A model generated the notes under the pieces. The model saw nothing but the letters and a program-made list of their open reading frames with translations, made no database searches and had not been told where the DNA came from. The translations under genes were made by a program, and so were the position numbers. From Hymenobacter sp. BT188 (GTDB taxonomy: Bacteria; Bacteroidota; Bacteroidia; Cytophagales; Hymenobacteraceae), in the NCBI RefSeq assembly GCF_014333585.1, contig NZ_JACSCW010000004.1, positions 124,001 to 188,000 of the forward strand: a stretch of DNA of 64,000 nucleotides, given 5' to 3'. Below, piece after piece: positions 1-64,000 of this stretch (its first letter is position 1; each line of letters starts with the position of its first letter).

Positions 1-170
1 TTGATCGTGGTCTGACTCTGGGGTGAGCCCACTACGGGCGCAGTGGCCCCGCGTACGCAACTCGTCGCCATGGGCATACCGAGCACAAGAAGCAGGCTGT
101 AGGCAAACGGCCGGATGCGCTGTAGTAAGCTGGTAGAATAAGTAAGTCGGGTAGTGTCAGAAGTTCTCAT
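1..170 (-). CDS. N-terminus of a putative lipoprotein, cut by window edge
   Basis: An ATG at 170 opens a reverse-strand frame of 56 codons that stays open to base 1, so only the N-terminus is present. The translation has a basic, polar start and then a hydrophobic stretch (AYSLLLVLGMPMATSC) ending in a cysteine, which looks like a lipoprotein signal with a loose lipobox (ATSC). Mature residues begin VRGATAPVVG and show no recognisable domain. By inference it is exported and lipid-anchored; the function cannot be read from this fragment. Its upstream region is the 171-557 gap, shared divergently with the small gene at 558. Confidence 0.55.
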   Translation of the reverse strand, partial: MRTSDTTRLTYSTSLLQRIRPFAYSLLLVLGMPMATSCVRGATAPVVGSPQSQTTI

Positions 171-557
171 GATGTATAGAGTTGTAGTTTTTGATACACC
201 TGGCCCCGCTGGTAGGGCCTATCATGAGCAAGAATAAGCGGCCGTAATCGCCCCCAAAACAAAATGTGACGAACAGGAAAATGCTGTGACGAACTACTCA
301 GCTTGCCTGAAAAAAGCCCCCCGCTCAGTGATGAATTTGCTCCTGGTGGCTCATTGGACCAACAGATCAGCAGGGGTGGAGGGAGCCTTTCAAACAGGAT
401 AAAAAGCCCCCCCACAAATGGGCAAAAGAAGTGGAGGAAAAGACAACCTTCCGCGTCGGCTTTGCGAATGAAGAAAACCTGCTACACAGGAAGCACGCAG
501 GCAAGAAGCACGCGTTACCTCGGATCTACTTGTCATCTCTAACCATCGTGTACTACC
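171..557. other. Divergent intergenic region
   Basis: About 390 bases between divergent genes. It contains two copies of the A5-6-GCCCCCC oligomer (310-322 and 401-413). A 79-codon open frame at 303-542 exists, but its translation is low-complexity and contains those oligomers, so it is not called. No clear promoter match was seen. Confidence 0.5.
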
Positions 558-965
558 ATGGGTAAAGGCAAAAAGAAAGGTTCTAAAAAGGCTAAGAAGC
601 TGGAAAAAGATATGCTGGACGTGGCAGCCGAATCGATCCGGAAGTATCGCCGGATAAGTAACGAAATCGGTAAGCTGAGCACCACCCAGAAACTATTTGG
701 CGGAGTAGGCTTACTCGCCGCCGCCCTTACTTACTTGGCCAATAAGGAGACAATTGATCGGCTTGCCTCTGCCGACGGCCTTTTGGCTTCCCTGATGCTA
801 GGCAAGACCAGGGACAACGATTCTGGGCAGGATGCCTTGCCACCCAACTCGGATCAGGAGCCGAGCAAGCCTGTAAAAACGAGCAAGCCTGTAAAAAGGA
901 GCGTGGCTAATAAGAGCCAGAAGCGCTTACCCGCATCGGCGCCCCACTCTAGAAGCTCGACATAA
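558..965 (+). CDS. Small lysine-rich membrane-associated protein (paralogue 1)
   Basis: A 135-residue protein of unknown function. The N-terminus is strongly basic (MGKGKKKGSKKAKKLEKD). A helical segment follows, then one hydrophobic stretch at about residues 50-64 (LFGGVGLLAAALTYLAN) and a long polar, Lys/Ser/Pro-rich tail with a short internal repeat (KPVKTSKPVK). The segment LSTTQKLFGGVGLLAAALTY resembles LTNGQKVAGGAALLAAVGLG in the next gene, so the two appear to be paralogues. The genes are 83 bases apart on the same strand, with a terminator after the second. By inference it is a small inner-membrane or DNA/envelope-associated protein; nothing shows a catalytic role. Confidence 0.6.
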   Translation: MGKGKKKGSKKAKKLEKDMLDVAAESIRKYRRISNEIGKLSTTQKLFGGVGLLAAALTYLANKETIDRLASADGLLASLMLGKTRDNDSGQDALPPNSDQEPSKPVKTSKPVKRSVANKSQKRLPASAPHSRSST

Positions 966-1048
966 CCTTGCACCGCGGGGCTGCGAATACAGATTTTCGC
1001 TTTGGCTGACATCCATGGCGTACGCACCTACTCCTAACTGTTACTGAT

Positions 1049-1309
1049 ATGAAAAAGAGCAAGAAACAGAACGCGAAAAAGGATAAGAAAGCGGCCAAGC
1101 AAAAGAACAGTACTTCCTTTTTTGGTGGGTCGGCGAAGTCCGGTAAAAAAGGAAAACAGCAGAATGGACTTAGCGCGCTAACCAACGGCCAGAAAGTGGC
1201 GGGCGGCGCCGCACTCCTAGCCGCAGTCGGCCTAGGCTACTGGGCCCAGAGCCGACGCACGAATGCGAAAGCAACTACTGCTCCCAAGACAACAGGTGCC
1301 GAACATTAA
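1049..1309 (+). CDS. Small lysine-rich membrane-associated protein (paralogue 2)
   Basis: An 86-residue protein with about 45 basic, polar N-terminal residues (MKKSKKQNAKKDKKAAKQKN), a Gly-rich hydrophobic segment near residues 50-66 (GQKVAGGAALLAAVGLGYW) and a polar tail. It shares the Q-K-x-x-G-G-x-x-L-L-A-A core with the upstream gene but is shorter. It is probably co-transcribed with that gene, and its stop codon lies inside the left arm of the terminator hairpin. A single short transmembrane helix with a cytoplasmic basic domain is plausible. Function unknown. Confidence 0.6.
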   Translation: MKKSKKQNAKKDKKAAKQKNSTSFFGGSAKSGKKGKQQNGLSALTNGQKVAGGAALLAAVGLGYWAQSRRTNAKATTAPKTTGAEH

Positions 1310-1344
1310 ACAGCCTCCCAAGGGGAGGCTGTTTAATGTTTTTT
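1302..1344. terminator. Rho-independent terminator
   Basis: A perfect 18-bp inverted repeat (1302-1319 with 1323-1340) has a 3-base loop and runs into TTTT. It overlaps the stop codon of the preceding small gene. The left side also has A-rich sequence, so it could act in both directions, serving the converging M20 gene as well. Confidence 0.85.
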
Positions 1345-1429
1345 ATTAAACCTCATCACCCCAATATCGGCTAAGGCAAGCTTTGTCAGAGCTGCTACAG
1401 TGTTGCAGGCAAGGAGGGCGTCTTACAAA

Positions 1430-2887
1430 TTAGTCACGGTAGTTGAGAGCGGGCTTCCGGTCGCCGAGCAGAGGCTTATATACATAGCTGCCCACGTCCT
1501 GCTTGAATTCGGCAGTGGCTTTTTCAAGCAGGACTGGGTCAGTAAACAGGTCGATGGCCGTTAGGGTCATGGTTTTGGCGGCTACCACCATTCCTTTGGT
1601 ACCAATTTCCTGACCGCTGCAAGCTACTGCTTGCCAGCTGTGAGCCGGCGTGCCCGGAATCCAAGTAGCGGCCGTGAGGCCCACTGTAGGTACCGCGAAG
1701 CTTACGTCGCCTACATCGGAACTACCACCCCCATCGGTGACGGCGAAGGGCTGCACCTTGGCCGCTTCTTCAATGGGCGGCGCCGGAAAGCCAAACGAGG
1801 CCTGAATCTGTTTGCCAATCGCAACTTCCTGCGGGGTGTAGTTCACGCCGCCCACCCGCTCCAGGTTAGTTTGTAGCGCCCGAGCTAGAGTTTCGTTGAG
1901 CAGCAGCTCGTGGGTGCCGCCAATGATTTCATAGTCCATGGTGGTGCCGGTGCCCAGGGCCGCGCCTTCAGCCGCCTTCACCACGCGGGCAAAAGCGTCT
2001 TTCACCTCGTCGCGATTGGGGTGGCGCACATAGTAGTACACTTCGGCAAATTCGGGCACCACGTTCGGTGCTTTGCCGCCGTTGGTGATGATATAGTGAA
2101 TACGCGTTTCCTGGGGCACATGCTCGCGCATCATGTTCACCATGTTGTTCATGGCTTCTACGCCATCGAGGGCGCTGCGTCCGCGCTGGGGTGAGGCAGC
2201 GGCGTGTGAGGCAATGCCGTGGAAGCGAAACTTGGCCGAACTATTGGCAATGTAGCTGGCCATCATCGAGCGGTTCTAGTTGCTCGGGTGCCAGTGCACC
2301 GCGGCGTCTACGCCCTGGAATAAGCCAGCCCGCACTAAGTACACCTTACCACTGCCGCCTTCCTCGGCCGGGCAGCCGAATACCTTTACGGTGCCCTTAA
2401 ACTTGCCTTCCTTAATTAGCTTTTTAAGCTCGATGCCGGCGGCCACGCTGGCCGTACCAAACAGATTGTGCCCACAGCCATGGCCCGCGTCGAGGCCCGG
2501 TACCGCCTTTTTCTCCGCCGCGGCCTGCTGCGAAAGACCTGGCAATGCATCGTACTCGGCTAGTATCGCGATAACCGGCTTGCCACTACCATACGTAGCT
2601 ACAAAAGCTGTCGGTATATCGGCTACACCAGCCTGCACCGAAAAGCCATTTTCGCGCAACGTTTTCTGGAGCAGGGCCGAGCTCTTGGTTTCCTTGTAGC
2701 CAACTTCCGCGAAGCCCCAGATTTGCTGGGCTACTTTTCGGTAGTCGTCATATTTTCCTTCAATATCCTTTAGTGCTTGCGTCTTGATAGCGTTTACATC
2801 TGGCGCAGGCGTAGGGGGTAGGGCAGGATGGGCAGCCAATAGGCCAGCACTCACTAGGCTGAGCGCGAAGTACCTTTTCAAGTTCAT
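1430..2887 (-). pseudogene. M20-family amidohydrolase (AbgB-like), in-frame TAG
   Basis: Two adjacent reverse frames (2887-2276 and 2266-1430) are in the same phase and separated only by TAG at 2278-2276 (codon 204) plus three codons. Joined, they give an exported M20 peptidase of about 485 residues resembling p-aminobenzoyl-glutamate hydrolase subunit B. The signal peptide is MNLKRYFALSLVSAGLLA. Metal-site and family motifs are GHGCGHNLFGTASVAAG, GCPAEEGGSGKVYLVRAG, HWHPSN, HAAASPQRGRSALDG and DVGDVSFAVPTVG. The TAG follows HWHPSN and precedes NRSMMASY, a position where CAG would give Gln, so a single C-to-T change is the simplest cause. The ATG at 2887 is preferred over 2905 because it begins the signal peptide. 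It could be a sequencing error or an amber allele; otherwise the product is truncated. Confidence 0.85.
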
Positions 2888-3020
2888 AAAGAAGCAAAAC
2901 AGCAAGTCCTGCGGCCTGATTAGTCAGGCTTGGCACGGACGAAAATAGCATGTTTCCTTCTGTTAAGTTTAAATCGAGCCGTGTTTTCTTAAGAGCGCGT
3001 TTCCAGCTTTTTGCTCTTGA

Positions 3021-3114
3021 GTCATGCAGAGCACGGCGAAGCATCTCGCTCGCGGTAGTGAGGTTACTAATCCCACTAAATACGCGAGATGCTTCGGCTC
3101 CGCCTCTGCATGAC
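3021..3114. repeat. Intergenic palindromic repeat, family A, copy 1
   Basis: Arms GTCATGCAGAGC...GCATCTCGC and their reverse complement enclose a loop of the type GTGAGGTTACTAATCC. The same arms and loop recur at 28886, 35856, 41201 and 50721, with half copies at 34441 and 62338. Confidence 0.85.
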
Positions 3115-3162
3115 CGCATTTATAGGCACTGAAGGCACACCAAATTACATTGCCTTCCCCCA

Positions 3163-3264
3163 CCTGTCATCCTGACGAAGGAAGAACCTTATCAAGCTAG
3201 AACGAGACGTTGACACAATCGTCTTTCTGGTTCGATAAGGTCCTTCCTTCGTCAGGATGACAGG
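3163..3264. repeat. Intergenic palindromic repeat, family B, copy 1
   Basis: Inverted arms CCTGTCATCCTGACGAAGG and their complement, followed inwards by a conserved AAGGTCCTT-type segment. The centre contains GAACGAGACGTTG. Related copies lie at 31952, 46985 and 62389. Here it follows family A copy 1 directly, as also happens at 62338-62482. Confidence 0.85.
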
Positions 3265-3291
3265 CGGGGGGAAGTTTCGCTCTCCCCAACC

Positions 3292-3430
3292 TTATTTGCC
3301 GAATTGCCGCAGATTGTAAGTGAAGCTGAGCCTGAAGTAGCGGGTGAGGACTTTGTTGCGCACGTATTCCGGACAAATATCCGTGACGTTGCGCACCATA
3401 ATGCGGTTTTGCTTGAGCAAACACGACGTG
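3292..3430 (-). pseudogene. C-terminal remnant of an outer-membrane beta-barrel gene
   Basis: A reverse frame ending with TAA at 3294-3292 encodes LKQNRIMVRNVTDICPEYV followed by a tail RYFRLSFTYNLRQFGK. The last segment is typical of the final strand of Bacteroidota TonB-dependent or outer-membrane beta-barrel proteins. There is no start codon and no upstream barrel sequence, and the fragment is too short to function. It sits between family B repeat copy 1 and the histidine kinase, so the rest of the gene was probably lost by deletion or recombination at the repeat cluster. This identification rests only on the tail pattern. Confidence 0.6.
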
Positions 3431-3478
3431 TGACCAATTGCTCCTGCACTTTTGCTTCCTGCCCACGACCAACAATAG

Positions 3479-5545
3479 CTAGCTCCTAACAGCCAAATCC
3501 TTAGCTACTTCTGCGTCTGGGGGGCTTTTTTTGTAGTTTATACCTTGTGGCAAGTCAATAATAAATTCTGTGAACTCGCCTTCCTGACTGATCACTCTAA
3601 GCGAGCCGCCGTGGCCCTGGGTGATGATGTCGTAGCTGAGGGAGAGACCCAGGCCCGTGCCTTCGCCGGAGGGCTTGGTGGTGAAAAAGGGCTGGAAGAT
3701 CTTGTCGCGAATATGGGCCGGAATCCCTAGGCCGTTGTCGCGCACGTGTACCTCTACACGCCGGTTGCGGCGGTGCGTGTATACCTGCACCTCGGGGCAA
3801 TAATTTTCGCCTTCCACCTTGCGGCGCTGCTGCACGGCATAAAATGCATTGTTGAACAGGTTTACTAATACTCGGCCAAGGGCTTGGGGTATAGCCCGGA
3901 CGCGACCCAGCGCCGGATCCAATCTGGTGGTAAGGGTGACCACAAACTGCGGGTCTTTGGCCCGGAAGCTATGATAAACCAAATGCAGGTGCTCATCGGC
4001 CAGCGCATTCAGGTCGGTCAGTACCCGCTCGCCCCTAATGGTGCGGGCGTGAGCCAGCATATCGCGCACAATGTTGGCCGCCCGGCGCCCGTGCTGGTAG
4101 ATCTTTTCCTGATTTTCCTTAAGTTCAGCGGCTGCGCTGCGCAGCATCAGCAAGTCGGGTTCGGGCTGGGCAGCTTCGGCTTGCAGCTCGGCGGCCAGCT
4201 CGGTGCTCACCTCGGCGAAGTTGTTGACGAAGTTCAAGGGGTTCTGAATCTCGTGGGCAATACCGGCCGTCAGCTCACCTAGCGAGGCCATTTTCTCCCG
4301 CTGCACCAGCTGTGCTTGGGTAGCTTTCAGCTGCGATAAGGTAGTACTCAGCTTGTTGCGCTGGTTAGCAATTTCCGCGTTCTGAGCATTCAGCTTCAGG
4401 TTGGCTCGCTGCTTATGCCGGATCGTGCGCCATAGCAGCAGCATCACCGGAATGATGCTGGCCAAGGCGGCAATTAGCCAGTGTGAACGGTGCTCCTCAT
4501 CGGTTTGGGCCTGCTGAATAGCGCGTTCCTGCTGGCGGAGTTGTTCGCTTACTTCTAGTGCTTGTACCTGCGCCATCTTGGTTTGGCTAAACAGGCTATC
4601 GCGGGTGGTGCTGGCTAAGGTCAGGTAGTGAAAGGCGCGGGCGTTGTCGCGGCGGGCGGCATACGTGCTCGACAAAAAACGGCTGGCTTCCAAGACTCCT
4701 TTTGGGTAGTTGCCTTTCTGGGCCGCAATCAGTGCTTTATGCCCGAAATAAAGGGCTGAATCGGCCCACGGCCCCCGCTCTTGCCTGAATAGCTGGGCCT
4801 GCCCGAGGTACGCCCGGCACAAGGCAAACGTAATATGCTGGCCGAGCGCCCGCTGAATGCTGCGGCGGTAGTAGTGGCGAGCTAGCTGCGGGTTGCCCAA
4901 CTTCGCGTAGATATTGCCCAGCATGGCCGCGTCGCCTACTTCGCTGATCAGGTCGTGCTCACTCAGGTCCATCGCGTAGCCTACCTGCGAGTAATGGCGT
5001 GCCGAATCCTGGCGGTTTAGCTGGTAATACACGTTGCCGATGTTGCCCATAATACGGGTCAGGAGCTTGATGTTGCGGCTTTTTTCGGCTACGCTTTTCG
5101 CTTTAAAAAAGTAAGCCAGCGCCGGCCGGCTATAGCCCTGCTCCCAATACAAATAGCCCAGCGTATTCAGCGCCCGCCCAATCAGCTCCTGGTCGCGCAG
5201 CTCTTCGGCTAGCCGCAGGCCCCGTATTCCTACCTGCAGCGCCGCCGGGTAGTTGCCCGATTCCCGAAAACCCGCACCCAACCGAATCAGTGCCCACGTC
5301 TCACCCCGCTGATACTTAAGCTTCTGGGCCAGCTGTAGCGCTTGCTTGCCATAAAAGATAGTAGCTAGCGGGTTGCTTTGCGTGTTTTCGTAGGCCAGCT
5401 GGGTTAGCAGCAGCACACGCCCGGTGTCGGGGGGCGCTACCAATAGTAGCCGGTGCAAGCTGTCGAGCCTGACATCAAGCTGGACAGCTCTGATAGGGAT
5501 GCTCAAACTTAATCCCCACAGTAGCAGCACATAAAACCTTTTCAT
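3479..5545 (-). CDS. TPR-containing sensor histidine kinase (HK1)
   Basis: A 688-residue membrane sensor kinase. The start at 5545 begins a signal/anchor ([20 protein letters not shown]); a longer frame opens at 5581. Residues of about 20-330 are helical TPR-like repeats. A transmembrane segment follows ([18 protein letters not shown]), then a coiled linker. The HisKA box is [17 protein letters not shown], with the phosphorylatable His near 430. ATPase boxes are [10 protein letters not shown] (N), [10 protein letters not shown] (G1) and [15 protein letters not shown] (G2). Autophosphorylation of His and transfer to an unlinked response regulator is the expected role; no regulator lies nearby. 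The kinase core shares a 141-bp identical tract with HK2 (4154-4294 against 6719-6859). The C-terminal codons KKSPP contain a GGGGGGCTTTT oligomer. Confidence 0.9.
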
Positions 5546-6070
5546 GGCAAGAAGCAAAGCATCGCCTAAGCGAAGAAGCATACGAACGCGACCAGCAACC
5601 CTATGCCATTCTTCAACCTGGGGGGCTTTTTAGAGCCGCTGCCAGCACTTCCGGCAACTCCGAAGTATCCCCTCTTTTAAAGGAGCAAGCGCAGTAGTCA
5701 AACCAGGCCTAAAATTATGGGCGAGTGCAACTACTGACAATTCTAATCTGTGCGTACGGGAGGGGGTGGTCTGAATGGCCAGTGATGGGAACAGAGGATT
5801 GCCAACGTTAGAAGGTGTTAAAACCCACCGAAAGAAGGACCTGAATCTTGTAAGCCAGACACCGCACAGGCGCCGGCACCGAAAACGCACAGGGGCATAC
5901 CTTGCTCCCCCACCATATGACTCTCTGCTACCGAACAAATCGGTATATACTGCCCGCTAATATACTAAAAAATACTTAATTAGTTATAATAATCGCTACG
6001 TATTTATCCACAGATACATATGCTAATCAGGTAGTTGGGTCTTCTTCAAGGGTGCGTCCTGTCAGTTCTG
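5546..6070. other. Intergenic region between HK2 and HK1
   Basis: About 520 bases. It has a GGGGGGCTTTTT oligomer at 5620-5630 and an AT-rich stretch at 5935-6020 (TATATACTGCCCGC, then repeated TTA/TAA) that could hold a promoter for HK1. Open frames at 5630-5938 and 5775-5960 have no recognisable features and are not called. Confidence 0.5.
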
Positions 6071-7603
6071 CTATACCGGCGGCTGGGGGGCTTTTTCCGG
6101 TGCTGAACTTTGGGGCAGCTCAATAGTAAACTCGGTGAATTCACCTTCCTGACTGTCCACCGTGAGCGTGCCGCCGTGGCCTTGGGTAATGATGTCGTAG
6201 CTGAGGGAGAGACCCAGGCCCGTGCCTTCGCCGGAGGGCTTGGTGGTGAAAAATGGCTGGAAGATTTTGTCGCGAATGGGGGCCGGAATCCCTGGACCAT
6301 TGTCGCGCACGCGCACTTCTACGTGTCCATTGGTGCGGTGCGTGTACACCTGCACCTCCGGGCGGTAGCCATTGACCTCCGTTTTTTTTCGCTGTTGCAG
6401 GGCATAGAAAGCATTATTGAACAAATTCACCATCACCCGGCTTAAGGCTTCCGGTATTGCCTCAACAGCGCCCAAAGACGGGTCGAAATGGGTGGTAAGC
6501 GCGGCGTTAAACTGCGGGTCTTTGGCGCGGAGGCTGTGATAAGCCAGGTGCAGATGCTCATCGGCCAGCGCATTCAGGTCGGTGGGGACACGCGCGCCGC
6601 TGTTGGCGCGTGCATGGGCCAGCATATCGCGCACAATATTGGCCGCCCGGCGCCCGTGCTGCTGAATGCGCTCCTGGTTTTGCCGCAAATCCTCGGCGGC
6701 CTCGCGCAGGGTCAGCAGGTCGGGTTCGGGCTGGGCAGCTTCGGCTTGCAGCTCGGCGGCCAGCTCGGTGCTCACCTCGGCGAAGTTGTTGACGAAGTTC
6801 AAGGGGTTCTGAATCTCGTGGGCAATACCGGCCGTCAGCTCACCTAGCGAGGCCATTTTTTCCCGTTGTACCAGCTGCGCCTGCGTGTTTTCCAGTGAGT
6901 TAAGCGCGTCGGCCAGCTGCTCGGCCTGCTGCTCCAGTTCCTCCCGTTGGGCATTCGATTTGTTCTTTTCCGCCTCAATAGTTCGGCGTTGGAGAAAATC
7001 AATCCGGCTGTTCACTTCAAAAAAGTAGCACGTTAGGGCAGAAACGAAATGCGCAGAAAGCAGCATCATTCCATTATTGATAATCAGCAGCCTGTTGTGA
7101 ATTGAATGTCCGTCGGTTACCAGTACTACGAAATATATACTGATTATCAGAGTGTTGGAAACGAAAGCATACCAGAACTTCAGCCGCGCCCACGACCCCG
7201 TAAACATCATAATGATGATAAGGCCCACGTAATAATGGGTATGAGCCAGCTCGCTCGGGTCCGTTTTTTTGATAATCAGACTAACGGTGATGGCGGCCAC
7301 AATGCACCCGCCGCTGATGATCTGTTGTAGATAGGAGCGCAGCGCTTTTATGTGGGTGATGATAACAATGAGCAGCAAGGTGGGGCTGCCAATGCCAAAC
7401 CGATAAAACCACGCTGTAGCCGTCGAATTGGGCGCCGAAAAGATATCCAGAATGCCAAATGATGAGTAAAGCACGAAGCCAAAAGCCAGGGATATCTTGA
7501 TGGTTCTTATGTTCGTTTCTTCATAATGCTGGATGAAATCTGTCTCGGTGTCTTTGGGAAATCGAAGGCGCCAAACGGCGGGCATTAGCTGTAGATAATC
7601 CAT
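6071..7603 (-). CDS. Membrane sensor histidine kinase (HK2)
   Basis: A 510-residue kinase. The N-terminal half (about residues 35-205) is a polytopic membrane domain with roughly six hydrophobic helices ([44 protein letters not shown] and others) in place of HK1's TPR domain. A coiled coil (about 215-260) leads to the HisKA box [19 protein letters not shown]. The N box is [10 protein letters not shown], with [10 protein letters not shown] and [15 protein letters not shown] after it. Input through the membrane, perhaps a small or hydrophobic signal, is an inference. The catalytic half is almost the same as HK1, identical over 141 bp around the His and again near the G2 box, while the sensor halves are unrelated; this suggests gene conversion or a domain swap. 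The C-terminal EKAPQPPV holds a GGGGGGCTTTTT oligomer. No adjacent response regulator. Confidence 0.9.
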
Positions 7604-7894
7604 TTTCTAATGCGATAGGGGCAGAGATCGTGGGAGCGTTTGCTGTTGGTTGGGCCCGAGGTAGCGGCCGCAACGATCTAACTTACGACAGCGCATGCTA
7701 AGTGACAAATTTGCCCCCCGGGCCACTTCGAGGCGTGTTTTTCTACGGTTGTGCTTCCGATATATGACGAGTGGTATGCCGTGCTGAAGGCAGCTCAAAG
7801 TAGATTTTAGAGGCCTGAATTGTGTAGTGAGTGGCGCTACAGCCAGCGCGTATGATCAGGGCTATCTTTATACTGAACACAGCTGGGTTTCAAC

Positions 7895-7930
7895 AAAAAG
7901 CCCCCCAGCGGAATCTGGGGGGCTTTTTTA
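7895..7930. terminator. Bidirectional terminator built from an inverted oligomer pair
   Basis: AAAAAGCCCCCCAG (7895-7908) and its complement ending in TTTTTT (from 7915) form a 14-bp stem with a 6-base loop. It lies just past the end of the reverse-strand dehydrogenase gene at 8003. The upstream gap (7604-7894) has one AAATTTGCCCCCC oligomer at 7708-7719 and no gene. Confidence 0.9.
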
Positions 7931-8002
7931 TTGAGAAGAGAATAAAACTATTGAGAAAAGAATAAAACAACCAGACGGTCAGGCTGGCAGCCCAACGAAG
8001 CA

Positions 8003-11000
8003 CTAGTTCGCTTTAATCAACCGATAGTGCTTGACTTTGACACCGGTACGTATCGTGAGGGTATATACGCCAGCCGGGAGTTTCTTGCCTAAGCTGATAT
8101 GCTTGCCATTGGGTACATCCTCCAATATTACTACCTCTCTGCCTACCATATCGGAGAGTTTCACGGCGTGTTTGGCAGTGCTCTTCGCTTGGATCAGCAG
8201 GGTGAATTCATCGGTGAAGGGGTTCGGGTAATATCGTACCTGATCTTCGGTCGAAGCCTTGGCTTTATCAAGCTGCAGGGCCGCACTGGTTTGGAGAGCT
8301 GTGGCACCATTGGCCACCCGGAAGTTAATCGTGGAAGCCGTGCCGGCACTGCCGTTTCCATTGGTTGCAAATGGTGTGGCCGCCAACGTATAGGTACCGA
8401 CCTGCGGCCGCCAAGTGTTATTCGTAATGAGCGTGAAGGGAACAGACCTATCGCTATTGGTTCGACGCTCCGTACCCGACAGCGTAAAGTCTACTCGGCT
8501 GACAGTGGACGCGCCCGGATTAGCTCTAATGTTAAAGTATGTGCTCTGGGTCAAGTCGATTACCCCACCTTCTGTAAGCGTTGTTCCCTGCCCAGTGGTA
8601 ACATTTATAAGCGTAAAGCTGGCGATTTGAGGGCCGGTTGGTGGTGGGGCCGGGGCTGAATTTACCGTTACGTTGACGTCATCAAAAGCTGTTGCGCCAC
8701 CGTTATCCGTGACCGTGAGGCGGAACGTATAGCTACCAGCTGCCATCCCGCTGACAGCTAAATTTGGGGTGGTCGCTCCGCTGAGCGTAGCGCTTGGTCC
8801 ATTCGTTTTAGTCCAGCTGTAGCTGCTGATGGTGCCGTCCGTATCTGAGCCCTGCCCGTTCAGGGTTACCGAGTTGGTGGGCAAGGTAATTGTCTTATCA
8901 TCTCCGGCATTGGCGGTGGGGGGCTGGTTAGTTGAGGAAGCACTCAGCACTTCAATCGCGGAGATCTTAGGGTTCTCGATGTTGCCCGGATTGAGCGAGG
9001 AAAGGTTTACATTCAGCACCCCATCGGTGACGCTGACGGGGAATGTCTCGGTCGTAGCGGTGAAACTGCCCACTTTCTTGACGATATCGTAGGCCGTCAA
9101 GACTTTCGTATTCTCCAGCGAGGCATCGAACACACGCTGGCCGGCGGCCGTGTACCAGATTTCAGCGAAGTGCAGCACGACCGTGTACTGGCCATTGGTG
9201 ACGGGAAAAGCATAGTTGAGCGTGCCCTGGCCCCAACGCTCGGACTGGTAAATGGTAGGGTTACTGGTGCCGCTGACTGGATTTGGAGATGTGTAAACAC
9301 CACCGCCTGTTGACGTAAAGTATTGATCGGCGGAAAACTGTCCCACAGCCGGCCCACCAGCATTGATGCGGTAGACGGCTGAACCAGGAGGGAGTGAACT
9401 ACAATCCGGATAGAGCGTGACTTCTTGCTTGGTGGCCAGCCCCAGCGCATCCGTTACGGTGAGGCTAATGCGATAGAAGTAAGTCTCCGCCCCGCAGCCT
9501 AATGGGGTAATCGTAGTACTAGTTTCCGGATTGGTATCAACAGGTTCGGGGTGATTGTGGTCGTCGTGATGCAAGGTTGTTTGCCACTCGTATTTCAGCT
9601 GACTGCCACTGTGTTGCGGATCTGTGACGCTTGCTCTTAATGGATAACTAACATTCCCCTTATCCATGGGATACTTAGTGCCATCAGCCGGACTGGTAAT
9701 CGTAACCTGTGGCGGGGTGTTGTTGGCTGATATGACGAGCGAGGTCTGTCCACTAAGTGAGTTGTCGCGCACGGTCAGCGTGACGGTGTAATTGGCAGGG
9801 TTACCTGTCGCATAGGTATGAGTAGGGTTGGCGAGTGTACTAGTCCCTCCATCCCCGAAGTTCCACTGATACGTGATGCTTTTGCCATCCGGATCATACG
9901 ACTTATCGCCTGTAAACTGTACCGTGAGCGGCCCGAGCCCAAACGTCTTATCGGCTGAGGCGACGGCAATGGGGGCGCGGTCAGGAGCCCGGTATAGGAT
10001 CTTTCTGATTTCGGACGGGGCGAAGCTCACATAGTAGAGGGAGCCATCGGTGGGGTGAGCCGCCATCGATACGACGACTGCGCCGTTATTGATAAAATCT
10101 TTGACGGCCAGTGGCTTATCGGTGCCATCGACACTGATGTTGCGAATAAACCCAGCCGTGTAATCGCCAAAAAAACAGGTGTTCCGATATTCTGGGGGGT
10201 ATTCATTGGCTGTGTAAAAAGCTCCCCCCACCGCTGCGCTACCCCCAAATAGGGAGCCTGTAACCGGCGAAGCAGGGTCATTTAGATTGGTAGTGGTGGC
10301 TGTCTCGCCGTTGAAGGTGCCCGTGCGAGAAGGTCCGGCATCCCCGTGCTTCCAATCAATGGCTGGCCGGCTGTGCATAAAGGTTCTAACCGACGTAGGC
10401 AAGGCTTGGCCGGTACAGGGGTTAAGGTAAGTAGCCGTACCGCTGGCTGTCTGCTGTTTGATCAGGTCTTGGAAGGATAAGTACTGCTGACTGCAGCCTG
10501 CAGTACCGTATGCGGGGTTGGGCGCGTATGGATTGTATGTTTTCCAGTTAATATAGTTGGTCTCCTCCATTAGCCCCTCATAGAGTGGCCAGCCAAAGTT
10601 CATTCCTGGTTTAGTAGCGATATTAAGCTCCTCCCACGTATAGAAGCCTACATCCCCGATGTACAACACACCTGGTCGTCCATCACTAGGAAGCGTGCTG
10701 CCCGAGCCGGGCTTGAGGGCCATTCGGAAGGGGTTTCGCAGACTTAGCGCCCATACTTTTGACTGCACCGAAGCGGCGTTGCCATTGTAAAAGGGGTTGC
10801 TGGGCAGTCCATTGCCTGTTTCGGGGTCGAGGCGCATTACCTTGCCATTATAGCTTTCCAGTTGCTGGGATCGGAAGGAACCTACATTTTGCTCACTCGG
10901 GATAATGCCGTCCGCCAAAGCTTGGGCATAATAGGTATTGCTGGAACTGCCGACATCCACCCCATCATAGCTGGCGCCGTCGCCGGTAGATAGCAGCAGC

Positions 11001-11560
11001 GTGCCATCCGTGCCGAACACCAAGGTGCCGGGTCCGTGGCTTTGGTGGAGAATGGGTACCCCGGTTTGCCGGGTAGCACCTAGCAGCACTTTGCGGCTGG
11101 CCGCACTGACGGTGTACCCCGTGGTGGTTTTGGTGGCCGTGTAGCGGGTAAGGCGGTTGATCGTGGCATTAAAGTATTCATCGGTTGTCGGGCTATAATT
11201 GCTCGTGCCGAAGTTCATCAGGTGATGGCGGTCGACGGTATAAAACAGGTAGAAGTAGCCATTGGTATCAAAGTCAGGATGGAGGGCAAAGCCGAGCAAC
11301 CCGTAATCGCGCCAGCCGCCGACTTCCGCTCAAATATCCAGCACTAGACTGCGCTGTCCATTTTCTACCACCCACACGCGGCCGGGCCGTTCCCACACGA
11401 ACATTTGCGTACCCGATTTATTGAAAGTGATGCCCACGGCTTCGTCCCAGTTAGCAGCCACGGTTACAGAAGAAAATCCGGTGGGGAGCGTTTGAGCAAT
11501 TGCTGATGGCCAACAAGGCAAACCGAGTAAGATCAATATAAATAGCAGCTTAATTTTCAT
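8003..11560 (-). pseudogene. Secreted PQQ-type glucose/sorbosone dehydrogenase with T9SS tail, in-frame TGA
   Basis: A single frame of 1186 codons, split by TGA at 11332-11330 (codon 77) in the segment LVLDI-stop-AEVGGWRDYGLLGFALHP, where TCA (Ser) would be one base away. Order: signal peptide MKIKLLFILILLGLPCWPSAIAQ; GSDH beta-propeller (GLLGFALHPDFDTNGY, LLLSTGDGASYDG, WALSLRNPFRMA, GDVGFYTWEELN, NFGWPLYEG); PKD domain (DPDGKSITYQWNFGDGGTS); malectin-like carbohydrate-binding domain; second PKD/Ig-like domain (DDKTITLPTNSVTLNGQG); T9SS type A sorting tail (YYPNPFTDEFTLLIQ, ending YRLIKAN). Such proteins oxidise sugars at the cell surface. The part after the TGA has no signal peptide, so it would not be exported. 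The TGA lies before the propeller and is likely inactivating unless it is a sequence error. Confidence 0.85.
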
Positions 11561-11996
11561 GGCTTTGGGGTGGTTATTTAACAATCGAGAGATAATTGGT
11601 AAGCGCGGGTTGAATAGCGATAAGAGGCTTTTAGTTAGGAGTAAGTAAAGGGAATGAGGAGGCATAAAGCTGATGCTGGCAATCAGCTACCGGAAAGTTG
11701 TTAGGGCAATTTGTGCAATCGCAATTGTTGAAAATAGCTGGGTGTATTATGATTTAAATAAAATGGATTTTTCTAAGTAATGAAGAAGTTAAAAATATCA
11801 TCAGTGACTACATGAAGAGCTTTTGAAAAGCTGACATATTAATTTAACTGTATTTTTTTTGCTTTTTGTCTATACTGTTCTACTATACTCTCAATCCAGG
11901 TGTAAATCAAATTCCTGTCACTGGGGGGCAAATTTGAAGTTGAGCGAGAGTACAGTTTGGATGGCGTTGTCCGCAGAGTAGATGGAAGTAGCAGAT
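11561..11996. other. AT-rich region upstream of the dehydrogenase
   Basis: No convincing gene. The stretch 11700-11900 is AT-rich and probably contains the promoter of the reverse-strand dehydrogenase. A TGGGGGGCAAATTT oligomer lies at 11922-11935. Confidence 0.45.
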
Positions 11997-12077
11997 GACT
12001 CGGGTATGCACTAAGGAAAGGCGGAAAACCCAACTTTTAAGTTCGTTTTCCGCCTTTCCTTAGTGCATACCCAAGTC
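11997..12077. repeat. Long near-perfect hairpin
   Basis: Arms of 33 bp (11997-12029 with 12045-12077) match with one G/A difference and enclose an inner AACTTTTAAGTT palindrome, giving an almost continuous 81-base hairpin. It overlaps the 3' end of the truncated T9SS fragment, where it may once have served as that gene's terminator. Confidence 0.85.
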
Positions 12078-12204
12078 ATTTGGGCTTGTGAATTAGCTAT
12101 CAACCGGCCTATATAAACTCCTTGGGGCAGCAGGTGAATATCTACTTCAAACTCATAGCGCCGACCAGCTTCTGCGGTTTCCTCACTTAGCTTTTGTATT
12201 AATC
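12011..12204 (-). pseudogene. T9SS sorting-domain fragment truncated by IS element
   Basis: A reverse frame runs from the IS edge at 12204 to TAG at 12013-12011. It encodes LIQKLSEETAEAGRRYEFEV, then DIHLLPQGVYIGRLIANSQA and a short tail. The pattern (basic/acidic lead, EFEVDIHLLPQGVYIGRL, polar turn) matches the last two strands of a T9SS type A sorting domain, so this is the 3' end of a gene for a secreted protein. The 5' part is missing because the IS3-family element begins at 12205; no continuation was recognised beyond 13454. The residues after the LPxGVY strand look read-through rather than native (VCTKERRKTNLKVGFSAFP), so the original stop may have been altered. Confidence 0.6.
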
Positions 12205-12217
12205 TGAGGTGGTCGGC

Positions 12218-13104
12218 TTAGGTGAGACAGAGTTGGGTCTTAGTTAGAAGAGCCTGTTGTTCAAAACTATGCGGGCACTCATAGCCCAACGCTGAGTGCC
12301 GTCGCTGGGGATTGTAATAGTCAAAATACGTGGCCAGCTCGGCTTGCGCCTCGGCCACAGAAGTGAAAGCAGCGCGATCCAAGAGCACCTCCGTTTTGAG
12401 GCGGGACCACAGGCTCTCGGCTTGGGCGTTGTCGTAGCAGTTGCCTTTTCGGCTCATGCTGCGCACCAGGTGCCGCTCGGTGAGCAGACGGTGGCAGGTA
12501 TTACCGCAGTACTGCCTGCCCCGGTCAGAGTGAATGATGAGTCCCTTGGCCGGCTGCCGACTTAGCAGCGCCCGCCGCAAAGCTGTAACCACCAACTCTT
12601 CGGCCATACTGCCCAGCACCTGCCAGCCCACCACGCGCTTGGAGTAGGCATCCTGAGACGCGGCCAGATAGGCCCACGCGCCATTGTGCAGGGGCACATA
12701 GTGATATCGCCCACCCACACTTGGTCGGCTGCCGTGGGCGCTGGCCGGGCCAGCAGGTGGTTGGCCGCCACGCGCGGCCCGTGTTCGCTCTGGGTCGTGC
12801 GCGGCACGAAGGCCCGCGGCCGCAGGGCCACTAGCTGACGTCGGCGTAAGGCGTGGCGGATGCGGTGGCGACCCACTCGGTGGCCTTGGGCCTGCAACGC
12901 CGCCTGCAAGCGCCGCGTGCCGTAGCGCCGCTGGTGCTGGAAAAACACGTGACACAGCTCCCTTTCCCAGGTCGGCATGGAGGAGTGCGCCGCTACCTTT
13001 TGCCGCCACCGGTAATAGCTGGCCACCCCTACGCCCAACTCCTGACAGAGCCGACGCACGGAGTAATGTCGCGTTTGCGCTTAGATAAAGCGGTAGCGGC
13101 TCAC
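12218..13104 (-). pseudogene. IS3-family transposase OrfB, nonsense and frameshift
   Basis: The DDE integrase-type transposase starts at GTG 13104 (VSRYRFI), meets TAA at 13083-13081 where related elements have Glu, continues AQTRHYSVRRLCQELGVG, and then shifts frame near 12700. The shift is visible as VWVGDIT-MCPC in one frame against YVPLHNGAWAYLA in the next, consistent with loss of one base from ACC TAT. Catalytic landmarks remain: VGDIT (first Asp), HSDRGRQY (second Asp) and the NCYDNAQAESLWSRLKTE region carrying the Glu. The C-terminus YNPQRRHSALGYECPHSFE is intact. Two independent lesions make it a pseudogene rather than a single base-call error. Confidence 0.9.
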
Positions 13105-13403
13105 GTGGTCGGTGGCATAAAGATGGCCAAGGCTTTTTTTAGGATGTCGCGCTCCTGCTGCAAGCGGCAATTCTCCGCTCGCAGCTCCCGCATGGCCGCG
13201 CTTTCGCTTTCCCCCTGGCCCAACTCCAGTGGGGGTTGCGCGGCCTTTTGCCACTTGTAGAGCAATTTCGGGGTGATGTTGAGTTGGCGGGCCGCGGCTT
13301 GCGTGCTGCGACTCTCAGAAGCCAGGCGCAACGCCTCCGCGCGAAAGGCTTCCGTGTACTGGCGGCGCTTGTGTGGCGAGCCCGGGTTCATTTTTTGCGT
13401 CAT
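13101..13403 (-). CDS. IS3-family transposase OrfA (helix-turn-helix)
   Basis: A 100-residue protein that binds the element ends. The sequence RRQYTEAFRAEALRLASES, STQAAARQLNITPKLLYKWQ and a C-terminal leucine-zipper-like helix (MRELRAENCRLQQERDILKK) are characteristic of IS3 OrfA. It appears intact. Its stop overlaps the orfB GTG start (GTGA), and the ALAIF end with an A-rich stretch upstream fits the usual arrangement for OrfAB fusion by frameshifting, though no efficient slippery site is obvious. Confidence 0.9.
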   Translation of the reverse strand: MTQKMNPGSPHKRRQYTEAFRAEALRLASESRSTQAAARQLNITPKLLYKWQKAAQPPLELGQGESESAAMRELRAENCRLQQERDILKKALAIFMPPTT

Positions 13404-13454
13404 GACAGTAGGAAGATAACGCCCTTTTCTGTCTCACTTTGCTAGACTCTCTCA

Positions 13455-13946
13455 CACATCCTAATGGCCGCCGTGGCAACGGTCGGGTTACCCGTTCGGC
13501 CGCTCCAACTCCCCACCCACTACGGAGGCTGAATCAGGGACGTCCGTGAGGCTTTAAAAAGGGAATTATAGCATCTAACGCATTGGTTGCTTGGGGTTGA
13601 GGAGCTGCTTGCAGTACTATTCACCACTAAGAAAAGGAGCCCAGACGCCTCGTTTCCCGATGTCGTGTGCCAGATTTATGGCCCTCTTGTTAACGCATAA
13701 GCCCCCAACACCGCCTTCTACCCAGCTTATAGAAGGCGGTGTTGGGGCTGGCACATCGCTTATAGGCGCCCTAATGCACGTAATGGCATTTATACGACGG
13801 AAACGTAGTGGCATCCATGTCTCCTCCGCTATCCATTAGCGCGGGGCAGCGTCCCAGGCCTGCTCGGCCTGCTGGTAATCTACCTGGGCAAAGTAGCCAC
13901 GCCGGACTTCGATGGGCGCCATCACGCCTATAGCATATCTTGAATT
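13455..13946. other. Gene-poor region with a hairpin
   Basis: About 490 bases. A perfect 18-19 bp inverted repeat at 13702-13748 (CCCCCAACACCGCCTTCTA and its complement) has no T-tract, so it is a palindromic unit rather than a clear terminator. A 28-codon reverse frame (13922-13836, MAPIEVRRGYFAQVDYQQAE...) looks like a gene remnant but is too short to identify. Confidence 0.5.
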
Positions 13947-13979
13947 GAAAAGGCCCATCCAGGGTGGATGGGCCTTTTC
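13947..13979. terminator. Rho-independent terminator
   Basis: A perfect inverted repeat GAAAAGGCCCATCC/GGATGGGCCTTTTC with a 5-base loop lies 23 bases past the end of the Ig-repeat protein gene. The U-tract in that gene's direction is TTTTC. Confidence 0.85.
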
Positions 13980-14001
13980 GTGGACGACCAATCAGGATGC
14001 C

Positions 14002-16641
14002 TTATTTAGCGAGGCTGATGCGATTAGTCTTGGTTTTGCCATTGGTGGTGACGCGGTAGTAATAGGTGCCCGAGGGCAAGCTGCTTCCCTTAAAGACGAC
14101 GGAGCGGTTCTCGCCGGCCTGGGCCTCTCCGTTGAATAAAGTCGCTACTTCTACGCCCATCGCATTATAGACCCGCACTTCTACCCGCCCGCTACTGGGG
14201 ACGCGAAAGTTGATGGTCGCATCCCGTCCCGTGGGGTTGGGATAGACCTCCGTCTGGATGCTTTTTTCGGGAGCAGGAGCGGTTTTAGCCAGCTGTTGCG
14301 AACTGCTGACGGCACGCACGCTTACATAGTCCGGATCAGGCGTGCAGGTGGCCGCTCCAGATACACAGACGGTTCCTACCGTGCGCGCAACAATACTATA
14401 CCCTTGTCCCGCCGCAAAGGAGAAGGTGGGGCTTTTTTGATACGTACCCCCTTGGTTGCTGTACTCCACATTATCCCCCACAGGGCTGGTGACGGTGACA
14501 CTGCCCAGCATCCGGTCGCAGCTCGGCTGAATGACCGTAACCGCGGGCGGGCCGGGGAGGTCATCCACCGTCACCGAACTGGTGGTCGTGTTGGTGCAGG
14601 TGTTCGCGTCGGAGAAGCTATAGGTGATGGTGTACGTTCCTACGGTACTGGCCGCCAAATCGATCAGCCCGCTACTGCCCATACTCAAACCTGCCGGGCT
14701 GGAGCTGAAAGTACCCCCGGTTGTGCCACTTGTTACGGTGAGCTGCGTGGTACCGGCTTTACAGAAGACGCCCCCGCTGATGGCGGCCGTGGGCAGCGGG
14801 TTCACCGTGACCTTGGCGGTGGCCGTGTTCGTACACGTGGTGCCCGCGTCGGTGAAGCTGTAGGTAACCATATACTCACCCGCAGCCAGCCCCGCAGAGT
14901 TAAAGATCGAGCCACTCACGCCGGTGCCGCTCCAGGTGCCGCCAGTCGCCGGCGTGCCGGTCAGGGCCACCGAGCCGCCGATGCATACCGACTTGTCGGC
15001 GGCCATAACCGTAGGCAAGGCGTTCACGGTGACCTTGGCCGTAGCGGTATTGGTACAATTATTGGCATTGGTGAAGCTGTAGGTCACGGTATACTCACCC
15101 GCAGCCAGCCCCGTGGAGTTAAAGATCGAGCCACTCACGCCGGTGCCGCTCCAGGTGCCGCCAGTCACCGGCGTGCCGGTCAGGGCCACCGAGCCGCCGA
15201 TGCATACCGACTTGTCGGCGGCCGTAACCGTAGGTAATGGGTTGATGGTGAGTGTTTCGCTATCGGAGAAGGGAGGACAGGCCGCATTGACACTGGCTGT
15301 CGTCAGGGTTACGGTTACCGGGCCGTCGCCGGCAACGCTGACGGTAGCGGAAGCTACCCCGTTCGCTGTGCTTTCGTTGGACAGGATACCCCCGGCCGAG
15401 ACGCTCCAGGTCGCGGTGCCGTTGCTGTAACTCCCGGTCACGTTAAACACGGTCGGCCCACTGGCCGCTTTGCACTGCGGATCCACGGCCGCCACCTCTG
15501 CCGCTGCCGAAGGCGTAAGGGCGAACTTGAGAATGTCGAAGTCCTTCAACTCGGACGTGTACGAGGGCGACGAACGGGTTTTCACGGTGATGGTAGCCAG
15601 TGGGGTACACTGGTTCAGGTCATCCAACCCTTCCACATCGGTTATATTAATACCCCCCTCAACCATTTGCAGGGCTCCCGAGGTGCTGCTGGGAGCGCCC
15701 TCCGTGGTAAAGGACTTGTTAGGCGCTACGGCATCCACATTAGCCGTGTTAGTCGTAATAAAGGCCCCCAAAGTGCTCACGGACCTCTCGGCTGACCACG
15801 TACCGGAAGCCAGCCAGGTGCGCACGCCGATGACGGGCTTGTTGCCCCCGCCGGTATAGTTCACGACCAGCAGAAAATCACCGACCGTCCGCCCATTTAC
15901 CAGACCTTGGCCGACGAGCTGATTGCCGATGACTTTCGCCCCGGCTTGGTTATACTCAAAATCGAGGTAGCTGGCCCCGTTCACCGACCGGGTTTCGGCG
16001 GCAAAAAACAGCCACAACTTGCCCCCTATTTCCCGTGAGTGCAGAAACGTATTGGTGATGTCGTTTTTTTGCGGACCGCCGCTGCCGGTGCCCACCGCGT
16101 AGGGTTTTTGCGTGACCTTGGGGTCGACGGCGGGGCCCGTCCCGATGGCGTCGCCATTTTTGTTGGACTGCCCAGCAAACACGGACAACTCGCCGATGGT
16201 GGACGCGGTGCCCCAGTTGCCATCTACCTGCCAGATGCTGCGGCCATCGGCGGTTACCCCAAGAATGGAGATGCCCCCTTGCTGCAGCAGGACCGGATTT
16301 CCGGAGGGGCCCCTCGACCAGTCGTCGCCATAGATGATGCTGGGAAAATATGTTTGGTTGGGCGCCGTGCCTTTCCAAAAGGAGGGAATGAAGCCGGACT
16401 TGAAATCGGCGTCAATTTCAAAGCCGGCCTGGGTACCGCCGATGCCAGGATCCTGGGCAACAGCGGACTGAAAGGACAGCCCAACACTAAGAATCCAGAG
16501 CAGCGCGACGCGCCCGAGCCAGGTTAGCCCATTGCTCGCCGAGCGGGCGTTTGCCTTCAGGACAGCCGGGGGTTGGCAGGAAGGAAAGAGAGCAGAAGTG
16601 GGCGGGCAATCAGGTGTGTGGAGTAAAGAGATAGGAGTCAT
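14002..16641 (-). CDS. Large secreted Ig-repeat protein with T9SS sorting tail
   Basis: About 879 residues. The N-terminus is unusual: some 40 polar residues precede a hydrophobic segment (VALLWILSVGLSFQSAVAQ) that ends in a likely signal-peptidase site. Start 16641 is preferred over 16686, but a later start is possible. The N-terminal 400 residues have no recognised domain (SFWKGTAPNQTYFPSIIYGD). Three to four Ig-like modules of about 73 residues follow, with the signature LPTVTAADKSVCIGGSVALTGTPVTGGTWSG (split here: CIGGSVALTGTP, GGTWSGTGVSGS); two are nearly identical in DNA (14909-15003 and 15128-15223). The C-terminus is a T9SS type A domain (VYPNPTGRDATINFRV, PSGTYYYRVTTNGKTK). Expected to be exported to the cell surface by T9SS; a ligand cannot be inferred. 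Confidence 0.85.
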   Translation of the reverse strand: MTPISLLHTPDCPPTSALFPSCQPPAVLKANARSASNGLTWLGRVALLWILSVGLSFQSAVAQDPGIGGTQAGFEIDADFKSGFIPSFWKGTAPNQTYFPSIIYGDDWSRGPSGNPVLLQQGGISILGVTADGRSIWQVDGNWGTASTIGELSVFAGQSNKNGDAIGTGPAVDPKVTQKPYAVGTGSGGPQKNDITNTFLHSREIGGKLWLFFAAETRSVNGASYLDFEYNQAGAKVIGNQLVGQGLVNGRTVGDFLLVVNYTGGGNKPVIGVRTWLASGTWSAERSVSTLGAFITTNTANVDAVAPNKSFTTEGAPSSTSGALQMVEGGINITDVEGLDDLNQCTPLATITVKTRSSPSYTSELKDFDILKFALTPSAAAEVAAVDPQCKAASGPTVFNVTGSYSNGTATWSVSAGGILSNESTANGVASATVSVAGDGPVTVTLTTASVNAACPPFSDSETLTINPLPTVTAADKSVCIGGSVALTGTPVTGGTWSGTGVSGSIFNSTGLAAGEYTVTYSFTNANNCTNTATAKVTVNALPTVMAADKSVCIGGSVALTGTPATGGTWSGTGVSGSIFNSAGLAAGEYMVTYSFTDAGTTCTNTATAKVTVNPLPTAAISGGVFCKAGTTQLTVTSGTTGGTFSSSPAGLSMGSSGLIDLAASTVGTYTITYSFSDANTCTNTTTSSVTVDDLPGPPAVTVIQPSCDRMLGSVTVTSPVGDNVEYSNQGGTYQKSPTFSFAAGQGYSIVARTVGTVCVSGAATCTPDPDYVSVRAVSSSQQLAKTAPAPEKSIQTEVYPNPTGRDATINFRVPSSGRVEVRVYNAMGVEVATLFNGEAQAGENRSVVFKGSSLPSGTYYYRVTTNGKTKTNRISLAK

Positions 16642-17293
16642 GATGGGGTAGGTGAAAAAAGACAGGAACAACACTGAACTCGTCAACGGCTGCCAGGCAG
16701 CCTACCAAGACACGGCAGGAGCAGTCCCATGTCTTGAACCCAAGGAACAGAAGAGAAAAGACCGCCTGTTTCCGCTCGTTAACAGGGCTGGGTACAGGGG
16801 CCAGGAAAATGAAGGAGTGAGAAAGGCGACGAGAACGTAGCCTGTCGCTGTAGGAGGGCAGGCAACTCAGCAGGATAGGCAACTCTTTCAACTACTAAGT
16901 ACTGCTGCGCGTAGGAGCCGCTAGGCTTACTAAAGGCGCATCATCCCGAAAAGAAAGATCCAGAAAAGGACCAAAGGTCTTGCCGTCGACGGCAACCAAT
17001 AGGCAGCGTGTAAAAGACCAGTCCCCTTGTGGGCCTGTGTGGAGGTTCACTAGCTCAGGCACCGTGCCTAGGAGGCAACCGGAGGCTATCATTTTTAACT
17101 AGGTCTAAGCTAAGCAATTAGTAATTGATATACAATAAATTAATTATAATAAATACTTAAATTGTTATATAATATGAAAATAGGTAGTCGTTATTATTCT
17201 GCTGCCATAGTCTTGGAATTCTCTAGGACGAACCAGAGGAAATGAATGTGCAGGAAGCCCCTGCTTACCCAGCGATTATGCATTCACACTAAA
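16642..17293. other. Gene-poor AT-rich region
   Basis: About 650 bases upstream of the Ig-repeat gene. A 65-codon reverse frame at 16895-17092 (MIASGCLLGTVPELVNL...) follows an AT-rich, promoter-like stretch at 17100-17170, but it matches nothing I recognise and is not called a gene. Other frames are shadows. Confidence 0.4.
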
Positions 17294-17510
17294 GGGGTTG
17301 CGTTAGTATCTGGACAAAGAATTGCACTATGCGAGTAAGTAGTTACATTACAGCTAGTTGGAGGTAGGTGTGCTAGGCATAAAAGCTTTCTGGCGCTTCT
17401 GCTTTACGTAGGCAAACCGCCTTTTCAGGAGTAGAGAACAGGCTAACAGTGTGATTAGTGGCCCTCGGTCGCTCTACCGTAATTCTTTGTCCAGATACTA
17501 ACGCAACCCC
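17294..17510. mobile_element. MITE-like element with perfect 30-bp terminal inverted repeats
   Basis: The first 30 bases (17294-17323, starting GGGGTTGCGTTAGTATCTGG) are exactly the reverse complement of 17481-17510. The 157-bp interior has no reading frame of note. A 217-bp non-coding element with perfect ends fits a non-autonomous DNA transposon mobilised by a transposase elsewhere. No target-site duplication is evident (flanks ACTAAA and AACATA), which leaves an alternative reading as a cruciform regulatory element. Confidence 0.7.
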
Positions 17511-17698
17511 AACATAGGGTATTCGAGCCCCACCCGCTGTTAACAAGGGACCTCCTTAGGGGCCTCCCGGCCTCTACTAGCCGCTAATACGACCTAGAAA
17601 ATGCACCGTTGGGGGTTTTGCAACGGCCACATAGGTTCTTGGCCGACTGAGGTGGTCTAGAGATGACGGACAGAAGAAGGACGTATATTTCTTCTGTA

Positions 17699-17997
17699 AT
17701 GACGGCCAAAAAGAGCGGGGCGTCGCCCGATAAACGACGCAAGTACGACGTGGCCTTCAAAACCGAGGCCCTGCGCCTGGCCAGCGCGCGGCCCGGCGGT
17801 TGGACATCAGCCCCAAGCTGCTCTACCGTTGGCAGCAGGCGCAGCTCGTAGCCGAGGTGGGCAGTGTAGAAGTAGCCCGTGACCCGGAGATACATGCCCT
17901 GCGCGCCGCCAATAAGCGGCTGGCGTAGGAGCTGTACATTTAAAAAAAAGCCTTGGTCAGCAACTGCTTAACGCGCAGTATCGGCCAGCCGACCCCG
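17699..17997 (+). pseudogene. IS3-family transposase OrfA remnant
   Basis: The frame from 17699 reads MTAKKSGASPDKRRKYDVAF, then KTEALRLASA, and breaks where about 19 bases appear to be missing compared with copy 1. Another frame then resumes RRLDISPKLLYRWQQAQ and AEVGSVEVARDPEIHALRAA. Two stops follow: TAG at 17926-17928 (KRLA-stop-ELYI, normally Gln) and TAA at 17941-17943 (normally Leu) just before an A8 run. The protein would be a helix-turn-helix DNA-binding partner of OrfB; it is non-functional here. Confidence 0.8.
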
Positions 17998-18878
17998 TGA
18001 GTACTTACCGCTACATCGCCCAGCGGGCCAGCCAGGCCCCAGTGCGTCAGCTCTGCCACGTCCTGCAGGTTGCATCCAGCGCCTACTACGCCTGGCAACG
18101 GCAGCGGAACCGTGCGCTGCCTGAGCCCGCCTGGCAAGTGGCCGTGCGTGAGGCGTTTGCCGACCACAGCCAGCGCTACGGCACGCGCCAGCTGCGGGCC
18201 GAAGTGCAGGCTCAAGGCCACGCCGTGGGCCGCTGGCGCATCCGCCGCGTGCTCAAAGCCCACGGCTTGCGGGCCCAACAGCCCCGCTCGTTCGTGCCCC
18301 GTACCACCGATTTCGACCCGGCCGTGCGGGCCGCGCCCAACCGTCTGCTGAGCTAGCTGGCCCCCACCGCCCTGAATCAGGTCTGGGTGGGCGATATCAC
18401 CTACCTGCCCCGTCAGGGCGGCGGCTGGCTCTACCTGGCCGTCCGGCTGGACCGCTGCTCACGCAAGGTCGTGGGCTGGGACGTGCGCGACACCATGCCT
18501 GAGGCTTTGGTCAGCGAGGCGCTCCGCTGGGCGCTCGTGGTGTGCTGCCCACCCGCGGGGCTCATCGTGCACTCCGACCAGGGCAGCCAGTACACGGCTA
18601 CCCGTTTCAAAGACCTAGTTGCCAAACATGGCGCGCTGCAAAGCATGAGTCGGCGGGGCAACTGCTACGATAACGCGCATGCCGAATCGTTTTGGAGCCG
18701 CTTCAAGGCCGAGCTGCTCGACGGCGGCAGCTTGCCTGGACTGGTCGGGGCTAAGCTCGAAATTAGCCACCAGGTCGCCTACTACAACGCGGAGCGGCGG
18801 CATTCTTCGCTCAGCTATCTCGCCCCCAACCACTTCGAAATCCACCTTCAAACAACGTCCCAAATGTGTCCGGCTTAG
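17997..18878 (+). pseudogene. IS3-family transposase OrfB, in-frame TAG
   Basis: GTG 17997 starts STYRYIAQRASQAPVRQLCH and continues through the HTH and HIRR-type region RYGTRQLRAEVQAQGHAVG. It meets TAG at 18354-18356 (NRLLS-stop-LAPTALNQ, normally Gln). In the same phase the catalytic domain continues: VWVGDITYLP, HSDQGSQYTATRF, NCYDNAHAESFWSRFKAELL and YYNAERRHSSLSYLAPNHFE. Apart from the amber codon the DDE catalytic core looks complete, so suppression or reversion would restore it if an OrfA were supplied. Confidence 0.9.
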
Positions 18879-18891
18879 CTAGACCACCTCA

Positions 18892-19846
18892 TTTGCCCCC
18901 CACTGCTTTCCCAGCGGGTTTTCCAATACACTTCATTGCCGCTGAAAAAGGCTAAGTGAGTACCCGCGTTCCGGGCTGCGGTTACATTGTCTCGCATGCC
19001 TTTCGACCAGTACTCATCATGCCCAACCGACATGAATACCTTGTGGCGGGCGAGCAAATCGCCGTTCCGATCTGTGTCGACGTTGGTACTATAGTTTACA
19101 TCATAGCCGTTCGCTTCAAGCCAGCGAATCATGGGGTACTCCGCATTGAAAAGCCAGTCCTTATCTGCGCCGCCCCCGGTACGCGTAAGGAAAGGGCGGT
19201 TATAGCTTACTTTTGAGGCCTTACCACCAGAGCCAGTGTACAGGCTTTTACCATCATTATTATCGCCATAAACGTTATAGGCTTGCCACGTGGCATCCGA
19301 CGTTTAGAAAAGCAAATTGGAGGTGCCCGCATCGTCACGGACGATTAAGACGATGTGGCTGGACCCGCCCCCGGTGGGGGTTAATTTGGCAATGTATATG
19401 TCAGAAACGGCGTTAACAGGAATCTGCCAGGTGCCCGACACAGCCCAGTTTCCACAGTCCACTAAGCCTGTAGTCGCATCGGTTTGGCAGGTGGGTTGGG
19501 CTCCTCCGCCAGGCACAACCGTGGCATCGCCTTGAAAGCGAGCGCCATTGCCCTGATAATAGCCCAGCCGATAAATATTGATGCCGTACGCGGCCGTGGA
19601 GGGACTCGTTTTTATTTTGAAGCTGGCCAGCGAGCCTTTATTGTAGCTGATATCGGTGGCAAAACCTTGGATATTTAAATCTCCGGCGCCGGTTATCTGC
19701 CACTCTGAAGATGGATTTCCTGGTAGCTTATTCTCATCAATTATAGCGTTCTGAGCCCATGCAGTAGAGCATAGAAGTGCTAGTAAAAATATAGCCGCAG
19801 TGTTTCTAGTTGTTGAATAGTGTGTTTTGGTGGAGTAGCGGAGTAT
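18892..19846 (-). pseudogene. Secreted DMFase-like protein, start lost, nonsense codon, truncated by IS
   Basis: A reverse-strand reading gives, from 19846, ATA-LRYSTKTHYSTTRNTAAI then FLLALLCSTAWAQ. That is a signal peptide whose start appears mutated from ATG to ATA, with a stop codon not far upstream. The mature part (IYRLGYYQGNGARFQGDATV, DIYIAKLTPTGGGSSHIVLI, VRDDAGTSNLLF) meets TAA at 19306-19304 where Gln is expected (LLF-stop-TSDATWQAYN). It then continues YNRPFLTRTGGGADKDW, MIRWLEANGYDVNYST and VFMSVGHDEYWSKGMRDNV, ending at YWKTRWESSGGQ where IS copy 2 begins. The family is the N,N-dimethylformamidase large-subunit-like proteins of secreted Bacteroidota enzymes. Three lesions make it clearly dead. 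Confidence 0.75.
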
Positions 19847-20598
19847 TTTTTTGTTTAAAAAAAACCTTTAAGTGAATGTAGTAAGATGGAAAACCGAAAG
19901 GCTTCATAATTTCTACAACGTGCTGTGTGGTTCGTATATTTTTTCATACAAAAATTCGGGTTAGTGAAGACAATAAAAAATAGCCCCACCTGCCGCATAA
20001 GGCGTAAGAGGTTACTGTACCCATATATAGTGGGCCTGTCTGTAATTGGGCTAGAGAAGTTGGATGTAACAGTGTCGGGTGTGTTTAAGTATATTCCTTC
20101 CTTTGAATTGAAATATATAAACATAATTTTGGATAAAAATAATATCGAGCTTATAAATACTTAAATTTATTTTTATCACTTTTGGTGTGTTGTCGCACTT
20201 TGTTATCTTTTAATACACAAAAAATTATAAGTGTCTTACGTGGGTTCAATTTTTTGTCATTATTAACAGGTATTTAAGCACAACTGTAACCTGACTAGGC
20301 GAGAAAGAAAGAGCTGCTCAGCTGCTTAAATAAATTCATATAACCTTATTTATTGTGCCTATTTATATTTAATATAATATATATAAAGAATATGTAATGC
20401 ATCACATATTATATTAATTGTTATTAATGTCATCTTATTTAAAAGAGGTGTATAACTTGTATCCCATTTGATAATAAATACCTATTTAATTACGATATTT
20501 AGGATTGGTGAATGTTAAATAAATAATATATTAAATATTTAACATTTTAAGTAGACTCATCTCTCAATTAATTTCTTGTTTGCGCTTATGTTGCATAC
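19847..20598. other. Long AT-rich gap
   Basis: About 750 bases, of which 20160-20580 is strongly AT-rich (runs such as TTTATATTTAATATAATATA). Short open frames at 19855-20124 and 19925-20164 are products of this composition. It may contain promoters, or be old foreign DNA; no specific feature is supported. Confidence 0.45.
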
Positions 20599-20646
20599 AA
20601 AAAAGCCCCCCAGCAGACTATGAAGTCTACTGGGGGGCTTTTTTAA
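20599..20646. terminator. Bidirectional terminator built from an inverted oligomer pair
   Basis: AAAAAAGCCCCCCAG and its complement pair through almost the whole element, including the inner AGCAGACT/AGTCTACT, with a 4-base loop and T6. It lies about 60 bases beyond the end of the LacI gene. Confidence 0.9.
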
Positions 20647-20709
20647 TTACTAAGTGTTAAAGGAGATACTAAGTGTAATGCCTTCAGTTAGTTTATGCGT
20701 AACTCAATT

Positions 20710-21774
20710 TTAAGAAGCCTTTAGCTGGGGCTGCCAATGCTGCATATGCAGAGAGGAGTCGCGGAGACGAAGCTCTGGCTTGAGTACAATGGGTGGGGGC
20801 GCGTACTCAGGGCCACGCTTGCAAAGCTGCAAAAACAGGCGTACCGCCGTCTCGCCCATCTGTTCGGCCCGCTGATCTACGGCGGTCAGGCGGGGGGTGG
20901 TCATGGTGGTGAAGGGCTCGTTGCTGAAGCAGGCTAAGGCTATATCCTGCGGCACCCGAACTTTGCGCTCGTGCAGGACTTCCAGGGCGCCAGCCGTAGG
21001 GATAGCGTAGGCGGCAAACACTGCATCCGGCGGCTGGGCCAGCCCTAACAAATGCTCCATGCCCATGCGACCAGATTCCTGGCTTAGCGCTGGTAGCGCA
21101 AATACTAAGTTCTCATCGTCGAGGGGCAGACCGTGTGCCCGCATAGCCTGCGCGTAGCCCAGGTAGCGGTTGCGGCTGGTATTTAAATGTTGAGGGCCAG
21201 CCAAGTGCGCAATCCGCGTACAACCTTGCTCAATCAGATGAGTGACTACCTGATAGGCGCCCGAAAAGTCGTCGAGCACGACGCCGGTGCTACCAGGCAG
21301 CTCGGGCATGCGGTCAAAAAACACCAACGGGGTGCCTTGCTTTCGTACCTGTTCAAAGTGGTCTGTTTGGTCGAGGGTGGTGGCTGATACCGACATCAGA
21401 ATGCCCTCCACTTGCGCCGACAGCAGCGTTTCGACGTTGCGCCGCTCGCGCCGCACGTCTTCGTTCGACTCGCACAAAAGCACGTTGTAGCCCGCTTTGC
21501 TGGCTATCGTTTCGATGCCGTGCATTACGGCCGGAAAGAAATAACCCTTTATGTGCGGCACAATCACGCCCAGAGTGCCGCTTCGGCCTTTGCGCAGCGC
21601 CGAGGCCAACTGGTTGGGCCGATAGTTCAGCTCCTGAGCCAACTGGCGCACGCGCGCTTTGGTGGCCTCGCCAATATCTTTTTTGTCGGCTAATGCCCTT
21701 GATACCGTCGCTACCGACAAGTTTAGCGCCTTGGCTATGTCGATAATGGAAACACGCTTCGGAGTAGGTGCCAT
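20710..21774 (-). CDS. LacI-family transcriptional regulator
   Basis: 354 residues, the usual length for the family. The N-terminal helix-turn-helix is VSIIDIAKALNLSVATVSRA followed by the hinge NYRPNQLASALRKGRSGTLG. The periplasmic-binding-protein-like effector domain includes GVIVPHIKGYFFPAVMHGIE, VFFDRMPELPGSTGVVLDD, GCTRIAHLAGP and ACFSNEPFTTMTTPRLTAVD. It should bind a palindromic operator and respond to a sugar or sugar phosphate. The gene stands alone between a terminator and a 565-base gap, so the regulated operon is not shown by position. The trehalose and oxidoreductase genes to the right, or the sugar genes further on, are possible targets but unproven. Confidence 0.93.
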   Translation of the reverse strand: MAPTPKRVSIIDIAKALNLSVATVSRALADKKDIGEATKARVRQLAQELNYRPNQLASALRKGRSGTLGVIVPHIKGYFFPAVMHGIETIASKAGYNVLLCESNEDVRRERRNVETLLSAQVEGILMSVSATTLDQTDHFEQVRKQGTPLVFFDRMPELPGSTGVVLDDFSGAYQVVTHLIEQGCTRIAHLAGPQHLNTSRNRYLGYAQAMRAHGLPLDDENLVFALPALSQESGRMGMEHLLGLAQPPDAVFAAYAIPTAGALEVLHERKVRVPQDIALACFSNEPFTTMTTPRLTAVDQRAEQMGETAVRLFLQLCKRGPEYAPPPIVLKPELRLRDSSLHMQHWQPQLKAS

Positions 21775-22339
21775 GCTTTAGGTTCTATAGAAGGAGAAAA
21801 AGGAAACTAGGATGTGGAGCGGCGACACAATGCAAAGTTCCTTATTAAATTTGTTTCTTTGTGACGGTAGCCTCTATTCTATGGGGCTGTTTTAATAAAA
21901 GTACATGTTTTTTACATTTGCCCTATAAATTTTTGAGGTAGATACATTAGGTATTGCCAACTTTTTTCTAAATTGCCATCAGAATTGAGGCTTACACCTT
22001 AATGAAGATATTCGTGATAAGCTGGTTAGCTGGCTTTCACCAACAGTCTTAGTCTCTGGAATGGTGCCAATACTGTCAGTTGTGGCGCCGATTTCGGTAG
22101 GCTAACCCAGGTTGAAGTAGGGGTGGGACTTTGTCTTCAACTTTGGGATTTGAAAAGGGCATTCCGGGTGGGATGCCTTTTTTTATGCCCTCTCCTGTCC
22201 ATGTTCAGCGGTTGTATAAGAGACCGACATTGCTGATGGCAAAAAAAGCTTGAGCTAGGGTTCATGGTTTTCGTTCCCGCACGCTTTACTGCGTTTAGGA
22301 GTAAATATTTCTTATTCAACCATCAGTAGCAGCTATTCT
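21775..22339. other. Divergent intergenic region, LacI / SDR
   Basis: About 565 bases between divergent genes. 21830-21990 is AT-rich and likely holds the promoter of the lacI-type gene. An imperfect stem at about 22152-22182 (AAAAGGGCATTCC with GGGATGCCTTTTTTT) resembles a terminator but follows no gene on the + strand. No protein-coding frame is supported. Confidence 0.45.
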
Positions 22340-23101
22340 ATGAACCTCCAAAACAACACGATACTGATAACGGGCGGCGCTTCCGGCATCGGGCTGGCGC
22401 TGGCCCGGCGCCTGCGTGAGGCGGGTAGTGATGTAATTATCTGCGGGCGCCGTGCCGATAAGTTACGCGATGCGCAAGCCAAAGTGCCTGGTTTGCATAT
22501 CTATGAGTGCGACCTGGCGCAGGCCACCGACCGCGCTGAACTGGCCCGCCAGGTGCAGGCCGACTTCCCGGCCCTGAATGTGCTGATCAATAACGCTGGC
22601 ATCCAAAACCGTTTCCAGCTAGCCGATTTGCCCCCCAGCCTGGAGGCTTGGGAAGAGCAGCGCCAGGAAATAGCCATCAACTTTGAAGCGCCCATTCACC
22701 TGACGGCTTTGCTGCTGCCCCACCTGCGGCAGCAAGCCAACCCGGTGGTTATCAATGTGTCGTCGGGGCTGGCGTTTGCGCCGATGGCGGCGGCGCCTGT
22801 TTATAGCGCTACTAAGGCGGCGCTGCATTCCTTCACGCTCTCGCTCCGGCAGCAGCTTGCTTCTGTTGGGGTGAGCGTGCTGGAAATTGTGCCGCCCGGC
22901 GTCAATACCGACCTGGGCGGACCGGGTCTGCATACCTGGGCCGTGCCCGTCGATGAGTTTGCGGACAGCATCGTGGCCCGATTGGCGGCCGGGGAGCAGG
23001 AAATAGGCTACGGCACCTCTGAGAAGATCCGGCAGGCCTCGCGCGCCGAGCTGGAAGCCCGGTTTGAGCAGATAAACAGCCATCAAGAAATAATTGAATG
23101 A
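22340..23101 (+). CDS. Short-chain dehydrogenase/reductase (DltE-like)
   Basis: 253 residues, standard SDR length. The Rossmann cofactor motif is TGGASGIG (residues 10-17), NNAG is at about 88-91, and the catalytic Ser and YxxxK appear as NVSSGLAFAP and YSATKAALHS. The Arg after the cofactor loop (CGRRADKL) favours NADP(H). The overall pattern, including PPGVNTDLGG, resembles the DltE-type subgroup, whose substrates are mostly undefined. It is monocistronic: a terminator begins right after the stop, and the next gene converges. A GATTTGCCCCCC oligomer lies in codons for ADLPPS. Confidence 0.9.
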   Translation: MNLQNNTILITGGASGIGLALARRLREAGSDVIICGRRADKLRDAQAKVPGLHIYECDLAQATDRAELARQVQADFPALNVLINNAGIQNRFQLADLPPSLEAWEEQRQEIAINFEAPIHLTALLLPHLRQQANPVVINVSSGLAFAPMAAAPVYSATKAALHSFTLSLRQQLASVGVSVLEIVPPGVNTDLGGPGLHTWAVPVDEFADSIVARLAAGEQEIGYGTSEKIRQASRAELEARFEQINSHQEIIE

Positions 23102-23102
23102 A

Positions 23103-23138
23103 AAAAAAAACCCCAGAACTTATCTGGGGGGCTTTTTT
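23103..23138. terminator. Terminator between convergent SDR and trehalose genes
   Basis: CCCCAGA/TCTGGGG stem with a 5-base loop, A10 on the left and GGCTTTTTT on the right, so it can act for both convergent genes. Confidence 0.88.
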
Positions 23139-23165
23139 GATACATTAATGACTAACAGCGCAATA

Positions 23166-25391
23166 CTAAGTAGGAGTGGACTGCCCTACGTGTATATCTG
23201 GGCGGTTAGTTTCTACCTCAGTAAGCTCGGTAAGTAGCTTGCGCACGTCCGAAACGCCGCTCACCGCGTAGCGGGCTGCTGAGTGGATGGCGCTGCCAAC
23301 CTTCACGCTGTAGGCGTGGGCGGGTAAAACGCGGAAAATGTCTTCATCGGTGCGGTCGTCGCCGATGGCCAGGATAAAGTCGGAATAATCAGGGGTGAGC
23401 CAGCGCTGAGCGGCAGTGCCTTTGGTTATGCCGATGGTCTTTATTTCCAGTGCTTTATTGCCTTCCAGCACCTGCAAATCGGTGTTGGAAGTCATAAAGT
23501 TGAGATGGTTGAGCAGTTCGCGTGAGCGCACTTCGCCAAGGGCAGCGTCGGCACGACGGTAGTGCCATACCAGGGAGTAGTCTTTCTCTTCGATGAAGGA
23601 GCCGGCGGTGCGGCTGACATACTGCTCCAGCAAAGGCCGGAATGCCTGCTTCCACACCGATTCCATTGGCCGAAACAGATACCACTCTTCGCCCGCCCGC
23701 CGCAGCCATACACCATGCTCGGCAATAAAATCGAGGCGGAGGTGGCCCAGCCACTTTTCCAGCGTCGGTCGGTCGTGCCCGCTGATAATAACCACGCGGT
23801 TCTGTGGATTGGCGGTGAGAACCCGCAGGCACGCAAGCAGCTCTTCATCGGGTTTGGCGTGCTCGGGGTTGTTGTGAAAATCGACCAAGGTGCCCCCATA
23901 ATCGAGCAATAACAGGCGCTGGGGGGCTTTTCGGTAGTCGCGCCGCAATTGGGCGCTGGCAACGTCATCCAGTAGGTCGGTGCCCAACGTCAGTTGCTTG
24001 ATCTTGCTGTAGGCCAACCGATTCATGAACAGCTCCGTCCAGGCAAACACGTCATATTGCCGCACCAGAGCCTGCAAGCTGCTCATGCGGTTTTTTTGCT
24101 CTTCCTCCGGCATGGTCAGGGCCTGATGCAGTACGTCGGCTACTTTGCCGGTGGCGGTGGGATTAATGAGCAGCGCATCGGAGAGCTCCTGGGCCGCGCC
24201 GGCCCGCTCGCTGAGGATGAGCACCCCGCGCTGGTCAGTTTTGCAGGCAATATATTCCTTGGCTACCAGGTTCATACCGTCGCGCACGGGCGTTACCAGC
24301 GCCACGTCGGCCAGCCGGTAGAGTGCCACCAACTGGTCGAAGGGCAATGAGCGGTAGAAGTACAGAATGGGCGTCCAGGCAATGGTGCCGTACTGGGCAT
24401 TGATCCGACCCACCAGCTCATCCACCTCCACTTTCAGGGCCTGATACTGCGTTACCTGGTCGCGGGAGGGCACCACCAGCATAAGCAGGCTCACTTGCTC
24501 GCGCCACTCGGGGTAGCGCTTTAGTAGTTCTTCAAAAGCCCGCAGACGTTGAGCAATACCCTTGGTATAATCGAGGCGGTCGATGGACAGGATCATGCGC
24601 ACCCCGCGCAAGGCCTCGCGGAAGGTCTCAATATGTCCCATCGCCGCTTCCGAGGCTGCGGCCGTCGCGTAGCGCTCGTAGTCGATACCCATCGGGAAGG
24701 CATCGACGAGTACCATGCGGCTGGGCGTTTCAATCTGGCCGTTCTGGTTGGGCAGACCCAGCAAATTGGAAACCGCGCTCAGAAAATGGCGCATGTAATA
24801 AAAGGTGTGGAAGCCAATCAGATCGGCGCCCAACATGCCTTCCAGCAGCTCTGTGCTCCAGGGCAGCACCCGTAGCAGCTCATATGAAGGAAACGGAATG
24901 TGCAGAAAGAAGCCAATGGTGGCATTCGGCCGCGCGCGGCGCAGCATCTGGGGCAACAGTAATAGTTGATAATCATGCACCCAAATAGTATCGTCGGGGC
25001 CGGCCAGCTCCAATACGGCGTCGCAGAATTTCTGATTGGCCGCTACGTAGGCTTCCCAATGGGCCTCTTCGAAGCTGGCGTATTCGTTGAAATAGTGAAA
25101 AATAGGCCAGAGTGTGGAGTTGCTGAAGCCTTCGTAAAAATCCCGGATTTCGGTTTCGGTCAGAAATACGGGCGCCATGCTGTCGTCGCGGAGCTGGTCG
25201 GCTACGTGCTGCTGCTCGGTGGGGTCTTCTACAAATAGGCCCGGCCAGCCCACCCAAATGTTGCTATCGGCTCGATAAATGGAGCCCAAGCCGGTGGCCA
25301 GGCCGCCTTCGCTGGGCTGAAAGGTGAGACCGTCGGTGGTGCGCTGCACTTTGGTAGGCAAGCGGTTGGAAACAATAATGGTTCTGGCCAT
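23166..25391 (-). CDS. Bifunctional trehalose-6-phosphate synthase/phosphatase
   Basis: 741 residues. Residues 1-470 are a GT20 synthase (IIVSNRLPTKV, WVGWPG, VWVHDYQLLLLPQML, FFLHIPFPSYELLRVLPW, SIDRLDYTKGIAQRL, TPVRDGMNLVAKEYIA) that joins UDP-glucose and glucose-6-phosphate. Residues from about 490 are a HAD phosphatase that would remove the phosphate (LLLLDYGGTLVDF, VIISGHDRPTLEKWL, AEHGVW, GITKGTAA, AIGDDRTDEDIF). The fusion is common in Bacteroidota. HAD motif I is DYGGT, not the usual DYDGT: the second Asp, the general acid in this superfamily, is Gly (codon GGG). The other HAD motifs look intact, so phosphatase activity may be weak or lost. Trehalose is an osmoprotectant. The gene is convergent with the SDR gene and monocistronic. 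Start 25391 or 25394 (two adjacent Met). Confidence 0.93.
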   Translation of the reverse strand: MARTIIVSNRLPTKVQRTTDGLTFQPSEGGLATGLGSIYRADSNIWVGWPGLFVEDPTEQQHVADQLRDDSMAPVFLTETEIRDFYEGFSNSTLWPIFHYFNEYASFEEAHWEAYVAANQKFCDAVLELAGPDDTIWVHDYQLLLLPQMLRRARPNATIGFFLHIPFPSYELLRVLPWSTELLEGMLGADLIGFHTFYYMRHFLSAVSNLLGLPNQNGQIETPSRMVLVDAFPMGIDYERYATAAASEAAMGHIETFREALRGVRMILSIDRLDYTKGIAQRLRAFEELLKRYPEWREQVSLLMLVVPSRDQVTQYQALKVEVDELVGRINAQYGTIAWTPILYFYRSLPFDQLVALYRLADVALVTPVRDGMNLVAKEYIACKTDQRGVLILSERAGAAQELSDALLINPTATGKVADVLHQALTMPEEEQKNRMSSLQALVRQYDVFAWTELFMNRLAYSKIKQLTLGTDLLDDVASAQLRRDYRKAPQRLLLLDYGGTLVDFHNNPEHAKPDEELLACLRVLTANPQNRVVIISGHDRPTLEKWLGHLRLDFIAEHGVWLRRAGEEWYLFRPMESVWKQAFRPLLEQYVSRTAGSFIEEKDYSLVWHYRRADAALGEVRSRELLNHLNFMTSNTDLQVLEGNKALEIKTIGITKGTAAQRWLTPDYSDFILAIGDDRTDEDIFRVLPAHAYSVKVGSAIHSAARYAVSGVSDVRKLLTELTEVETNRPDIHVGQSTPT

Positions 25392-25839
25392 CAATCGGAA
25401 TGTATAAAGCCCAGGCGCTCAGAGGCGATGGTGCCTGCTCGTAAATCTGCTGTGTATAACGTGTCGGCGCTACAGCGGGAACAGTTAGTTACTACGGATT
25501 TTGAGACACTTCAGCTTTGTTTTTTGTCCGTATTACTACGGAGGAGCTATGACCCAAGCCAAAACCCATCCGCTTGCTCACGTGCCTTGCTACCATGTGG
25601 GGAGCAAATTTCTCCCATTGACGCCTAAAAAAAGCTGTTGGGCAAAACGTAGAGGCGCTGCCTTGATAGGAGACAGTGGCAAGAAAGGTGGGTATAAATT
25701 TGAAAAATCGCGTATTGCCAACTTGAGTATGTTAGTTGAAACCGGAAGCAGGCAGCATAATGCTGGCCCGAATGCACAAGAGTAAGCTGCTTTCTAGCAG
25801 ACAACCACAAGTGGCTGCTAATCATCAAAAAAGCCCCCT
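25392..25839. other. Divergent intergenic region
   Basis: About 450 bases between the trehalose gene and the YiaK-type gene. Short frames here have no support. The last 13 bases, AAAAAAGCCCCCT (25827-25839), touch the ATG of the next gene and leave no room for a Shine-Dalgarno sequence. Confidence 0.5.
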
Positions 25840-26832
25840 ATGAGCCTACGCATTCCTTATCCACAATTGCAGCACGAGTTAAAGCGGGTGCTGTTGTCGC
25901 TTTCCTTCTCAGAAGAAAGAGCCGAACACTGCGCCACCATTTTCGCCAAGAATAGCCGCGACGGTGTGTATACCCACGGCCTCAACCGGTTTCCCACGTT
26001 TGTGCAGGTCGTGCAGCAAGGCTTGATTCACCCAGCCGCCGAGCCCGAATGTGTGGAGCAAAATGGGGCATTGGAGCGCTGGGACGGGAATTTGGCCCCC
26101 GGCATGTACAGCGCCAGTGTCTGCATGGATCGGGCTATTGCCTTGGCTAACGAGCATGGCATTGGCTGCGTGGCGCTCCGCAACACCAACCACTGGATGC
26201 GTGGCGGCACCTACGGCTGGCAGGCCGCCGAAGCCGGCTGCATCGGCATTTGCTTTACCAATACCATTGCCAACGTCACGCCCTGGGGCGGCACCGATGC
26301 ACGACTAGGCAACAACCCATTGGTAATTGCAGTGCCGCGCGCCGAAAAGCCCCCCATCGTGCTGGATATGGCTATTTCGCAGTATTCCTACGGCAAACTC
26401 AATACCTACGCCACTCGGCACGAAACCCTGCCCGTGCCCGGCGGCTACGACCAGGAGGGCAAGCTCACCACCAACGCCGCCGATATTCTGGCCTCGGAAC
26501 GGGCCCTGCCCATTGGTTTCTGGAAAGGATCGGGCCTGTCGTTGGTGCTCGACGTGCTGCTGACCGCCCTTAGCGGTGGCCGTTCCACGGCGGCCATCAC
26601 GCAGTCGGGCACCGAGGCGGGCGTGTCGCAGTGCTTTATTGCCTTGCACCAGCCCAACATGCACGCAAGCCTGATTGAGGAAATTATCAGCTACACTAAA
26701 AGCGGCGCGCCGTCAGAAGCCGGTGAGCAGGTGTTCTACCCCGGCGAGCAGTCGTATGCCACCCGCCAGGATAATCTGAAGCAGGGTATTCCAGTGGAAA
26801 AGGAAATCTGGCAGCAGGTGCAGCAAATGTGA
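25840..26832 (+). CDS. yiaK: 2,3-diketo-L-gulonate reductase / Ldh-family oxidoreductase (YiaK-like)
   Basis: 330 residues, matching YiaK/DlgD, a NADH-dependent reductase of the malate/L-lactate dehydrogenase type-2 family. Visible family features are the catalytic His in SRDGVYTHGLNRFP (about residue 46), ALRNTNHWMRGGTYGWQAAE, CFTNTIANVTPWGG, RLGNNPLVIAVP, PIVLDMAISQYSYGKL and GFWKGSGLSLVLDVLLTALS. It acts in the cytosol on 2,3-diketo-L-gulonate or a related keto sugar acid, a step of ascorbate or gulonate catabolism; the pectin locus could supply related uronate products, but the distance (20 kb) makes that only a suggestion. The AAAAAAGCCCCCT oligomer directly precedes the ATG. Confidence 0.85.
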   Translation: MSLRIPYPQLQHELKRVLLSLSFSEERAEHCATIFAKNSRDGVYTHGLNRFPTFVQVVQQGLIHPAAEPECVEQNGALERWDGNLAPGMYSASVCMDRAIALANEHGIGCVALRNTNHWMRGGTYGWQAAEAGCIGICFTNTIANVTPWGGTDARLGNNPLVIAVPRAEKPPIVLDMAISQYSYGKLNTYATRHETLPVPGGYDQEGKLTTNAADILASERALPIGFWKGSGLSLVLDVLLTALSGGRSTAAITQSGTEAGVSQCFIALHQPNMHASLIEEIISYTKSGAPSEAGEQVFYPGEQSYATRQDNLKQGIPVEKEIWQQVQQM

Positions 26833-26913
26833 GGTAAAGCCTGACTGAAAGGAAAGTTGCGCTAGTAGTTTTATTCAAGGAAGACTATATTTTCAGCCTT
26901 TCATCCGCTACGA

Positions 26914-27654
26914 ATGCTTTTACTGATGCCGACGGTCAATCTGGAATATCTGAATGCACCGGCGCCGGCTTGGCTTAGTGTGCTGTTTGTGGCTTGTACT
27001 TCCTTTACCGCGTGGCTGTTGGCGCAGGCCATACAGCGCGCTGGCAGCTCCGTTAACTATTACTGGCTGATGGTTGGCGTGTGGCTTACCGTGCAGGCCG
27101 GCTTGGCGCTGGGGGGCTTTTATCAAACCGATTTGGACGCGCTGCCTCCGCATTTAGCAGTGGGCGCCCTTTTTCCGGCCGTAGCTGTTATTCTCGCCAT
27201 CGTTATTTCCCCGCAAGGCCGCCGCTGGATGGCCCGCCTTCCTCTAGCCGATCTGACTGCCATTAGCGTAGTGCGAATAGGCGTGGAAATTGGCTTGTAT
27301 GGACTGGCAGCGCATCATCTGGTTCCCGAGCTGATGACGTTTTCTGGTCGCAACTTCGATGTACTCTCGGGCCTGACGGCTCCGGTGGTGGCAAGCATGT
27401 GGCGCAATCAGCGGTTGGGAAGGGTAGGGCTAATCGTCTGGAACGTAGCCACGCTTTTATTGCTGGCCATTATTGTTACGCTGGCTTTGCTCTCGGCCCC
27501 AACTCCGGTCCAGCGGCTAGCTTTTGAGCAGCCGAATGTGGGAGTGTTGCGCTTTCCGTTTGTGTGGCTGCCCTCGTTTATTGTGCCGGTGGTACTGTTC
27601 AGCCACATAGCCAGCTTGTATCAATTGTTGCGGCGGCCTGCACCAGCAGCTTAA
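26914..27654 (+). CDS. Polytopic membrane protein of unknown function
   Basis: 246 residues with about seven hydrophobic helices (WLSVLFVACTSFTAWLLAQA, YYWLMVGVWLTVQAGLALGG, VGALFPAVAVILAIVIS, ISVVRIGVEIGLYGLAA, ATLLLLAIIVTLALLSA, FVWLPSFIVPVVLFSHIASL). No signal peptide, catalytic motif or transporter signature was recognised. It lies 81 bases downstream of the YiaK-type gene on the same strand and is followed by a family C repeat and a terminator, so the two may be co-transcribed. The LGGF codons contain a GGGGGGCTTTT oligomer. Confidence 0.75.
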   Translation: MLLLMPTVNLEYLNAPAPAWLSVLFVACTSFTAWLLAQAIQRAGSSVNYYWLMVGVWLTVQAGLALGGFYQTDLDALPPHLAVGALFPAVAVILAIVISPQGRRWMARLPLADLTAISVVRIGVEIGLYGLAAHHLVPELMTFSGRNFDVLSGLTAPVVASMWRNQRLGRVGLIVWNVATLLLLAIIVTLALLSAPTPVQRLAFEQPNVGVLRFPFVWLPSFIVPVVLFSHIASLYQLLRRPAPAA

Positions 27655-27664
27655 GAAGCTGTTT

Positions 27665-27787
27665 GAACGATGTAGAGACGCAACACTTTGCGTCTCGTCG
27701 TTGCGGTCATTGAACGACTAGAAGCGCTGGATTGAATAACAATATGAGCAACGACGAGACGCAAAGTGTTGCGTCTCTACATCGTTC
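27665..27787. repeat. Palindromic repeat, family C, copy 1
   Basis: Perfect 40-bp inverted arms (27665-27704 and 27748-27787) containing GTAGAGACGCAACACTTTGC, with a 43-base loop. Related copies: 31836-31874 (half), 37996-38039 and 53851-53967. Confidence 0.9.
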
Positions 27788-27827
27788 TGATTTTTAAAGT
27801 GCAGGTTTTATAAACTTTATAATAGCC

Positions 27828-27863
27828 AAAAAAGCCCCCCAACTGATTTTGGGGGGCTTTTTC
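27828..27863. terminator. Bidirectional terminator built from an inverted oligomer pair
   Basis: AAAAAAGCCCCCCAA and TTGGGGGGCTTTTT close around a short loop, between convergent genes (membrane protein and SDR). Confidence 0.9.
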
Positions 27864-27887
27864 TAATCTGGGATTAAGCAATTTGGC

Positions 27888-28622
27888 CTATGTCAACGCC
27901 TCGTCCATCGTGCGCATCTGAATCTCAATGATGCGGGAGTTGGCCGACTGTGTGCAGGCCAGCAGCACGGCGCCAGCTACGTCCTCAGCATCCAGCATTC
28001 CTGATTGGGCTACTTTTTCCTCGGTGCGACCTTTGCCTAAAGCAAACTCCGTTTTTACGCCGCCGGGGCAAATAGCACCCACTTTGATGCCATCGGGCCG
28101 CAGCTCCTTATCCAGCGCTTGGGCAAAGCCAACCTGAGCAAACTTGGTGGCGCAGTACACCGCTTCGCCCGCAAAACCATACACGCCCGCCATGGAGGAA
28201 AGCATCAGAATGGTGCCGGATTTCTGGCTTTGCATCACGGGCACCGCGTGGCGGGTGAAGAGGAAAGTCGTGCGCATGTTGGTGTCCATGAGCTCGTCGT
28301 ACTCGTCGGCGCTCGTGTCAACCAAGTTTTTATAGTTGCCAGCGCCGGTGTTATTGATCAGTATGTCGAGGCGGCCAAACGAGTCGGTGGCGGCTTGCAC
28401 AGTGCGGCGGGCAGTTTCTTCGTCGCGGGCGTCGCCGGCTACAAACGTTACTTCCACGCCCAATTGGCGCAGCTCCGCGGCTAGTGATTCCAGCCGCTCG
28501 TCGCGCCGGGCGGTCAATACCAAATTGGCTCCTTCGGCGGCCAAAGCCCGCGCGCACGCTTCGCCGATGCCGGCACTTGCACCCGTAATGAGAGCTACTT
28601 TTCCATTAAGTTTTCCTGCCAT
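27888..28622 (-). CDS. Short-chain dehydrogenase/reductase
   Basis: 244 residues of the classical SDR family. The cofactor loop is TGASAGIG, with ARRDERLESL after beta-2 suggesting NADP(H). NNTG replaces the common NNAG, then come the catalytic Ser in MLSSMAGVYG and YCATKFAQVG (YxxxK). The C-terminus has CPGGVKTEFALGKGRTEEKV and a short IQMRTMDEALT tail. Substrate unknown; the class often acts on 3-hydroxy or polyol groups. Single gene, with a terminator shared with the convergent membrane-protein gene. Confidence 0.9.
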   Translation of the reverse strand: MAGKLNGKVALITGASAGIGEACARALAAEGANLVLTARRDERLESLAAELRQLGVEVTFVAGDARDEETARRTVQAATDSFGRLDILINNTGAGNYKNLVDTSADEYDELMDTNMRTTFLFTRHAVPVMQSQKSGTILMLSSMAGVYGFAGEAVYCATKFAQVGFAQALDKELRPDGIKVGAICPGGVKTEFALGKGRTEEKVAQSGMLDAEDVAGAVLLACTQSANSRIIEIQMRTMDEALT

Positions 28623-28885
28623 GATTTTGCTTTTCTAAAGTAGTATAAGGTTGGGGTGAGGTAAGATCTGCGTCTTGGGTTCGAAGCTAGATAAACGTAG
28701 AGAGGCGGGCAAAGGGCTGAGTTACGAAGGCACTTATATCGGTAAGAAATACTATCACAATCGTTTACATAGATTATTTCATGCCTGAAAGCACAGATTT
28801 GGCTTAAAATCGCTGGTCGTAGTTGGCAAGCCGCCTACTTTAGATGCGCGTCTTTTTCCTTCATAACCAAGGGTTGCTAACATCA

Positions 28886-28979
28886 GCCGGTCATGCAGAG
28901 CGGAGCATCTCGCGTGCGGTAGATAGTAAGGTTAGTACTCCAGCTAAACACGCGAGATGCTCCGCTCTGCATGACCGGC
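28886..28979. repeat. Palindromic repeat, family A, copy 2
   Basis: Arms GCCGGTCATGCAGAGCGGAG and complement enclose GTAAGGTTAGTACTCCAGC. It sits in the 445-base gap (28623-29067) between divergent SDR and GH3 genes, which holds no other feature I can support. Confidence 0.9.
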
Positions 28980-29067
28980 AATTTTAAGCAGCCATTAATG
29001 AAGGAAGGGGGCAAGTCTCAGGTCTTAGTAGTCTACGACCACCATTTTTCACCATCTCACCCAAAGG

Positions 29068-31770
29068 ATGAAGAAATCCCTAATCGTTTATTCCCTGCTG
29101 GCCCTTGCGGCGTGCGGCAAAGGCAGTCAGCAGACCGCCACTGCCCCAGCTGCCACTTCTACCCAAGAAATGCCCCCCAGCAAGCCCGAAGACTTCCCGT
29201 TTCGCAATCCCGATCTGCCCATCGATCAGCGGGTCAATGACTTAGTTGGGCGCCTGACGCTGGAGGAAAAAGTAAGCCAGATGCTGAACGCTTCGCCCGC
29301 CATCGACCGGCTGGGCATTCCGGCTTACAACTGGTGGAATGAAGCTCTGCACGGCGTGGCCCGCACGAGCATGAAGACGACGGTGTTTCCGCAGGCCATC
29401 GGTCTGGCGGCTACTTTCAACACCGATGCCATGCTCAAAATGGCCACCATTACCTCCGACGAAGCCCGCGCCGTGCACCACGAGTACGCCCGCCGCGGTG
29501 AGCGAGGCATTTACCAAGGCCTCACGTTCTGGACGCCCAACATTAACATCTTCCGCGACCCGCGCTGGGGCCGGGGCCAGGAAACCTACGGCGAAGACCC
29601 GTACCTGACCGGGCAGCTGGGTTCGGCGCTGGTAAAAGGATTTCAGGGCGACGACCCGAAGTATTTGAAGGTAACCGCCTGCGCTAAGCACTTCGCCGTG
29701 CACAGCGGCCCGGAGTCATTGCGCCACGTGTACGATGCCAAAATCAGCGACTACGATTTGTGGGACACGTATTTGCCGGCCTTCCGCGACTTAATTGTGG
29801 ATGCAAAAGTGGCAAGCGTGATGTGCGCCTACAATGCCTACGCTGGTCAGCCCTGCTGCGGCAGCGACAAGCTGATGAACGAGATTCTCTATGATAAGTG
29901 GAAGTTTCAGGGCTACGTTACCTCCGACTGCGACGGCATCAACGACTTTTGGCAAAACCACAAAACCGACCCCGACGCGGCTACTGCCGCCGCCAACGCC
30001 GTGATGCACGGCACTGACCTCGAATGTGCCACGGGCAAGCTATTTACCTACAATTCTTTGCTCGAATCAGTGCAGCGCAAGCTTATCACGGAGCAGCAGA
30101 TAGACGTGTCGGTGAAGAGGTTGTATAAGATTCGCTTCCAGCTGGGCATGTTTGACCCGGTGGAGCAGGTGAAGTACGCTCAGATTCCGATGAGCGTGGT
30201 GGAAAGTGCCCCCCACCAGGCCCACGCCCTCCAAATGGCCCACGAATCGTTGGTGCTGCTGAAAAATGACAAGAACACACTGCCGCTCCGCAAAGACATT
30301 AAGAAGCTAGTGGTGCTCGGCCCCAATGCCGACAACGATGCCGTGCAGCTCGGCAACTACAACGGTTTCCCCACCGATAATGTGACCCCACTCGAAGGCA
30401 TTCGAGCTAAAGTCGGCAAAGGCACCGAAGTAACCTTTATCCAAGGTGTTGACTATGCCAGCAACATCGTGTATGAGACCTTCGACATCAATAAAAGCCT
30501 GGCTTTCAACGGCCAGCTTGGTTTCAAAGCAGAGTATTTCAAAGGTGCTAATCTGGAAGGACAGCCTGTGGCAACGGCTCAGGAAGCGGGCCTCGACCGC
30601 TATTTGGCTAACGTAAAGATTGAAGTGGTGCCCGGCCTGCCTTCCGAAAACTTCTCGGCGCGCTACACCACCACGTTCACCCCGGAGAAGTCGGAGGAAC
30701 TGGCTCTGCAAATAACCGGCGACGACGGCTACCGCTTATTCGTGGATAATAAGCTAGTTATCGATAACTGGAAAAGCCGCGGCGTTTCGACCATGCAGCA
30801 CACTCAGAAAGTGGAGGCGGGTAAAAAGATGGACATCAAAATCGAGTACTTCCAGTCTGACCGCCGCACCATTCTCAAGTTTACCGGCGCACACATAGTG
30901 CCCATGAACGCCAAGAATATCCTGGCCCAAGTGCGCGACGCCGACGCAATTATCTTCGTGGGGGGCATTTCTCCCCGCTTAGAGGGCGAAGAAATGAAGG
31001 TAGACGTGGAAGGCTTCAGCGGCGGCGACCGCACCAGCATTGCCTTACCCAAAGTGCAGACCGAGCTGCTGAAGGTGCTCAAATCGTCGGGCAAGCCGGT
31101 GGTGTTTGCCATGATGACCGGCAGTGCCCTGGGTGTGCCGTGGGAGGCGGCCAACATCCCAGCCATCATCAATACCTGGTATGGAGGGCAGGCCACTGGC
31201 ACCGCCCTAGCCAATGTGCTCTTCGGGGACTACAACCCCGCCGGCCGCCTCCCCGTGACGTTTTATCGCTCGGAAAAGCAGCTGCCCGCCTTCGATAATT
31301 ACAGCATGGAGGGCCGCACCTACCGCTACTTCCGCGACACGCCACTCTATCCATTCGGGCATGGCCTGAGCTACACTACTTTTAAGTACAGCGGCTTAAA
31401 AATGCCCCCCAACGCCCCAACTGGCCAACCGGTAACGGTAAGTGTAGAAGTACAGAACACCGGCAAGCGCGACGGCGACGAGGTAGTGCAGCTCTACGTA
31501 AAACACCCCAACGCCAAGAGCCGCGTGGCCCTGCACGCGCTGGAAGGTTTCCAACGAATAAACCTGAAAGCCGGGGAGAAAAAGACGGTGCAGTTTACGC
31601 TCACGCCCCGGCAGTTATCCATGTTAAATGAGAAAGCCGAACGCTTGGTGCAAGCCGGCCAAGTACAGGTTTTCGTAGGCGGCGGACAGCCACTAAAGTC
31701 GGCGCTGGCCGCGAAGCAAGTACTACAAGCCAATGTGGCGCTGACTGGCGCTAGCGTTATGATTGATTAA
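29068..31770 (+). CDS. GH3 glycosidase with PA14 domain (beta-glucosidase/xylosidase type), lipoprotein
   Basis: 900 residues. The N-terminal lipoprotein signal MKKSLIVYSLLALAACGKGS has its lipid-modified Cys at residue 16. The GH3 barrel carries DLVGRLTLEEKVSQM, YNWWNEALHGVAR, DPRWGRGQETYGEDPYL, TACAKHFAVHSGPE and the nucleophile Asp in TSDCDGINDFW (about residue 288). The second alpha/beta domain begins near VVLGPNADNDAVQLGNY. A PA14 carbohydrate-binding insert spans about residues 480-610 (GFKAEYFKGANLEGQP, DDGYRLFVDNKLVIDNW). The end is a fibronectin-III-like domain (VEVQNTGKRDGDEVVQLYV). Retaining exo-glycosidase; the WWNEALHGV and CAYNAYAGQPCCG pattern favours beta-xylosidase-type members. 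Anchored in the periplasm or at the surface. Confidence 0.93.
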   Translation: MKKSLIVYSLLALAACGKGSQQTATAPAATSTQEMPPSKPEDFPFRNPDLPIDQRVNDLVGRLTLEEKVSQMLNASPAIDRLGIPAYNWWNEALHGVARTSMKTTVFPQAIGLAATFNTDAMLKMATITSDEARAVHHEYARRGERGIYQGLTFWTPNINIFRDPRWGRGQETYGEDPYLTGQLGSALVKGFQGDDPKYLKVTACAKHFAVHSGPESLRHVYDAKISDYDLWDTYLPAFRDLIVDAKVASVMCAYNAYAGQPCCGSDKLMNEILYDKWKFQGYVTSDCDGINDFWQNHKTDPDAATAAANAVMHGTDLECATGKLFTYNSLLESVQRKLITEQQIDVSVKRLYKIRFQLGMFDPVEQVKYAQIPMSVVESAPHQAHALQMAHESLVLLKNDKNTLPLRKDIKKLVVLGPNADNDAVQLGNYNGFPTDNVTPLEGIRAKVGKGTEVTFIQGVDYASNIVYETFDINKSLAFNGQLGFKAEYFKGANLEGQPVATAQEAGLDRYLANVKIEVVPGLPSENFSARYTTTFTPEKSEELALQITGDDGYRLFVDNKLVIDNWKSRGVSTMQHTQKVEAGKKMDIKIEYFQSDRRTILKFTGAHIVPMNAKNILAQVRDADAIIFVGGISPRLEGEEMKVDVEGFSGGDRTSIALPKVQTELLKVLKSSGKPVVFAMMTGSALGVPWEAANIPAIINTWYGGQATGTALANVLFGDYNPAGRLPVTFYRSEKQLPAFDNYSMEGRTYRYFRDTPLYPFGHGLSYTTFKYSGLKMPPNAPTGQPVTVSVEVQNTGKRDGDEVVQLYVKHPNAKSRVALHALEGFQRINLKAGEKKTVQFTLTPRQLSMLNEKAERLVQAGQVQVFVGGGQPLKSALAAKQVLQANVALTGASVMID

Positions 31771-31782
31771 ACAGTCGGAGTA

Positions 31783-31835
31783 AAAACAGCGAGGCCGCGC
31801 CGTCAGTAATTAGACGGCGCGGCCTCGCTGTTTTT
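31783..31835. terminator. Strong rho-independent terminator
   Basis: A 23-bp perfect inverted repeat around GCGAGGCCGCGCCGTC, 8-base loop, A5 on the left and T5 on the right, just after the GH3 stop. Confidence 0.92.
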
Positions 31836-31874
31836 GAACGGTGTAGAGACGCAACACTTTGCGTCTCGTCATTG
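31836..31874. repeat. Family C repeat, half copy
   Basis: GAACGGTGTAGAGACGCAAC followed by ACTTTGCGTCTCGTC repeats one arm of the 27665 element; the second arm is absent. Confidence 0.8.
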
Positions 31875-31951
31875 AACATTACTCGTTCAACATGTGCTTG
31901 ATTTGTCCTCCCCTGCTCTCTCATCCGCCCCGCCTAGCATCCACTCTGTCT

Positions 31952-32048
31952 GTCATCCTGAGCTTGCGAAGGACCTTATGCCCGTTGAACGACTGACGTA
32001 GCAACGTCTTGTTCAAGCGTGAGAAGGTCCTTCGCAAGCTCAGGATGA
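31952..32048. repeat. Palindromic repeat, family B, copy 2
   Basis: Arms TCATCCTGAGCTTGCGAAGG and complement with AAGGACCTT and AAGGTCCTT inside; the centre GTTGAACGACTGACG resembles copies at 46985 and 62389. Confidence 0.88.
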
Positions 32049-32098
32049 GAAATGGAGTGGAGAACAGATGGGTGTTCGTTCTAGCGTTTTAAAAACGC

Positions 32099-34297
32099 TT
32101 ACTCACCCGGATGGTAGGTTTTCTTAGCGTTCTTGCGAACATCTTCGGGGTAAAACAGCACGTCTTTGAACCGCTGCTCCGTGTACATAGCCGCTTGATC
32201 AGTGAAGTGGGGCGAGTTAGGGTCGCTATTTTCTCCCCCAGCCAGCACGGAGCGCGCCTTAATGCGCGGCCCAAACTCTACCACAGCCACAAAGCTGTTC
32301 CCGACGTTGCCGTAGCGCTTTTTGGTGTTTGGCTGCGCCTTCGCGCCGAAAGCGGCCAGTGAACCCCAAGCCGAGGAAGTGAAGGCTACTGGAATGCTGG
32401 GCTTGCTGTCATCATAGACTTCCTGAATCTGGCCGGTGAGGCGCTGGAAGCGGTTTACCTCACCCCAAGGCATCTTCCAGGTGCCGAAGTTGCGGGTCAG
32501 CTCGTCTAGGGTTTCGGCCAGGGAGGTTACCTTCTCCTGGGGCGTCGTTTTTTCAATAACTAAGGCGGTTAACGTCAGATTGTCAAGTCGTTGGTCGGGG
32601 AGGGCGCGGGTGCGAGCCAGCTTCTGAATCCGCTCACCCCAATAGATGGCAAGCGTTTGCCCTACGGAGGTTTTGCTGTACTTTTTGTCCCAAGCCCGTA
32701 GCACCTCAATGGCTTCCGGTACCGCTTTCGACTGGGTGCTAGCAGTTCCAGCAGTGTTTTGATGTGCAGTCAGCAATGCCGGAATTATCTCCTCGAAGCC
32801 TGCCAGATACGGGTCGTTGGCGGCAGCAATGAGCGTATCCAGCGTGTATATTTTACGACGACTCAGTACGCGCACTGCATTGATACCCCGGTAGTTTTCC
32901 GCATCGGGGGCCATGTAGGCGGGGTATTTATCCTTAGCGGGGCTGCTGGGGCCAGATACGGTGAAGGGCGTGGAGTTGCAGTTCTGAATCCAGCCGCTGG
33001 CAGGGTTGAGCACCTGCACCAGCTCGTTTACTTTGTGCAGACCCTTCCACTCCGTTTGGGGGTTGCTGCCATCAATGGGGCGGCTCCAGTCGAATTTGGG
33101 GTCGCGGATGGGCATAAAGTTGCCGTGCCAGTAGGCGATGTTACCCTTGCTGTCGGCAAAAACGGTGTTGTTGGTAGCGTTGCCGTTGAGCTTCATTACC
33201 TCGTTGAAGCTGGCGTAGTCGGTGGCCTTAGTGCGCAGATACGACTGCTCCAGCGCCTCCAGCGGCGTATCCATCATGCGCACCGTTACCCATTGGTTGT
33301 CGGCCTGCTGACCTACTACGGGGCCGTGATGGGTGCGGTAGGTGGTGAACTCCTTGCGCAGCACCTGATTGCCTTGCTTATAAGCCAACGACACCTTTTT
33401 GACCTGCACCGGCCGCCGCTTTTTGCCAACCTTGTAGTACAGCTTTCCATTCTTCTCCTCAATGGTTTCCAGGTACTCATCCATGGAATCGGCCTGGCTG
33501 GAGGTGTGCATCCAGCCGCACTTCTCATTGAAACCTTGATACACAAAGAACTGCCCCCAGGTAACGGCACCATAGGCATTGAGGCCGGCTTCACTCACCA
33601 TCTGCACTTCGGGCCGAAAGTAAAAGGACGTGTGCGGGTTAATCAGCAGCAGAGCGTGGCCACTGGCACTTTTGGCCGGGGCAATAGCAAAGCCATTGGA
33701 GCCAACCGGTTCGCGGTCCTGCTTTTCAAAGTTAGGGTGCTGCCAGGAGGTGGACTTTTTCTGGCTATAAAATGCCTTCAACCGCTCCAATGGCACCACG
33801 CTGATGTTGCCACCAATGCTGCCCTCGCTGAACATAAGCGGCATCCAGGGCTGGTAGCGCGTGAGCACCTTGGGCTTGATGGTGGGGTGGGTGTAGAGGT
33901 AATAGTTGGTGCCGTCGGCGAAGGCGTTGAGCAGCTCCTTCATCCACGGGGGGCTTTTTTTGTAGATGCTGATGGCTTGAGTGCTGTCCATGAAAAGGTT
34001 AGCCCGCAAGTCGCTGTACAAAGCTGTCTCGCCCTCTACCTCCGCCAGACGCCCGATGTTGGTGAGATAATTTTCCTCCACGCGGGCAAAATCGTCTTCG
34101 CACTGGGCGTAGAGCAGACCAAATACAGCGTCCGCGTCGGTTTTGCCATATATATGCGGCACGCCCCATTGGTCGCGGATGATATTCACTTGCTTGGCTT
34201 GCTGCTGCCAACGCGCAATTTCTTCGGGTTTGAAGGCCTGCGCTTGGGATGCTAGGCAGGAGAAGAGAAATAACAGAGTAAAAAGTGGACGCTTCAT
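32099..34297 (-). CDS. Penicillin acylase-family Ntn hydrolase
   Basis: 732 residues with signal peptide MKRPLFTLLFLFSCLASQAQ. The family is the S45 N-terminal-nucleophile amidases (penicillin or acyl-homoserine-lactone acylases). The alpha chain has IIRDQWGVPHIYGKTDADAV and GLLYAQCEDDFARVEENYL. The autoproteolysis and nucleophile Ser is at about residue 200 in EPVGSNGFAIAP, with the beta chain following (LLINPHTSF, YGAVTWGQFFVYQGFNEKCG, LNGNATNNTVFADSKGNIAY). The periplasmic enzyme would hydrolyse an acyl amide. The KKSPPWM codons contain a GGGGGGCTTTTTT oligomer. It stands alone, with family B and A repeats on its two sides. Quorum quenching is possible, but the substrate cannot be fixed from sequence. 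Confidence 0.92.
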   Translation of the reverse strand: MKRPLFTLLFLFSCLASQAQAFKPEEIARWQQQAKQVNIIRDQWGVPHIYGKTDADAVFGLLYAQCEDDFARVEENYLTNIGRLAEVEGETALYSDLRANLFMDSTQAISIYKKSPPWMKELLNAFADGTNYYLYTHPTIKPKVLTRYQPWMPLMFSEGSIGGNISVVPLERLKAFYSQKKSTSWQHPNFEKQDREPVGSNGFAIAPAKSASGHALLLINPHTSFYFRPEVQMVSEAGLNAYGAVTWGQFFVYQGFNEKCGWMHTSSQADSMDEYLETIEEKNGKLYYKVGKKRRPVQVKKVSLAYKQGNQVLRKEFTTYRTHHGPVVGQQADNQWVTVRMMDTPLEALEQSYLRTKATDYASFNEVMKLNGNATNNTVFADSKGNIAYWHGNFMPIRDPKFDWSRPIDGSNPQTEWKGLHKVNELVQVLNPASGWIQNCNSTPFTVSGPSSPAKDKYPAYMAPDAENYRGINAVRVLSRRKIYTLDTLIAAANDPYLAGFEEIIPALLTAHQNTAGTASTQSKAVPEAIEVLRAWDKKYSKTSVGQTLAIYWGERIQKLARTRALPDQRLDNLTLTALVIEKTTPQEKVTSLAETLDELTRNFGTWKMPWGEVNRFQRLTGQIQEVYDDSKPSIPVAFTSSAWGSLAAFGAKAQPNTKKRYGNVGNSFVAVVEFGPRIKARSVLAGGENSDPNSPHFTDQAAMYTEQRFKDVLFYPEDVRKNAKKTYHPGE

Positions 34298-34440
34298 TTG
34301 AGATAGGTAGCGGGTGGATTGGTCAGTAAATGTACAGGAGCGACAGGATTACGCTACTGTTTCGCGGTAGCTGATAGCACCATTAGCGAAAGCTTGTGGC
34401 TGTCGTTCCTTAAAAGTAGCACGGAACGTTAGAAAGCCTT

Positions 34441-34488
34441 GTCATGCTTCGCTGCCGCTCTGCATGACGGCCGGGGGGCTTTTTTGCG
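34441..34488. repeat. Partial family A repeat fused to a G6CT6 oligomer
   Basis: GTCATGCTTCGCTGCCGCTC then TGCATGACGG is a shortened family A palindrome, followed at once by CCGGGGGGCTTTTTTGCG. It lies in the divergent gap between the acylase and the aminotransferase-like gene. Confidence 0.7.
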
Positions 34489-34565
34489 TAAGCTAGGGGA
34501 TGTTAGCGTCGCTTTATACCTTACAAGCGATCCGTAATGCCTCCCCTTATTCCACCCACTTTCGC

Positions 34566-35834
34566 ATGTTAGTTTCTCCCAGTCTTATAAACCCGATTCG
34601 GGCTGACTTCCCAGCGCTACGCGTGCGCGCTCATCAACAGCCTTACATCTTTTTCGATGGCCCCGGCGGCACCCAGATGGCCCAGCAGGCCCTCGACGCT
34701 ATGACGGGCTATATCACGGGGGGCATGGCTAACCTGCATGGCATGTTTGGTACCAGCGTTGCCACCGACGAGCTGCTGGAAGAAGGCCGGCGCGGCATGG
34801 CCGACTTTCTGAATTGCCAGCCGCAAGAGGTTGCTTTCGGCCAGAATATGACTTCTCTAGCCTTCGCTATTGCCCGCTGCCTAGCCAACTTTATTCAGCC
34901 CAGCGACGAAATCATAGTTACTGAAATCGACCATCGGGCCAACGTAGATCCGTGGGTGACGCTTGCAAAAGACTGCGGCGCAGTAGTCAAGTTTATTCCC
35001 GTAAATCCCGAAACCTACACGCTGGAACTCGACCAGCTCGACACGCTGATTACCACCAAAACCAAGCTCGTCGCGGTGAATATGTCATCGAATGTGACGG
35101 GCACCGTGACGCCGGTAGAAGAAGTGATTCGGCGCGCTAAAGCCGTGAATGCCCTTGTGGTGCTGGACGCGGTGCATGCCGTACCACATATCCCAGTAGA
35201 CTTTCAGGCGCTGGGGGCTGATATTCTGTTGTGCTCAGCGTATAAGTTCTTTGGGCCCCACCTAGGCATTGCGGTGGTGTCAGCGGCTTTGTTTGAGCAG
35301 CTGCCGGTCTACAAATTGGCCCCCGCGCCCGCCCATATTCCCGATAAGCTGGAAACAGGCACGCAAAATCATGAGGCCATTGCCGGACTGCTGGGCGCGC
35401 TGGATTTTATTCAAACACTCGGCACAGGAGCTACTCGTAAAGAGCGCCTGCGCACCGCCATGCACAGCATTGATAAGCAAGAACAGGAACAGGCCGTGCG
35501 GCTGGAAAATTTCCTGCTGTCATTACCCCAAGTGCGCTTGTATCGGGCTCCGGCAGGCACCCGCAAAACGCCCACGCTAGCTTTCACTCTAGATGGCGTC
35601 AACTCGCGGGAGGCAGCGGCCTGGTTTGCCGATAACTACAATATGTGTATTGCGCACGGCCATTTTTATGCCTCCACCATGGCCGATAAGCTGCAAGTAA
35701 ATGAGCTAGGCGGTTGGATTCGGTTGGGGCTAGCTCCCTACAATACAGATCAAGAGGTCGAGCTTTTCAAGACAGCTTTGCTCACTTTTGTCGAGGAGCA
35801 GTACAGCCCAAAGCAAAAAACGAAAAGCATATGA
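34566..35834 (+). CDS. Cysteine desulfurase-like class V aminotransferase
   Basis: 422 residues from ATG 34566 (MLVSPSLINPIRADFPAL), preferred over the 34500 start because family members begin with the IRxxFPAL segment. PLP-enzyme landmarks: FFDGPGGTQMAQQALDAM, GQNMTSLAFAIARCLANFI, EIDHRANVDPWVTLA, VAVNMSSNVTGTVTPVEEV, VLDAVHAVPHIPVDFQALGA and the Schiff-base Lys in CSAYKFFGPHLGIAV. It belongs to the cysteine-desulfurase-like subgroup, not the SufS/IscS housekeeping types; the active-site Cys loop of SufS is not apparent. Likely cytosolic, releasing sulfur or acting on an amino acid; substrate unknown. A family A repeat follows the stop. Confidence 0.88.
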   Translation: MLVSPSLINPIRADFPALRVRAHQQPYIFFDGPGGTQMAQQALDAMTGYITGGMANLHGMFGTSVATDELLEEGRRGMADFLNCQPQEVAFGQNMTSLAFAIARCLANFIQPSDEIIVTEIDHRANVDPWVTLAKDCGAVVKFIPVNPETYTLELDQLDTLITTKTKLVAVNMSSNVTGTVTPVEEVIRRAKAVNALVVLDAVHAVPHIPVDFQALGADILLCSAYKFFGPHLGIAVVSAALFEQLPVYKLAPAPAHIPDKLETGTQNHEAIAGLLGALDFIQTLGTGATRKERLRTAMHSIDKQEQEQAVRLENFLLSLPQVRLYRAPAGTRKTPTLAFTLDGVNSREAAAWFADNYNMCIAHGHFYASTMADKLQVNELGGWIRLGLAPYNTDQEVELFKTALLTFVEEQYSPKQKTKSI

Positions 35835-35855
35835 CTGAGTCTTAACGTAACAAAT

Positions 35856-35959
35856 AAGGTGGTCATGCAGAGCAGAGCGAAGCATCTCGCGGGCTGATGC
35901 CTGGGTAGTAACCCTGGTAAACACGCGAGATGCTTCGCTCTGCTCTGCATGACCACCTT
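35856..35959. repeat. Palindromic repeat, family A, copy 3
   Basis: Arms AAGGTGGTCATGCAGAGCAG and complement, loop GGGTAGTAACCCTGGTAAAC; between convergent genes, where it may help end transcription. Confidence 0.9.
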
Positions 35960-36001
35960 GTGTTTGTAGATCCAAGGAATTCTTACGCAGTGTTATAGCG
36001 T

Positions 36002-36748
36002 CTAGCTCTTGCGGGCAGCGTCGTAGCGCTGACCTACCGCCGACCAGTTCACCGCATTCCAGAAAGCCTTCACATAATCGGGGCGCTTATTCTGGTACTT
36101 CAGATAATAGGCGTGCTCCCACACATCGAGGCCCAAAATGGGCGTACCGCGCTGAATGCCAGCAATATCCATCAGCGGGTTGTCCTGATTGGGCGTGGAG
36201 GAAATAAACAGCTTGCCAGCTTTGTCCACACTCAGCCACGCCCAGCCCGAGCCAAACCGACCCGTAGCGGCTTTGGTAAATTCCTCCTGAAACTTCTCAT
36301 ACGAGCCGAAGGTCTTGGTAAGGTCGGTAGCCAAATTACCTGTGGGCTGTCCGCCGCCCTTGGCCGCTAATATCTGCCAGAACATAGAGTGATTCCAGTG
36401 GCCGCCCGCGTTGTTGCGTATGGCGTCGGGTTGCTTGCTGGCAGAAGCCAGCAGCTCGGCCAGTGACTGTTTTTCTTGGGGTTTGCCCACCACGGCCTCG
36501 TTGAGTTTCGACACATACGTTTTGTGGTGCGCATCGTGGTGAATCTCCATGGTACGCGCGTCGATGTGCGGCTCCAGCGCGTTGAAAGCGTAAGGCAGAG
36601 CCGGCAGGGTAAAGGGACCATCGGCCATGGGGGTGGCACGGGCTTCGGCCAGAAACTTCTCGTCGCGGGCGCGGGCTAGTAGGGCGGGGCTTACAAAACC
36701 GCTGATGGCCAGCAGCAGGCCTCTCTGCAAAAAATCGCGTTTGTTCAT
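36002..36748 (-). CDS. Exported Fe/Mn superoxide dismutase, Mn-type features
   Basis: 248 residues, about 45 longer than cytosolic SODs because of an N-terminal extension [20 protein letters not shown] that looks like a signal peptide. The mature enzyme aligns well: [15 protein letters not shown], first metal His in [13 protein letters not shown] (about residue 70), second in [12 protein letters not shown], and the Asp and last His in [13 protein letters not shown]. The QDNPLM segment and [10 protein letters not shown] favour Mn over Fe. It disproportionates superoxide; an exported form would protect the periplasm. Single gene, convergent with the aminotransferase gene. Confidence 0.93.
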
Positions 36749-36980
36749 AGTAGTGGTAGATAAAGTGAGGGGGTACTAGTCAGGTTGAACAGATACAAAC
36801 GTTGGTTTCAACAAAAACGGTGGAGCTATTACGAGGATAACTAAGTAAAAATTATGATTGCAATTTTATAAATAAGGATAGAATAACTTGTATATATTAG
36901 AGTAGTGTTTAGGTCCGGCTGCATACTCTTGGATTGTGGGCGTGCACTTAACTATTTGATAGGATTTAACTAAACTATCT

Positions 36981-37994
36981 ATGGAACAAGAGCTGCCTCC
37001 TCCCATCCAGCTCATGCAGGTGATGTTTGGGTTTGCGGCTTCGCGGGCTATTGGAGTCGCCGCTGAGCTGGGTATTGCTGATCTGTTGCGCGACGGCCCT
37101 AAGAGCGCCGGCGAACTGTCGCGGCGTACCAATACGCATGAGCGCTCTTTGTATCGGGTGCTGCGCGCCTGTGCCAGCGTGGGCGTCTTTTCGGAGGACG
37201 AAGACAAGCGGTTTCGCCTGACGCCGCCGGCCGAGCCGCTGCTAAGTGATGTGCCAGGCAGCTTACGGCCCTTCGTAACCCTGATGACGAACGACTTTCA
37301 GTTTCAAACCTGGGCTGAGCTCCTCTACAGCGTGCGAACGGGCGAGCCGGCCTTCGACAAAGTATTTGGCACTTCATCGTTTGATTATTTCTGGAATAAT
37401 GAGAAGGCCGGCAAAGTGTTTAACGATGCCATGTCCAGCAACAGCGCTTTTAGCAGCGCTGCCGTGCTGGAAGCCTACGATTTTTCGGCCTTTTCTACCA
37501 TTGTTGATGTAGGGGGCGGACATGGATTGCTCCTGGCTTCCATTTTGAAAAAATACCCCCGGCTGCGAGGCATTCTCTACGACATGCCAGCCATTGTAGA
37601 CGCTGCCGAGGACCTGATACAATCGCACGGCGTGGCCGACCGATGCGAGCGGGTGGGGGGCAGTTTTTTTGATTCAGTGCCGGCGGGCGGCGACGCATAC
37701 ATTATGAAGCACATCATCCACGACTGGAACGACGAGCAGTGCCTCACCATTCTGAAAAACTGCCGCGAGGCGATGAATCCGGAAGGCAAAGTGCTGGTCG
37801 TGGAAATGGTGCTGCCCGAAGGCAACGAGCCGTCTTTTGGCAAGTTTCTGGACTTGCAGATGCTGCTGTACCTGCGCGGCTGCGAGCGGACCGAAGCCGA
37901 GTACCGGCAGCTGTTTGAGAAAGCCGACCTGGAGTTAACCCGCATCCTGCCCACCATGTCGCCATTCAGCATTATCGAAGGCATACGGAAGTAA
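36981..37994 (+). CDS. SAM-dependent O-methyltransferase (PF00891-type)
   Basis: 337 residues. An N-terminal winged-helix dimerisation domain (QVMFGFAASRAIGVAAELGI, ADLLRDGPKSAGELSRRT, YRVLRACASVGVF) is followed by a Rossmann methyltransferase domain with IVDVGGGHGLLLASIL (SAM loop), GILYDMPAIVDAA and AYIMKHIIHDWNDEQCLTIL, where the His of HDWND is the catalytic base position. The closest groups are hydroxyneurosporene and acetylserotonin-like methyltransferases. A carotenoid or aromatic substrate is plausible but not shown; no biosynthetic neighbours are present. The GGSFF codons lie by a GGGGGGC run. Its terminator overlaps the convergent kinase gene end. Confidence 0.9.
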   Translation: MEQELPPPIQLMQVMFGFAASRAIGVAAELGIADLLRDGPKSAGELSRRTNTHERSLYRVLRACASVGVFSEDEDKRFRLTPPAEPLLSDVPGSLRPFVTLMTNDFQFQTWAELLYSVRTGEPAFDKVFGTSSFDYFWNNEKAGKVFNDAMSSNSAFSSAAVLEAYDFSAFSTIVDVGGGHGLLLASILKKYPRLRGILYDMPAIVDAAEDLIQSHGVADRCERVGGSFFDSVPAGGDAYIMKHIIHDWNDEQCLTILKNCREAMNPEGKVLVVEMVLPEGNEPSFGKFLDLQMLLYLRGCERTEAEYRQLFEKADLELTRILPTMSPFSIIEGIRK

Positions 37995-37995
37995 A

Positions 37996-38039
37996 AACCC
38001 TCCCGTAGAGACGCGTATTCGCGTCTCTACGGGAGGGTT
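37996..38039. terminator. Shared terminator hairpin (family C repeat, short form)
   Basis: A 20-bp perfect stem (AACCCTCCCGTAGAGACGCG and complement) with a 4-base loop, containing the GTAGAGACGC core of family C. It covers the 2 bases after the methyltransferase stop and the stop codon of the convergent kinase (38040-38038). Confidence 0.85.
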
Positions 38040-40257
38040 ACACGGTAGCCTTGGTCATTTCGGGGGTGGCGGGGCGGATGGCGCGTTGTGGAGCGGTGGC
38101 TAGCGGGAGACAAATAGTAAACTCGGTGTACTCACCTTCCTTCGTATCTACATCTAGCGTGCCGCGGTGGCCTTTGGTGATGATGTCGTAGCTCAGCGAC
38201 AGGCCTAAGCCTGTGCCTTCGCCAGTGGGTTTGGTGGTAAAGAAGGGCTCGAAAATGCGTTGGCGCACCTCGTCGGGAATGCCGTTGCCGTTGTCGCGCA
38301 CCTGAATCTTAACCTCTTTTTCGGTTTGCAGGGTGCGGATGATTATTTCCGGCTGATAAGCTTCACCCAACTGTTGGCGCTTCTCGGCTACCGCGTAAAA
38401 TGCGTTGGTGAGCAGGTTGATCAGCACCCGGCTCAAATCCTGGGGTACCACTTGCAGGTTGGGGAGCTGGGGGGCAAATTCGGTGGTAAGCGTGGCTTTA
38501 AAGTCCTTGTTAGCGGCCTGATAGCTGTAGTGCGCTAGGCGCAGGCACTCTTCCGCCAACATGTTCAGGTCGGTGGGCTGGGGCTGGCCGCTGCTGGCGC
38601 GGGAGTGCTCCAGCATGCTTTTCACGATGCGGTCGGCGCGGCGCCCGTGCTGATGGATGCTCAGCTGGTTATGCGACAGATCGTGCAGCAGCTCCTCAAT
38701 CGTGGCGCGGCCTCTCTCCGACAGTTTTTCTTTTGCTAGCTCCTCCTGTAGCTCCGTAGTCAGCTCCACGCCCAGGTCGGAGAAGTTGGTGATGAAGTTC
38801 AGCGGGTTCTGGATTTCGTGGGCCACGCCTGCCGTCAGCTGCCCCAGCGAGGCCAACTTCTCGTGCTGCACCAGCTGGGCCTGGGTGGCGCGCAGTTCCG
38901 TGAGGGCTTGGTCGAGGTCGTCGCGGTGAGCGGCTATGGCCAGATTCTTTTCTTTGAGCTGGCGGTTGGCGCGTTGTTTTAGAAAGACGTTGCGCAGCAA
39001 CAGACCGGCCACCAGCACCAGCCCCGCTAATCCGGCCAGCAGAGCAATGAGCTGCTGGCGCTGGCGCTCCACCCACTGCTTCTGGAGCTGGCGGTCTTTG
39101 CTGATCAGGTCAATCTGCGCCTTTTTGCGGTCCAGCTCATAGCCATAGCGTAAAGCACTAGTTCGGCGCTGAATGTCCTCCCCAGAAAGCGAATCATCGT
39201 AGGCTATTTGCAGATTGCGGTAGCGGTAAGCCTGCTCAAAATCCCGGCGCTGACCGTAGGCTTCGGCGAGCAACTGGCTGGCCATGAAAATATTGACGTT
39301 GCTGCCCGATTTTTGGCTTAGCTCCAGGGCATGATGGGCCAGGGCCAGCACGCTATCAGTTTGGTTGGCAAGCAGGTAGGCTCGGGCCAGCATCAGCTCC
39401 ACCGAGGGCAAGTTGTACGTATCCTGGGTGGCGCGCACCAGCTGGCGAGCCCGGAGGCCGTGGGCCAGCGCCTCTGCTGTGTTTCCCTGCCGACCATATA
39501 CTTCCGCAAGGTTGATCTCATCAGAGATTTCGCCCCCCACGTTGCCTAGCTTTTTGCTGAGGCGAAGGGACCGTTGGTGATAGGCAATAGCTTGGGGCCA
39601 GTTTTTGAGCGTTTGGTAGGTAGTGCCCAATCCGTTCAGGGCCATCAATACCGTCTGCTCGTCTTTGAGGCGCTGGGCATTCTTTAGCGCGGCCCGCAGC
39701 GTCGACAGCGCCTCTGTATAGTCGCCCAGCTGGCTGTAAATGTTGCCCATATTAATTTGCAGCCGCGTGCGGGTGAGCAGGTCACCGCTTTTCTCCGTCA
39801 GTGGCAAGCCCTTCAGGGCAGAAGACAGGGCTCCCGGATAATTACCCTGTAATAGGTCAATCCAGCTCATTTGCAGCCAACCTCTACCCAGACCTTCCGA
39901 GTCGTTGCGCTTGGCAAACGAGGCCTGGGCTTGCTGGGCGTAGCGGCGAGCGAGGCCGTACTTGGTTTGGCGGCGGTAGAGGATGCTCAGGGCCAACAGC
40001 GCCTCGGCCTGGCCGTCGGTATAAGCGAGCTTGCGAGCCAGCGTCAGCGCCTGCTGATTCAGCTGCATGGCCTGTGGCATATCTCCTACACGTACCGCGT
40101 GCGCCAGGGCCAGCAGGCGCTGCACACGAAGGGTATCGGCGCGGGGCTGCTGGCGCAACAGTTGGCGCAGGCTGTCAGTGGCAGCAGACGTTTGGCCCGG
40201 AGCCGGCTGCGGGAGCAGAAAAACGCTGAAAAGAAGCAGAACTACTACATGCTTCAT
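38038..40257 (-). CDS. TPR-containing sensor histidine kinase (HK3)
   Basis: 739 residues from ATG 40257, which starts the signal peptide [20 protein letters not shown]; the 40317 start adds 20 unlikely residues. About eight TPR-like repeats (residues 40-370; e.g. [40 protein letters not shown]) precede one transmembrane helix ([19 protein letters not shown]) and a coiled coil. The kinase domain has [39 protein letters not shown] and [15 protein letters not shown]. It is homologous to HK1 and HK2 but clearly more diverged. No response regulator is adjacent. Two small genes with a shared GGVxHNPP motif lie just upstream on the same strand (68-base gap) and may share its transcript. Confidence 0.92.
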
Positions 40258-40325
40258 GCTGGCGGGCACTAAGGGTAAATACGTTGCCGCGCGTGCTGGT
40301 AGGCGGTTAGCAGGCAACCGCCGCG

Positions 40326-40511
40326 CTACTCTTCGTCGATAGTGCTGGACTCCTGGCTTTGCGTAGCCTGGGGTGGATTATGCAGTACGCCACCGTCCAA
40401 GGTGGAGAGATTGACGGGCTCATCCGACGTGCTGTCGGTAGGGCGGGAGGGATCTGGGGTCGACTCCTCAGGAGCCGAGTCACTGGTGCTGGTGGTGCGG
40501 GATTTCGACAT
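40326..40511 (-). CDS. Small acidic Ser/Thr-rich protein with GGVLHNPP motif
   Basis: 61 residues, low-complexity (MSKSRTTSTSDSAPEESTPD...), no signal peptide. Near the C-terminus it carries DGGVLHNPPQ, close to the TGGVIHNPPY end of the gene just upstream (9 bases away). That shared motif, the same strand and the tight spacing are the reasons for calling it over the opposite-strand frame at 40342-40524. Function unknown. A short conserved tail shared by neighbouring small proteins could be a recognition tag or a modified-peptide core, but no modification enzyme is nearby. Confidence 0.55.
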   Translation of the reverse strand: MSKSRTTSTSDSAPEESTPDPSRPTDSTSDEPVNLSTLDGGVLHNPPQATQSQESSTIDEE

Positions 40512-40520
40512 GCTGCTTTT

Positions 40521-40934
40521 TTAATAAGGCGGATTGTGAATAACGCCGCCTGTTCTTTCGGTAAGCTCTTCTGCTTTGCTGAACTTAAATTCGGCGAACC
40601 GAAGCGTGGCTTCCACTATTTTATCCTCTCGCAAAGCCGTGACGTTGACGTCGTAGGGCTTCTTGAATCGATACCTTGAGGGCATGGCCTCATAGATTAT
40701 ATCTACAAAGCCTGCGTGGGGCACATCCGTGTAGGTGGCCGTACCGGCAATCATCGAATCACCTGAATTTATAACATACAGTATTTCACCTTTTTCCAGC
40801 TGAAAAGCGGCCGTAAAATGATTCGGGTCTTCGAGTCGCTTAGAGGTCTCGCTGAATGCGTCAACGTAAATCTGCCACTCGTCAGATGGCACTGGAAACT
40901 CTATGATGTCTGGATTTCCTTCGGTGAGCGCCAT
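40521..40934 (-). CDS. Hypothetical protein ending in TGGVIHNPPY
   Basis: 137 residues, soluble and acidic. Sequence features: IIEFPVPSDEWQIYVDAFSE, HFTAAFQLEKGEILYVINSG, DVPHAGFVDIIYEAMPSRYR, a predicted mixed alpha/beta fold and a C-terminal LTERTGGVIHNPPY. No family is recognised. It heads a probable operon with the 61-residue gene and perhaps HK3. An AT-rich region upstream (40935-41040) is the likely promoter. The rest of the gap to 41200 shows no gene. Confidence 0.7.
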   Translation of the reverse strand: MALTEGNPDIIEFPVPSDEWQIYVDAFSETSKRLEDPNHFTAAFQLEKGEILYVINSGDSMIAGTATYTDVPHAGFVDIIYEAMPSRYRFKKPYDVNVTALREDKIVEATLRFAEFKFSKAEELTERTGGVIHNPPY

Positions 40935-41200
40935 AGGTAGAATAGCTGAGGTGATAATAACTATTAATGTATACTAATATTAGAAATAATACAAAAAAAT
41001 ATTGTGTTGTTTATATGTAAATCAAATTATGCTATTGGGCTTATTCATTGTCTTGCGCCGCGATGAGCCGCCACGCACGCTCATGCTTTTCTCCTCTGAT
41101 AATGTTGCGCCTATAGCTGAATGAGGCTGTTTTCACGAAGCGAAAACAGGGGCGTTTGATTCGTTGCGGATGGTGTTCAGAAGGTGGCGATTATGCAGAT

Positions 41201-41310
41201 AAAAGAACGTCATGCAGAGCAACGCGAAGCATCTCGCGTGCTGATGTGAGGTTAGTAACCCACCGTCAGCACGCGAGATGCTTCGCGTTGCTCTGCATGA
41301 CGTTCTTTTT
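41201..41310. repeat. Palindromic repeat, family A, copy 4
   Basis: Very long near-perfect arms (AAAAGAACGTCATGCAGAGC... and complement ending TTCTTTTTT), loop GTGAGGTTAGTAACCCACC. Followed by AAAAAAGCCCCCCAG at 41314-41328 and then a family E unit. Confidence 0.92.
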
Positions 41311-41330
41311 TGCAAAAAAGCCCCCCAGAC

Positions 41331-41401
41331 GTCAGCAACGACCTCAACCACCCCAGCCGCGCCTGCGGCGCGGCGTCCCCTCCTCAGGTGAGGAGGGGAG
41401 C
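41331..41401. repeat. Repeat family E, copy 1
   Basis: GTCAGCAACGACCTCAACCA then a GCGCCTGCGGCGC palindrome and CCCCTCCTCAGGTGAGGAGG. The same unit occurs inverted at 50641-50710. Confidence 0.85.
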
Positions 41402-41417
41402 TTGTTGTTCTGCTGAT

Positions 41418-44400
41418 TTAGGCGGCGTAGGTGCCTTCTTCGGTGGGGCGCAAGAGGCTGAGGGCGGTGAGGGTGTCGAGGAGGGGCTGCACTTTCTCGG
41501 GGCGGGTGCGGCGGAAGCGGGCGGCTACTTGGGCGGCCGTGAGGGGTTGGGGGGACTGTTGCACGGCGTCGCGGACGGCTTGCATTTGTTGGGCTAGCTC
41601 AGTGGGCCAGGGCTGGGGGCCGGTGGCCTCGGTGGGGGAGGCGGTAGCGGCGGCGCTGGGGGGCAAATTCAGGGCGGATTGCTGCTGATCGGGGGCTTGG
41701 TAGGCGGGGCGCAGGTAGCGGACGTGGCCGGCTTGCTCTTCGCGGGCGCGCTCGTGGTTGAGGCGCACAAGGCGGGTGAGAATATCGGCGTCGGGGAGGT
41801 CGGGGGGGCAGTTGTAGGCTTCGGCCACGGCCGCGTCGAGCTGCTGGTGGAGGCTGAACACCACGGAGGCCAGGCCCTGCTGGTTGATGGTGTGCTCTTT
41901 GGCCGTGGCCAGGGGCTGACCGGCGCGCAGCTTCTCGACCACGTTGTAGAGGTCGGTGAGGGTGAGGCTGGGGTGCAGGGCCTGCTGGCGCTTGCGGTGG
42001 GCGTCGAGCTGTTCGGCCAACTCCCGGATGCGCGCCTGCTGCTCCGCCGTGGCGGCAGGGAAGGGGAACGGGTCGAAACAACGCGTTTTGTTGTAACGAG
42101 GAGTATTTCCTCCTAAGTCACCGCCAGTTGCTAGCGCCCAAACATTATGAAATCTACTTGATAATACGCCCAGATAATATGCATCATCCAAAGCTATTGC
42201 AATCAGCATATTATCAGGAAGGATATCTGCTTCTAGAAATTGAAACGTACGGTGTTTAGCGGTTTCTACCGTAGCAATGTATCGAGGCAAGCTATTCAAA
42301 GCTGGTCGGAAACTGCTCCGAGCTTCACCAAAAATCCACCAATTATCTCTGTAAGACGCTCGATTATTCTGGTCACGCTCAGGTTTAACGGTTTCAAATA
42401 GGTGCTGATATACAGCAGGGAACCTTTCAAGCACATTAGGTAATGACAGCCCAAATAAATCAATTATAAAAACACCACGTGGTTTATCAGCGAGGTCTTT
42501 CCCATTGCGATAAGGACGAATATGCTTATCGAGCCCAGTGATTGTTCCTAATCCTAAATTATTGGCCCGTTCTAGCGTAACTATGAATCCCGCTCCATGA
42601 AGCTTAACACCTGGATTTGAAAGGCCTGCATTGGATTTCAACAGCTTTGCACTGTCTAAATCTGCTCCAATTGTTAAGTCAGGAAGAATCCGGCCTTGTT
42701 GGTTAGAAAAAGTGACTTCAGAAGCTTCTTCTCCTTCTGATACTGTCTCAGTTCTCGGCGTAAGCAATTGACCAAAAAGCGGAGTACCCTGGGTTCGTTC
42801 AGCCACGGTCATTGCAATTCGTACCGCAGCCCCATCACCACTTTCCACCCACGGATGGTCGGGAATGGCGAAGGTGAGCGTGAGCGGGGCCGGTTCGCCT
42901 TCCAGGAAAGGCTGCATCACGCGGCGGTTGAAGGTTTGCTTGAGGCTGTTGGTGGTGATGAAGCCAAACCGCTCAGCGGGGCCGCGCTGCACGGCGGCCG
43001 CAGCATTGTACCACCAATACATCACGAGGTCGGCCGAGTCGGGCACTTTGCCTTTGTAGGCTTTGCGCAGGGCTTCGGTGTAGCCGTCGCCGAGGGCATC
43101 GCGCATCCGGGCCGGGCCCACAAACGGCGGATTACCGACAATAAAATCGGCTTCGGGCCACGCGGCGGGCTTGGGGTTGGGATAATCGAAGACGGCGGTG
43201 CGGGCGGTTTCGTCGGGGATGGGCTGGCCGGTGGCGGGGTGGAGGCGGGTGGTGCCGTCCCAGCGCGTCACGGGGAGGCCGTGGGCATCGAAGCGGGGCA
43301 CGGGCGGGTCGTGCTGGAGGGCGGCATCCTGCTGGCGGATGTTCTGGTACTCATCCAGCAGGGGTTCGGCTAGCTGCGTGACGCCGTGGGTGCGCAGGTG
43401 CCATTGCAGGTAGCCGATGCGCAGCACCACGTCGGCAATGGCGGCCGCGCGCGGGTTTAGCTCCAGCCCCAGCAGTTGGCGCGGACTCACGGTGGTGCCG
43501 CCGCCCAAATCGAGCAGGCCCGTGTGGCCGTAGCTGTTGATGGCGGCCAGTACTTCGCCCTCCAGGCGCTTGAGGTGCTCCAGCGTGACGTAGAGGAAGT
43601 TGCCGGAGCCGCAGGCCGGGTCGAGGATGCGAATGGAGGTAAGCCGGTTGAGGAAGCGGACCAGCTCGGCGCGGGCTTCTTTGGGCTGGCCTTCGTCGAG
43701 GCGACGGGCGCCGGCGGCCTGCGTTGCCGCCCACTCGCGGCGCAGGGGCTCCAGCACCGTGGGCAGCACCAGGCGCTCTACGTAGCGGCGCGGGGTGTAG
43801 TGGGCGCCCAGGCTGTGGCGCTCCTTGGGGTCGAGGGCGCGTTCGAGCAGGGTGCCGAAGATGGCGGGCTCCACCTCGGTCCAGTCGGCTTCGGCGGCTT
43901 TGAGCAGCAGCTGCATCTGGTCGGTGGAGAGGGGCAGGGCCGTGGCATCATGAAACAGCTTGCCATTGAAGCGGCGCAGGCGGGCCTTGAGGTCGGGCGA
44001 AAAGCCCCCCAGGTCCATAGTGCGCCACAGTCCGGCCAAGGCATCGGGCAGAAACTCGCGCATCTCGGGGGTGGAGTAGGTGCGCAGCATGCCCGTAAAG
44101 GAGGTTTTGGGAATGAGCCCCACATCCTCCGAAAACATAGTAAACAGGCAGCGCATCAGAAACTGCGCCACCACATCGGGCGCGTGCCCGGCCCGCTCCA
44201 GCTGGGCCGATACGCCGGCCAGGTAGCCGGCCAGCTCCCGCGTCACGCGGGCCGCGCGGCGGCTGGGGTCCAGCTCGCGCGGCTCGGTGAAAAGCTGGCG
44301 CAGCATGGCGCGGGTGCCTGCATCGGCCAGGGCTGAGAGCGGCAGCCGAAACCGCGACTGGTCGGGAAACGGCACAAACGAGTCGCCGACGCCGGCGAAG

Positions 44401-44876
44401 TTGGAGTACACATCGAGGCAGTAGCCCACGTCGGCCACCAGCACAAACAGGGGGCGAGGCTCATCGGCGGGCAGGGCGCGTACGTAGCCGAGGGCCTGCT
44501 GGCGGGCGGCCTGCATCATCTGTTCCCACTTGGCGGAGCCGCGCACGGCGTGGCCCTTGCGGCGAGTGGTGGCGGGCAGGCCCAGCTCGGCGCGCTCCAG
44601 CTTTTGCTGTTGGTCGGGGGTGTCGGTGCCTTGCTTGGTTTCGAGCACAAAGCAGCCGCGCTTATACAGGTCGATGCGGCCGGTGCTTTTCTTGGCGCCG
44701 TCGTTGAACTGCACGGCCCGCTCCAGCACGTAGGCATCCTGGGCGGGGTTGTCGGTAGTGGGGTCGGGCTTCGGGACTTCTAATAAATCGCAGAGGTCTT
44801 GGAGGAAGAGGCCATAGTTGGCCCGCTCCGCGCCGCCGGCCGGGCGCCAGCGGGCTTCAAATTCGGGATAAGTCAC
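41418..44876 (-). CDS. MmeI-like single-chain restriction endonuclease/methyltransferase (type IIL)
   Basis: 1152 residues from GTG 44876. This start is preferred because upstream codons lie in repeat DNA and because it places the nuclease motif D-x9-E-x-K ([13 protein letters not shown]) at residues 69-81, as in MmeI. Order: nuclease domain, helical spacer, N6-adenine methyltransferase with SAM motif [17 protein letters not shown] (about 417) and catalytic motif NPPF in [14 protein letters not shown] (about 580), then target-recognition domain (about 680-930) and C-terminal helices ([28 protein letters not shown]). Such enzymes methylate one strand of their site and cut at a distance. The recognition domain (about 42090-42840) is visibly lower in GC than both flanks, suggesting module exchange. 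No separate methylase or endonuclease is adjacent. Confidence 0.92.
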
Positions 44877-44931
44877 GAGGGATAAGTCGGTCGGTAGAAA
44901 GGGGGTGGGAAGATAGGGAGGATTGGCTGAT

Positions 44932-45203
44932 GTGGGCCTCACCCCCCGGCCCCCTCTCCTAGGGGAGAGGGGGAGCCTGACGACAGTCGTTCTACGCCGC
45001 ACTTTCGGCTTGCGCCTCAAGCACGGCTACCGTATTTTATTCATCATAAAAAAGCCCCCCAGAAAGGTTCTGGGGGGCTTTTTTATGATGTCTTCACTGG
45101 GTTGTTAACAACTCGGTAGCCGTGCTTGAGGCGCAAGCCGAAAGTGCGGCGTAGAACGACTCCCCCTCTCCCCTAGGAGAGGGGGCCGGGGGGTGAGGCC
45201 CAC
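44932..45203. repeat. Large inverted repeat, family D, around a terminator
   Basis: Left arm 44932-45032 and right arm 45114-45203 are complementary over roughly 85-90 bases, including CACGGCTACCG, GCTTGCGCCTCAAGC, GGCGTAGAACGA and the CCCCCTCTCCTAGG / GGGGAGAGGG block; the left arm has an extra ~10 bases (CTGACGACAG). The centre holds the terminator at 45042-45089. Confidence 0.9.
45042..45089. terminator. Bidirectional terminator built from an inverted oligomer pair
   Basis: CATCATAAAAAAGCCCCCCA pairs with TGGGGGGCTTTTTTATGATG. It separates the reverse-strand SGNH gene from the reverse-strand MmeI-like gene. Confidence 0.92.
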
Positions 45204-45226
45204 CGTTGAACCGGCCGGGGAGGCCC

Positions 45227-45976
45227 CTACTTACCTGCCTTGATAACCGCCACGATTGACTTGGCGAAGATGGGGGCTACTACCGCTTGGCCGGCGTCGT
45301 TGAGGTGCACTAGGTCAGCGTAATAGGTTTTGTCTTTCTCGGTGCCGCCGGGGCCGATGCGCGGGTCCTGGGCGACGTCGGCTAGCTCATGGAACAGGGT
45401 GTTGCCGCTGGCTTTTACGGCGCGCAGGGCCACGTTCACGGCTAGTCGGTCGCGCTCTTGGGTGGCGGGGTAGTCATCTTCGGAGCGGGGCAACAAAGTA
45501 CCCATCACAATCTTCCACTCTGGGTGCGCGGCCCGTGCGCGGCGGCATACTTCCAAGAGGGATTCTTCGGCTTGCTTGGCTGTGGCGCCGTAGTAAATAT
45601 GGTTGGTGCCTTCCCAGAGCACCAGCACGTTCACATCCTTGGTGGGGTCGAAGGCGGCGTTGATCTTCGGCATCTGGTCGAGCACCTGGGGCGTGACGTA
45701 GTTGGCCACCGCGAAGTTTTCTGAAGTGCCGGCTCCTAAAGCTGCTCCACCCTGGCTCTTGACCTCGGCCATAATCTTGGTGTCGATAACGAAGCCCAGG
45801 TAGCCGGAGAGCAAGCTGTTGCCAGCGTAGGTGATTTTGTAGGTGATGGGAGCCGCCGGAGCAGGGGCAGGAGCTGGCGCAGGTTCCGGATCAGTATCGG
45901 AGCCGCTGGAACTGCAACCCAGCAGGCTAAGCGAAAGCGCAAAAAGGAAGCTACGGGTGGTGATTTTTATAGACAT
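45227..45976 (-). CDS. SGNH/GDSL hydrolase lipoprotein
   Basis: 249 residues from ATG 45976, where MSIKITTRSFLFALSLSLLG-C forms a lipoprotein signal (Cys 21); the frame opens at 46126 but those codons have no signal. A linker rich in Pro/Ala/Glu repeats (PEPAPAPAPAPAAP) follows. Domain features: YAGNSLLSGYLG (the GNS of block I, with Ser in place of GDS), VLVLWEGTNHIYYG (block III region), EWKIVMGTLLPRSED, and the C-terminal catalytic Asp and His in YYADLVHLNDAGQ. It is a surface or periplasmic esterase; substrate unknown, possibly an acetylated sugar. It lies downstream of the H-NOX gene on the same strand. Confidence 0.87.
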   Translation of the reverse strand: MSIKITTRSFLFALSLSLLGCSSSGSDTDPEPAPAPAPAPAAPITYKITYAGNSLLSGYLGFVIDTKIMAEVKSQGGAALGAGTSENFAVANYVTPQVLDQMPKINAAFDPTKDVNVLVLWEGTNHIYYGATAKQAEESLLEVCRRARAAHPEWKIVMGTLLPRSEDDYPATQERDRLAVNVALRAVKASGNTLFHELADVAQDPRIGPGGTEKDKTYYADLVHLNDAGQAVVAPIFAKSIVAVIKAGK

Positions 45977-46147
45977 GAAGCTAGATGAAGGATCAGAAAT
46001 TGCCAGAGTACAAGCCTTTACGGAATAGTACACTTGGCGTATCAAGGACCCTAGAACGTGCATTCGGGCAAAAAAGATATTTTCCCTGCCATCTACTTTC
46101 GGTAGCGTTGAGCCTGTACACGCCACGTAAGCCGCGAAGAAGTGCCC

Positions 46148-46687
46148 CTACGTCCGGCGCACATGAATGGTCACCTGCTCGCCGTCTTCGCTGGTGGTGG
46201 GCATCACGTCAATGCGGTCGGCCTCATCGAAATACGTAGCCAGCCCGCGCACAATGCCCACGGCCAAACCACTCATGCGCCGCGGCGACACATAGTCGAT
46301 GGTCAGCTCGTTCTCACTCAGGCGCTCTACATTAAGCACTGGGGGGCTATTTTCGGGGTGCTCGCGGCGTACTTGATTGTGCATGGTGAGCTCGGTGTGC
46401 TCGATCATGTCGAGGGTTTTCCAATCGGGCTGCACGTATTTCTGGTACATAAACATCAGATCAGGCACCAAGTACTCGCCAAACTTCTCGTGCAATTCGC
46501 CCGCCGATAGGCCTGTCATCTCGGCGGCCTGACCTACCAAGGCATAAATATTCTCGTCGGGGTATACCGTTTTGTGGTCGAACTCAACGTTTTCGAGGCC
46601 GGAAAGCTCCATGAGCTTGAGCCAAGTGCTATGGTCGTACTGAGTTTGAACGTAGCGCTTTAGCAGTATAAGAACGGTGCCGTGCAT
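46148..46687 (-). CDS. Stand-alone H-NOX (heme NO-binding) protein
   Basis: 179 residues from ATG 46687, which gives the canonical MHGTVLILLKRYV start; the frame opens 20 codons earlier. Family landmarks fall where expected: the proximal heme His at about 103 (ELTMHNQVRREHPENSPP) and the heme-propionate motif Y-x-S-x-R as YVSPR at 132-136. The distal pocket shows no obvious O2-stabilising Tyr, consistent with NO binding, though this cannot be settled by eye. H-NOX proteins usually control a neighbouring histidine kinase or cyclic-di-GMP enzyme; here the downstream neighbour is an SGNH lipoprotein gene, so the partner is likely elsewhere. The ENSPPVL codons contain a GGGGGGC oligomer. Confidence 0.9.
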   Translation of the reverse strand: MHGTVLILLKRYVQTQYDHSTWLKLMELSGLENVEFDHKTVYPDENIYALVGQAAEMTGLSAGELHEKFGEYLVPDLMFMYQKYVQPDWKTLDMIEHTELTMHNQVRREHPENSPPVLNVERLSENELTIDYVSPRRMSGLAVGIVRGLATYFDEADRIDVMPTTSEDGEQVTIHVRRT

Positions 46688-46984
46688 AATCTGGGCTGAG
46701 GGTACAGGTAAAAATGAGTGATAAACTGGCCGCGGCCTTGCCTCCACCGGGAGTTGTTATACTACTAAATATCCAACGCGCGGCTTGTTTGCCGATGTGC
46801 CCAAACTATTGTTCAGCTTGCCGGGCAGCCGATTTGCTAAGGTACAAGGTCCAAGCCAAGGAATACACTTAACTCCTATAACTAACGCTATTGCCTAGTT
46901 GAACATAGTGGTCAGTAGCGCATTAACGCTCGGACTCGTGGATACAATCGCCTGATCACCCGTGTTCACCCACATTTCCCCCTC

Positions 46985-47106
46985 CTGTCATCCTTGATCT
47001 AGCGTCCGGCCCGAGGGACCTTCTCACGGTAGCACGAGACGTTGTTATGCTAGTCGTTCAACAGGCAGAAGGTCCTTCGGGCCGGACGCTAGATCAAGGA
47101 TGACAG
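46985..47106. repeat. Palindromic repeat, family B, copy 3
   Basis: Arms of about 38 bp from CTGTCATCCTTGATCTAGCG to its complement, with GGGACCTTCT/AGAAGGTCC inside and a centre containing CACGAGACGTTG. It lies in the divergent gap 46688-47301, otherwise without a supported gene. Confidence 0.9.
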
Positions 47107-47274
47107 AAGGGGGAAATGATAGTATAAAGGATAACTGTGCGAATAAAGCGAAAAACTATGTCGTAACATCGGGCTCCCACAGTAACCATTGGTATACTTC
47201 GAAAGCAGACACTACAGACCTAAAGGCTACAGTATAGGGCATTTTTGAGCGAATGAATTTCACTGCACCCCAGA

Positions 47275-47300
47275 GTACAGGAGGGTTGCGGCAAGTGAAG
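47275..47300 (+). promoter_or_regulatory. Possible degenerate copy of the pectin-locus upstream element
   Basis: AGTACAGGAGGGTTGCGGCA resembles GTAGCAGGAGGGTGCGGGAG upstream of the GH28 gene and its counterpart before SusC. It ends about 16 bases before the deacetylase start. Weak on its own. Confidence 0.3.
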
Positions 47301-47316
47301 AGTGTTTCTTGTACTC

Positions 47317-48126
47317 ATGCTTCACGCCATTCGTGTACATAGCGCCGGGCTTCACTTGCTCCGATTGCTACTTCTTGTAGCGTTCGGGCTGCCTGCTGGT
47401 TCCAGCTATGCGCAGCAGTTGCGCCGCCCTGTGCCCGACAAGCTCGTGGTGCTCACCTTCGACGATGCAGCCGTTACGCATGCTACCTACGTCGCGCCTC
47501 TAATGAAGAAATACGGCTTCGGCGCCACCTTCTACGTCTGCGAGTTTCGGCCCGATTTCGCCGACAAAACAAAGTACATGAGCTGGGCCCAAATAGCGGA
47601 TTTGCACAGTCAGGGCTTCGAAATCGGCAGCCATACGCTCACGCATAAGCACGTGAACAAAATGAGCGCGCCAGAGCTGGTGGCCGAGCTCGATTCTATT
47701 GAAAGCCGTTGCCGCAACAATGGCATCTCCAGGCCGACCACGTTTGCTTACCCCGCCTACGACACGCACCCCATCGCCTTTACGGTGCTGCCTCAGCAAG
47801 GCTACCAGTTTGCCCGCATAGGTGGCGACAAGCCCTACGACCCCGCTACTGATAATCCTCTGCTCATTCCCAGCTTCACCACTACCGGCACCGATAAGCA
47901 ACGTGTGCTAACAGCCATTCAGCAGGCCGTGGGGGGCAAAATTGTGGTGCTCACCGTGCACGGCGTCCCCGACTACGCCCACGACTGGGTAACTACTCCG
48001 CCTGTGCTTTTCGAGGAATACCTGCGCTACCTGCACGACAACAACTACAAAGTCATTGCCCTACGCGACCTCAAAAAGTACGTGCGCGTGCCGCCAGCTG
48101 CCGCGGTCAGTGCGCCTAAGTCTTAA
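47317..48126 (+). CDS. Polysaccharide deacetylase (CE4/NodB-type)
   Basis: 269 residues from ATG 47317; a GTG at 47302 is the alternative. The N-terminal signal is LLRLLLLVAFGLPAGSSYAQ. NodB motifs: TFDD in VVLTFDDAAVTH (motif 1, catalytic and metal Asp), SHTLTH in IGSHTLTHKHVNKM (motif 2, metal His pair), RPTTFAYPAY (motif 3 region) and VVLTVHGVPDYAHD (late His). It removes N- or O-acetyl groups from polysaccharides in the periplasm. As the first gene of the pectin cluster it may deacetylate pectic or xylan chains, which would aid the lyase and hydrolases after it. Confidence 0.9.
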   Translation: MLHAIRVHSAGLHLLRLLLLVAFGLPAGSSYAQQLRRPVPDKLVVLTFDDAAVTHATYVAPLMKKYGFGATFYVCEFRPDFADKTKYMSWAQIADLHSQGFEIGSHTLTHKHVNKMSAPELVAELDSIESRCRNNGISRPTTFAYPAYDTHPIAFTVLPQQGYQFARIGGDKPYDPATDNPLLIPSFTTTGTDKQRVLTAIQQAVGGKIVVLTVHGVPDYAHDWVTTPPVLFEEYLRYLHDNNYKVIALRDLKKYVRVPPAAAVSAPKS

Positions 48127-48164
48127 GCTCCGATCTACTTCTCCCACTCTACACTCTCCCAACT

Positions 48165-49388
48165 ATGATTACAAACAGACTTCTGCTCCTACTCGCGAGT
48201 AGCCTGCTGCTTGGAAGCAACGCCGGGGCCCAAACCAAGCAGGAAACTGGGGGAAAGCCCATGCCTGCCGACTGGATTGACCAGGACACAGGCCACAAAG
48301 TGATGCGCCTGACGCCCACCGATGGCGGCAATGGCAGCTTCTACTTCCACAACAACCCCTTCCTGCAAGGCAAAGCCGGCGAAGGCGACAAAATGGTGTA
48401 TTACCACACCGATGAGCGCGGCAAGCAAATCCGCCTGCTGAACCTAAAAACCCGCCAAACCACGCCGCTGACCCGCTACTTCAAATCGGTGAAGGGCGAA
48501 ATAGTGGGCCGGAAGCGCCGCGAGGTGTTCTACCAGGTGCAGGACACAGTGTACGCTACCCACGCCGACACGAAAAAGACCCGTCGCGTCTTCGTGTTTC
48601 CGGACGATTTCAAGGCCGACATCACCTCGCTGAATGCCGCCGAAACCCAGCTCGGCGGCGCCTGGGGCACCGATGCAGAGAAGGAGATTTTCCGCCAGTA
48701 TCCGGCCAAAAGCGACTTTTTCAACCGCATTTACGAGGCCAAGCTGCCGCGCACCCTCTTCGTGGTGGACGCGGGCGGGAGCGGCAAGCTCACCAAGCTG
48801 TTCACCGACAACGCATGGCTGAACCACGTGCAGTTTTCCCCCACCGACCCCGATTTGCTGATGTTTTGCCACGAAGGGCCTTGGCACAAAGTGGACCGAA
48901 TCTGGCACATCAACACCAAAACCAAGGCCGTGAAGCTGGTGCACAAGCGCACGGTGGAGGGCGAAATTGCGGGCCACGAATTCTTCAGCCGCGATGGCAA
49001 AACCATCTGGTTTGATTTGCAAAAGCCCCGCAGCGTGACCTTCTACCTGGCCGGCGCCGACGTGAAAACCGGTAACGAAAAGCTGTACCAAATGGACCGC
49101 AACGAGTGGTCGATTCACTTCAATATCTCCCCCGACCAGAAGCTGTTTGCCGGCGACGGCGGCGACGCGGGACAGGTAGCCAAAGCCCCCGACGGCATGT
49201 GGATATACCTGTTCCGCCCCGAGGGCGACAAATTCAAGTCGGAGCGACTGGTGAACATGAAGCACCACGGCTACAAGCTGGAGCCCAATGTCCATTTCTC
49301 CCCCGATGGCAAGTGGATAATTTTCCGGGCCAACTTCGAGGGGCAGGAGCAGGTGTACGCGGTAGAAATTGCCAAAGCGGCATCGTAG
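48165..49388 (+). CDS. Oligogalacturonate lyase (PL22)
   Basis: 407 residues with signal peptide MITNRLLLLLASSLLLGSNA. Family PL22 seven-bladed propeller: DQDTGHKVMRLTPTDGGNGS, SFYFHNNPF, MVYYHTDERGKQIRLLNL, the conserved QFSPTDPDLLMFCHEGPWHK and VDRIWHINTKT blocks, GHEFFSRDGKTIWFD, and NVHFSPDGKWIIF. The His residues of these blocks hold Mn2+ in the family. It cleaves short oligogalacturonates by beta-elimination to unsaturated uronates. It lies 38 bases after the deacetylase and just before GH105, the enzyme that acts on unsaturated uronyl ends, so the three probably form an operon. Confidence 0.92.
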   Translation: MITNRLLLLLASSLLLGSNAGAQTKQETGGKPMPADWIDQDTGHKVMRLTPTDGGNGSFYFHNNPFLQGKAGEGDKMVYYHTDERGKQIRLLNLKTRQTTPLTRYFKSVKGEIVGRKRREVFYQVQDTVYATHADTKKTRRVFVFPDDFKADITSLNAAETQLGGAWGTDAEKEIFRQYPAKSDFFNRIYEAKLPRTLFVVDAGGSGKLTKLFTDNAWLNHVQFSPTDPDLLMFCHEGPWHKVDRIWHINTKTKAVKLVHKRTVEGEIAGHEFFSRDGKTIWFDLQKPRSVTFYLAGADVKTGNEKLYQMDRNEWSIHFNISPDQKLFAGDGGDAGQVAKAPDGMWIYLFRPEGDKFKSERLVNMKHHGYKLEPNVHFSPDGKWIIFRANFEGQEQVYAVEIAKAAS

Positions 49389-49424
49389 AAAGTGCCCACA
49401 CTACTACAGAAATCACTAAAACTT

Positions 49425-50627
49425 ATGACACCACAACCCATGACAATGACGCAGCGCTGGGGGGCTTTTTGGCAACAACTATTGGTGGCGGCTTGCCTGC
49501 TCGCCTGCTTGGCAACCACGGCGGAGGCCCAGAAAATGCCCAAGCAGAAGGACGTGCTCAAGACCATGCGCAAGACCAACGCCTACTTCATGAAGAAGTG
49601 GCCGGACACAGGCAAGGAAATCGTGACCAACAAAACCCGCCCCAGCCATATTTGGACGCGGGCCGTGTACTACGAAGGCCTCATGGCGCTCTACGGCATC
49701 GATAAGCAAAAGCAGTACTACGACTACGCCGTGGACTGGGGTGAAAAGCACCAATGGGGCCTGAATAACGGCATTACCACGCGCAACGCCGATAACCAAG
49801 CTGCTGGCCAGACTTACATTGCCCTCTACGAAATAGACCCTAAGCCCGAGCGCATCCGCGACATCAAAGCCAGCATCGACCTGATGGTGAACAGCCCGAA
49901 AGTAGATGACTGGTGGTGGATTGACGCCCTGCAAATGGCCATGCCTGTGTACGCCAAGCTCGGCGTTATGACCAAGGATACGGCCTACTACGAGAAGATG
50001 TATCGGCTTTACAATTACTCCAAAACGGTGCACGGCACCAACGGCCTCTACAACCCCCAGGACCAGCTCTGGTGGCGCGACAAGGACTTCGTGCCCCCGT
50101 ACAAAGAGCCCAACGGCGAGGATTGCTACTGGAGCCGCGGCAACGGCTGGGTAGTGGCGGCCATGGTCCGGACACTCGAAATTCTGCCCCAAGATGCCCC
50201 CCACCGCGCCGAGTACGAACAGATGTACATGAACATGATGAAGGCCCTGCCCGCCCTCCAGCGCCCCGACGGCTACTGGAACGTCAGCCTCCACGACCCT
50301 ACAAACTTCGGCGGCAAAGAACTAACCGGTACGTCACTATTCATCTACGGCATGGCCTGGGGCATCAACAACGGTCTGCTCGATGCCAAGCAATACCAGC
50401 CGATCATCGCCAAGGCCTGGAACGCTATGGCTAAGGAGTGCGTGCACCCCAATGGCTTCCTGGGCTACGTGCAAGGCACTGGCAAAGAGCCTAAAGACGG
50501 CCAGCCCGTGAGCTACACCAGCAAGCCCGATTTTGAGGACTACGGCCTCGGCTGCTTCCTGCTGGCCGGCAGCGAGATCTACAAAATGAATGATGTTAAA
50601 TCAAAGTCAGTAAGCGCAGGTAACTAA
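49425..50627 (+). CDS. GH105 unsaturated uronyl/rhamnogalacturonyl hydrolase
   Basis: About 400 residues. The start at 49425 (or ATG 49443) leads into the signal LLVAACLLACLATTAEAQ; the longer frame opens at 49392. The (alpha/alpha)6 barrel includes IWTRAVYYEGLMALYGI, NADNQAAGQTYIALYEI and the catalytic-Asp segment WWWIDALQMAMPVYAKLG, matching the W-x-D-x-L-x-M pattern of YteR-type enzymes. WSRGNGWVVAAMVRTLEIL and DGYWNVSLHDP are also present. It removes the 4,5-unsaturated galacturonyl residue left by pectin lyases. A GGGGGGCTTTTT oligomer encodes WGAFW in the signal region. Repeats follow the stop. Confidence 0.92.
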   Translation: MTPQPMTMTQRWGAFWQQLLVAACLLACLATTAEAQKMPKQKDVLKTMRKTNAYFMKKWPDTGKEIVTNKTRPSHIWTRAVYYEGLMALYGIDKQKQYYDYAVDWGEKHQWGLNNGITTRNADNQAAGQTYIALYEIDPKPERIRDIKASIDLMVNSPKVDDWWWIDALQMAMPVYAKLGVMTKDTAYYEKMYRLYNYSKTVHGTNGLYNPQDQLWWRDKDFVPPYKEPNGEDCYWSRGNGWVVAAMVRTLEILPQDAPHRAEYEQMYMNMMKALPALQRPDGYWNVSLHDPTNFGGKELTGTSLFIYGMAWGINNGLLDAKQYQPIIAKAWNAMAKECVHPNGFLGYVQGTGKEPKDGQPVSYTSKPDFEDYGLGCFLLAGSEIYKMNDVKSKSVSAGN

Positions 50628-50640
50628 AGAACGACCAACT

Positions 50641-50882
50641 CCCCTCCTCAGATGAGGAGGGGACGCCACCGCGTAGCGGGGGCTGGGGTGGTTGAGGTCG
50701 TTGCTGATGTTGTTTAACAGAACGTCATGCAGAGCGCAGCGAAGCATCTCGCGTGCTGACGCTGGATTAGTACTCCCACTACCGCGAGTGAGATGCTTCG
50801 CTCTGTATGACCTGCTTTTTTTAGCAGATAAATAACGCTCCGGTCAACCACCCCTAACCCCTCCTCAGATGAGGAGGGGAGC
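50641..50882. repeat. Cluster: family E, family A copy 5, family E partial
   Basis: 50641-50710 is family E in inverted orientation to 41331-41401. 50721-50814 is a family A palindrome (loop GCTGGATTAGTACTCCCAC, followed by T6). 50858-50879 repeats the CCCCTCCTCAGATGAGGAGG palindrome. The cluster fills the 332-base gap between GH105 and GH106. Confidence 0.88.
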
Positions 50883-50959
50883 TAGCTCTAACCTAGCTTC
50901 TTTAGGCTTCCTTACTCTTCTCCAGCACCTGCTTTTAGCTCTGCTTTCTTGCTTCTCCC

Positions 50960-53833
50960 ATGAAAAAGTCTCTGTTTTTCTCTCTGCTTATTGCCGCGGC
51001 GCTTCATCAAAACGCTGCATCGGCCCAAACCCTGAAATGGCCCGAAATAAACCAGCAAAACAAGCCTTGGACGCGTTGGTGGTGGCAAGGCAGCGCCGTG
51101 AACGAGCAGGACCTGACGCGCCTGCTCACGCAGTACCAGCAAGCAGGTTTGGGCGGCACCGAAATCACACCGATTTATGGGGTGAAAGGCACGGAAAACC
51201 AATTCATTGACTTTCTATCGCCCAAGTGGATGACCATGCTTACGCACACGCTCACCGAGTCGAAGCGGCTGGGGCTGGGCGTGGATATGGCGCAGGCGTC
51301 TGGGTGGCCGTTTGGCGGTCCGTGGGTGACATCCGAGGATGCTTGCAAGTACGTGGCTTATCAGACGTACACTATGAAGGGTGGGGAGCAACTGAAAGAG
51401 GCGGTAAGCTACATGCAGAAGCCGATGATACGCACTGTAGGCCAGCCCATCGACATCAAGCAATTGGTGGAACCAGTTGCTAAAAACAAGAATTTGCAAC
51501 TCCACGCTTTCGACCAGGTCCGGTTTGAGAAGCCGCTGCCGTTGCAGGCGCTCATGGCTTACTCGGATAAGGGCCAAACAGTAGATTTAACCGGTAAAGT
51601 AGACGCCAATGGCAAGCTAAACTGGACCGCGCCGGCCGGCAACTGGACCTTGTATGGTGTATTTCAAGGCTGGCACGGCAAGCAGGTAGAGCGGGCCGGC
51701 CCCGGTGGAGAAGGCGACGTAATTGACCACTTCTCCCAAACCGCGACTCAGCACTATTTGCAGCGCTTCGACGAAGCTTTCAAGGGCCGCGATGTGTCAA
51801 GCATTCGGGCGTTTTTCAACGATTCTTATGAGGTAGACGACGCCCAAGGCGAAAGCAATTGGACGCCCCAGATGTTTGCCGAATTCCAGAAGCGCCGCGG
51901 CTACGACTTGCGTCAGCACTTGCCCGCATTATTCGGTAAAGCCAGTGAAGACCAGAACCAGCGCGTGCTCACCGACTACCGCGAAACCTTGTCGGAGCTG
52001 CTGCTGGAAAACTACACCAAAACGTGGAGCGACTGGGCCAAAACGCACAAAGCCCTGATTCGCAATCAAGCCCATGGCTCGCCAGCTAACATCTTGGATT
52101 TGTACGCCGTCACGGATATTCCGGAGATAGAAGGGGAGGATTTGCTGCGCATAAAGTTTGCTTCTTCGGCCGCCCACGTGACGGGCAAAAAGCTCACGTC
52201 GTCGGAGTCGGCTACTTGGGAAAATGACCACTTTCTTTCCAAGCTCAGCGACATCAAAAAGGCCATGGACCGCATGCTGCTGGGGGGCGTTAATCACACG
52301 TTTTACCACGGCACTAACTACTCGCCCCAGGCCGCGGCTTGGCCAGGCTGGCTGTTTTATGCGGCTGTGCACTTCAACCCAAACAACACGTTCTGGACTG
52401 ATTTTGCTCAGCTAAACCGCTACGTGGCGCACGCGCAATCCTTTTTGCAGGCCGGGCAACCTAGCAACGACGTGCTGGTGTACCTGCCCATTTATGACTC
52501 CTATGGCAAGCCAGGCAAGGTAATGCTTCAGCACTTCGACGGCATTGACCACGGCTTTAAAGGCATGCCCGTAGGAGCTACCGGCGAGGCATTGCTGGCC
52601 AAAGGCTACGGCTTCGATTTTATTTCCGACCTGCAACTTCAGCAGGTAAAAAACACAGCTAAAACTCTGCAAACCGGCGGTGGCTCCGCCTACCAAACTA
52701 TCCTGGTGCCAGCCGCGCAGGTAATGCCTCTTGCCACGATGGAGCAGCTGATGAAGCTGGCCCAAAACGGCGCTACCATCGTTTTTCAGGACCAATTACC
52801 TACCGACGTTCCCGGCTTAAGTAAGCTGGACAGCCGCCGCGCTGCTTTTAAAAAGCTGGTTGGCACGCTCAAGTTTACTACCAGTGGCGGCGTGCAGAAA
52901 GCTAGCGTGGGCAAGGGCTCGGTGCTGGTTGGTAAAGACGTGGATCAGGCGCTGACTGCCGCCGGTGTACAGCGCGAAGCTATGGTGGATAAGGGCCTGG
53001 AGTTTGTGCGTCGCCGCCACGAGAAGGGTCACTATTACTTTGTAGCCAACTGGAGCGAAAAACCGGTGGAAAGCTGGGTGCCGCTACGCGTGGGGGGCAA
53101 ATCAGTGGCGCTGTACAACCCCATGACGGAGAAGTTGGGCGTGGCTGCCTCGCGCACCTCCGCAAACGGCACGGAAGTGTATGTGCAGCTGGCGCCCGGC
53201 GAGTCGTGCATTCTGGAAACCAACGATGCCGCTCTGACCGGTCCTGCCTACGCTTATATGAAAGCTACTGGCGCCCCCCAGCCCGTGCAGGGTACTTGGG
53301 ACGTGAGCTTTGTGTCGGGTGGACCAGAGTTGCCGGCCAAAACCCAAGTCAAAGACTTAAGCTCGTGGACCAGCTGGAACGGTGAGGCAGTGAAAAATTT
53401 CTCCGGCACTGCCACTTATGCTATTTCATTTGCCAAGCCCCAGGGTACGGGCGAAGGATTTATCCTGGATCTGGGTCGCGTGGCGGAAAGCGCCCGCGTG
53501 CAGCTCAACGGGCAGGAGCTAGGCACATTGGTTGGACCTACGTATCAGGTGTTTGTGCCGAAAGAGAAAATCCAAGCCACAAACAAGCTGGTAGTTACCG
53601 TCAGCAATGGTATGGCCAACCGCATCATTCACATGGACCGCAATAAGGTTTCCTACAAGAATGCGTACAACATTAATATGTCGAGCAAGCTCAAGGAAAA
53701 CCGCGGGGCAGATGGTCTTTTCACGGCGGAGAAATGGACCCCAAAGGAGTCTGGCTTGCTAGGCCCCGTGACGCTGACGCCAACGACAACGACAACGAAT
53801 GATCGTCAGGATAAAGTATCGCCGGGATTATAA
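50960..53833 (+). CDS. GH106 alpha-L-rhamnosidase
   Basis: 957 residues with signal peptide MKKSLFFSLLIAAALHQNAA. Opening features are typical of GH106: WPEINQQNKPWTRWWWQGSA, GGTEITPIYGVKG, LGLGVDMAQASGWPFGGPWV. The barrel continues IRAFFNDSYEVDDAQGESNW, FAEFQKRRGYDLRQHLPALF and LTSSESATWENDHFLSKLSD (acidic residues in these blocks are the likely catalytic pair), then GGVNHTFYHGTNYSPQ. C-terminal beta-sandwiches follow (FILDLGRVAESARVQLNGQE). It releases terminal alpha-L-rhamnose from rhamnogalacturonan. The end has a Thr-rich run (TLTPTTTTT). Its rhamnose product fits with the mutarotase gene downstream. Confidence 0.93.
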   Translation: MKKSLFFSLLIAAALHQNAASAQTLKWPEINQQNKPWTRWWWQGSAVNEQDLTRLLTQYQQAGLGGTEITPIYGVKGTENQFIDFLSPKWMTMLTHTLTESKRLGLGVDMAQASGWPFGGPWVTSEDACKYVAYQTYTMKGGEQLKEAVSYMQKPMIRTVGQPIDIKQLVEPVAKNKNLQLHAFDQVRFEKPLPLQALMAYSDKGQTVDLTGKVDANGKLNWTAPAGNWTLYGVFQGWHGKQVERAGPGGEGDVIDHFSQTATQHYLQRFDEAFKGRDVSSIRAFFNDSYEVDDAQGESNWTPQMFAEFQKRRGYDLRQHLPALFGKASEDQNQRVLTDYRETLSELLLENYTKTWSDWAKTHKALIRNQAHGSPANILDLYAVTDIPEIEGEDLLRIKFASSAAHVTGKKLTSSESATWENDHFLSKLSDIKKAMDRMLLGGVNHTFYHGTNYSPQAAAWPGWLFYAAVHFNPNNTFWTDFAQLNRYVAHAQSFLQAGQPSNDVLVYLPIYDSYGKPGKVMLQHFDGIDHGFKGMPVGATGEALLAKGYGFDFISDLQLQQVKNTAKTLQTGGGSAYQTILVPAAQVMPLATMEQLMKLAQNGATIVFQDQLPTDVPGLSKLDSRRAAFKKLVGTLKFTTSGGVQKASVGKGSVLVGKDVDQALTAAGVQREAMVDKGLEFVRRRHEKGHYYFVANWSEKPVESWVPLRVGGKSVALYNPMTEKLGVAASRTSANGTEVYVQLAPGESCILETNDAALTGPAYAYMKATGAPQPVQGTWDVSFVSGGPELPAKTQVKDLSSWTSWNGEAVKNFSGTATYAISFAKPQGTGEGFILDLGRVAESARVQLNGQELGTLVGPTYQVFVPKEKIQATNKLVVTVSNGMANRIIHMDRNKVSYKNAYNINMSSKLKENRGADGLFTAEKWTPKESGLLGPVTLTPTTTTTNDRQDKVSPGL

Positions 53834-53850
53834 GTCTGGAATCCTTTTTC

Positions 53851-53967
53851 GAACGGTGTAGAGACGCGTATTCGCGTCTAATCGTTGCTGACTTTGTTGA
53901 GGTAAACTTTACAACAGCGCAGTGCCCATCGTTCAACGACGAGACGCAAATATGCGCCTCTACATCG
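53851..53967. repeat. Palindromic repeat, family C, copy 4
   Basis: GAACGGTGTAGAGACGCGTA and an imperfect complementary arm (GAGACGCAAATATGCGCCTC TACATCG, split by one space here) flank about 60 bases. It sits between GH106 and the GH43-like gene. Confidence 0.85.
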
Positions 53968-53983
53968 CTAATTCTTCCCAACG

Positions 53984-55069
53984 ATGCTTACTCGTCGCGC
54001 TTTTCTTGCTACACTCACCTTAGCGCCTGTGGCGGGGGCGCTGGGGGGCTTTTCTGCAGGCCGACTGATTGATTATCCCAAAGGCAGCTTCTCGAAATTC
54101 AGCAAGCACTTGAAGCCCGTGGGCCGCGCTCTGGAACTGCCCGATTACTACGTGTGGTGTACGAGTCCCATCGACGGGCCCGATGGCAAAGTGCACGTGT
54201 TTTTCTCGCGTTGGCCTTCTAAGAAGGGTATGGGTGGCTGGATCAGCAGCTCCGAAATTGCCCACGCCGTTGGTGATTCGGCGGAAGGCTCGTTCACTTT
54301 TGTGGAGGTAGTGCTGGCGCCGCGCGGACCCGGATATTGGGACGCTACCACCTGCCACAATCCCAGTATTCAGTTTGTGGATGGGAAATATTGCCTGTTC
54401 TTTATGGGCAACAGCAACGGCAAAACCGACACCAAGCGCATCGGCCTAGCCACCGCCGACTCGCTCAACGGCCCTTGGCAGCGCCCCGATGCACCCTTGC
54501 TGGAGCCCGGCGCTGAAGGTGCCTGGGACGACCATTGCACTACTAATCCGGCCTTCATTAAGCATCCCAACGGGCAGTATTGGCTGTACTATAAATCGTG
54601 GAATACCCAAGACTACATTACGGCCAAAGACCCCACCATTCGCGGCAACCGCAAGTACGGCCTAGCCGTGGCCGATAAGCTGGAAGGCCCATACATGAAG
54701 TACTCTGGCAACCCAGTTATTGACTTTTCCAACCAAGGCCACAACAAGCAGTTTGAAGATGCCTTTGTGTGGCGGCAGGGGGGCAAATTTCGGCTTCTGG
54801 CCCGCGACATGGGCGTATACAACCACGAAGTCGGACTATACCTGGAATCGGAGGACGGCAAGCGCTGGGACTTTCCCAAAATTGCCTACTTGCCCCTACG
54901 CGAATATGGTGTGGTAGAGCCGCCCGCGCCCTCTAATCTGAAGCGCTACGGCCGCCTGGAGCGTCCTCAATTATTGCTGCGCGATGGCAAGCCTGCGTAC
55001 CTGTTTGGTGCCTCGCAGGGTGGGAAATCCATGACAGCGTCGGCCTTTATTTTTAAAATCACTTCGTAA
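53984..55069 (+). CDS. GH43-like five-bladed propeller glycosidase
   Basis: 361 residues. The N-terminus MLTRRAFLATLTLAPVAGAL has an RR-x-F pair and looks like a Tat-type signal. Propeller blocks: YYVWCTSPIDGPDGKVHVFF, ATTCHNPSIQFVDGKYCLFF, GLATADSLNGPWQRPDAPLL, TTNPAFIKHPNGQYWLYYKS, GLAVADKLEGPYMKYSGNPV, FEDAFVWRQGGKFRLLARDM. The pattern is that of the GH43/GH117-like clan, often arabinan- or galactan-side-chain enzymes in pectin loci, but the exact family and bond are not settled. Two oligomers occur: GGGGGGCTTTTC (GGF) and GGGGGGCAAATTT (GGKF). Only 14 bases separate it from the next gene. Confidence 0.8.
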   Translation: MLTRRAFLATLTLAPVAGALGGFSAGRLIDYPKGSFSKFSKHLKPVGRALELPDYYVWCTSPIDGPDGKVHVFFSRWPSKKGMGGWISSSEIAHAVGDSAEGSFTFVEVVLAPRGPGYWDATTCHNPSIQFVDGKYCLFFMGNSNGKTDTKRIGLATADSLNGPWQRPDAPLLEPGAEGAWDDHCTTNPAFIKHPNGQYWLYYKSWNTQDYITAKDPTIRGNRKYGLAVADKLEGPYMKYSGNPVIDFSNQGHNKQFEDAFVWRQGGKFRLLARDMGVYNHEVGLYLESEDGKRWDFPKIAYLPLREYGVVEPPAPSNLKRYGRLERPQLLLRDGKPAYLFGASQGGKSMTASAFIFKITS

Positions 55070-55083
55070 AAAAGCCCCCCACA

Positions 55084-56619
55084 ATGACTCATCGGCTCCT
55101 TCTGCGCCACCTCTTGCTTTTACCGCTGTTTGCGCTGGCATGTCCGGCCTGGGCCAACATCAAGCTGCCCGCGTTGCTGACCGACAACATGGTGTTGCAG
55201 CAAAAAACAACGGTGGCCCTTTGGGGCTGGGCCGACCCCGGCGAAGTCGTGACAGTAACGGCCAGCTGGCAAAAAGCCCCCCAAAAAGCCACCGCCGATG
55301 CGCAGGGCAACTGGCAGGTGCGCATACCCACCGACAAGGCCGGCGGACCGCATACCATCACCTTTCAGGGCAAAAACAAGCTGGTAGTCAGCAATGTGCT
55401 GCTAGGGGAAGTATGGCTGTGCTCGGGGCAGTCGAACATGAATTTTCCGGTGGCGAAAGGTTCTTCTAAATGGATGACGGGTGTAGTGAATGAGGCGGAA
55501 GTAGTACCTAAGGCGAAGTACCCCTCCATTCGGATGTTTACGGTGCCGCAGAAAGTGGCCGATACACCCCAGATGGATACGGAGGGGAAGTGGGTCGTGT
55601 GCAGCCCCGAAACAGTGGGAAGCTTTTCGGCCGTGGCTTACTTTTTTGGCCAGGAAATTCACGAGAAGACTAAGGTGCCGGTGGGCCTGATTCACTCCTC
55701 CTGGGGTGGCACGCCGGCTGAATCTTGGACACGGAAAGACGTGCTGGAAAAGGACCCTGATTTGCGCCCCATTCTCACGCGCTATGACCAAGGTCTAACT
55801 CAACGCCCCGCCTACGAAGCGGCCCTCACCGCGTGGCAGCAGGAAAAAGCCGCTACTCCCCAAACGACTACGCCCAAGCCCGCCGAGCCGCTCAGCGCGA
55901 CCAGCAATAAGTCGCCCTACAAGCTCTACAACGGCATGATCAAGCCCTTGATTCCGTACACGTTGAAGGGTGTCATCTGGTATCAGGGCGAGAGCAATGC
56001 CGTGCGCGCGTATCAGTACCGCAAGCTGTTTCCGGCCATGATTGCCAACTGGCGCCAGGACTGGCAGCAGCCGAATCTGCCATTCTACTTTGTTCAAATT
56101 ACCCCCCACAAGGATCAGAATCCTGAAATCCGGGAAGCGCAGCTGGTGAGCATGCAAACCGTGCCAAACACGGGCATGGTGGTTACCACCGACGTCGGCG
56201 ACTCACTTGATATTCATCCGCGCAATAAACAGGTGGTGGGCCATCGGTTGGCATTGTGGGCGTTAGCTAAAGAATATGGGCAGAAAAATCTGCCGTATTC
56301 GGGTCCCATCTACAAAAAGATGGAAGTGAAAGATGGTAAAGCCCGCCTGCAATTCGGCTACACATCGGGCGGCTTGGTTGCCCAAAATGGCGACTTGCGC
56401 GAGTTTACTATTGCCGGCCCCGATAGCGTGTTTCGGCCTGCTCAGGCTCGTATTGAGGACAACTCTGTGGTGGTATGGAGCGAGCAGGTGAAGCAGCCGG
56501 TAGCTGTACGCTTTGGCTGGAGCAAGTCGCCCATGCCTAATCTATACAACGGGGCCGGCCTGCCCGCTTCGCCCTTCCGCACTGATCAGTGGCGGACAAG
56601 TACTCAAGGTAAAAAATAA
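55084..56619 (+). CDS. Sialate O-acetylesterase-type carbohydrate esterase
   Basis: 511 residues with signal MTHRLLLRHLLLLPLFALAC. SASA/SGNH features: LTDNMVLQQKTTVALWGWAD (N-terminal beta domain), GEVWLCSGQSNMNFPVA (nucleophile Ser in GQSNM), VPVGLIHSSWGGTPAESWT, GVIWYQGESNAVRAYQYRKL and the Asp/His pair in DSLDIHPRNKQVVGHRLALW. It probably deacetylates pectic oligosaccharides rather than sialic acid. The oligomer AAAAAAGCCCCCC lies at 55068-55080, spanning the previous stop and ending 3 bases before this ATG, so no Shine-Dalgarno is possible; a second copy encodes QKAPQKA. Confidence 0.9.
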   Translation: MTHRLLLRHLLLLPLFALACPAWANIKLPALLTDNMVLQQKTTVALWGWADPGEVVTVTASWQKAPQKATADAQGNWQVRIPTDKAGGPHTITFQGKNKLVVSNVLLGEVWLCSGQSNMNFPVAKGSSKWMTGVVNEAEVVPKAKYPSIRMFTVPQKVADTPQMDTEGKWVVCSPETVGSFSAVAYFFGQEIHEKTKVPVGLIHSSWGGTPAESWTRKDVLEKDPDLRPILTRYDQGLTQRPAYEAALTAWQQEKAATPQTTTPKPAEPLSATSNKSPYKLYNGMIKPLIPYTLKGVIWYQGESNAVRAYQYRKLFPAMIANWRQDWQQPNLPFYFVQITPHKDQNPEIREAQLVSMQTVPNTGMVVTTDVGDSLDIHPRNKQVVGHRLALWALAKEYGQKNLPYSGPIYKKMEVKDGKARLQFGYTSGGLVAQNGDLREFTIAGPDSVFRPAQARIEDNSVVVWSEQVKQPVAVRFGWSKSPMPNLYNGAGLPASPFRTDQWRTSTQGKK

Positions 56620-56626
56620 GCCCCCC

Positions 56627-56941
56627 ATGCAAGAAATAGCCTTTACCATGCAGTTGCGCCCCGGCGTGCAAGCCGAATACCAGCGCCGCCACGACGAAAT
56701 ATGGCCCGAGTTGACTGAAGCCTTGCACGCAGCCGGCATCCGCGAATATTCCATCTACCTGAACCCCGCCACTGATACGCTATTCGCCGTGCAGCGCCGC
56801 CTGCCCGAGCACAGTGCCGATCAGCTACCGACGCTGCCCATTATGCGGCGCTGGTGGGCTTATATGGCCGATTTGATGCTGACGAATCCAGATAACTCGC
56901 CAGTGGTGATGCCCTTAGAAAGGGTGTTTTATCAGGCATAA
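56627..56941 (+). CDS. rhaM: L-rhamnose mutarotase
   Basis: 104 residues, the family length. The longer frame from 56513 overlaps the esterase gene and is rejected; ATG 56627 gives MQEIAFTMQLRPGVQAEYQR, then RHDEIWPELTEALHAAGIRE (the catalytic His is in RRHDEIWPE), YSIYLNPATDTLFAVQRR and MRRWWAYMADLMLTNPDNSP. It interconverts alpha and beta anomers of L-rhamnose, supporting rhamnose catabolism after GH106. It starts 7 bases after the esterase stop, with GCCCCCC placed directly before the ATG. A terminator follows, which ends this transcription unit before SusC. Confidence 0.93.
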   Translation: MQEIAFTMQLRPGVQAEYQRRHDEIWPELTEALHAAGIREYSIYLNPATDTLFAVQRRLPEHSADQLPTLPIMRRWWAYMADLMLTNPDNSPVVMPLERVFYQA

Positions 56942-56983
56942 TAATCGTAAGGCTACTTGTTTATCGTTTTGTAAAAGGCCCAA

Positions 56984-57037
56984 TTACAGCGCTTTGGAGT
57001 CGCTATACATCGACTCCAAAGCGCTGTAACGTTTTTT
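56984..57037. terminator. Rho-independent terminator
   Basis: A 19-bp perfect stem around ACAGCGCTTTGGAGTCG, 8-base loop, then CGTTTTTT. Confidence 0.9.
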
Positions 57038-57063
57038 GATCACTTCGAAGAAATTCTAGTACG

Positions 57064-57092
57064 GTAGCAGGAGAGTGCGGGAGGGATTTGGG
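57064..57092 (+). promoter_or_regulatory. Candidate shared upstream element before SusC
   Basis: GTAGCAGGAGAGTGCGGGAG followed by GGATTTGG. Almost the same string occurs at 62625-62651 before GH28. Located 67 bases before the SusC ATG. By inference a promoter-proximal operator or leader element. Confidence 0.5.
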
Positions 57093-57158
57093 AAAGGAAG
57101 ACAGGTACTTGGTAGGTAGAAAGTTCCTGTTTGCATTCCCACTTCCAATTCCTCCTTT

Positions 57159-60100
57159 ATGTTACAACTTTACAACTCAGTCCGCTGGTTGCCCCTGACC
57201 GTATTGGTTGGTCTGGCGCCCGCCAGTGTTTTTGCCCAGACGGATCAAACTGTGACGGGGCGGGTCGTTACGGCCACCGACAAAAGTGGCTTGCCAGGGG
57301 TAACAGTGGTGGTGAAAGGCACCACAACCGGCACGAGCACGAATCCGGATGGCAGCTTTACCTTGACGGCTCCGGCCGGAGCCACACTCACTATCTCATC
57401 GATTGGGTACGTAACCCAGGAGGTGCCCGCGAGTGCATCGCCCATAAACGTGGCGCTGGCTGAGGATGTAACGCAGCTGGCAGACGTAGTGGTAGTTGGT
57501 TATGGCACCCAGAAAAAGAGCGACGTAACGGGGGCGCTGTCGTCGGTATCGGAGGAGAAGATAAAGCAGGTGCCGGTTCAGAACCTGACCCAGGCCCTGC
57601 AAGGCCGTGCGGCCGGCGTAGACGTGGCGGGGGGCAATTTTCGGCCCGGTGAAACGCCTGCTATCCGTATTCGCGGCAACCGCTCGGTGCGGGCTTCCAA
57701 CGAGCCGCTTTATGTAGTTGATGGCATTCCGCTGGCGCAAGGCACGGGCCTGAACGACTTCAATCCCGATGATATTGAATCGGTGGAAGTGCTGAAAGAT
57801 GCTTCAGCTACCGCTATTTACGGATCGCGGGGGGCAAATGGGGTGGTCATCGTGACGACCAAGCGCGGCAAGGAGGGCAAGTTCAATATCAGCTACAACA
57901 CCTACGGCAGCTTCGACCGGCCTTTGCGCCTGCCGGAACTGTTCGACGCTGCTGAGTTTGCCGATGTGCGCCGCGAAGCGTACCGTACGTCCGGCTCTTA
58001 TACCACGCCTTACCCTAATCCGGTAAACGATTTCACGTACTTTGGCACCGATCCGAACGTGTGGGCCAATATCGCCGGGGCGTACACCTGGCGGGATTTC
58101 GACGCCCGCATTCCCGAAACGCGCGAAGCGACAGAGGAGGAGAAAGCCCGTTATGCTCTCTACGGCTTCCCGAACGTTACCCAGATTCCGATTTACGACC
58201 CCAGCAAGATTAGGAGCTTCGACTGGCAGGATGCAGCCTTGCGCAGCGCCTTCACCCAAAACCACCAGCTTAGCGCTAGTGGCGGCTCCGAAAACCTGCG
58301 TGCGTCGCTGTCGGTGGGCTACCTGAATCAGGAAGGTATTCAGCCCGGCCAAGACTTCACCCGCTACACCGCCCGCGCCACCTTCGACTTCAAAGTCAAT
58401 AAGATCATCTCGGTGGGCGGTTCTACTAACGCCAGCCTGGGCATCCAAAACGTTGGTCCTGACATCTACGGTAAGGCTGTGGGGCAATTGCCCTATGCTA
58501 CGCCCTACAACGCGGAAGGCGTATTCCAGACCAACCCCGGCGCCGACGCCAACATTCTGAACCCGCTGCTCGACCCGGAAAACACATTTAGTGAGCGACG
58601 CGTGGCCCGTTTCTTCACCAGCCTCTACGCCGAAGCCCGGCTGCTGGAAGGCCTGCGCTACCGCCTCAACGTGGGCCCCGACTTCCGCAACGCCCGTAAC
58701 GGTCAGTTTCGGTCGGCCCGCTCTACAGGACAGGGCGGCGGCGCCAACGCGGTATCGTTCGCCCAATACGACCAGAATCAGAACTTTACGTACGTCGTAG
58801 AAAACCTGCTTTTTTACGACAAGCAGCTCACCTCTGACCACTCTTTAGGCGTGACCCTCCTGCAAAGTATTCAGCAGGATCGCAGTGAAGGCTCTTCCAT
58901 CAGTGCCACCAACCTGCCCTACGACTCGCAGAAGTGGTACAACCTGGGCTCAACCAACAACGCGGCGGCTCAAAGCTTCGGCTCCGGCCCATTTATCCAG
59001 CGGCAGCTGATGTCGTGGATGGGACGGGTAAACTACAGCTTCCGCGACAAGTACGTGCTGACGGCTACCGGCCGCGCCGATGGGGCTTCTGTGCTGGCTG
59101 AAGGTCGGAAATGGGCATTTTTCCCTTCCGTGGCCCTGGCCTGGAAACTCCAGGAGGAAGGCTTCTTTAAAGACATAGCCATGATCAGCGAACTGAAGCT
59201 GCGCGGCGGCTATGGCTCCGTAGGGCAGGCTTCCGTGGACCCTTACACCACCGGCGGCACCTTGCAGCAAACTCCCTACGTGTGGGACGAGACCCCAGCC
59301 TACGGCTACACGCCTACGCCCGGCACCTTGCCTGGCACCCTGGGGGGCTTACCTAACAGCGAACTGGAGTGGGAGCGGACCAACACCGTCAACGTAGGTC
59401 TGGACTTTGGTTTGTTTAAAAACCGCATCAACGGCTCGGTGGAAGTGTACCGCGCCAACACCACCGGCTTGTTGCTGCCTCGCGCTCTGCCTACAGCTTC
59501 AGGCTTCAATAACGTGCTGCAAAACATTGGCGCCACGCGCAACACCGGCGTAGAAGCCACCGTGTCGACCGTGAACGTGGAGACCAGCAAGTTCCGCTGG
59601 GGCTCTGACTTTGTCTTCACCAAAAACAAGGAAGAGTTCGTGGAGCTGGCCTCGGGCAAGCAGGACGATCTTGGTAACCGCTGGTTTATCGGCGAGCCCC
59701 TGGGCGTGTACTACGACTACAAGTTCGACGGCATCTGGCAGAGCTACGACACCGAAGGCCTGACTCGCTATAACGTGCGGCCAGGTACGATAAAAGTGGT
59801 GGACGTAAACAACGATGGCCAGATCACTACCCTGGACCAGATTGTGCTGGGCTCCAACCGTCCCAAGTGGAGCGGCAGCGTAAGCAATAGCTTCTCCTAC
59901 GGCGGCTTCGATTTGAGCTTCCTAGTGTATGCCCGTGTCGGTCAAATGCTGGCCACGGGCTTCCGGCCCGGCCTTGGGGGGCGTTTTCCGGGTCAGAAAG
60001 TCGACTACTGGACCCCCGCCAACCCAACAACTGAGGCGCCCCGGCCAAACAGCCAGCAGGACATCGCCACCTTTGGCGACGCCTTGCGGTACCAGGATGG

Positions 60101-60338
60101 CAGCTTCGCCAAAGTGCGCAGCATCTCGCTCACGTATAACCTCCCCAAGGAGCTGGCCGATAAGTTTTACAGCAGCAACCTGAGTGTATATGTGAATGCG
60201 GTTAACCCCTTCCTGATCACCAAGTTCAAGGGTCTGGACCCCGAAGCTACCGACATCGGTACTACTTCCGGCGAGTTGGCGCAAGCGCGTAACCTGAGCA
60301 CCAAAAGCTTGGTGCTTGGCCTCCGCATCGGCTTCTGA
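57159..60338 (+). CDS. SusC/RagA-type TonB-dependent outer-membrane transporter
   Basis: 1059 residues. Signal peptide about residues 1-26 (LTVLVGLAPASVFAQ). A carboxypeptidase-D-like domain (GRVVTATDKSGLPGVTVVVK, LTISSIGYVTQEV) precedes the TonB box region and plug (VVVGYGTQKKSDVTGALSSV, ALQGRAAGVDV, IRIRGNRSVRASNEPLYVVD, DDIESVEVLKDASATAIYGS, RGANGVVIVTTKRG), then a 22-stranded barrel ending NLSTKSLVLGLRIGF. It imports oligosaccharides with the SusD lipoprotein encoded 35 bases downstream, driven by TonB. Context points to pectic (rhamnogalacturonan) oligosaccharides. Two oligomers lie in plug codons (GGGGGGCAATTTT, GGGGGGCAAATG). Confidence 0.96.
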   Translation: MLQLYNSVRWLPLTVLVGLAPASVFAQTDQTVTGRVVTATDKSGLPGVTVVVKGTTTGTSTNPDGSFTLTAPAGATLTISSIGYVTQEVPASASPINVALAEDVTQLADVVVVGYGTQKKSDVTGALSSVSEEKIKQVPVQNLTQALQGRAAGVDVAGGNFRPGETPAIRIRGNRSVRASNEPLYVVDGIPLAQGTGLNDFNPDDIESVEVLKDASATAIYGSRGANGVVIVTTKRGKEGKFNISYNTYGSFDRPLRLPELFDAAEFADVRREAYRTSGSYTTPYPNPVNDFTYFGTDPNVWANIAGAYTWRDFDARIPETREATEEEKARYALYGFPNVTQIPIYDPSKIRSFDWQDAALRSAFTQNHQLSASGGSENLRASLSVGYLNQEGIQPGQDFTRYTARATFDFKVNKIISVGGSTNASLGIQNVGPDIYGKAVGQLPYATPYNAEGVFQTNPGADANILNPLLDPENTFSERRVARFFTSLYAEARLLEGLRYRLNVGPDFRNARNGQFRSARSTGQGGGANAVSFAQYDQNQNFTYVVENLLFYDKQLTSDHSLGVTLLQSIQQDRSEGSSISATNLPYDSQKWYNLGSTNNAAAQSFGSGPFIQRQLMSWMGRVNYSFRDKYVLTATGRADGASVLAEGRKWAFFPSVALAWKLQEEGFFKDIAMISELKLRGGYGSVGQASVDPYTTGGTLQQTPYVWDETPAYGYTPTPGTLPGTLGGLPNSELEWERTNTVNVGLDFGLFKNRINGSVEVYRANTTGLLLPRALPTASGFNNVLQNIGATRNTGVEATVSTVNVETSKFRWGSDFVFTKNKEEFVELASGKQDDLGNRWFIGEPLGVYYDYKFDGIWQSYDTEGLTRYNVRPGTIKVVDVNNDGQITTLDQIVLGSNRPKWSGSVSNSFSYGGFDLSFLVYARVGQMLATGFRPGLGGRFPGQKVDYWTPANPTTEAPRPNSQQDIATFGDALRYQDGSFAKVRSISLTYNLPKELADKFYSSNLSVYVNAVNPFLITKFKGLDPEATDIGTTSGELAQARNLSTKSLVLGLRIGF

Positions 60339-60373
60339 TTTGACGACTAATTCCCTACGTCTAGCCTAGTCTC

Positions 60374-62311
60374 ATGAAACGTTCCTATCGACTCATAACC
60401 ATTGCCCTGCTTACTACCTTCGGCCTGACTACCACGGCCTGCAAGGATTATCTGCAGGAAGAACTCGTCTCTACCCTTACCAACGATTATTACACCACGG
60501 AAAAAGGGCTGGAAGACCTCGTGAAAGCGGCCTACGAGCAAACTCGCTTCAAGTACGCCAACGAGCACAGCTACGCGATGTTCAACTTCGGCACCGATGA
60601 GTTTACCCATGCCGACCAGGTAAACTACGTGTACTGGAATACCTACGACCGTAGCCGTCTGAATACTGGCAACGGCATCGAAAGCTTCGTGCACGATGTG
60701 TGGACGGCCGATTACGACGGCATCAACCGCTGCAACATCGGCATCGATAAGATTCCGGCTTTCACTGGCGGCACCACCACGCTGGCTACTGCGGCACAGA
60801 AAGCCCAGCGCCTCGGCGAGCTGCATTTCCTGCGGGCCTACTACTATTTTCAGCTGGTGCAGCAGTACGGTGCTATTCCCGTGTCACTGAAGCCTACCGA
60901 AAGTATACAGCTGGAATACGAGCGCACGCCCGTGCCGCAGGTGTATCAGCAGATTATCAAGGATTTGCGCTTCGCGGAGGAAAATTTGTCCCCCACCAGC
61001 GCGGAGTTTGGTCGGGCGACCAAAGGCGCGGCTCAGCATTACTTAGCCAAAGTGTACCTGACGCGCGGCAGCGCCATCACCGACGAGCGGGGCCAGAAGC
61101 CCACCGACGTTGACAGTGCCGCCTACTACGCCGACCAGGTGATTACCTCGGGCCGTTACGTGCTGGAAAACGATTTTGCCAAGCTTTGGGACATTTCCAG
61201 CTACGCGAATAACCGCGCTGGCCAAACGAGCCGGGAAGTCATTTTCTCCACGCAGTTCAACAACGTCATTACCCTAGCAGGGCGCTTTGGCAACCGCGTG
61301 CACTCGTACTTCACCATGATTTACGAAGACACTCCCGGCATGGCCCGCGACCTGCTCAACGACCGGCCTTTCCGCCGCCTGATGCCCACCAACTACACCA
61401 TGGACATCTACGACCGGCGCAACGACTCGCGGTTTTATAAGAGCTTCAAAACGGTGTGGATTGCTAATAACGCCGCCACCATTCCCAAATGGACGGCCGC
61501 CAATGCACCTACTCCCGCGCTGGTTGGGCAAAACAAATTTGCCATAGGCGATACGGCCATTTTTATCCAAGTAAATACCCCGCAAACCCCGCTCACCGCC
61601 AACCAGATTTCGCGGACGCGCTACGCCACGTTTGCACGCTACTTCCGCAATGCTAACGGCGCTGTAGCTTCTGCTTATGACCCAACCGGCCCGGTAGGCG
61701 TGCGCAACAAATATCCTCAGCTGCTGAAGTATATCGACCCTTTCCGGGCCGGCTCTGGCGTAAATGAAGAGGCCGGCACGCGCGACGGTATCCTGGCTCG
61801 CTTTGCTGAAACGTATCTGATTGCCGCCGAGGCTTATGGTCGCAAGGGCGATTATGCCAAGGCTATCGGCTACATCAACACCCTGCGCAACCGGGCTGCC
61901 TACAAGGCCGGCGAGGCCAAGCCCACGGCTTTCTCACTCGTAGAAGGCGGCACCCGCGGCGACGTGACGAGTACAGCAGGCGCTTTGCAAGTCACCATGA
62001 CCAAGTTCACCACCAACGACCCGGCCGAGCTGTATCCGCCATCGGTTACCACTACGCAGGCTCGCTTTATCGCCTTCATTCTGAATGAAAGAACCCGCGA
62101 ACTGGCCGGCGAGCTGCACCGCTGGGAAGACCTGGCCCGCACGGAAACGCTGCTGGAGCGCGCCCGTACTTTCAACCCTGATACCCGGGCCGAAATTCAG
62201 CCCTACCATAAGCTGCGGCCCATCCCACGCGAGCACCTGGAGCGGATTTTCCGCGGTGGTCAATCACTAACCCAGGAGCAGCGCCAAACCGAGCAGAATC
62301 CGGGTTATTAA
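60374..62311 (+). CDS. SusD/RagB-type outer-membrane glycan-binding lipoprotein
   Basis: 645 residues. Lipoprotein signal MKRSYRLITIALLTTFGLTTTAC-K with Cys 23. The fold is a helical SusD scaffold: DYLQEELVSTLTNDYYTTEK, YDGINRCNIGIDKIP, GELHFLRAYYYFQLVQQYGA, PQVYQQIIKDLRFAEENL, AKVYLTRGSAI and the late AETYLIAAEAYGRKGDYAKA, FILNERTRELAGELHRWEDL, LRPIPREHLERI. It caps SusC on the cell surface and binds the glycan. Co-transcribed with SusC. No hybrid two-component regulator or ECF sigma pair lies next to it in this window. Confidence 0.96.
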   Translation: MKRSYRLITIALLTTFGLTTTACKDYLQEELVSTLTNDYYTTEKGLEDLVKAAYEQTRFKYANEHSYAMFNFGTDEFTHADQVNYVYWNTYDRSRLNTGNGIESFVHDVWTADYDGINRCNIGIDKIPAFTGGTTTLATAAQKAQRLGELHFLRAYYYFQLVQQYGAIPVSLKPTESIQLEYERTPVPQVYQQIIKDLRFAEENLSPTSAEFGRATKGAAQHYLAKVYLTRGSAITDERGQKPTDVDSAAYYADQVITSGRYVLENDFAKLWDISSYANNRAGQTSREVIFSTQFNNVITLAGRFGNRVHSYFTMIYEDTPGMARDLLNDRPFRRLMPTNYTMDIYDRRNDSRFYKSFKTVWIANNAATIPKWTAANAPTPALVGQNKFAIGDTAIFIQVNTPQTPLTANQISRTRYATFARYFRNANGAVASAYDPTGPVGVRNKYPQLLKYIDPFRAGSGVNEEAGTRDGILARFAETYLIAAEAYGRKGDYAKAIGYINTLRNRAAYKAGEAKPTAFSLVEGGTRGDVTSTAGALQVTMTKFTTNDPAELYPPSVTTTQARFIAFILNERTRELAGELHRWEDLARTETLLERARTFNPDTRAEIQPYHKLRPIPREHLERIFRGGQSLTQEQRQTEQNPGY

Positions 62312-62337
62312 GCTTGGGGGGCAAATTCTGGTAAATC

Positions 62338-62482
62338 GTCATGCAGAGCGTAGCGAAGCATCTCGCGTGCTGACGTTGCCACGCTATCAGTCATCCTGAT
62401 CTGGCGTCCGCTTGCGAAGGACTTTCTCACGAAAGAACGACTGGTTCATCGGTGAGAAGGTCCTTCCTGCGTCAGGATGACA
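62338..62482. repeat. Family A half copy plus family B copy 4
   Basis: 62338-62375 is a single family A arm (GTCATGCAGAGCGTAGCGAA...). 62389-62482 is a family B palindrome (CAGTCATCCTGATCTGGCG with an imperfect complement, centre GAACGACTGGTTC). The order A then B repeats that at 3021-3264. Oligomers GGGGGGCAAATTC (62316) and GGGGGGCAAATAC (62713) lie in the same 500-base gap. Confidence 0.85.
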
Positions 62483-62624
62483 GACGGAGTGGGAGTCATG
62501 CTTTCAAAGGTCTAGCGGGATCTGCTACTTCTTTTTACCCCTTTGTGGGACTTGCCCAAGAAATTACTAATTTCAAGGTACAGTTGCGTTGGTTTTCTAG
62601 CCAGTTTAACCAAAGGGACTTTCA

Positions 62625-62651
62625 GTAGCAGGAGGGTGCGGGAGGGTTTGG
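62625..62651 (+). promoter_or_regulatory. Candidate shared upstream element before GH28
   Basis: GTAGCAGGAGGGTGCGGGAG followed by GGTTTGG, nearly identical to the pre-SusC element. Here it is 164 bases before the GH28 ATG. Confidence 0.5.
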
Positions 62652-62814
62652 CAGGAGAGAAAATGCAGATTTGGATGAGTAAGCAAAAGTGAGTGTTAAC
62701 TGACGTGGGGCTGGGGGGCAAATACAGCGGTGGTGGGAATCTGTTGTTCCGCCCCTCAGTCTCGCGTCATGTTGCACTTCCCGTTTCTTCCTGATTCGGT
62801 CAATCCTGCCTCCT

Positions 62815-64000
62815 ATGCAACTGCTGCTCTCCTTTCTGTTTCCGCTCATCACTTGGTTGAGCCTGTTTGTAACGGAGCCAGCGGCGCCCACTGCCGCTGA
62901 TCCGGCCTGGGTGAAAGAGGTAGGCTCCAAAACGCTGCCCACGGCCAAAACGACGTTTGCGGCCACTAAATACGGCGTAGTAGGCGACGGCAAAACCCTT
63001 AACACCAAAGCCATTCAAAAAGCCATCGATGCGGCCGCTAAGAAAGGCGGCGTTGTCACGTTTGAGCCCGGTCAGTATCTGACGGGCTCAATTTTTTTGA
63101 AGAAGGGTGTCACGCTCCAACTCGATAAGGGCGTGACCCTACTCGGCAGTCAGGACATCAAGGATTACCCCGAAATGCCGAGCCGCATTGCCGGCATTGA
63201 GATGGTGTGGCCCGCAGCTCTAATCAATGTTTTGGATCAGGATAACGTCGCCATCACTGGCGAAGGCACGGTGGATGGACAAGGCAAGCCCTTCTGGGAT
63301 ATGTACTGGGCTTTGCGCAAAGACTACAATGCCAAAGGCCTGCGCTGGATTGTGGACTACGACGCCAAACGCCCGCGCACCTTGCTCGTGTCGAACTCCT
63401 CAAACGTAACCATCAAGGACATTACGTTGCAGCGGGCTGGCTTCTGGACCGTGCATATTTTGTACTCCAAAAACGTAACAGCCGACGGCCTCATCATTCG
63501 CAACAACCTCGGCGGTCATGGCCCCAGCACCGACGGCATCGACATTGACTCCAGCAGCTATGTGCTCGTGCAAAACTGCGATATCGACTGCAACGACGAC
63601 AACTTCTGCCTCAAATCGGGCCGCGACGCTGACGGCCTGCGTGTGAATAAGTCCACGGAATATGTCCTCATCCAAAACTGCGTCGCTGGTGCCGGTGGGG
63701 GGCTTTTTACCTGCGGCAGCGAAACCTCGGGAGGTATTCGCCACGTCATTGCCCGCAACCTGAAAGCGAAAGGAACCAAGGTTGGTATCCGTATCAAATC
63801 GGCTCTCACACGGGGCGGTACCGTAGAGGATATTCGCGTCGATAACATCGAGATGGATGGCGTAGGTACGGCCATCGAGATGACCATGAACTGGAACCCT
63901 TCCTACAGCTATTCCACGCTGCCCGAAGGCTATACGCAGGAGACATTGCCGGCCCATTGGAAAGCCATGCTGACGAAAGTAGAGCCCGCCGAAAAAGGCC
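62815..64000 (+). CDS. GH28 polygalacturonase, cut by window edge
   Basis: 395 codons from ATG 62815 to the edge, still open. Signal peptide MQLLLSFLFPLITWLSLFVT. The right-handed beta-helix starts TTFAATKYGVVGDGKTLNTK and carries the GH28 catalytic set: STDGIDIDSS (NTD-type motif), CDIDCNDDNFCLKSG (the DD pair), FTCGSETSGGIRHV in place of the classic GHG, and VGIRIKSALTRGG (RIK motif). These fit an exo-acting or rhamnogalacturonan-type GH28. It hydrolyses alpha-galacturonosyl links, making substrates for PL22/GH105. The GGLFTC codons contain GGGGGGCTTTTT. Confidence 0.92.
   Translation, partial: MQLLLSFLFPLITWLSLFVTEPAAPTAADPAWVKEVGSKTLPTAKTTFAATKYGVVGDGKTLNTKAIQKAIDAAAKKGGVVTFEPGQYLTGSIFLKKGVTLQLDKGVTLLGSQDIKDYPEMPSRIAGIEMVWPAALINVLDQDNVAITGEGTVDGQGKPFWDMYWALRKDYNAKGLRWIVDYDAKRPRTLLVSNSSNVTIKDITLQRAGFWTVHILYSKNVTADGLIIRNNLGGHGPSTDGIDIDSSSYVLVQNCDIDCNDDNFCLKSGRDADGLRVNKSTEYVLIQNCVAGAGGGLFTCGSETSGGIRHVIARNLKAKGTKVGIRIKSALTRGGTVEDIRVDNIEMDGVGTAIEMTMNWNPSYSYSTLPEGYTQETLPAHWKAMLTKVEPAEKG

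Follow-up and report, generated by a model that had tools for sequence, protein, structure and literature searches.

An HNP tail shared by a predicted VOC-like protein and an acidic companion upstream of a TPR histidine kinase in Hymenobacter

Accessory proteins that regulate sensor kinases tend to be discovered singly. In Bacillus, the sporulation kinases KinA and KinB are inhibited by both KipI (240 aa) and Sda (46 aa), and the target of each is the DHp (HisKA) portion of sensor kinases (PMC8534201). The Hymenobacter locus described here is analogous in that it combines a larger, apparently folded protein with a tiny one as two unlike candidate inputs, and a contact with the DHp part would be a putative further likeness. 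KipI is cyclophilin-like and Sda is helical, unlike the Hymenobacter pair, and we know of no tail shared by KipI and Sda nor of a site for them directly upstream of a kinase. Kinases of the VbrK/VxrA type in Vibrio carry an extracytoplasmic TPR-like domain that is assumed to bind a separate sensing protein (PMC8534201). The kinase at our locus, HK3, is likewise a sensor kinase with a TPR region that is extracytoplasmic by prediction; the Vibrio kinases differ in being PAS-like plus TPR-like, and the part of the source that deals with them describes no VOC partner (PMC8534201), whereas the VOC-like proteins of the HK3 clade in Hymenobacter seem to be cytosolic.

The larger protein of the pair is compared here with the VOC (glyoxalase/bleomycin-resistance) superfamily (PF00903), whose mitomycin- or bleomycin-binding and Fos proteins have alpha/beta units like those predicted for it. 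Most VOC members hold divalent-metal ligands in beta1 and beta4 of both units (PMC8195603). The Hymenobacter family differs in having no conserved metal ligands and a Gly at the Glu of DPDGNxxEL, as well as an invariant HNP tail and a steady linkage to a kinase. The unusual feature here is one tail on unlike carriers, within what is probably a kinase accessory module, itself of a known kind. In the open-access literature, we found no module of VOC-like tailed protein and TPR kinase, nothing on Hymenobacter that joins a histidine kinase with TPR or glyoxalase with tetratricopeptide and, for the tail strings, no match but a chance one in a text of 1829.

Locus layout and the shared motif

The window, meaning the whole stretch of 64,000 nucleotides analysed, contains two small ORFs and a kinase gene, for which the first-pass annotation had named no strand. 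All three lie on the minus strand and are transcribed in the order 137-aa gene, 61-aa gene, HK3 gene:

40521..40934, minus strand: gene that opens the module; 137-aa protein, VOC fold by prediction, metal site not conserved
40524..40550, minus strand: tail GGVIHNPPY of the 137-aa protein (strand 127-133 of the predicted model plus NPPY)
40326..40511, minus strand: 61-aa companion, acidic (net charge -9) and low-complexity, without a VOC body
40371..40394, minus strand: copy of the tail, GGVLHNPP, in the 61-aa companion
38038..40257, minus strand: sensor histidine kinase HK3 (ATG start at 40257; a TTG start at 40317 is possible)

Nine bases separate the small ORFs, and 68 bases lie between the 61-aa stop and the kinase ATG at 40257, in agreement with the first-pass annotation. 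It had also called the motif C-terminal in both proteins, which is correct for the 137-aa protein, whose ORF ends in ERTGGVIHNPPY before the stop, but not for the 61-aa protein, in which 14 residues follow HNPP (ORF end, motif included, LDGGVLHNPPQATQSQESSTIDEE before the stop). The motif GGNGGNNTNNTNCAYAAYCCNCC occurs in the organism's own 5.0-Mb genome at these two sites only, against 0 occurrences for a reversed control. The gene pair with both motifs recurs in four further species, G010 (with a broken larger frame), G102, G103 and G140 (G and L numbers are our own handles for genomes and loci), and the motif codons of the two genes differ silently at 5 of 7 shared residues here and at 7 of 7 in G103. 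Because of this uniqueness in the genome, the recurrence in four species and the silent codon differences, the sharing of the motif is more than chance. The remainder of the two proteins is unlike, as had been noted, since a profile built from the larger proteins aligns with the 61-aa one at nine motif residues and nowhere else (probability 60, E 8e-5). Neither protein has a significant match in Pfam or NCBIfam.

An MmeI-like type II restriction-modification gene (PF20473, PF20464, PF20465, PF20466) lies at 41418-45020 on the minus strand. Such a gene or a fragment of one adjoins the locus in 9 of 60 other neighbourhoods, which belong to different kinase clades (L050, L052, L053, L055, L056, L159, L185, L044 and L046), and an MmeI-like match is present in 62 of 120 genomes, by eye mostly elsewhere in the genome; the adjacency may stem from a common site of insertion or from a functional connection. 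A long inverted repeat at 41200-41310 (GCAGAGCAACGCGAAGCATCTCGCGTGCTGA at 41214, its complement at 41266) has single-arm copies in the window at 35867, 50729 and 62343 and also in L042 and L051 (at most 3 mismatches), and it looks like a dispersed REP-like element.

Linkage of tailed genes to one kinase lineage

HK3 matches TPR_12, HisKA and HATPase_c in Pfam and, with the latter two domains, is a histidine kinase; its architecture runs from an N-terminal hydrophobic signal-like segment through a TPR region and one further TM segment to HisKA and HATPase_c. HK3 has matches at E<=1e-150 in 50 of 120 genus genomes and none at E<=1e-120 in 32 genomes of other genera of the family, in a search run without a positive control. 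Loci were mapped with a simple ORF script and gene order was judged partly by eye. A tailed gene lies upstream of, and in line with, the HK3 orthologue in 18 of 20 neighbourhoods, the exceptions being L044 and L058. Across kinases 57-100% identical to HK3, an ORF with an HNP tail stands upstream at 30 of 31 loci. The sole exception, L169, has a TNPPFP end and a C-terminal hydrophobic segment.

The association extends in altered form to the next kinase group (47-54% identity), for which we covered 25 of 32 matches, leaving out G073, G131, G095, G027:C30, G008:C119, G100 and G072:C103. At these 25 loci, 19 upstream proteins end in G[VL]xxNPx[YF]P or close to it, 2 have degenerate forms and 4 have no tail. 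Two of the four tail-less loci have an ABM-domain protein instead, with Pfam scores just over and just under the cut-off. Paralogous kinases (41-43%) have a tail at 0 of 3 loci. We refer below to proteins of the HK3 lineage as HNP proteins and to those of its sister clades as xNP proteins. In a tree of 58 kinases, which leaves out L060 (whose kinase is two ORFs), L044 and L058, all 29 HNP rows fall on one side of a single branch (100/99), and 0 of 500 shuffles were as low as the HNP grouping. The other tail forms follow kinase clades as well: NNP[IV]Y corresponds to one clade (9 rows), NPDYP to one (3 rows) and xNPP[YFV]P, its two degenerate forms included, to one (9 rows), with L169 and the tail-less rows standing apart.

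Several loci depart from the simple arrangement. Tailed proteins of a C-type, ending in [EV]C[VI][IV]HNPNW, stand away from any orthologous kinase at L044:8001-8417, L058:7606-8021 and L050:8001-8423 (the first of L050), and in L058 and L044 they adjoin a DUF2652 protein or its 79% identical relative; in L046, L061 and L159, by comparison, a C-type gene is the first gene of the kinase module. A LuxR-type response regulator, named by eye, precedes the C-type gene of L058, and we dropped a response-regulator link because tblastn over 60 neighbourhoods gave a close match in L058 alone (distant matches, 23-33% identity, in L174, L176, L178 and L188). At L174, L176 and L178, a single kinase is preceded by as many as three VOC-like genes whose products end in NPD[YF]P, some with a C-terminal hydrophobic segment and others without, and tandem VOC-like partners also occur in the NNP clade, for example three in L171-L173. 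The ABM-domain proteins (PF03992) before the kinase at L179:3614-3913 and L188:5227-5526 are 99 aa long and not VOC-like, and score just under and just over the cut-off. Frames are broken in the VOC gene of G010 (L051:7609-8021) and the C-type gene of G004 (L058:7606-8021), and the G140 kinase is split into two ORFs (L060:5401-7619); these breaks are either true decay or assembly error.

The DNA pattern for [VI]HNPx[WYC]-stop has 27 matches in 22 of the 120 genus genomes (reversed control, 14). Of these, 24 terminate related ORFs, which span 131-158 aa unless the frame is broken (as in G010 and G004), and 3 are spurious (L018, L019, L029). Beyond the genus, the pattern NTHCAYAAYCCNMMNTRBTRR gave raw matches in 55 of 390 genomes at the level of the order and in 50 of 395 at that of the phylum, both counts taking in the genus itself, and we considered frames of at least 50 residues ending in HNPx[WYC] among the matches listed. 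None of these was a convincing tailed ORF outside Hymenobacter: among the matches listed, L067 (120 residues, no ATG), L090 (70 residues, no ATG) and L108 (a 47-aa basic ORF from the first ATG, with an IHNPPY end) were read as chance. A scan of a named genome collection for the GVI form only (GGNGTNATHCAYAAYCCNMMNTRBTRR), in which the organism's own record is possibly not included, gave 14 stretches; the 10 from Hymenobacter are ends of this VOC-like protein family, and the other 4, in frames of at most 45 residues, are chance matches.

Predicted fold and carriers of the tail

The first-pass annotation had missed that the tail of the larger protein is, by prediction, the last strand of a VOC-like fold. 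The AF2 model of the 137-aa protein (12 sequences; pLDDT 78.9, pTM 0.73; five models, from 78.9 down to 51.0) contains the two beta-alpha-beta-beta-beta units of that fold. The first comprises E10-15, H17-30, E41-45 and E51-56, one strand short by DSSP, and the second E66-70, H74-83, E89-102, E105-118 and E127-133, followed by a coil end. All 50 Foldseek rows shown are VOC-type proteins, most by their names (2kjz and 1xy7 bear no family name, and we take them to be VOC); the top row, 3rri_A (E 7.7e-4), is the only one of those shown at E<=0.001, and TM-scores are low, about 0.33. Most VIA rows are VOC by name (2i7r, 3ghj, 4pav and 6p29 are named otherwise), with half-domains superposing on VOC chains at about 2 A in alignments that are mostly half-domain; the best, 1kll, has Z 8.0 over 57 residues, that is, a half-domain, which is modest by the tool's own note.

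Profile comparisons with relatives point in the same direction, and matches to curated VOC models are mixed. Our HNP alignment, A1, is built from 18 full-length sequences out of about 34 HNP proteins; poor alignment kept out the C-type, half-VOC, L164 and clade C proteins, four of which were compared singly with the A1 profile. Against PDB sequences, A1 finds the VOC chains 3rhe_A (E 0.0064) and 4n04_A (E 0.094); its top match, the designed TPR protein 7obi (E 0.00017), was ignored as one weak helix match repeated. The xNP profile A2 gave nothing meaningful against PDB sequences, and nothing at E<=1 in the organism's own genome in a search without a positive control. With tails aligned, A1 matches the xNP profiles A3 (probability 94.5, E 8.2e-8) and A2 (probability 79, E 1.6e-5), and the xNP families match each other at probability 98.1 (E 1.1e-13). 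The xNP proteins at L180, L193 and L171 pass the PF00903 cut-off, with a match that stops where GVxNNP starts, and at E<=0.1 this model is matched by 6 of the 16 proteins in A2; for most of the other proteins scanned there was no match at all. In Pfam, the 137-aa protein has no VOC match and only one of the 18 A1 members has one (E 0.064), and for the L043 protein VWA_2 fits better than VOC (E 0.0031, under its cut-off). Compared singly, a clade C protein aligns with the HNP profile along its whole length, tail included (probability 94.5), and a C-type protein matches it in the first unit (probability 96.7).

Although a VOC fold is predicted, VOC catalysis probably is not retained. The only invariant positions in the 18 rows of A1 are W20, G130, H133, N134 and P135, so that no H, E, D or Q is invariant except H133, which lies three residues past the usual Glu position, itself occupied by Gly (G130). 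Because the metal ligands are not conserved and Gly stands at the usual Glu, we infer that the 137-aa protein is a VOC-fold pseudo-enzyme and not a VOC enzyme. The protein is under selection, with dN/dS of 0.08-0.23 in 4 of 6 pairs, the other 2 being not computable.

In alignments, the tail falls on the terminal strand of canonical VOC relatives (DPxGNxVGVxNNPxY), and it forms a strand in the AF2 model. This raises the alternative that the motif is purely structural, serving as last strand and turn in folding or dimer packing, with the small ORFs as remnants of duplicated VOC genes in which the segment persists through common descent. The distribution of the tail across carriers bears on this directly, since its carriers include complete VOC proteins, half-VOC proteins of 76 aa and the separate acidic companions. 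The 76-aa proteins of three species match the HNP profile over the first VOC unit only (columns 16-67, probability 96, E 4.8e-9), yet they end in (V/I)AGVIHNPNI, with dN of 0.05-0.08 against dS of 0.43-0.59. The L164 protein consists of a first VOC unit (probability 91), then an acidic stretch, then the tail GVIHNPNF.

Separate acidic or low-complexity companions with the motif occur at 10 loci, with net charges of -4 to -12. They follow the VOC gene and have 61-69 aa in G000, G010, G102, G103 and G140 (61 aa in the G010, G102 and G103 counterparts, 69 aa in G140), follow it with 122 aa in G124, and precede it with 42-48 aa in G114, G092, G012 and G071. The 61- and 69-aa companions have dN/dS of 0.20-0.48 in 9 of 10 species pairs, those that were computable, and over the nine companions of 61-69 aa and 42-48 aa the range is 0.20-0.55 where computable; these companions, the 61-aa frame among them, are under purifying selection. 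The 69-aa G140 companion resembles the others in little beyond NGGVLHNPP. Companion motifs tend to mirror those of their own VOC partners: D-HNP with D-HNP in G092 and G012, G-HNP with G-HNP in G071, and HNPNYP on both carriers in G124; in G114 the two motifs differ, and at L161 the residue preceding HNP differs between the carriers (I, S). In the kinase tree, G124 groups with four clade C loci (95/93), and the companions therefore need at least two origins or several losses.

The tail thus survives without its fold: half-VOC proteins retain it with no second unit, and the acidic companions have no VOC core into which it could pack, which argues against a purely structural role. So do the codons: of the 64 tail residues shared at the ten companion loci, 37 are encoded differently in the two genes, while the rest of the sequence drifts. 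Per locus, these differences range from 7 of 7 in G103 down to 1 of 6 in G124 and G012 (L160 and L163), and the near-identity at the last two speaks for the structural alternative and would also fit recent copying. Within the organism's own genome, 0 of 15 PF00903 matches (fewer proteins, as some have two) carry an NPx[YWFI] tail in that place, again counter to a structural requirement, the nearest approach in its favour being L207, with DNPGF in a slightly shifted place. Taken on both sides, we consider a purely structural motif unlikely, though the most serious of the competing explanations.

A candidate docking module

The suggestion in the first-pass annotation that the tail is a tag for a common partner has gained ground: the HNP tail lies upstream of one kinase lineage, its variants track kinase clades, and it is kept when its domain is halved or absent. 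These patterns suggest a docking tag for a shared partner, and that partner is probably the kinase, although gene linkage and parallel phylogeny can also arise through co-inheritance without contact. The three C-type proteins standing away from an orthologous kinase, and the differing residue before HNP in the two carriers of L161, count against this reading.

Where such a contact would take place depends on cellular location. The TPR region of HK3 should be periplasmic, as a signal-like segment precedes it and a TM segment follows. On a plain 17-residue Kyte-Doolittle mean, with at least 1.75 counted as strong (a hydrophobicity measure, distinct from a signal-peptide predictor), strong hydrophobic segments were found in 1 of 33 HNP carriers (those of 70-260 aa) and in 27 of 38 xNP proteins, where they sit near the N- or C-terminus and are signal- or anchor-like; the one HNP case arises from an upstream start codon. 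The first-pass proposal of a secretion signal fares poorly on this count. Since they mostly have no strong segment, the HNP carriers are probably cytosolic, and with the TPR region out of reach their tails would bind the cytosolic half of the kinase. HisKA is richer in positions fixed differently in HNP and xNP kinases (4 of 86) than the TPR region is (2 of 380; p 0.012, nominal, as kinase and protein rows are related), whereas residues conserved solely in HNP kinases are not concentrated there (4 of 86 versus 15 of 380). With six residues in all, the HisKA enrichment is a hint of tail contact with the cytosolic half, no more.

The same scan weighs on the idea that both small proteins are precursors releasing a peptide, either a signal or a modified core, which the periplasmic TPR domain would sense. 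One short sequence does occur on two proteins encoded beside a sensor, and TPR domains elsewhere bind short C-terminal peptides, as in RRNPP regulators and with the MEEVD of Hsp90. Against this, 32 of 33 HNP carriers are without the strong hydrophobic segment expected of an RRNPP-like secreted pheromone, the exception again being due to an upstream start codon. Neither NCBIfam nor Pfam gave a significant match to a peptide precursor model, and Pfam identifies the five large neighbours examined in the window as kinase, MmeI-like restriction-modification enzyme, superoxide dismutase, O-methyltransferase and GDSL lipase, none of them a maturase or other modification enzyme. The modified-peptide core proposed at first therefore finds no backing, and a peptide signal of either kind seems very improbable to us.

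A further possibility is that the tail is a degron-like handle for proteolysis or an adaptor, coupling the stabilities of its carriers, with the kinase linkage reflecting a shared regulon only. The exact C-terminal position of the tail in most VOC carriers would suit such a handle, and low-complexity acidic proteins are often unstable. In the 61- and 69-aa companions, however, the motif is internal, with at least 14 residues behind it, and the tail variant tracks the kinase clade, both of which speak against a degron; we rate this explanation as improbable.

The explanation we favour, with a confidence that we would put at about even, is that the two small genes and HK3 form a small regulatory module of a sensor kinase, in which a VOC pseudo-enzyme regulates HK3, its tail is a docking motif and the acidic protein is a second carrier. 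The 137-aa protein would probably bind a small molecule, its ligand being conjectural, or act purely as an adaptor. The tail, which has the form (G)(V)(I/L)HNP(P/N)(Y/W) and would stem from the last VOC strand, would be a short docking motif for a co-evolved partner, on the genetic evidence probably the adjacent TPR histidine kinase. In the sister clades, the equivalent VOC proteins mostly bear a signal- or anchor-like hydrophobic segment; as the HNP proteins have none and are probably cytosolic, tail docking may have replaced membrane targeting in the HNP clade. The 61-aa acidic protein, with the same motif and no VOC body, would fill the same dock as a competitor or a second input. A more tentative extension, to which we give distinctly less credence than to the module itself, is that the HNP tail is a transferable linear docking motif, kept on or passed to half-domains and acidic disordered chains, so that unrelated proteins would compete at one kinase dock and integrate inputs there.

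Within a single genus, about thirty naturally occurring variants of the kinase and its partner protein are available for comparison. Were the tail not a dock, it would be an unusual case of a C-terminal strand retained after the loss of its fold. If it is a dock, these loci would constitute a natural experiment on how a structural element turns into a transferable interaction motif, and would provide the first candidate input for this family of TPR kinases.
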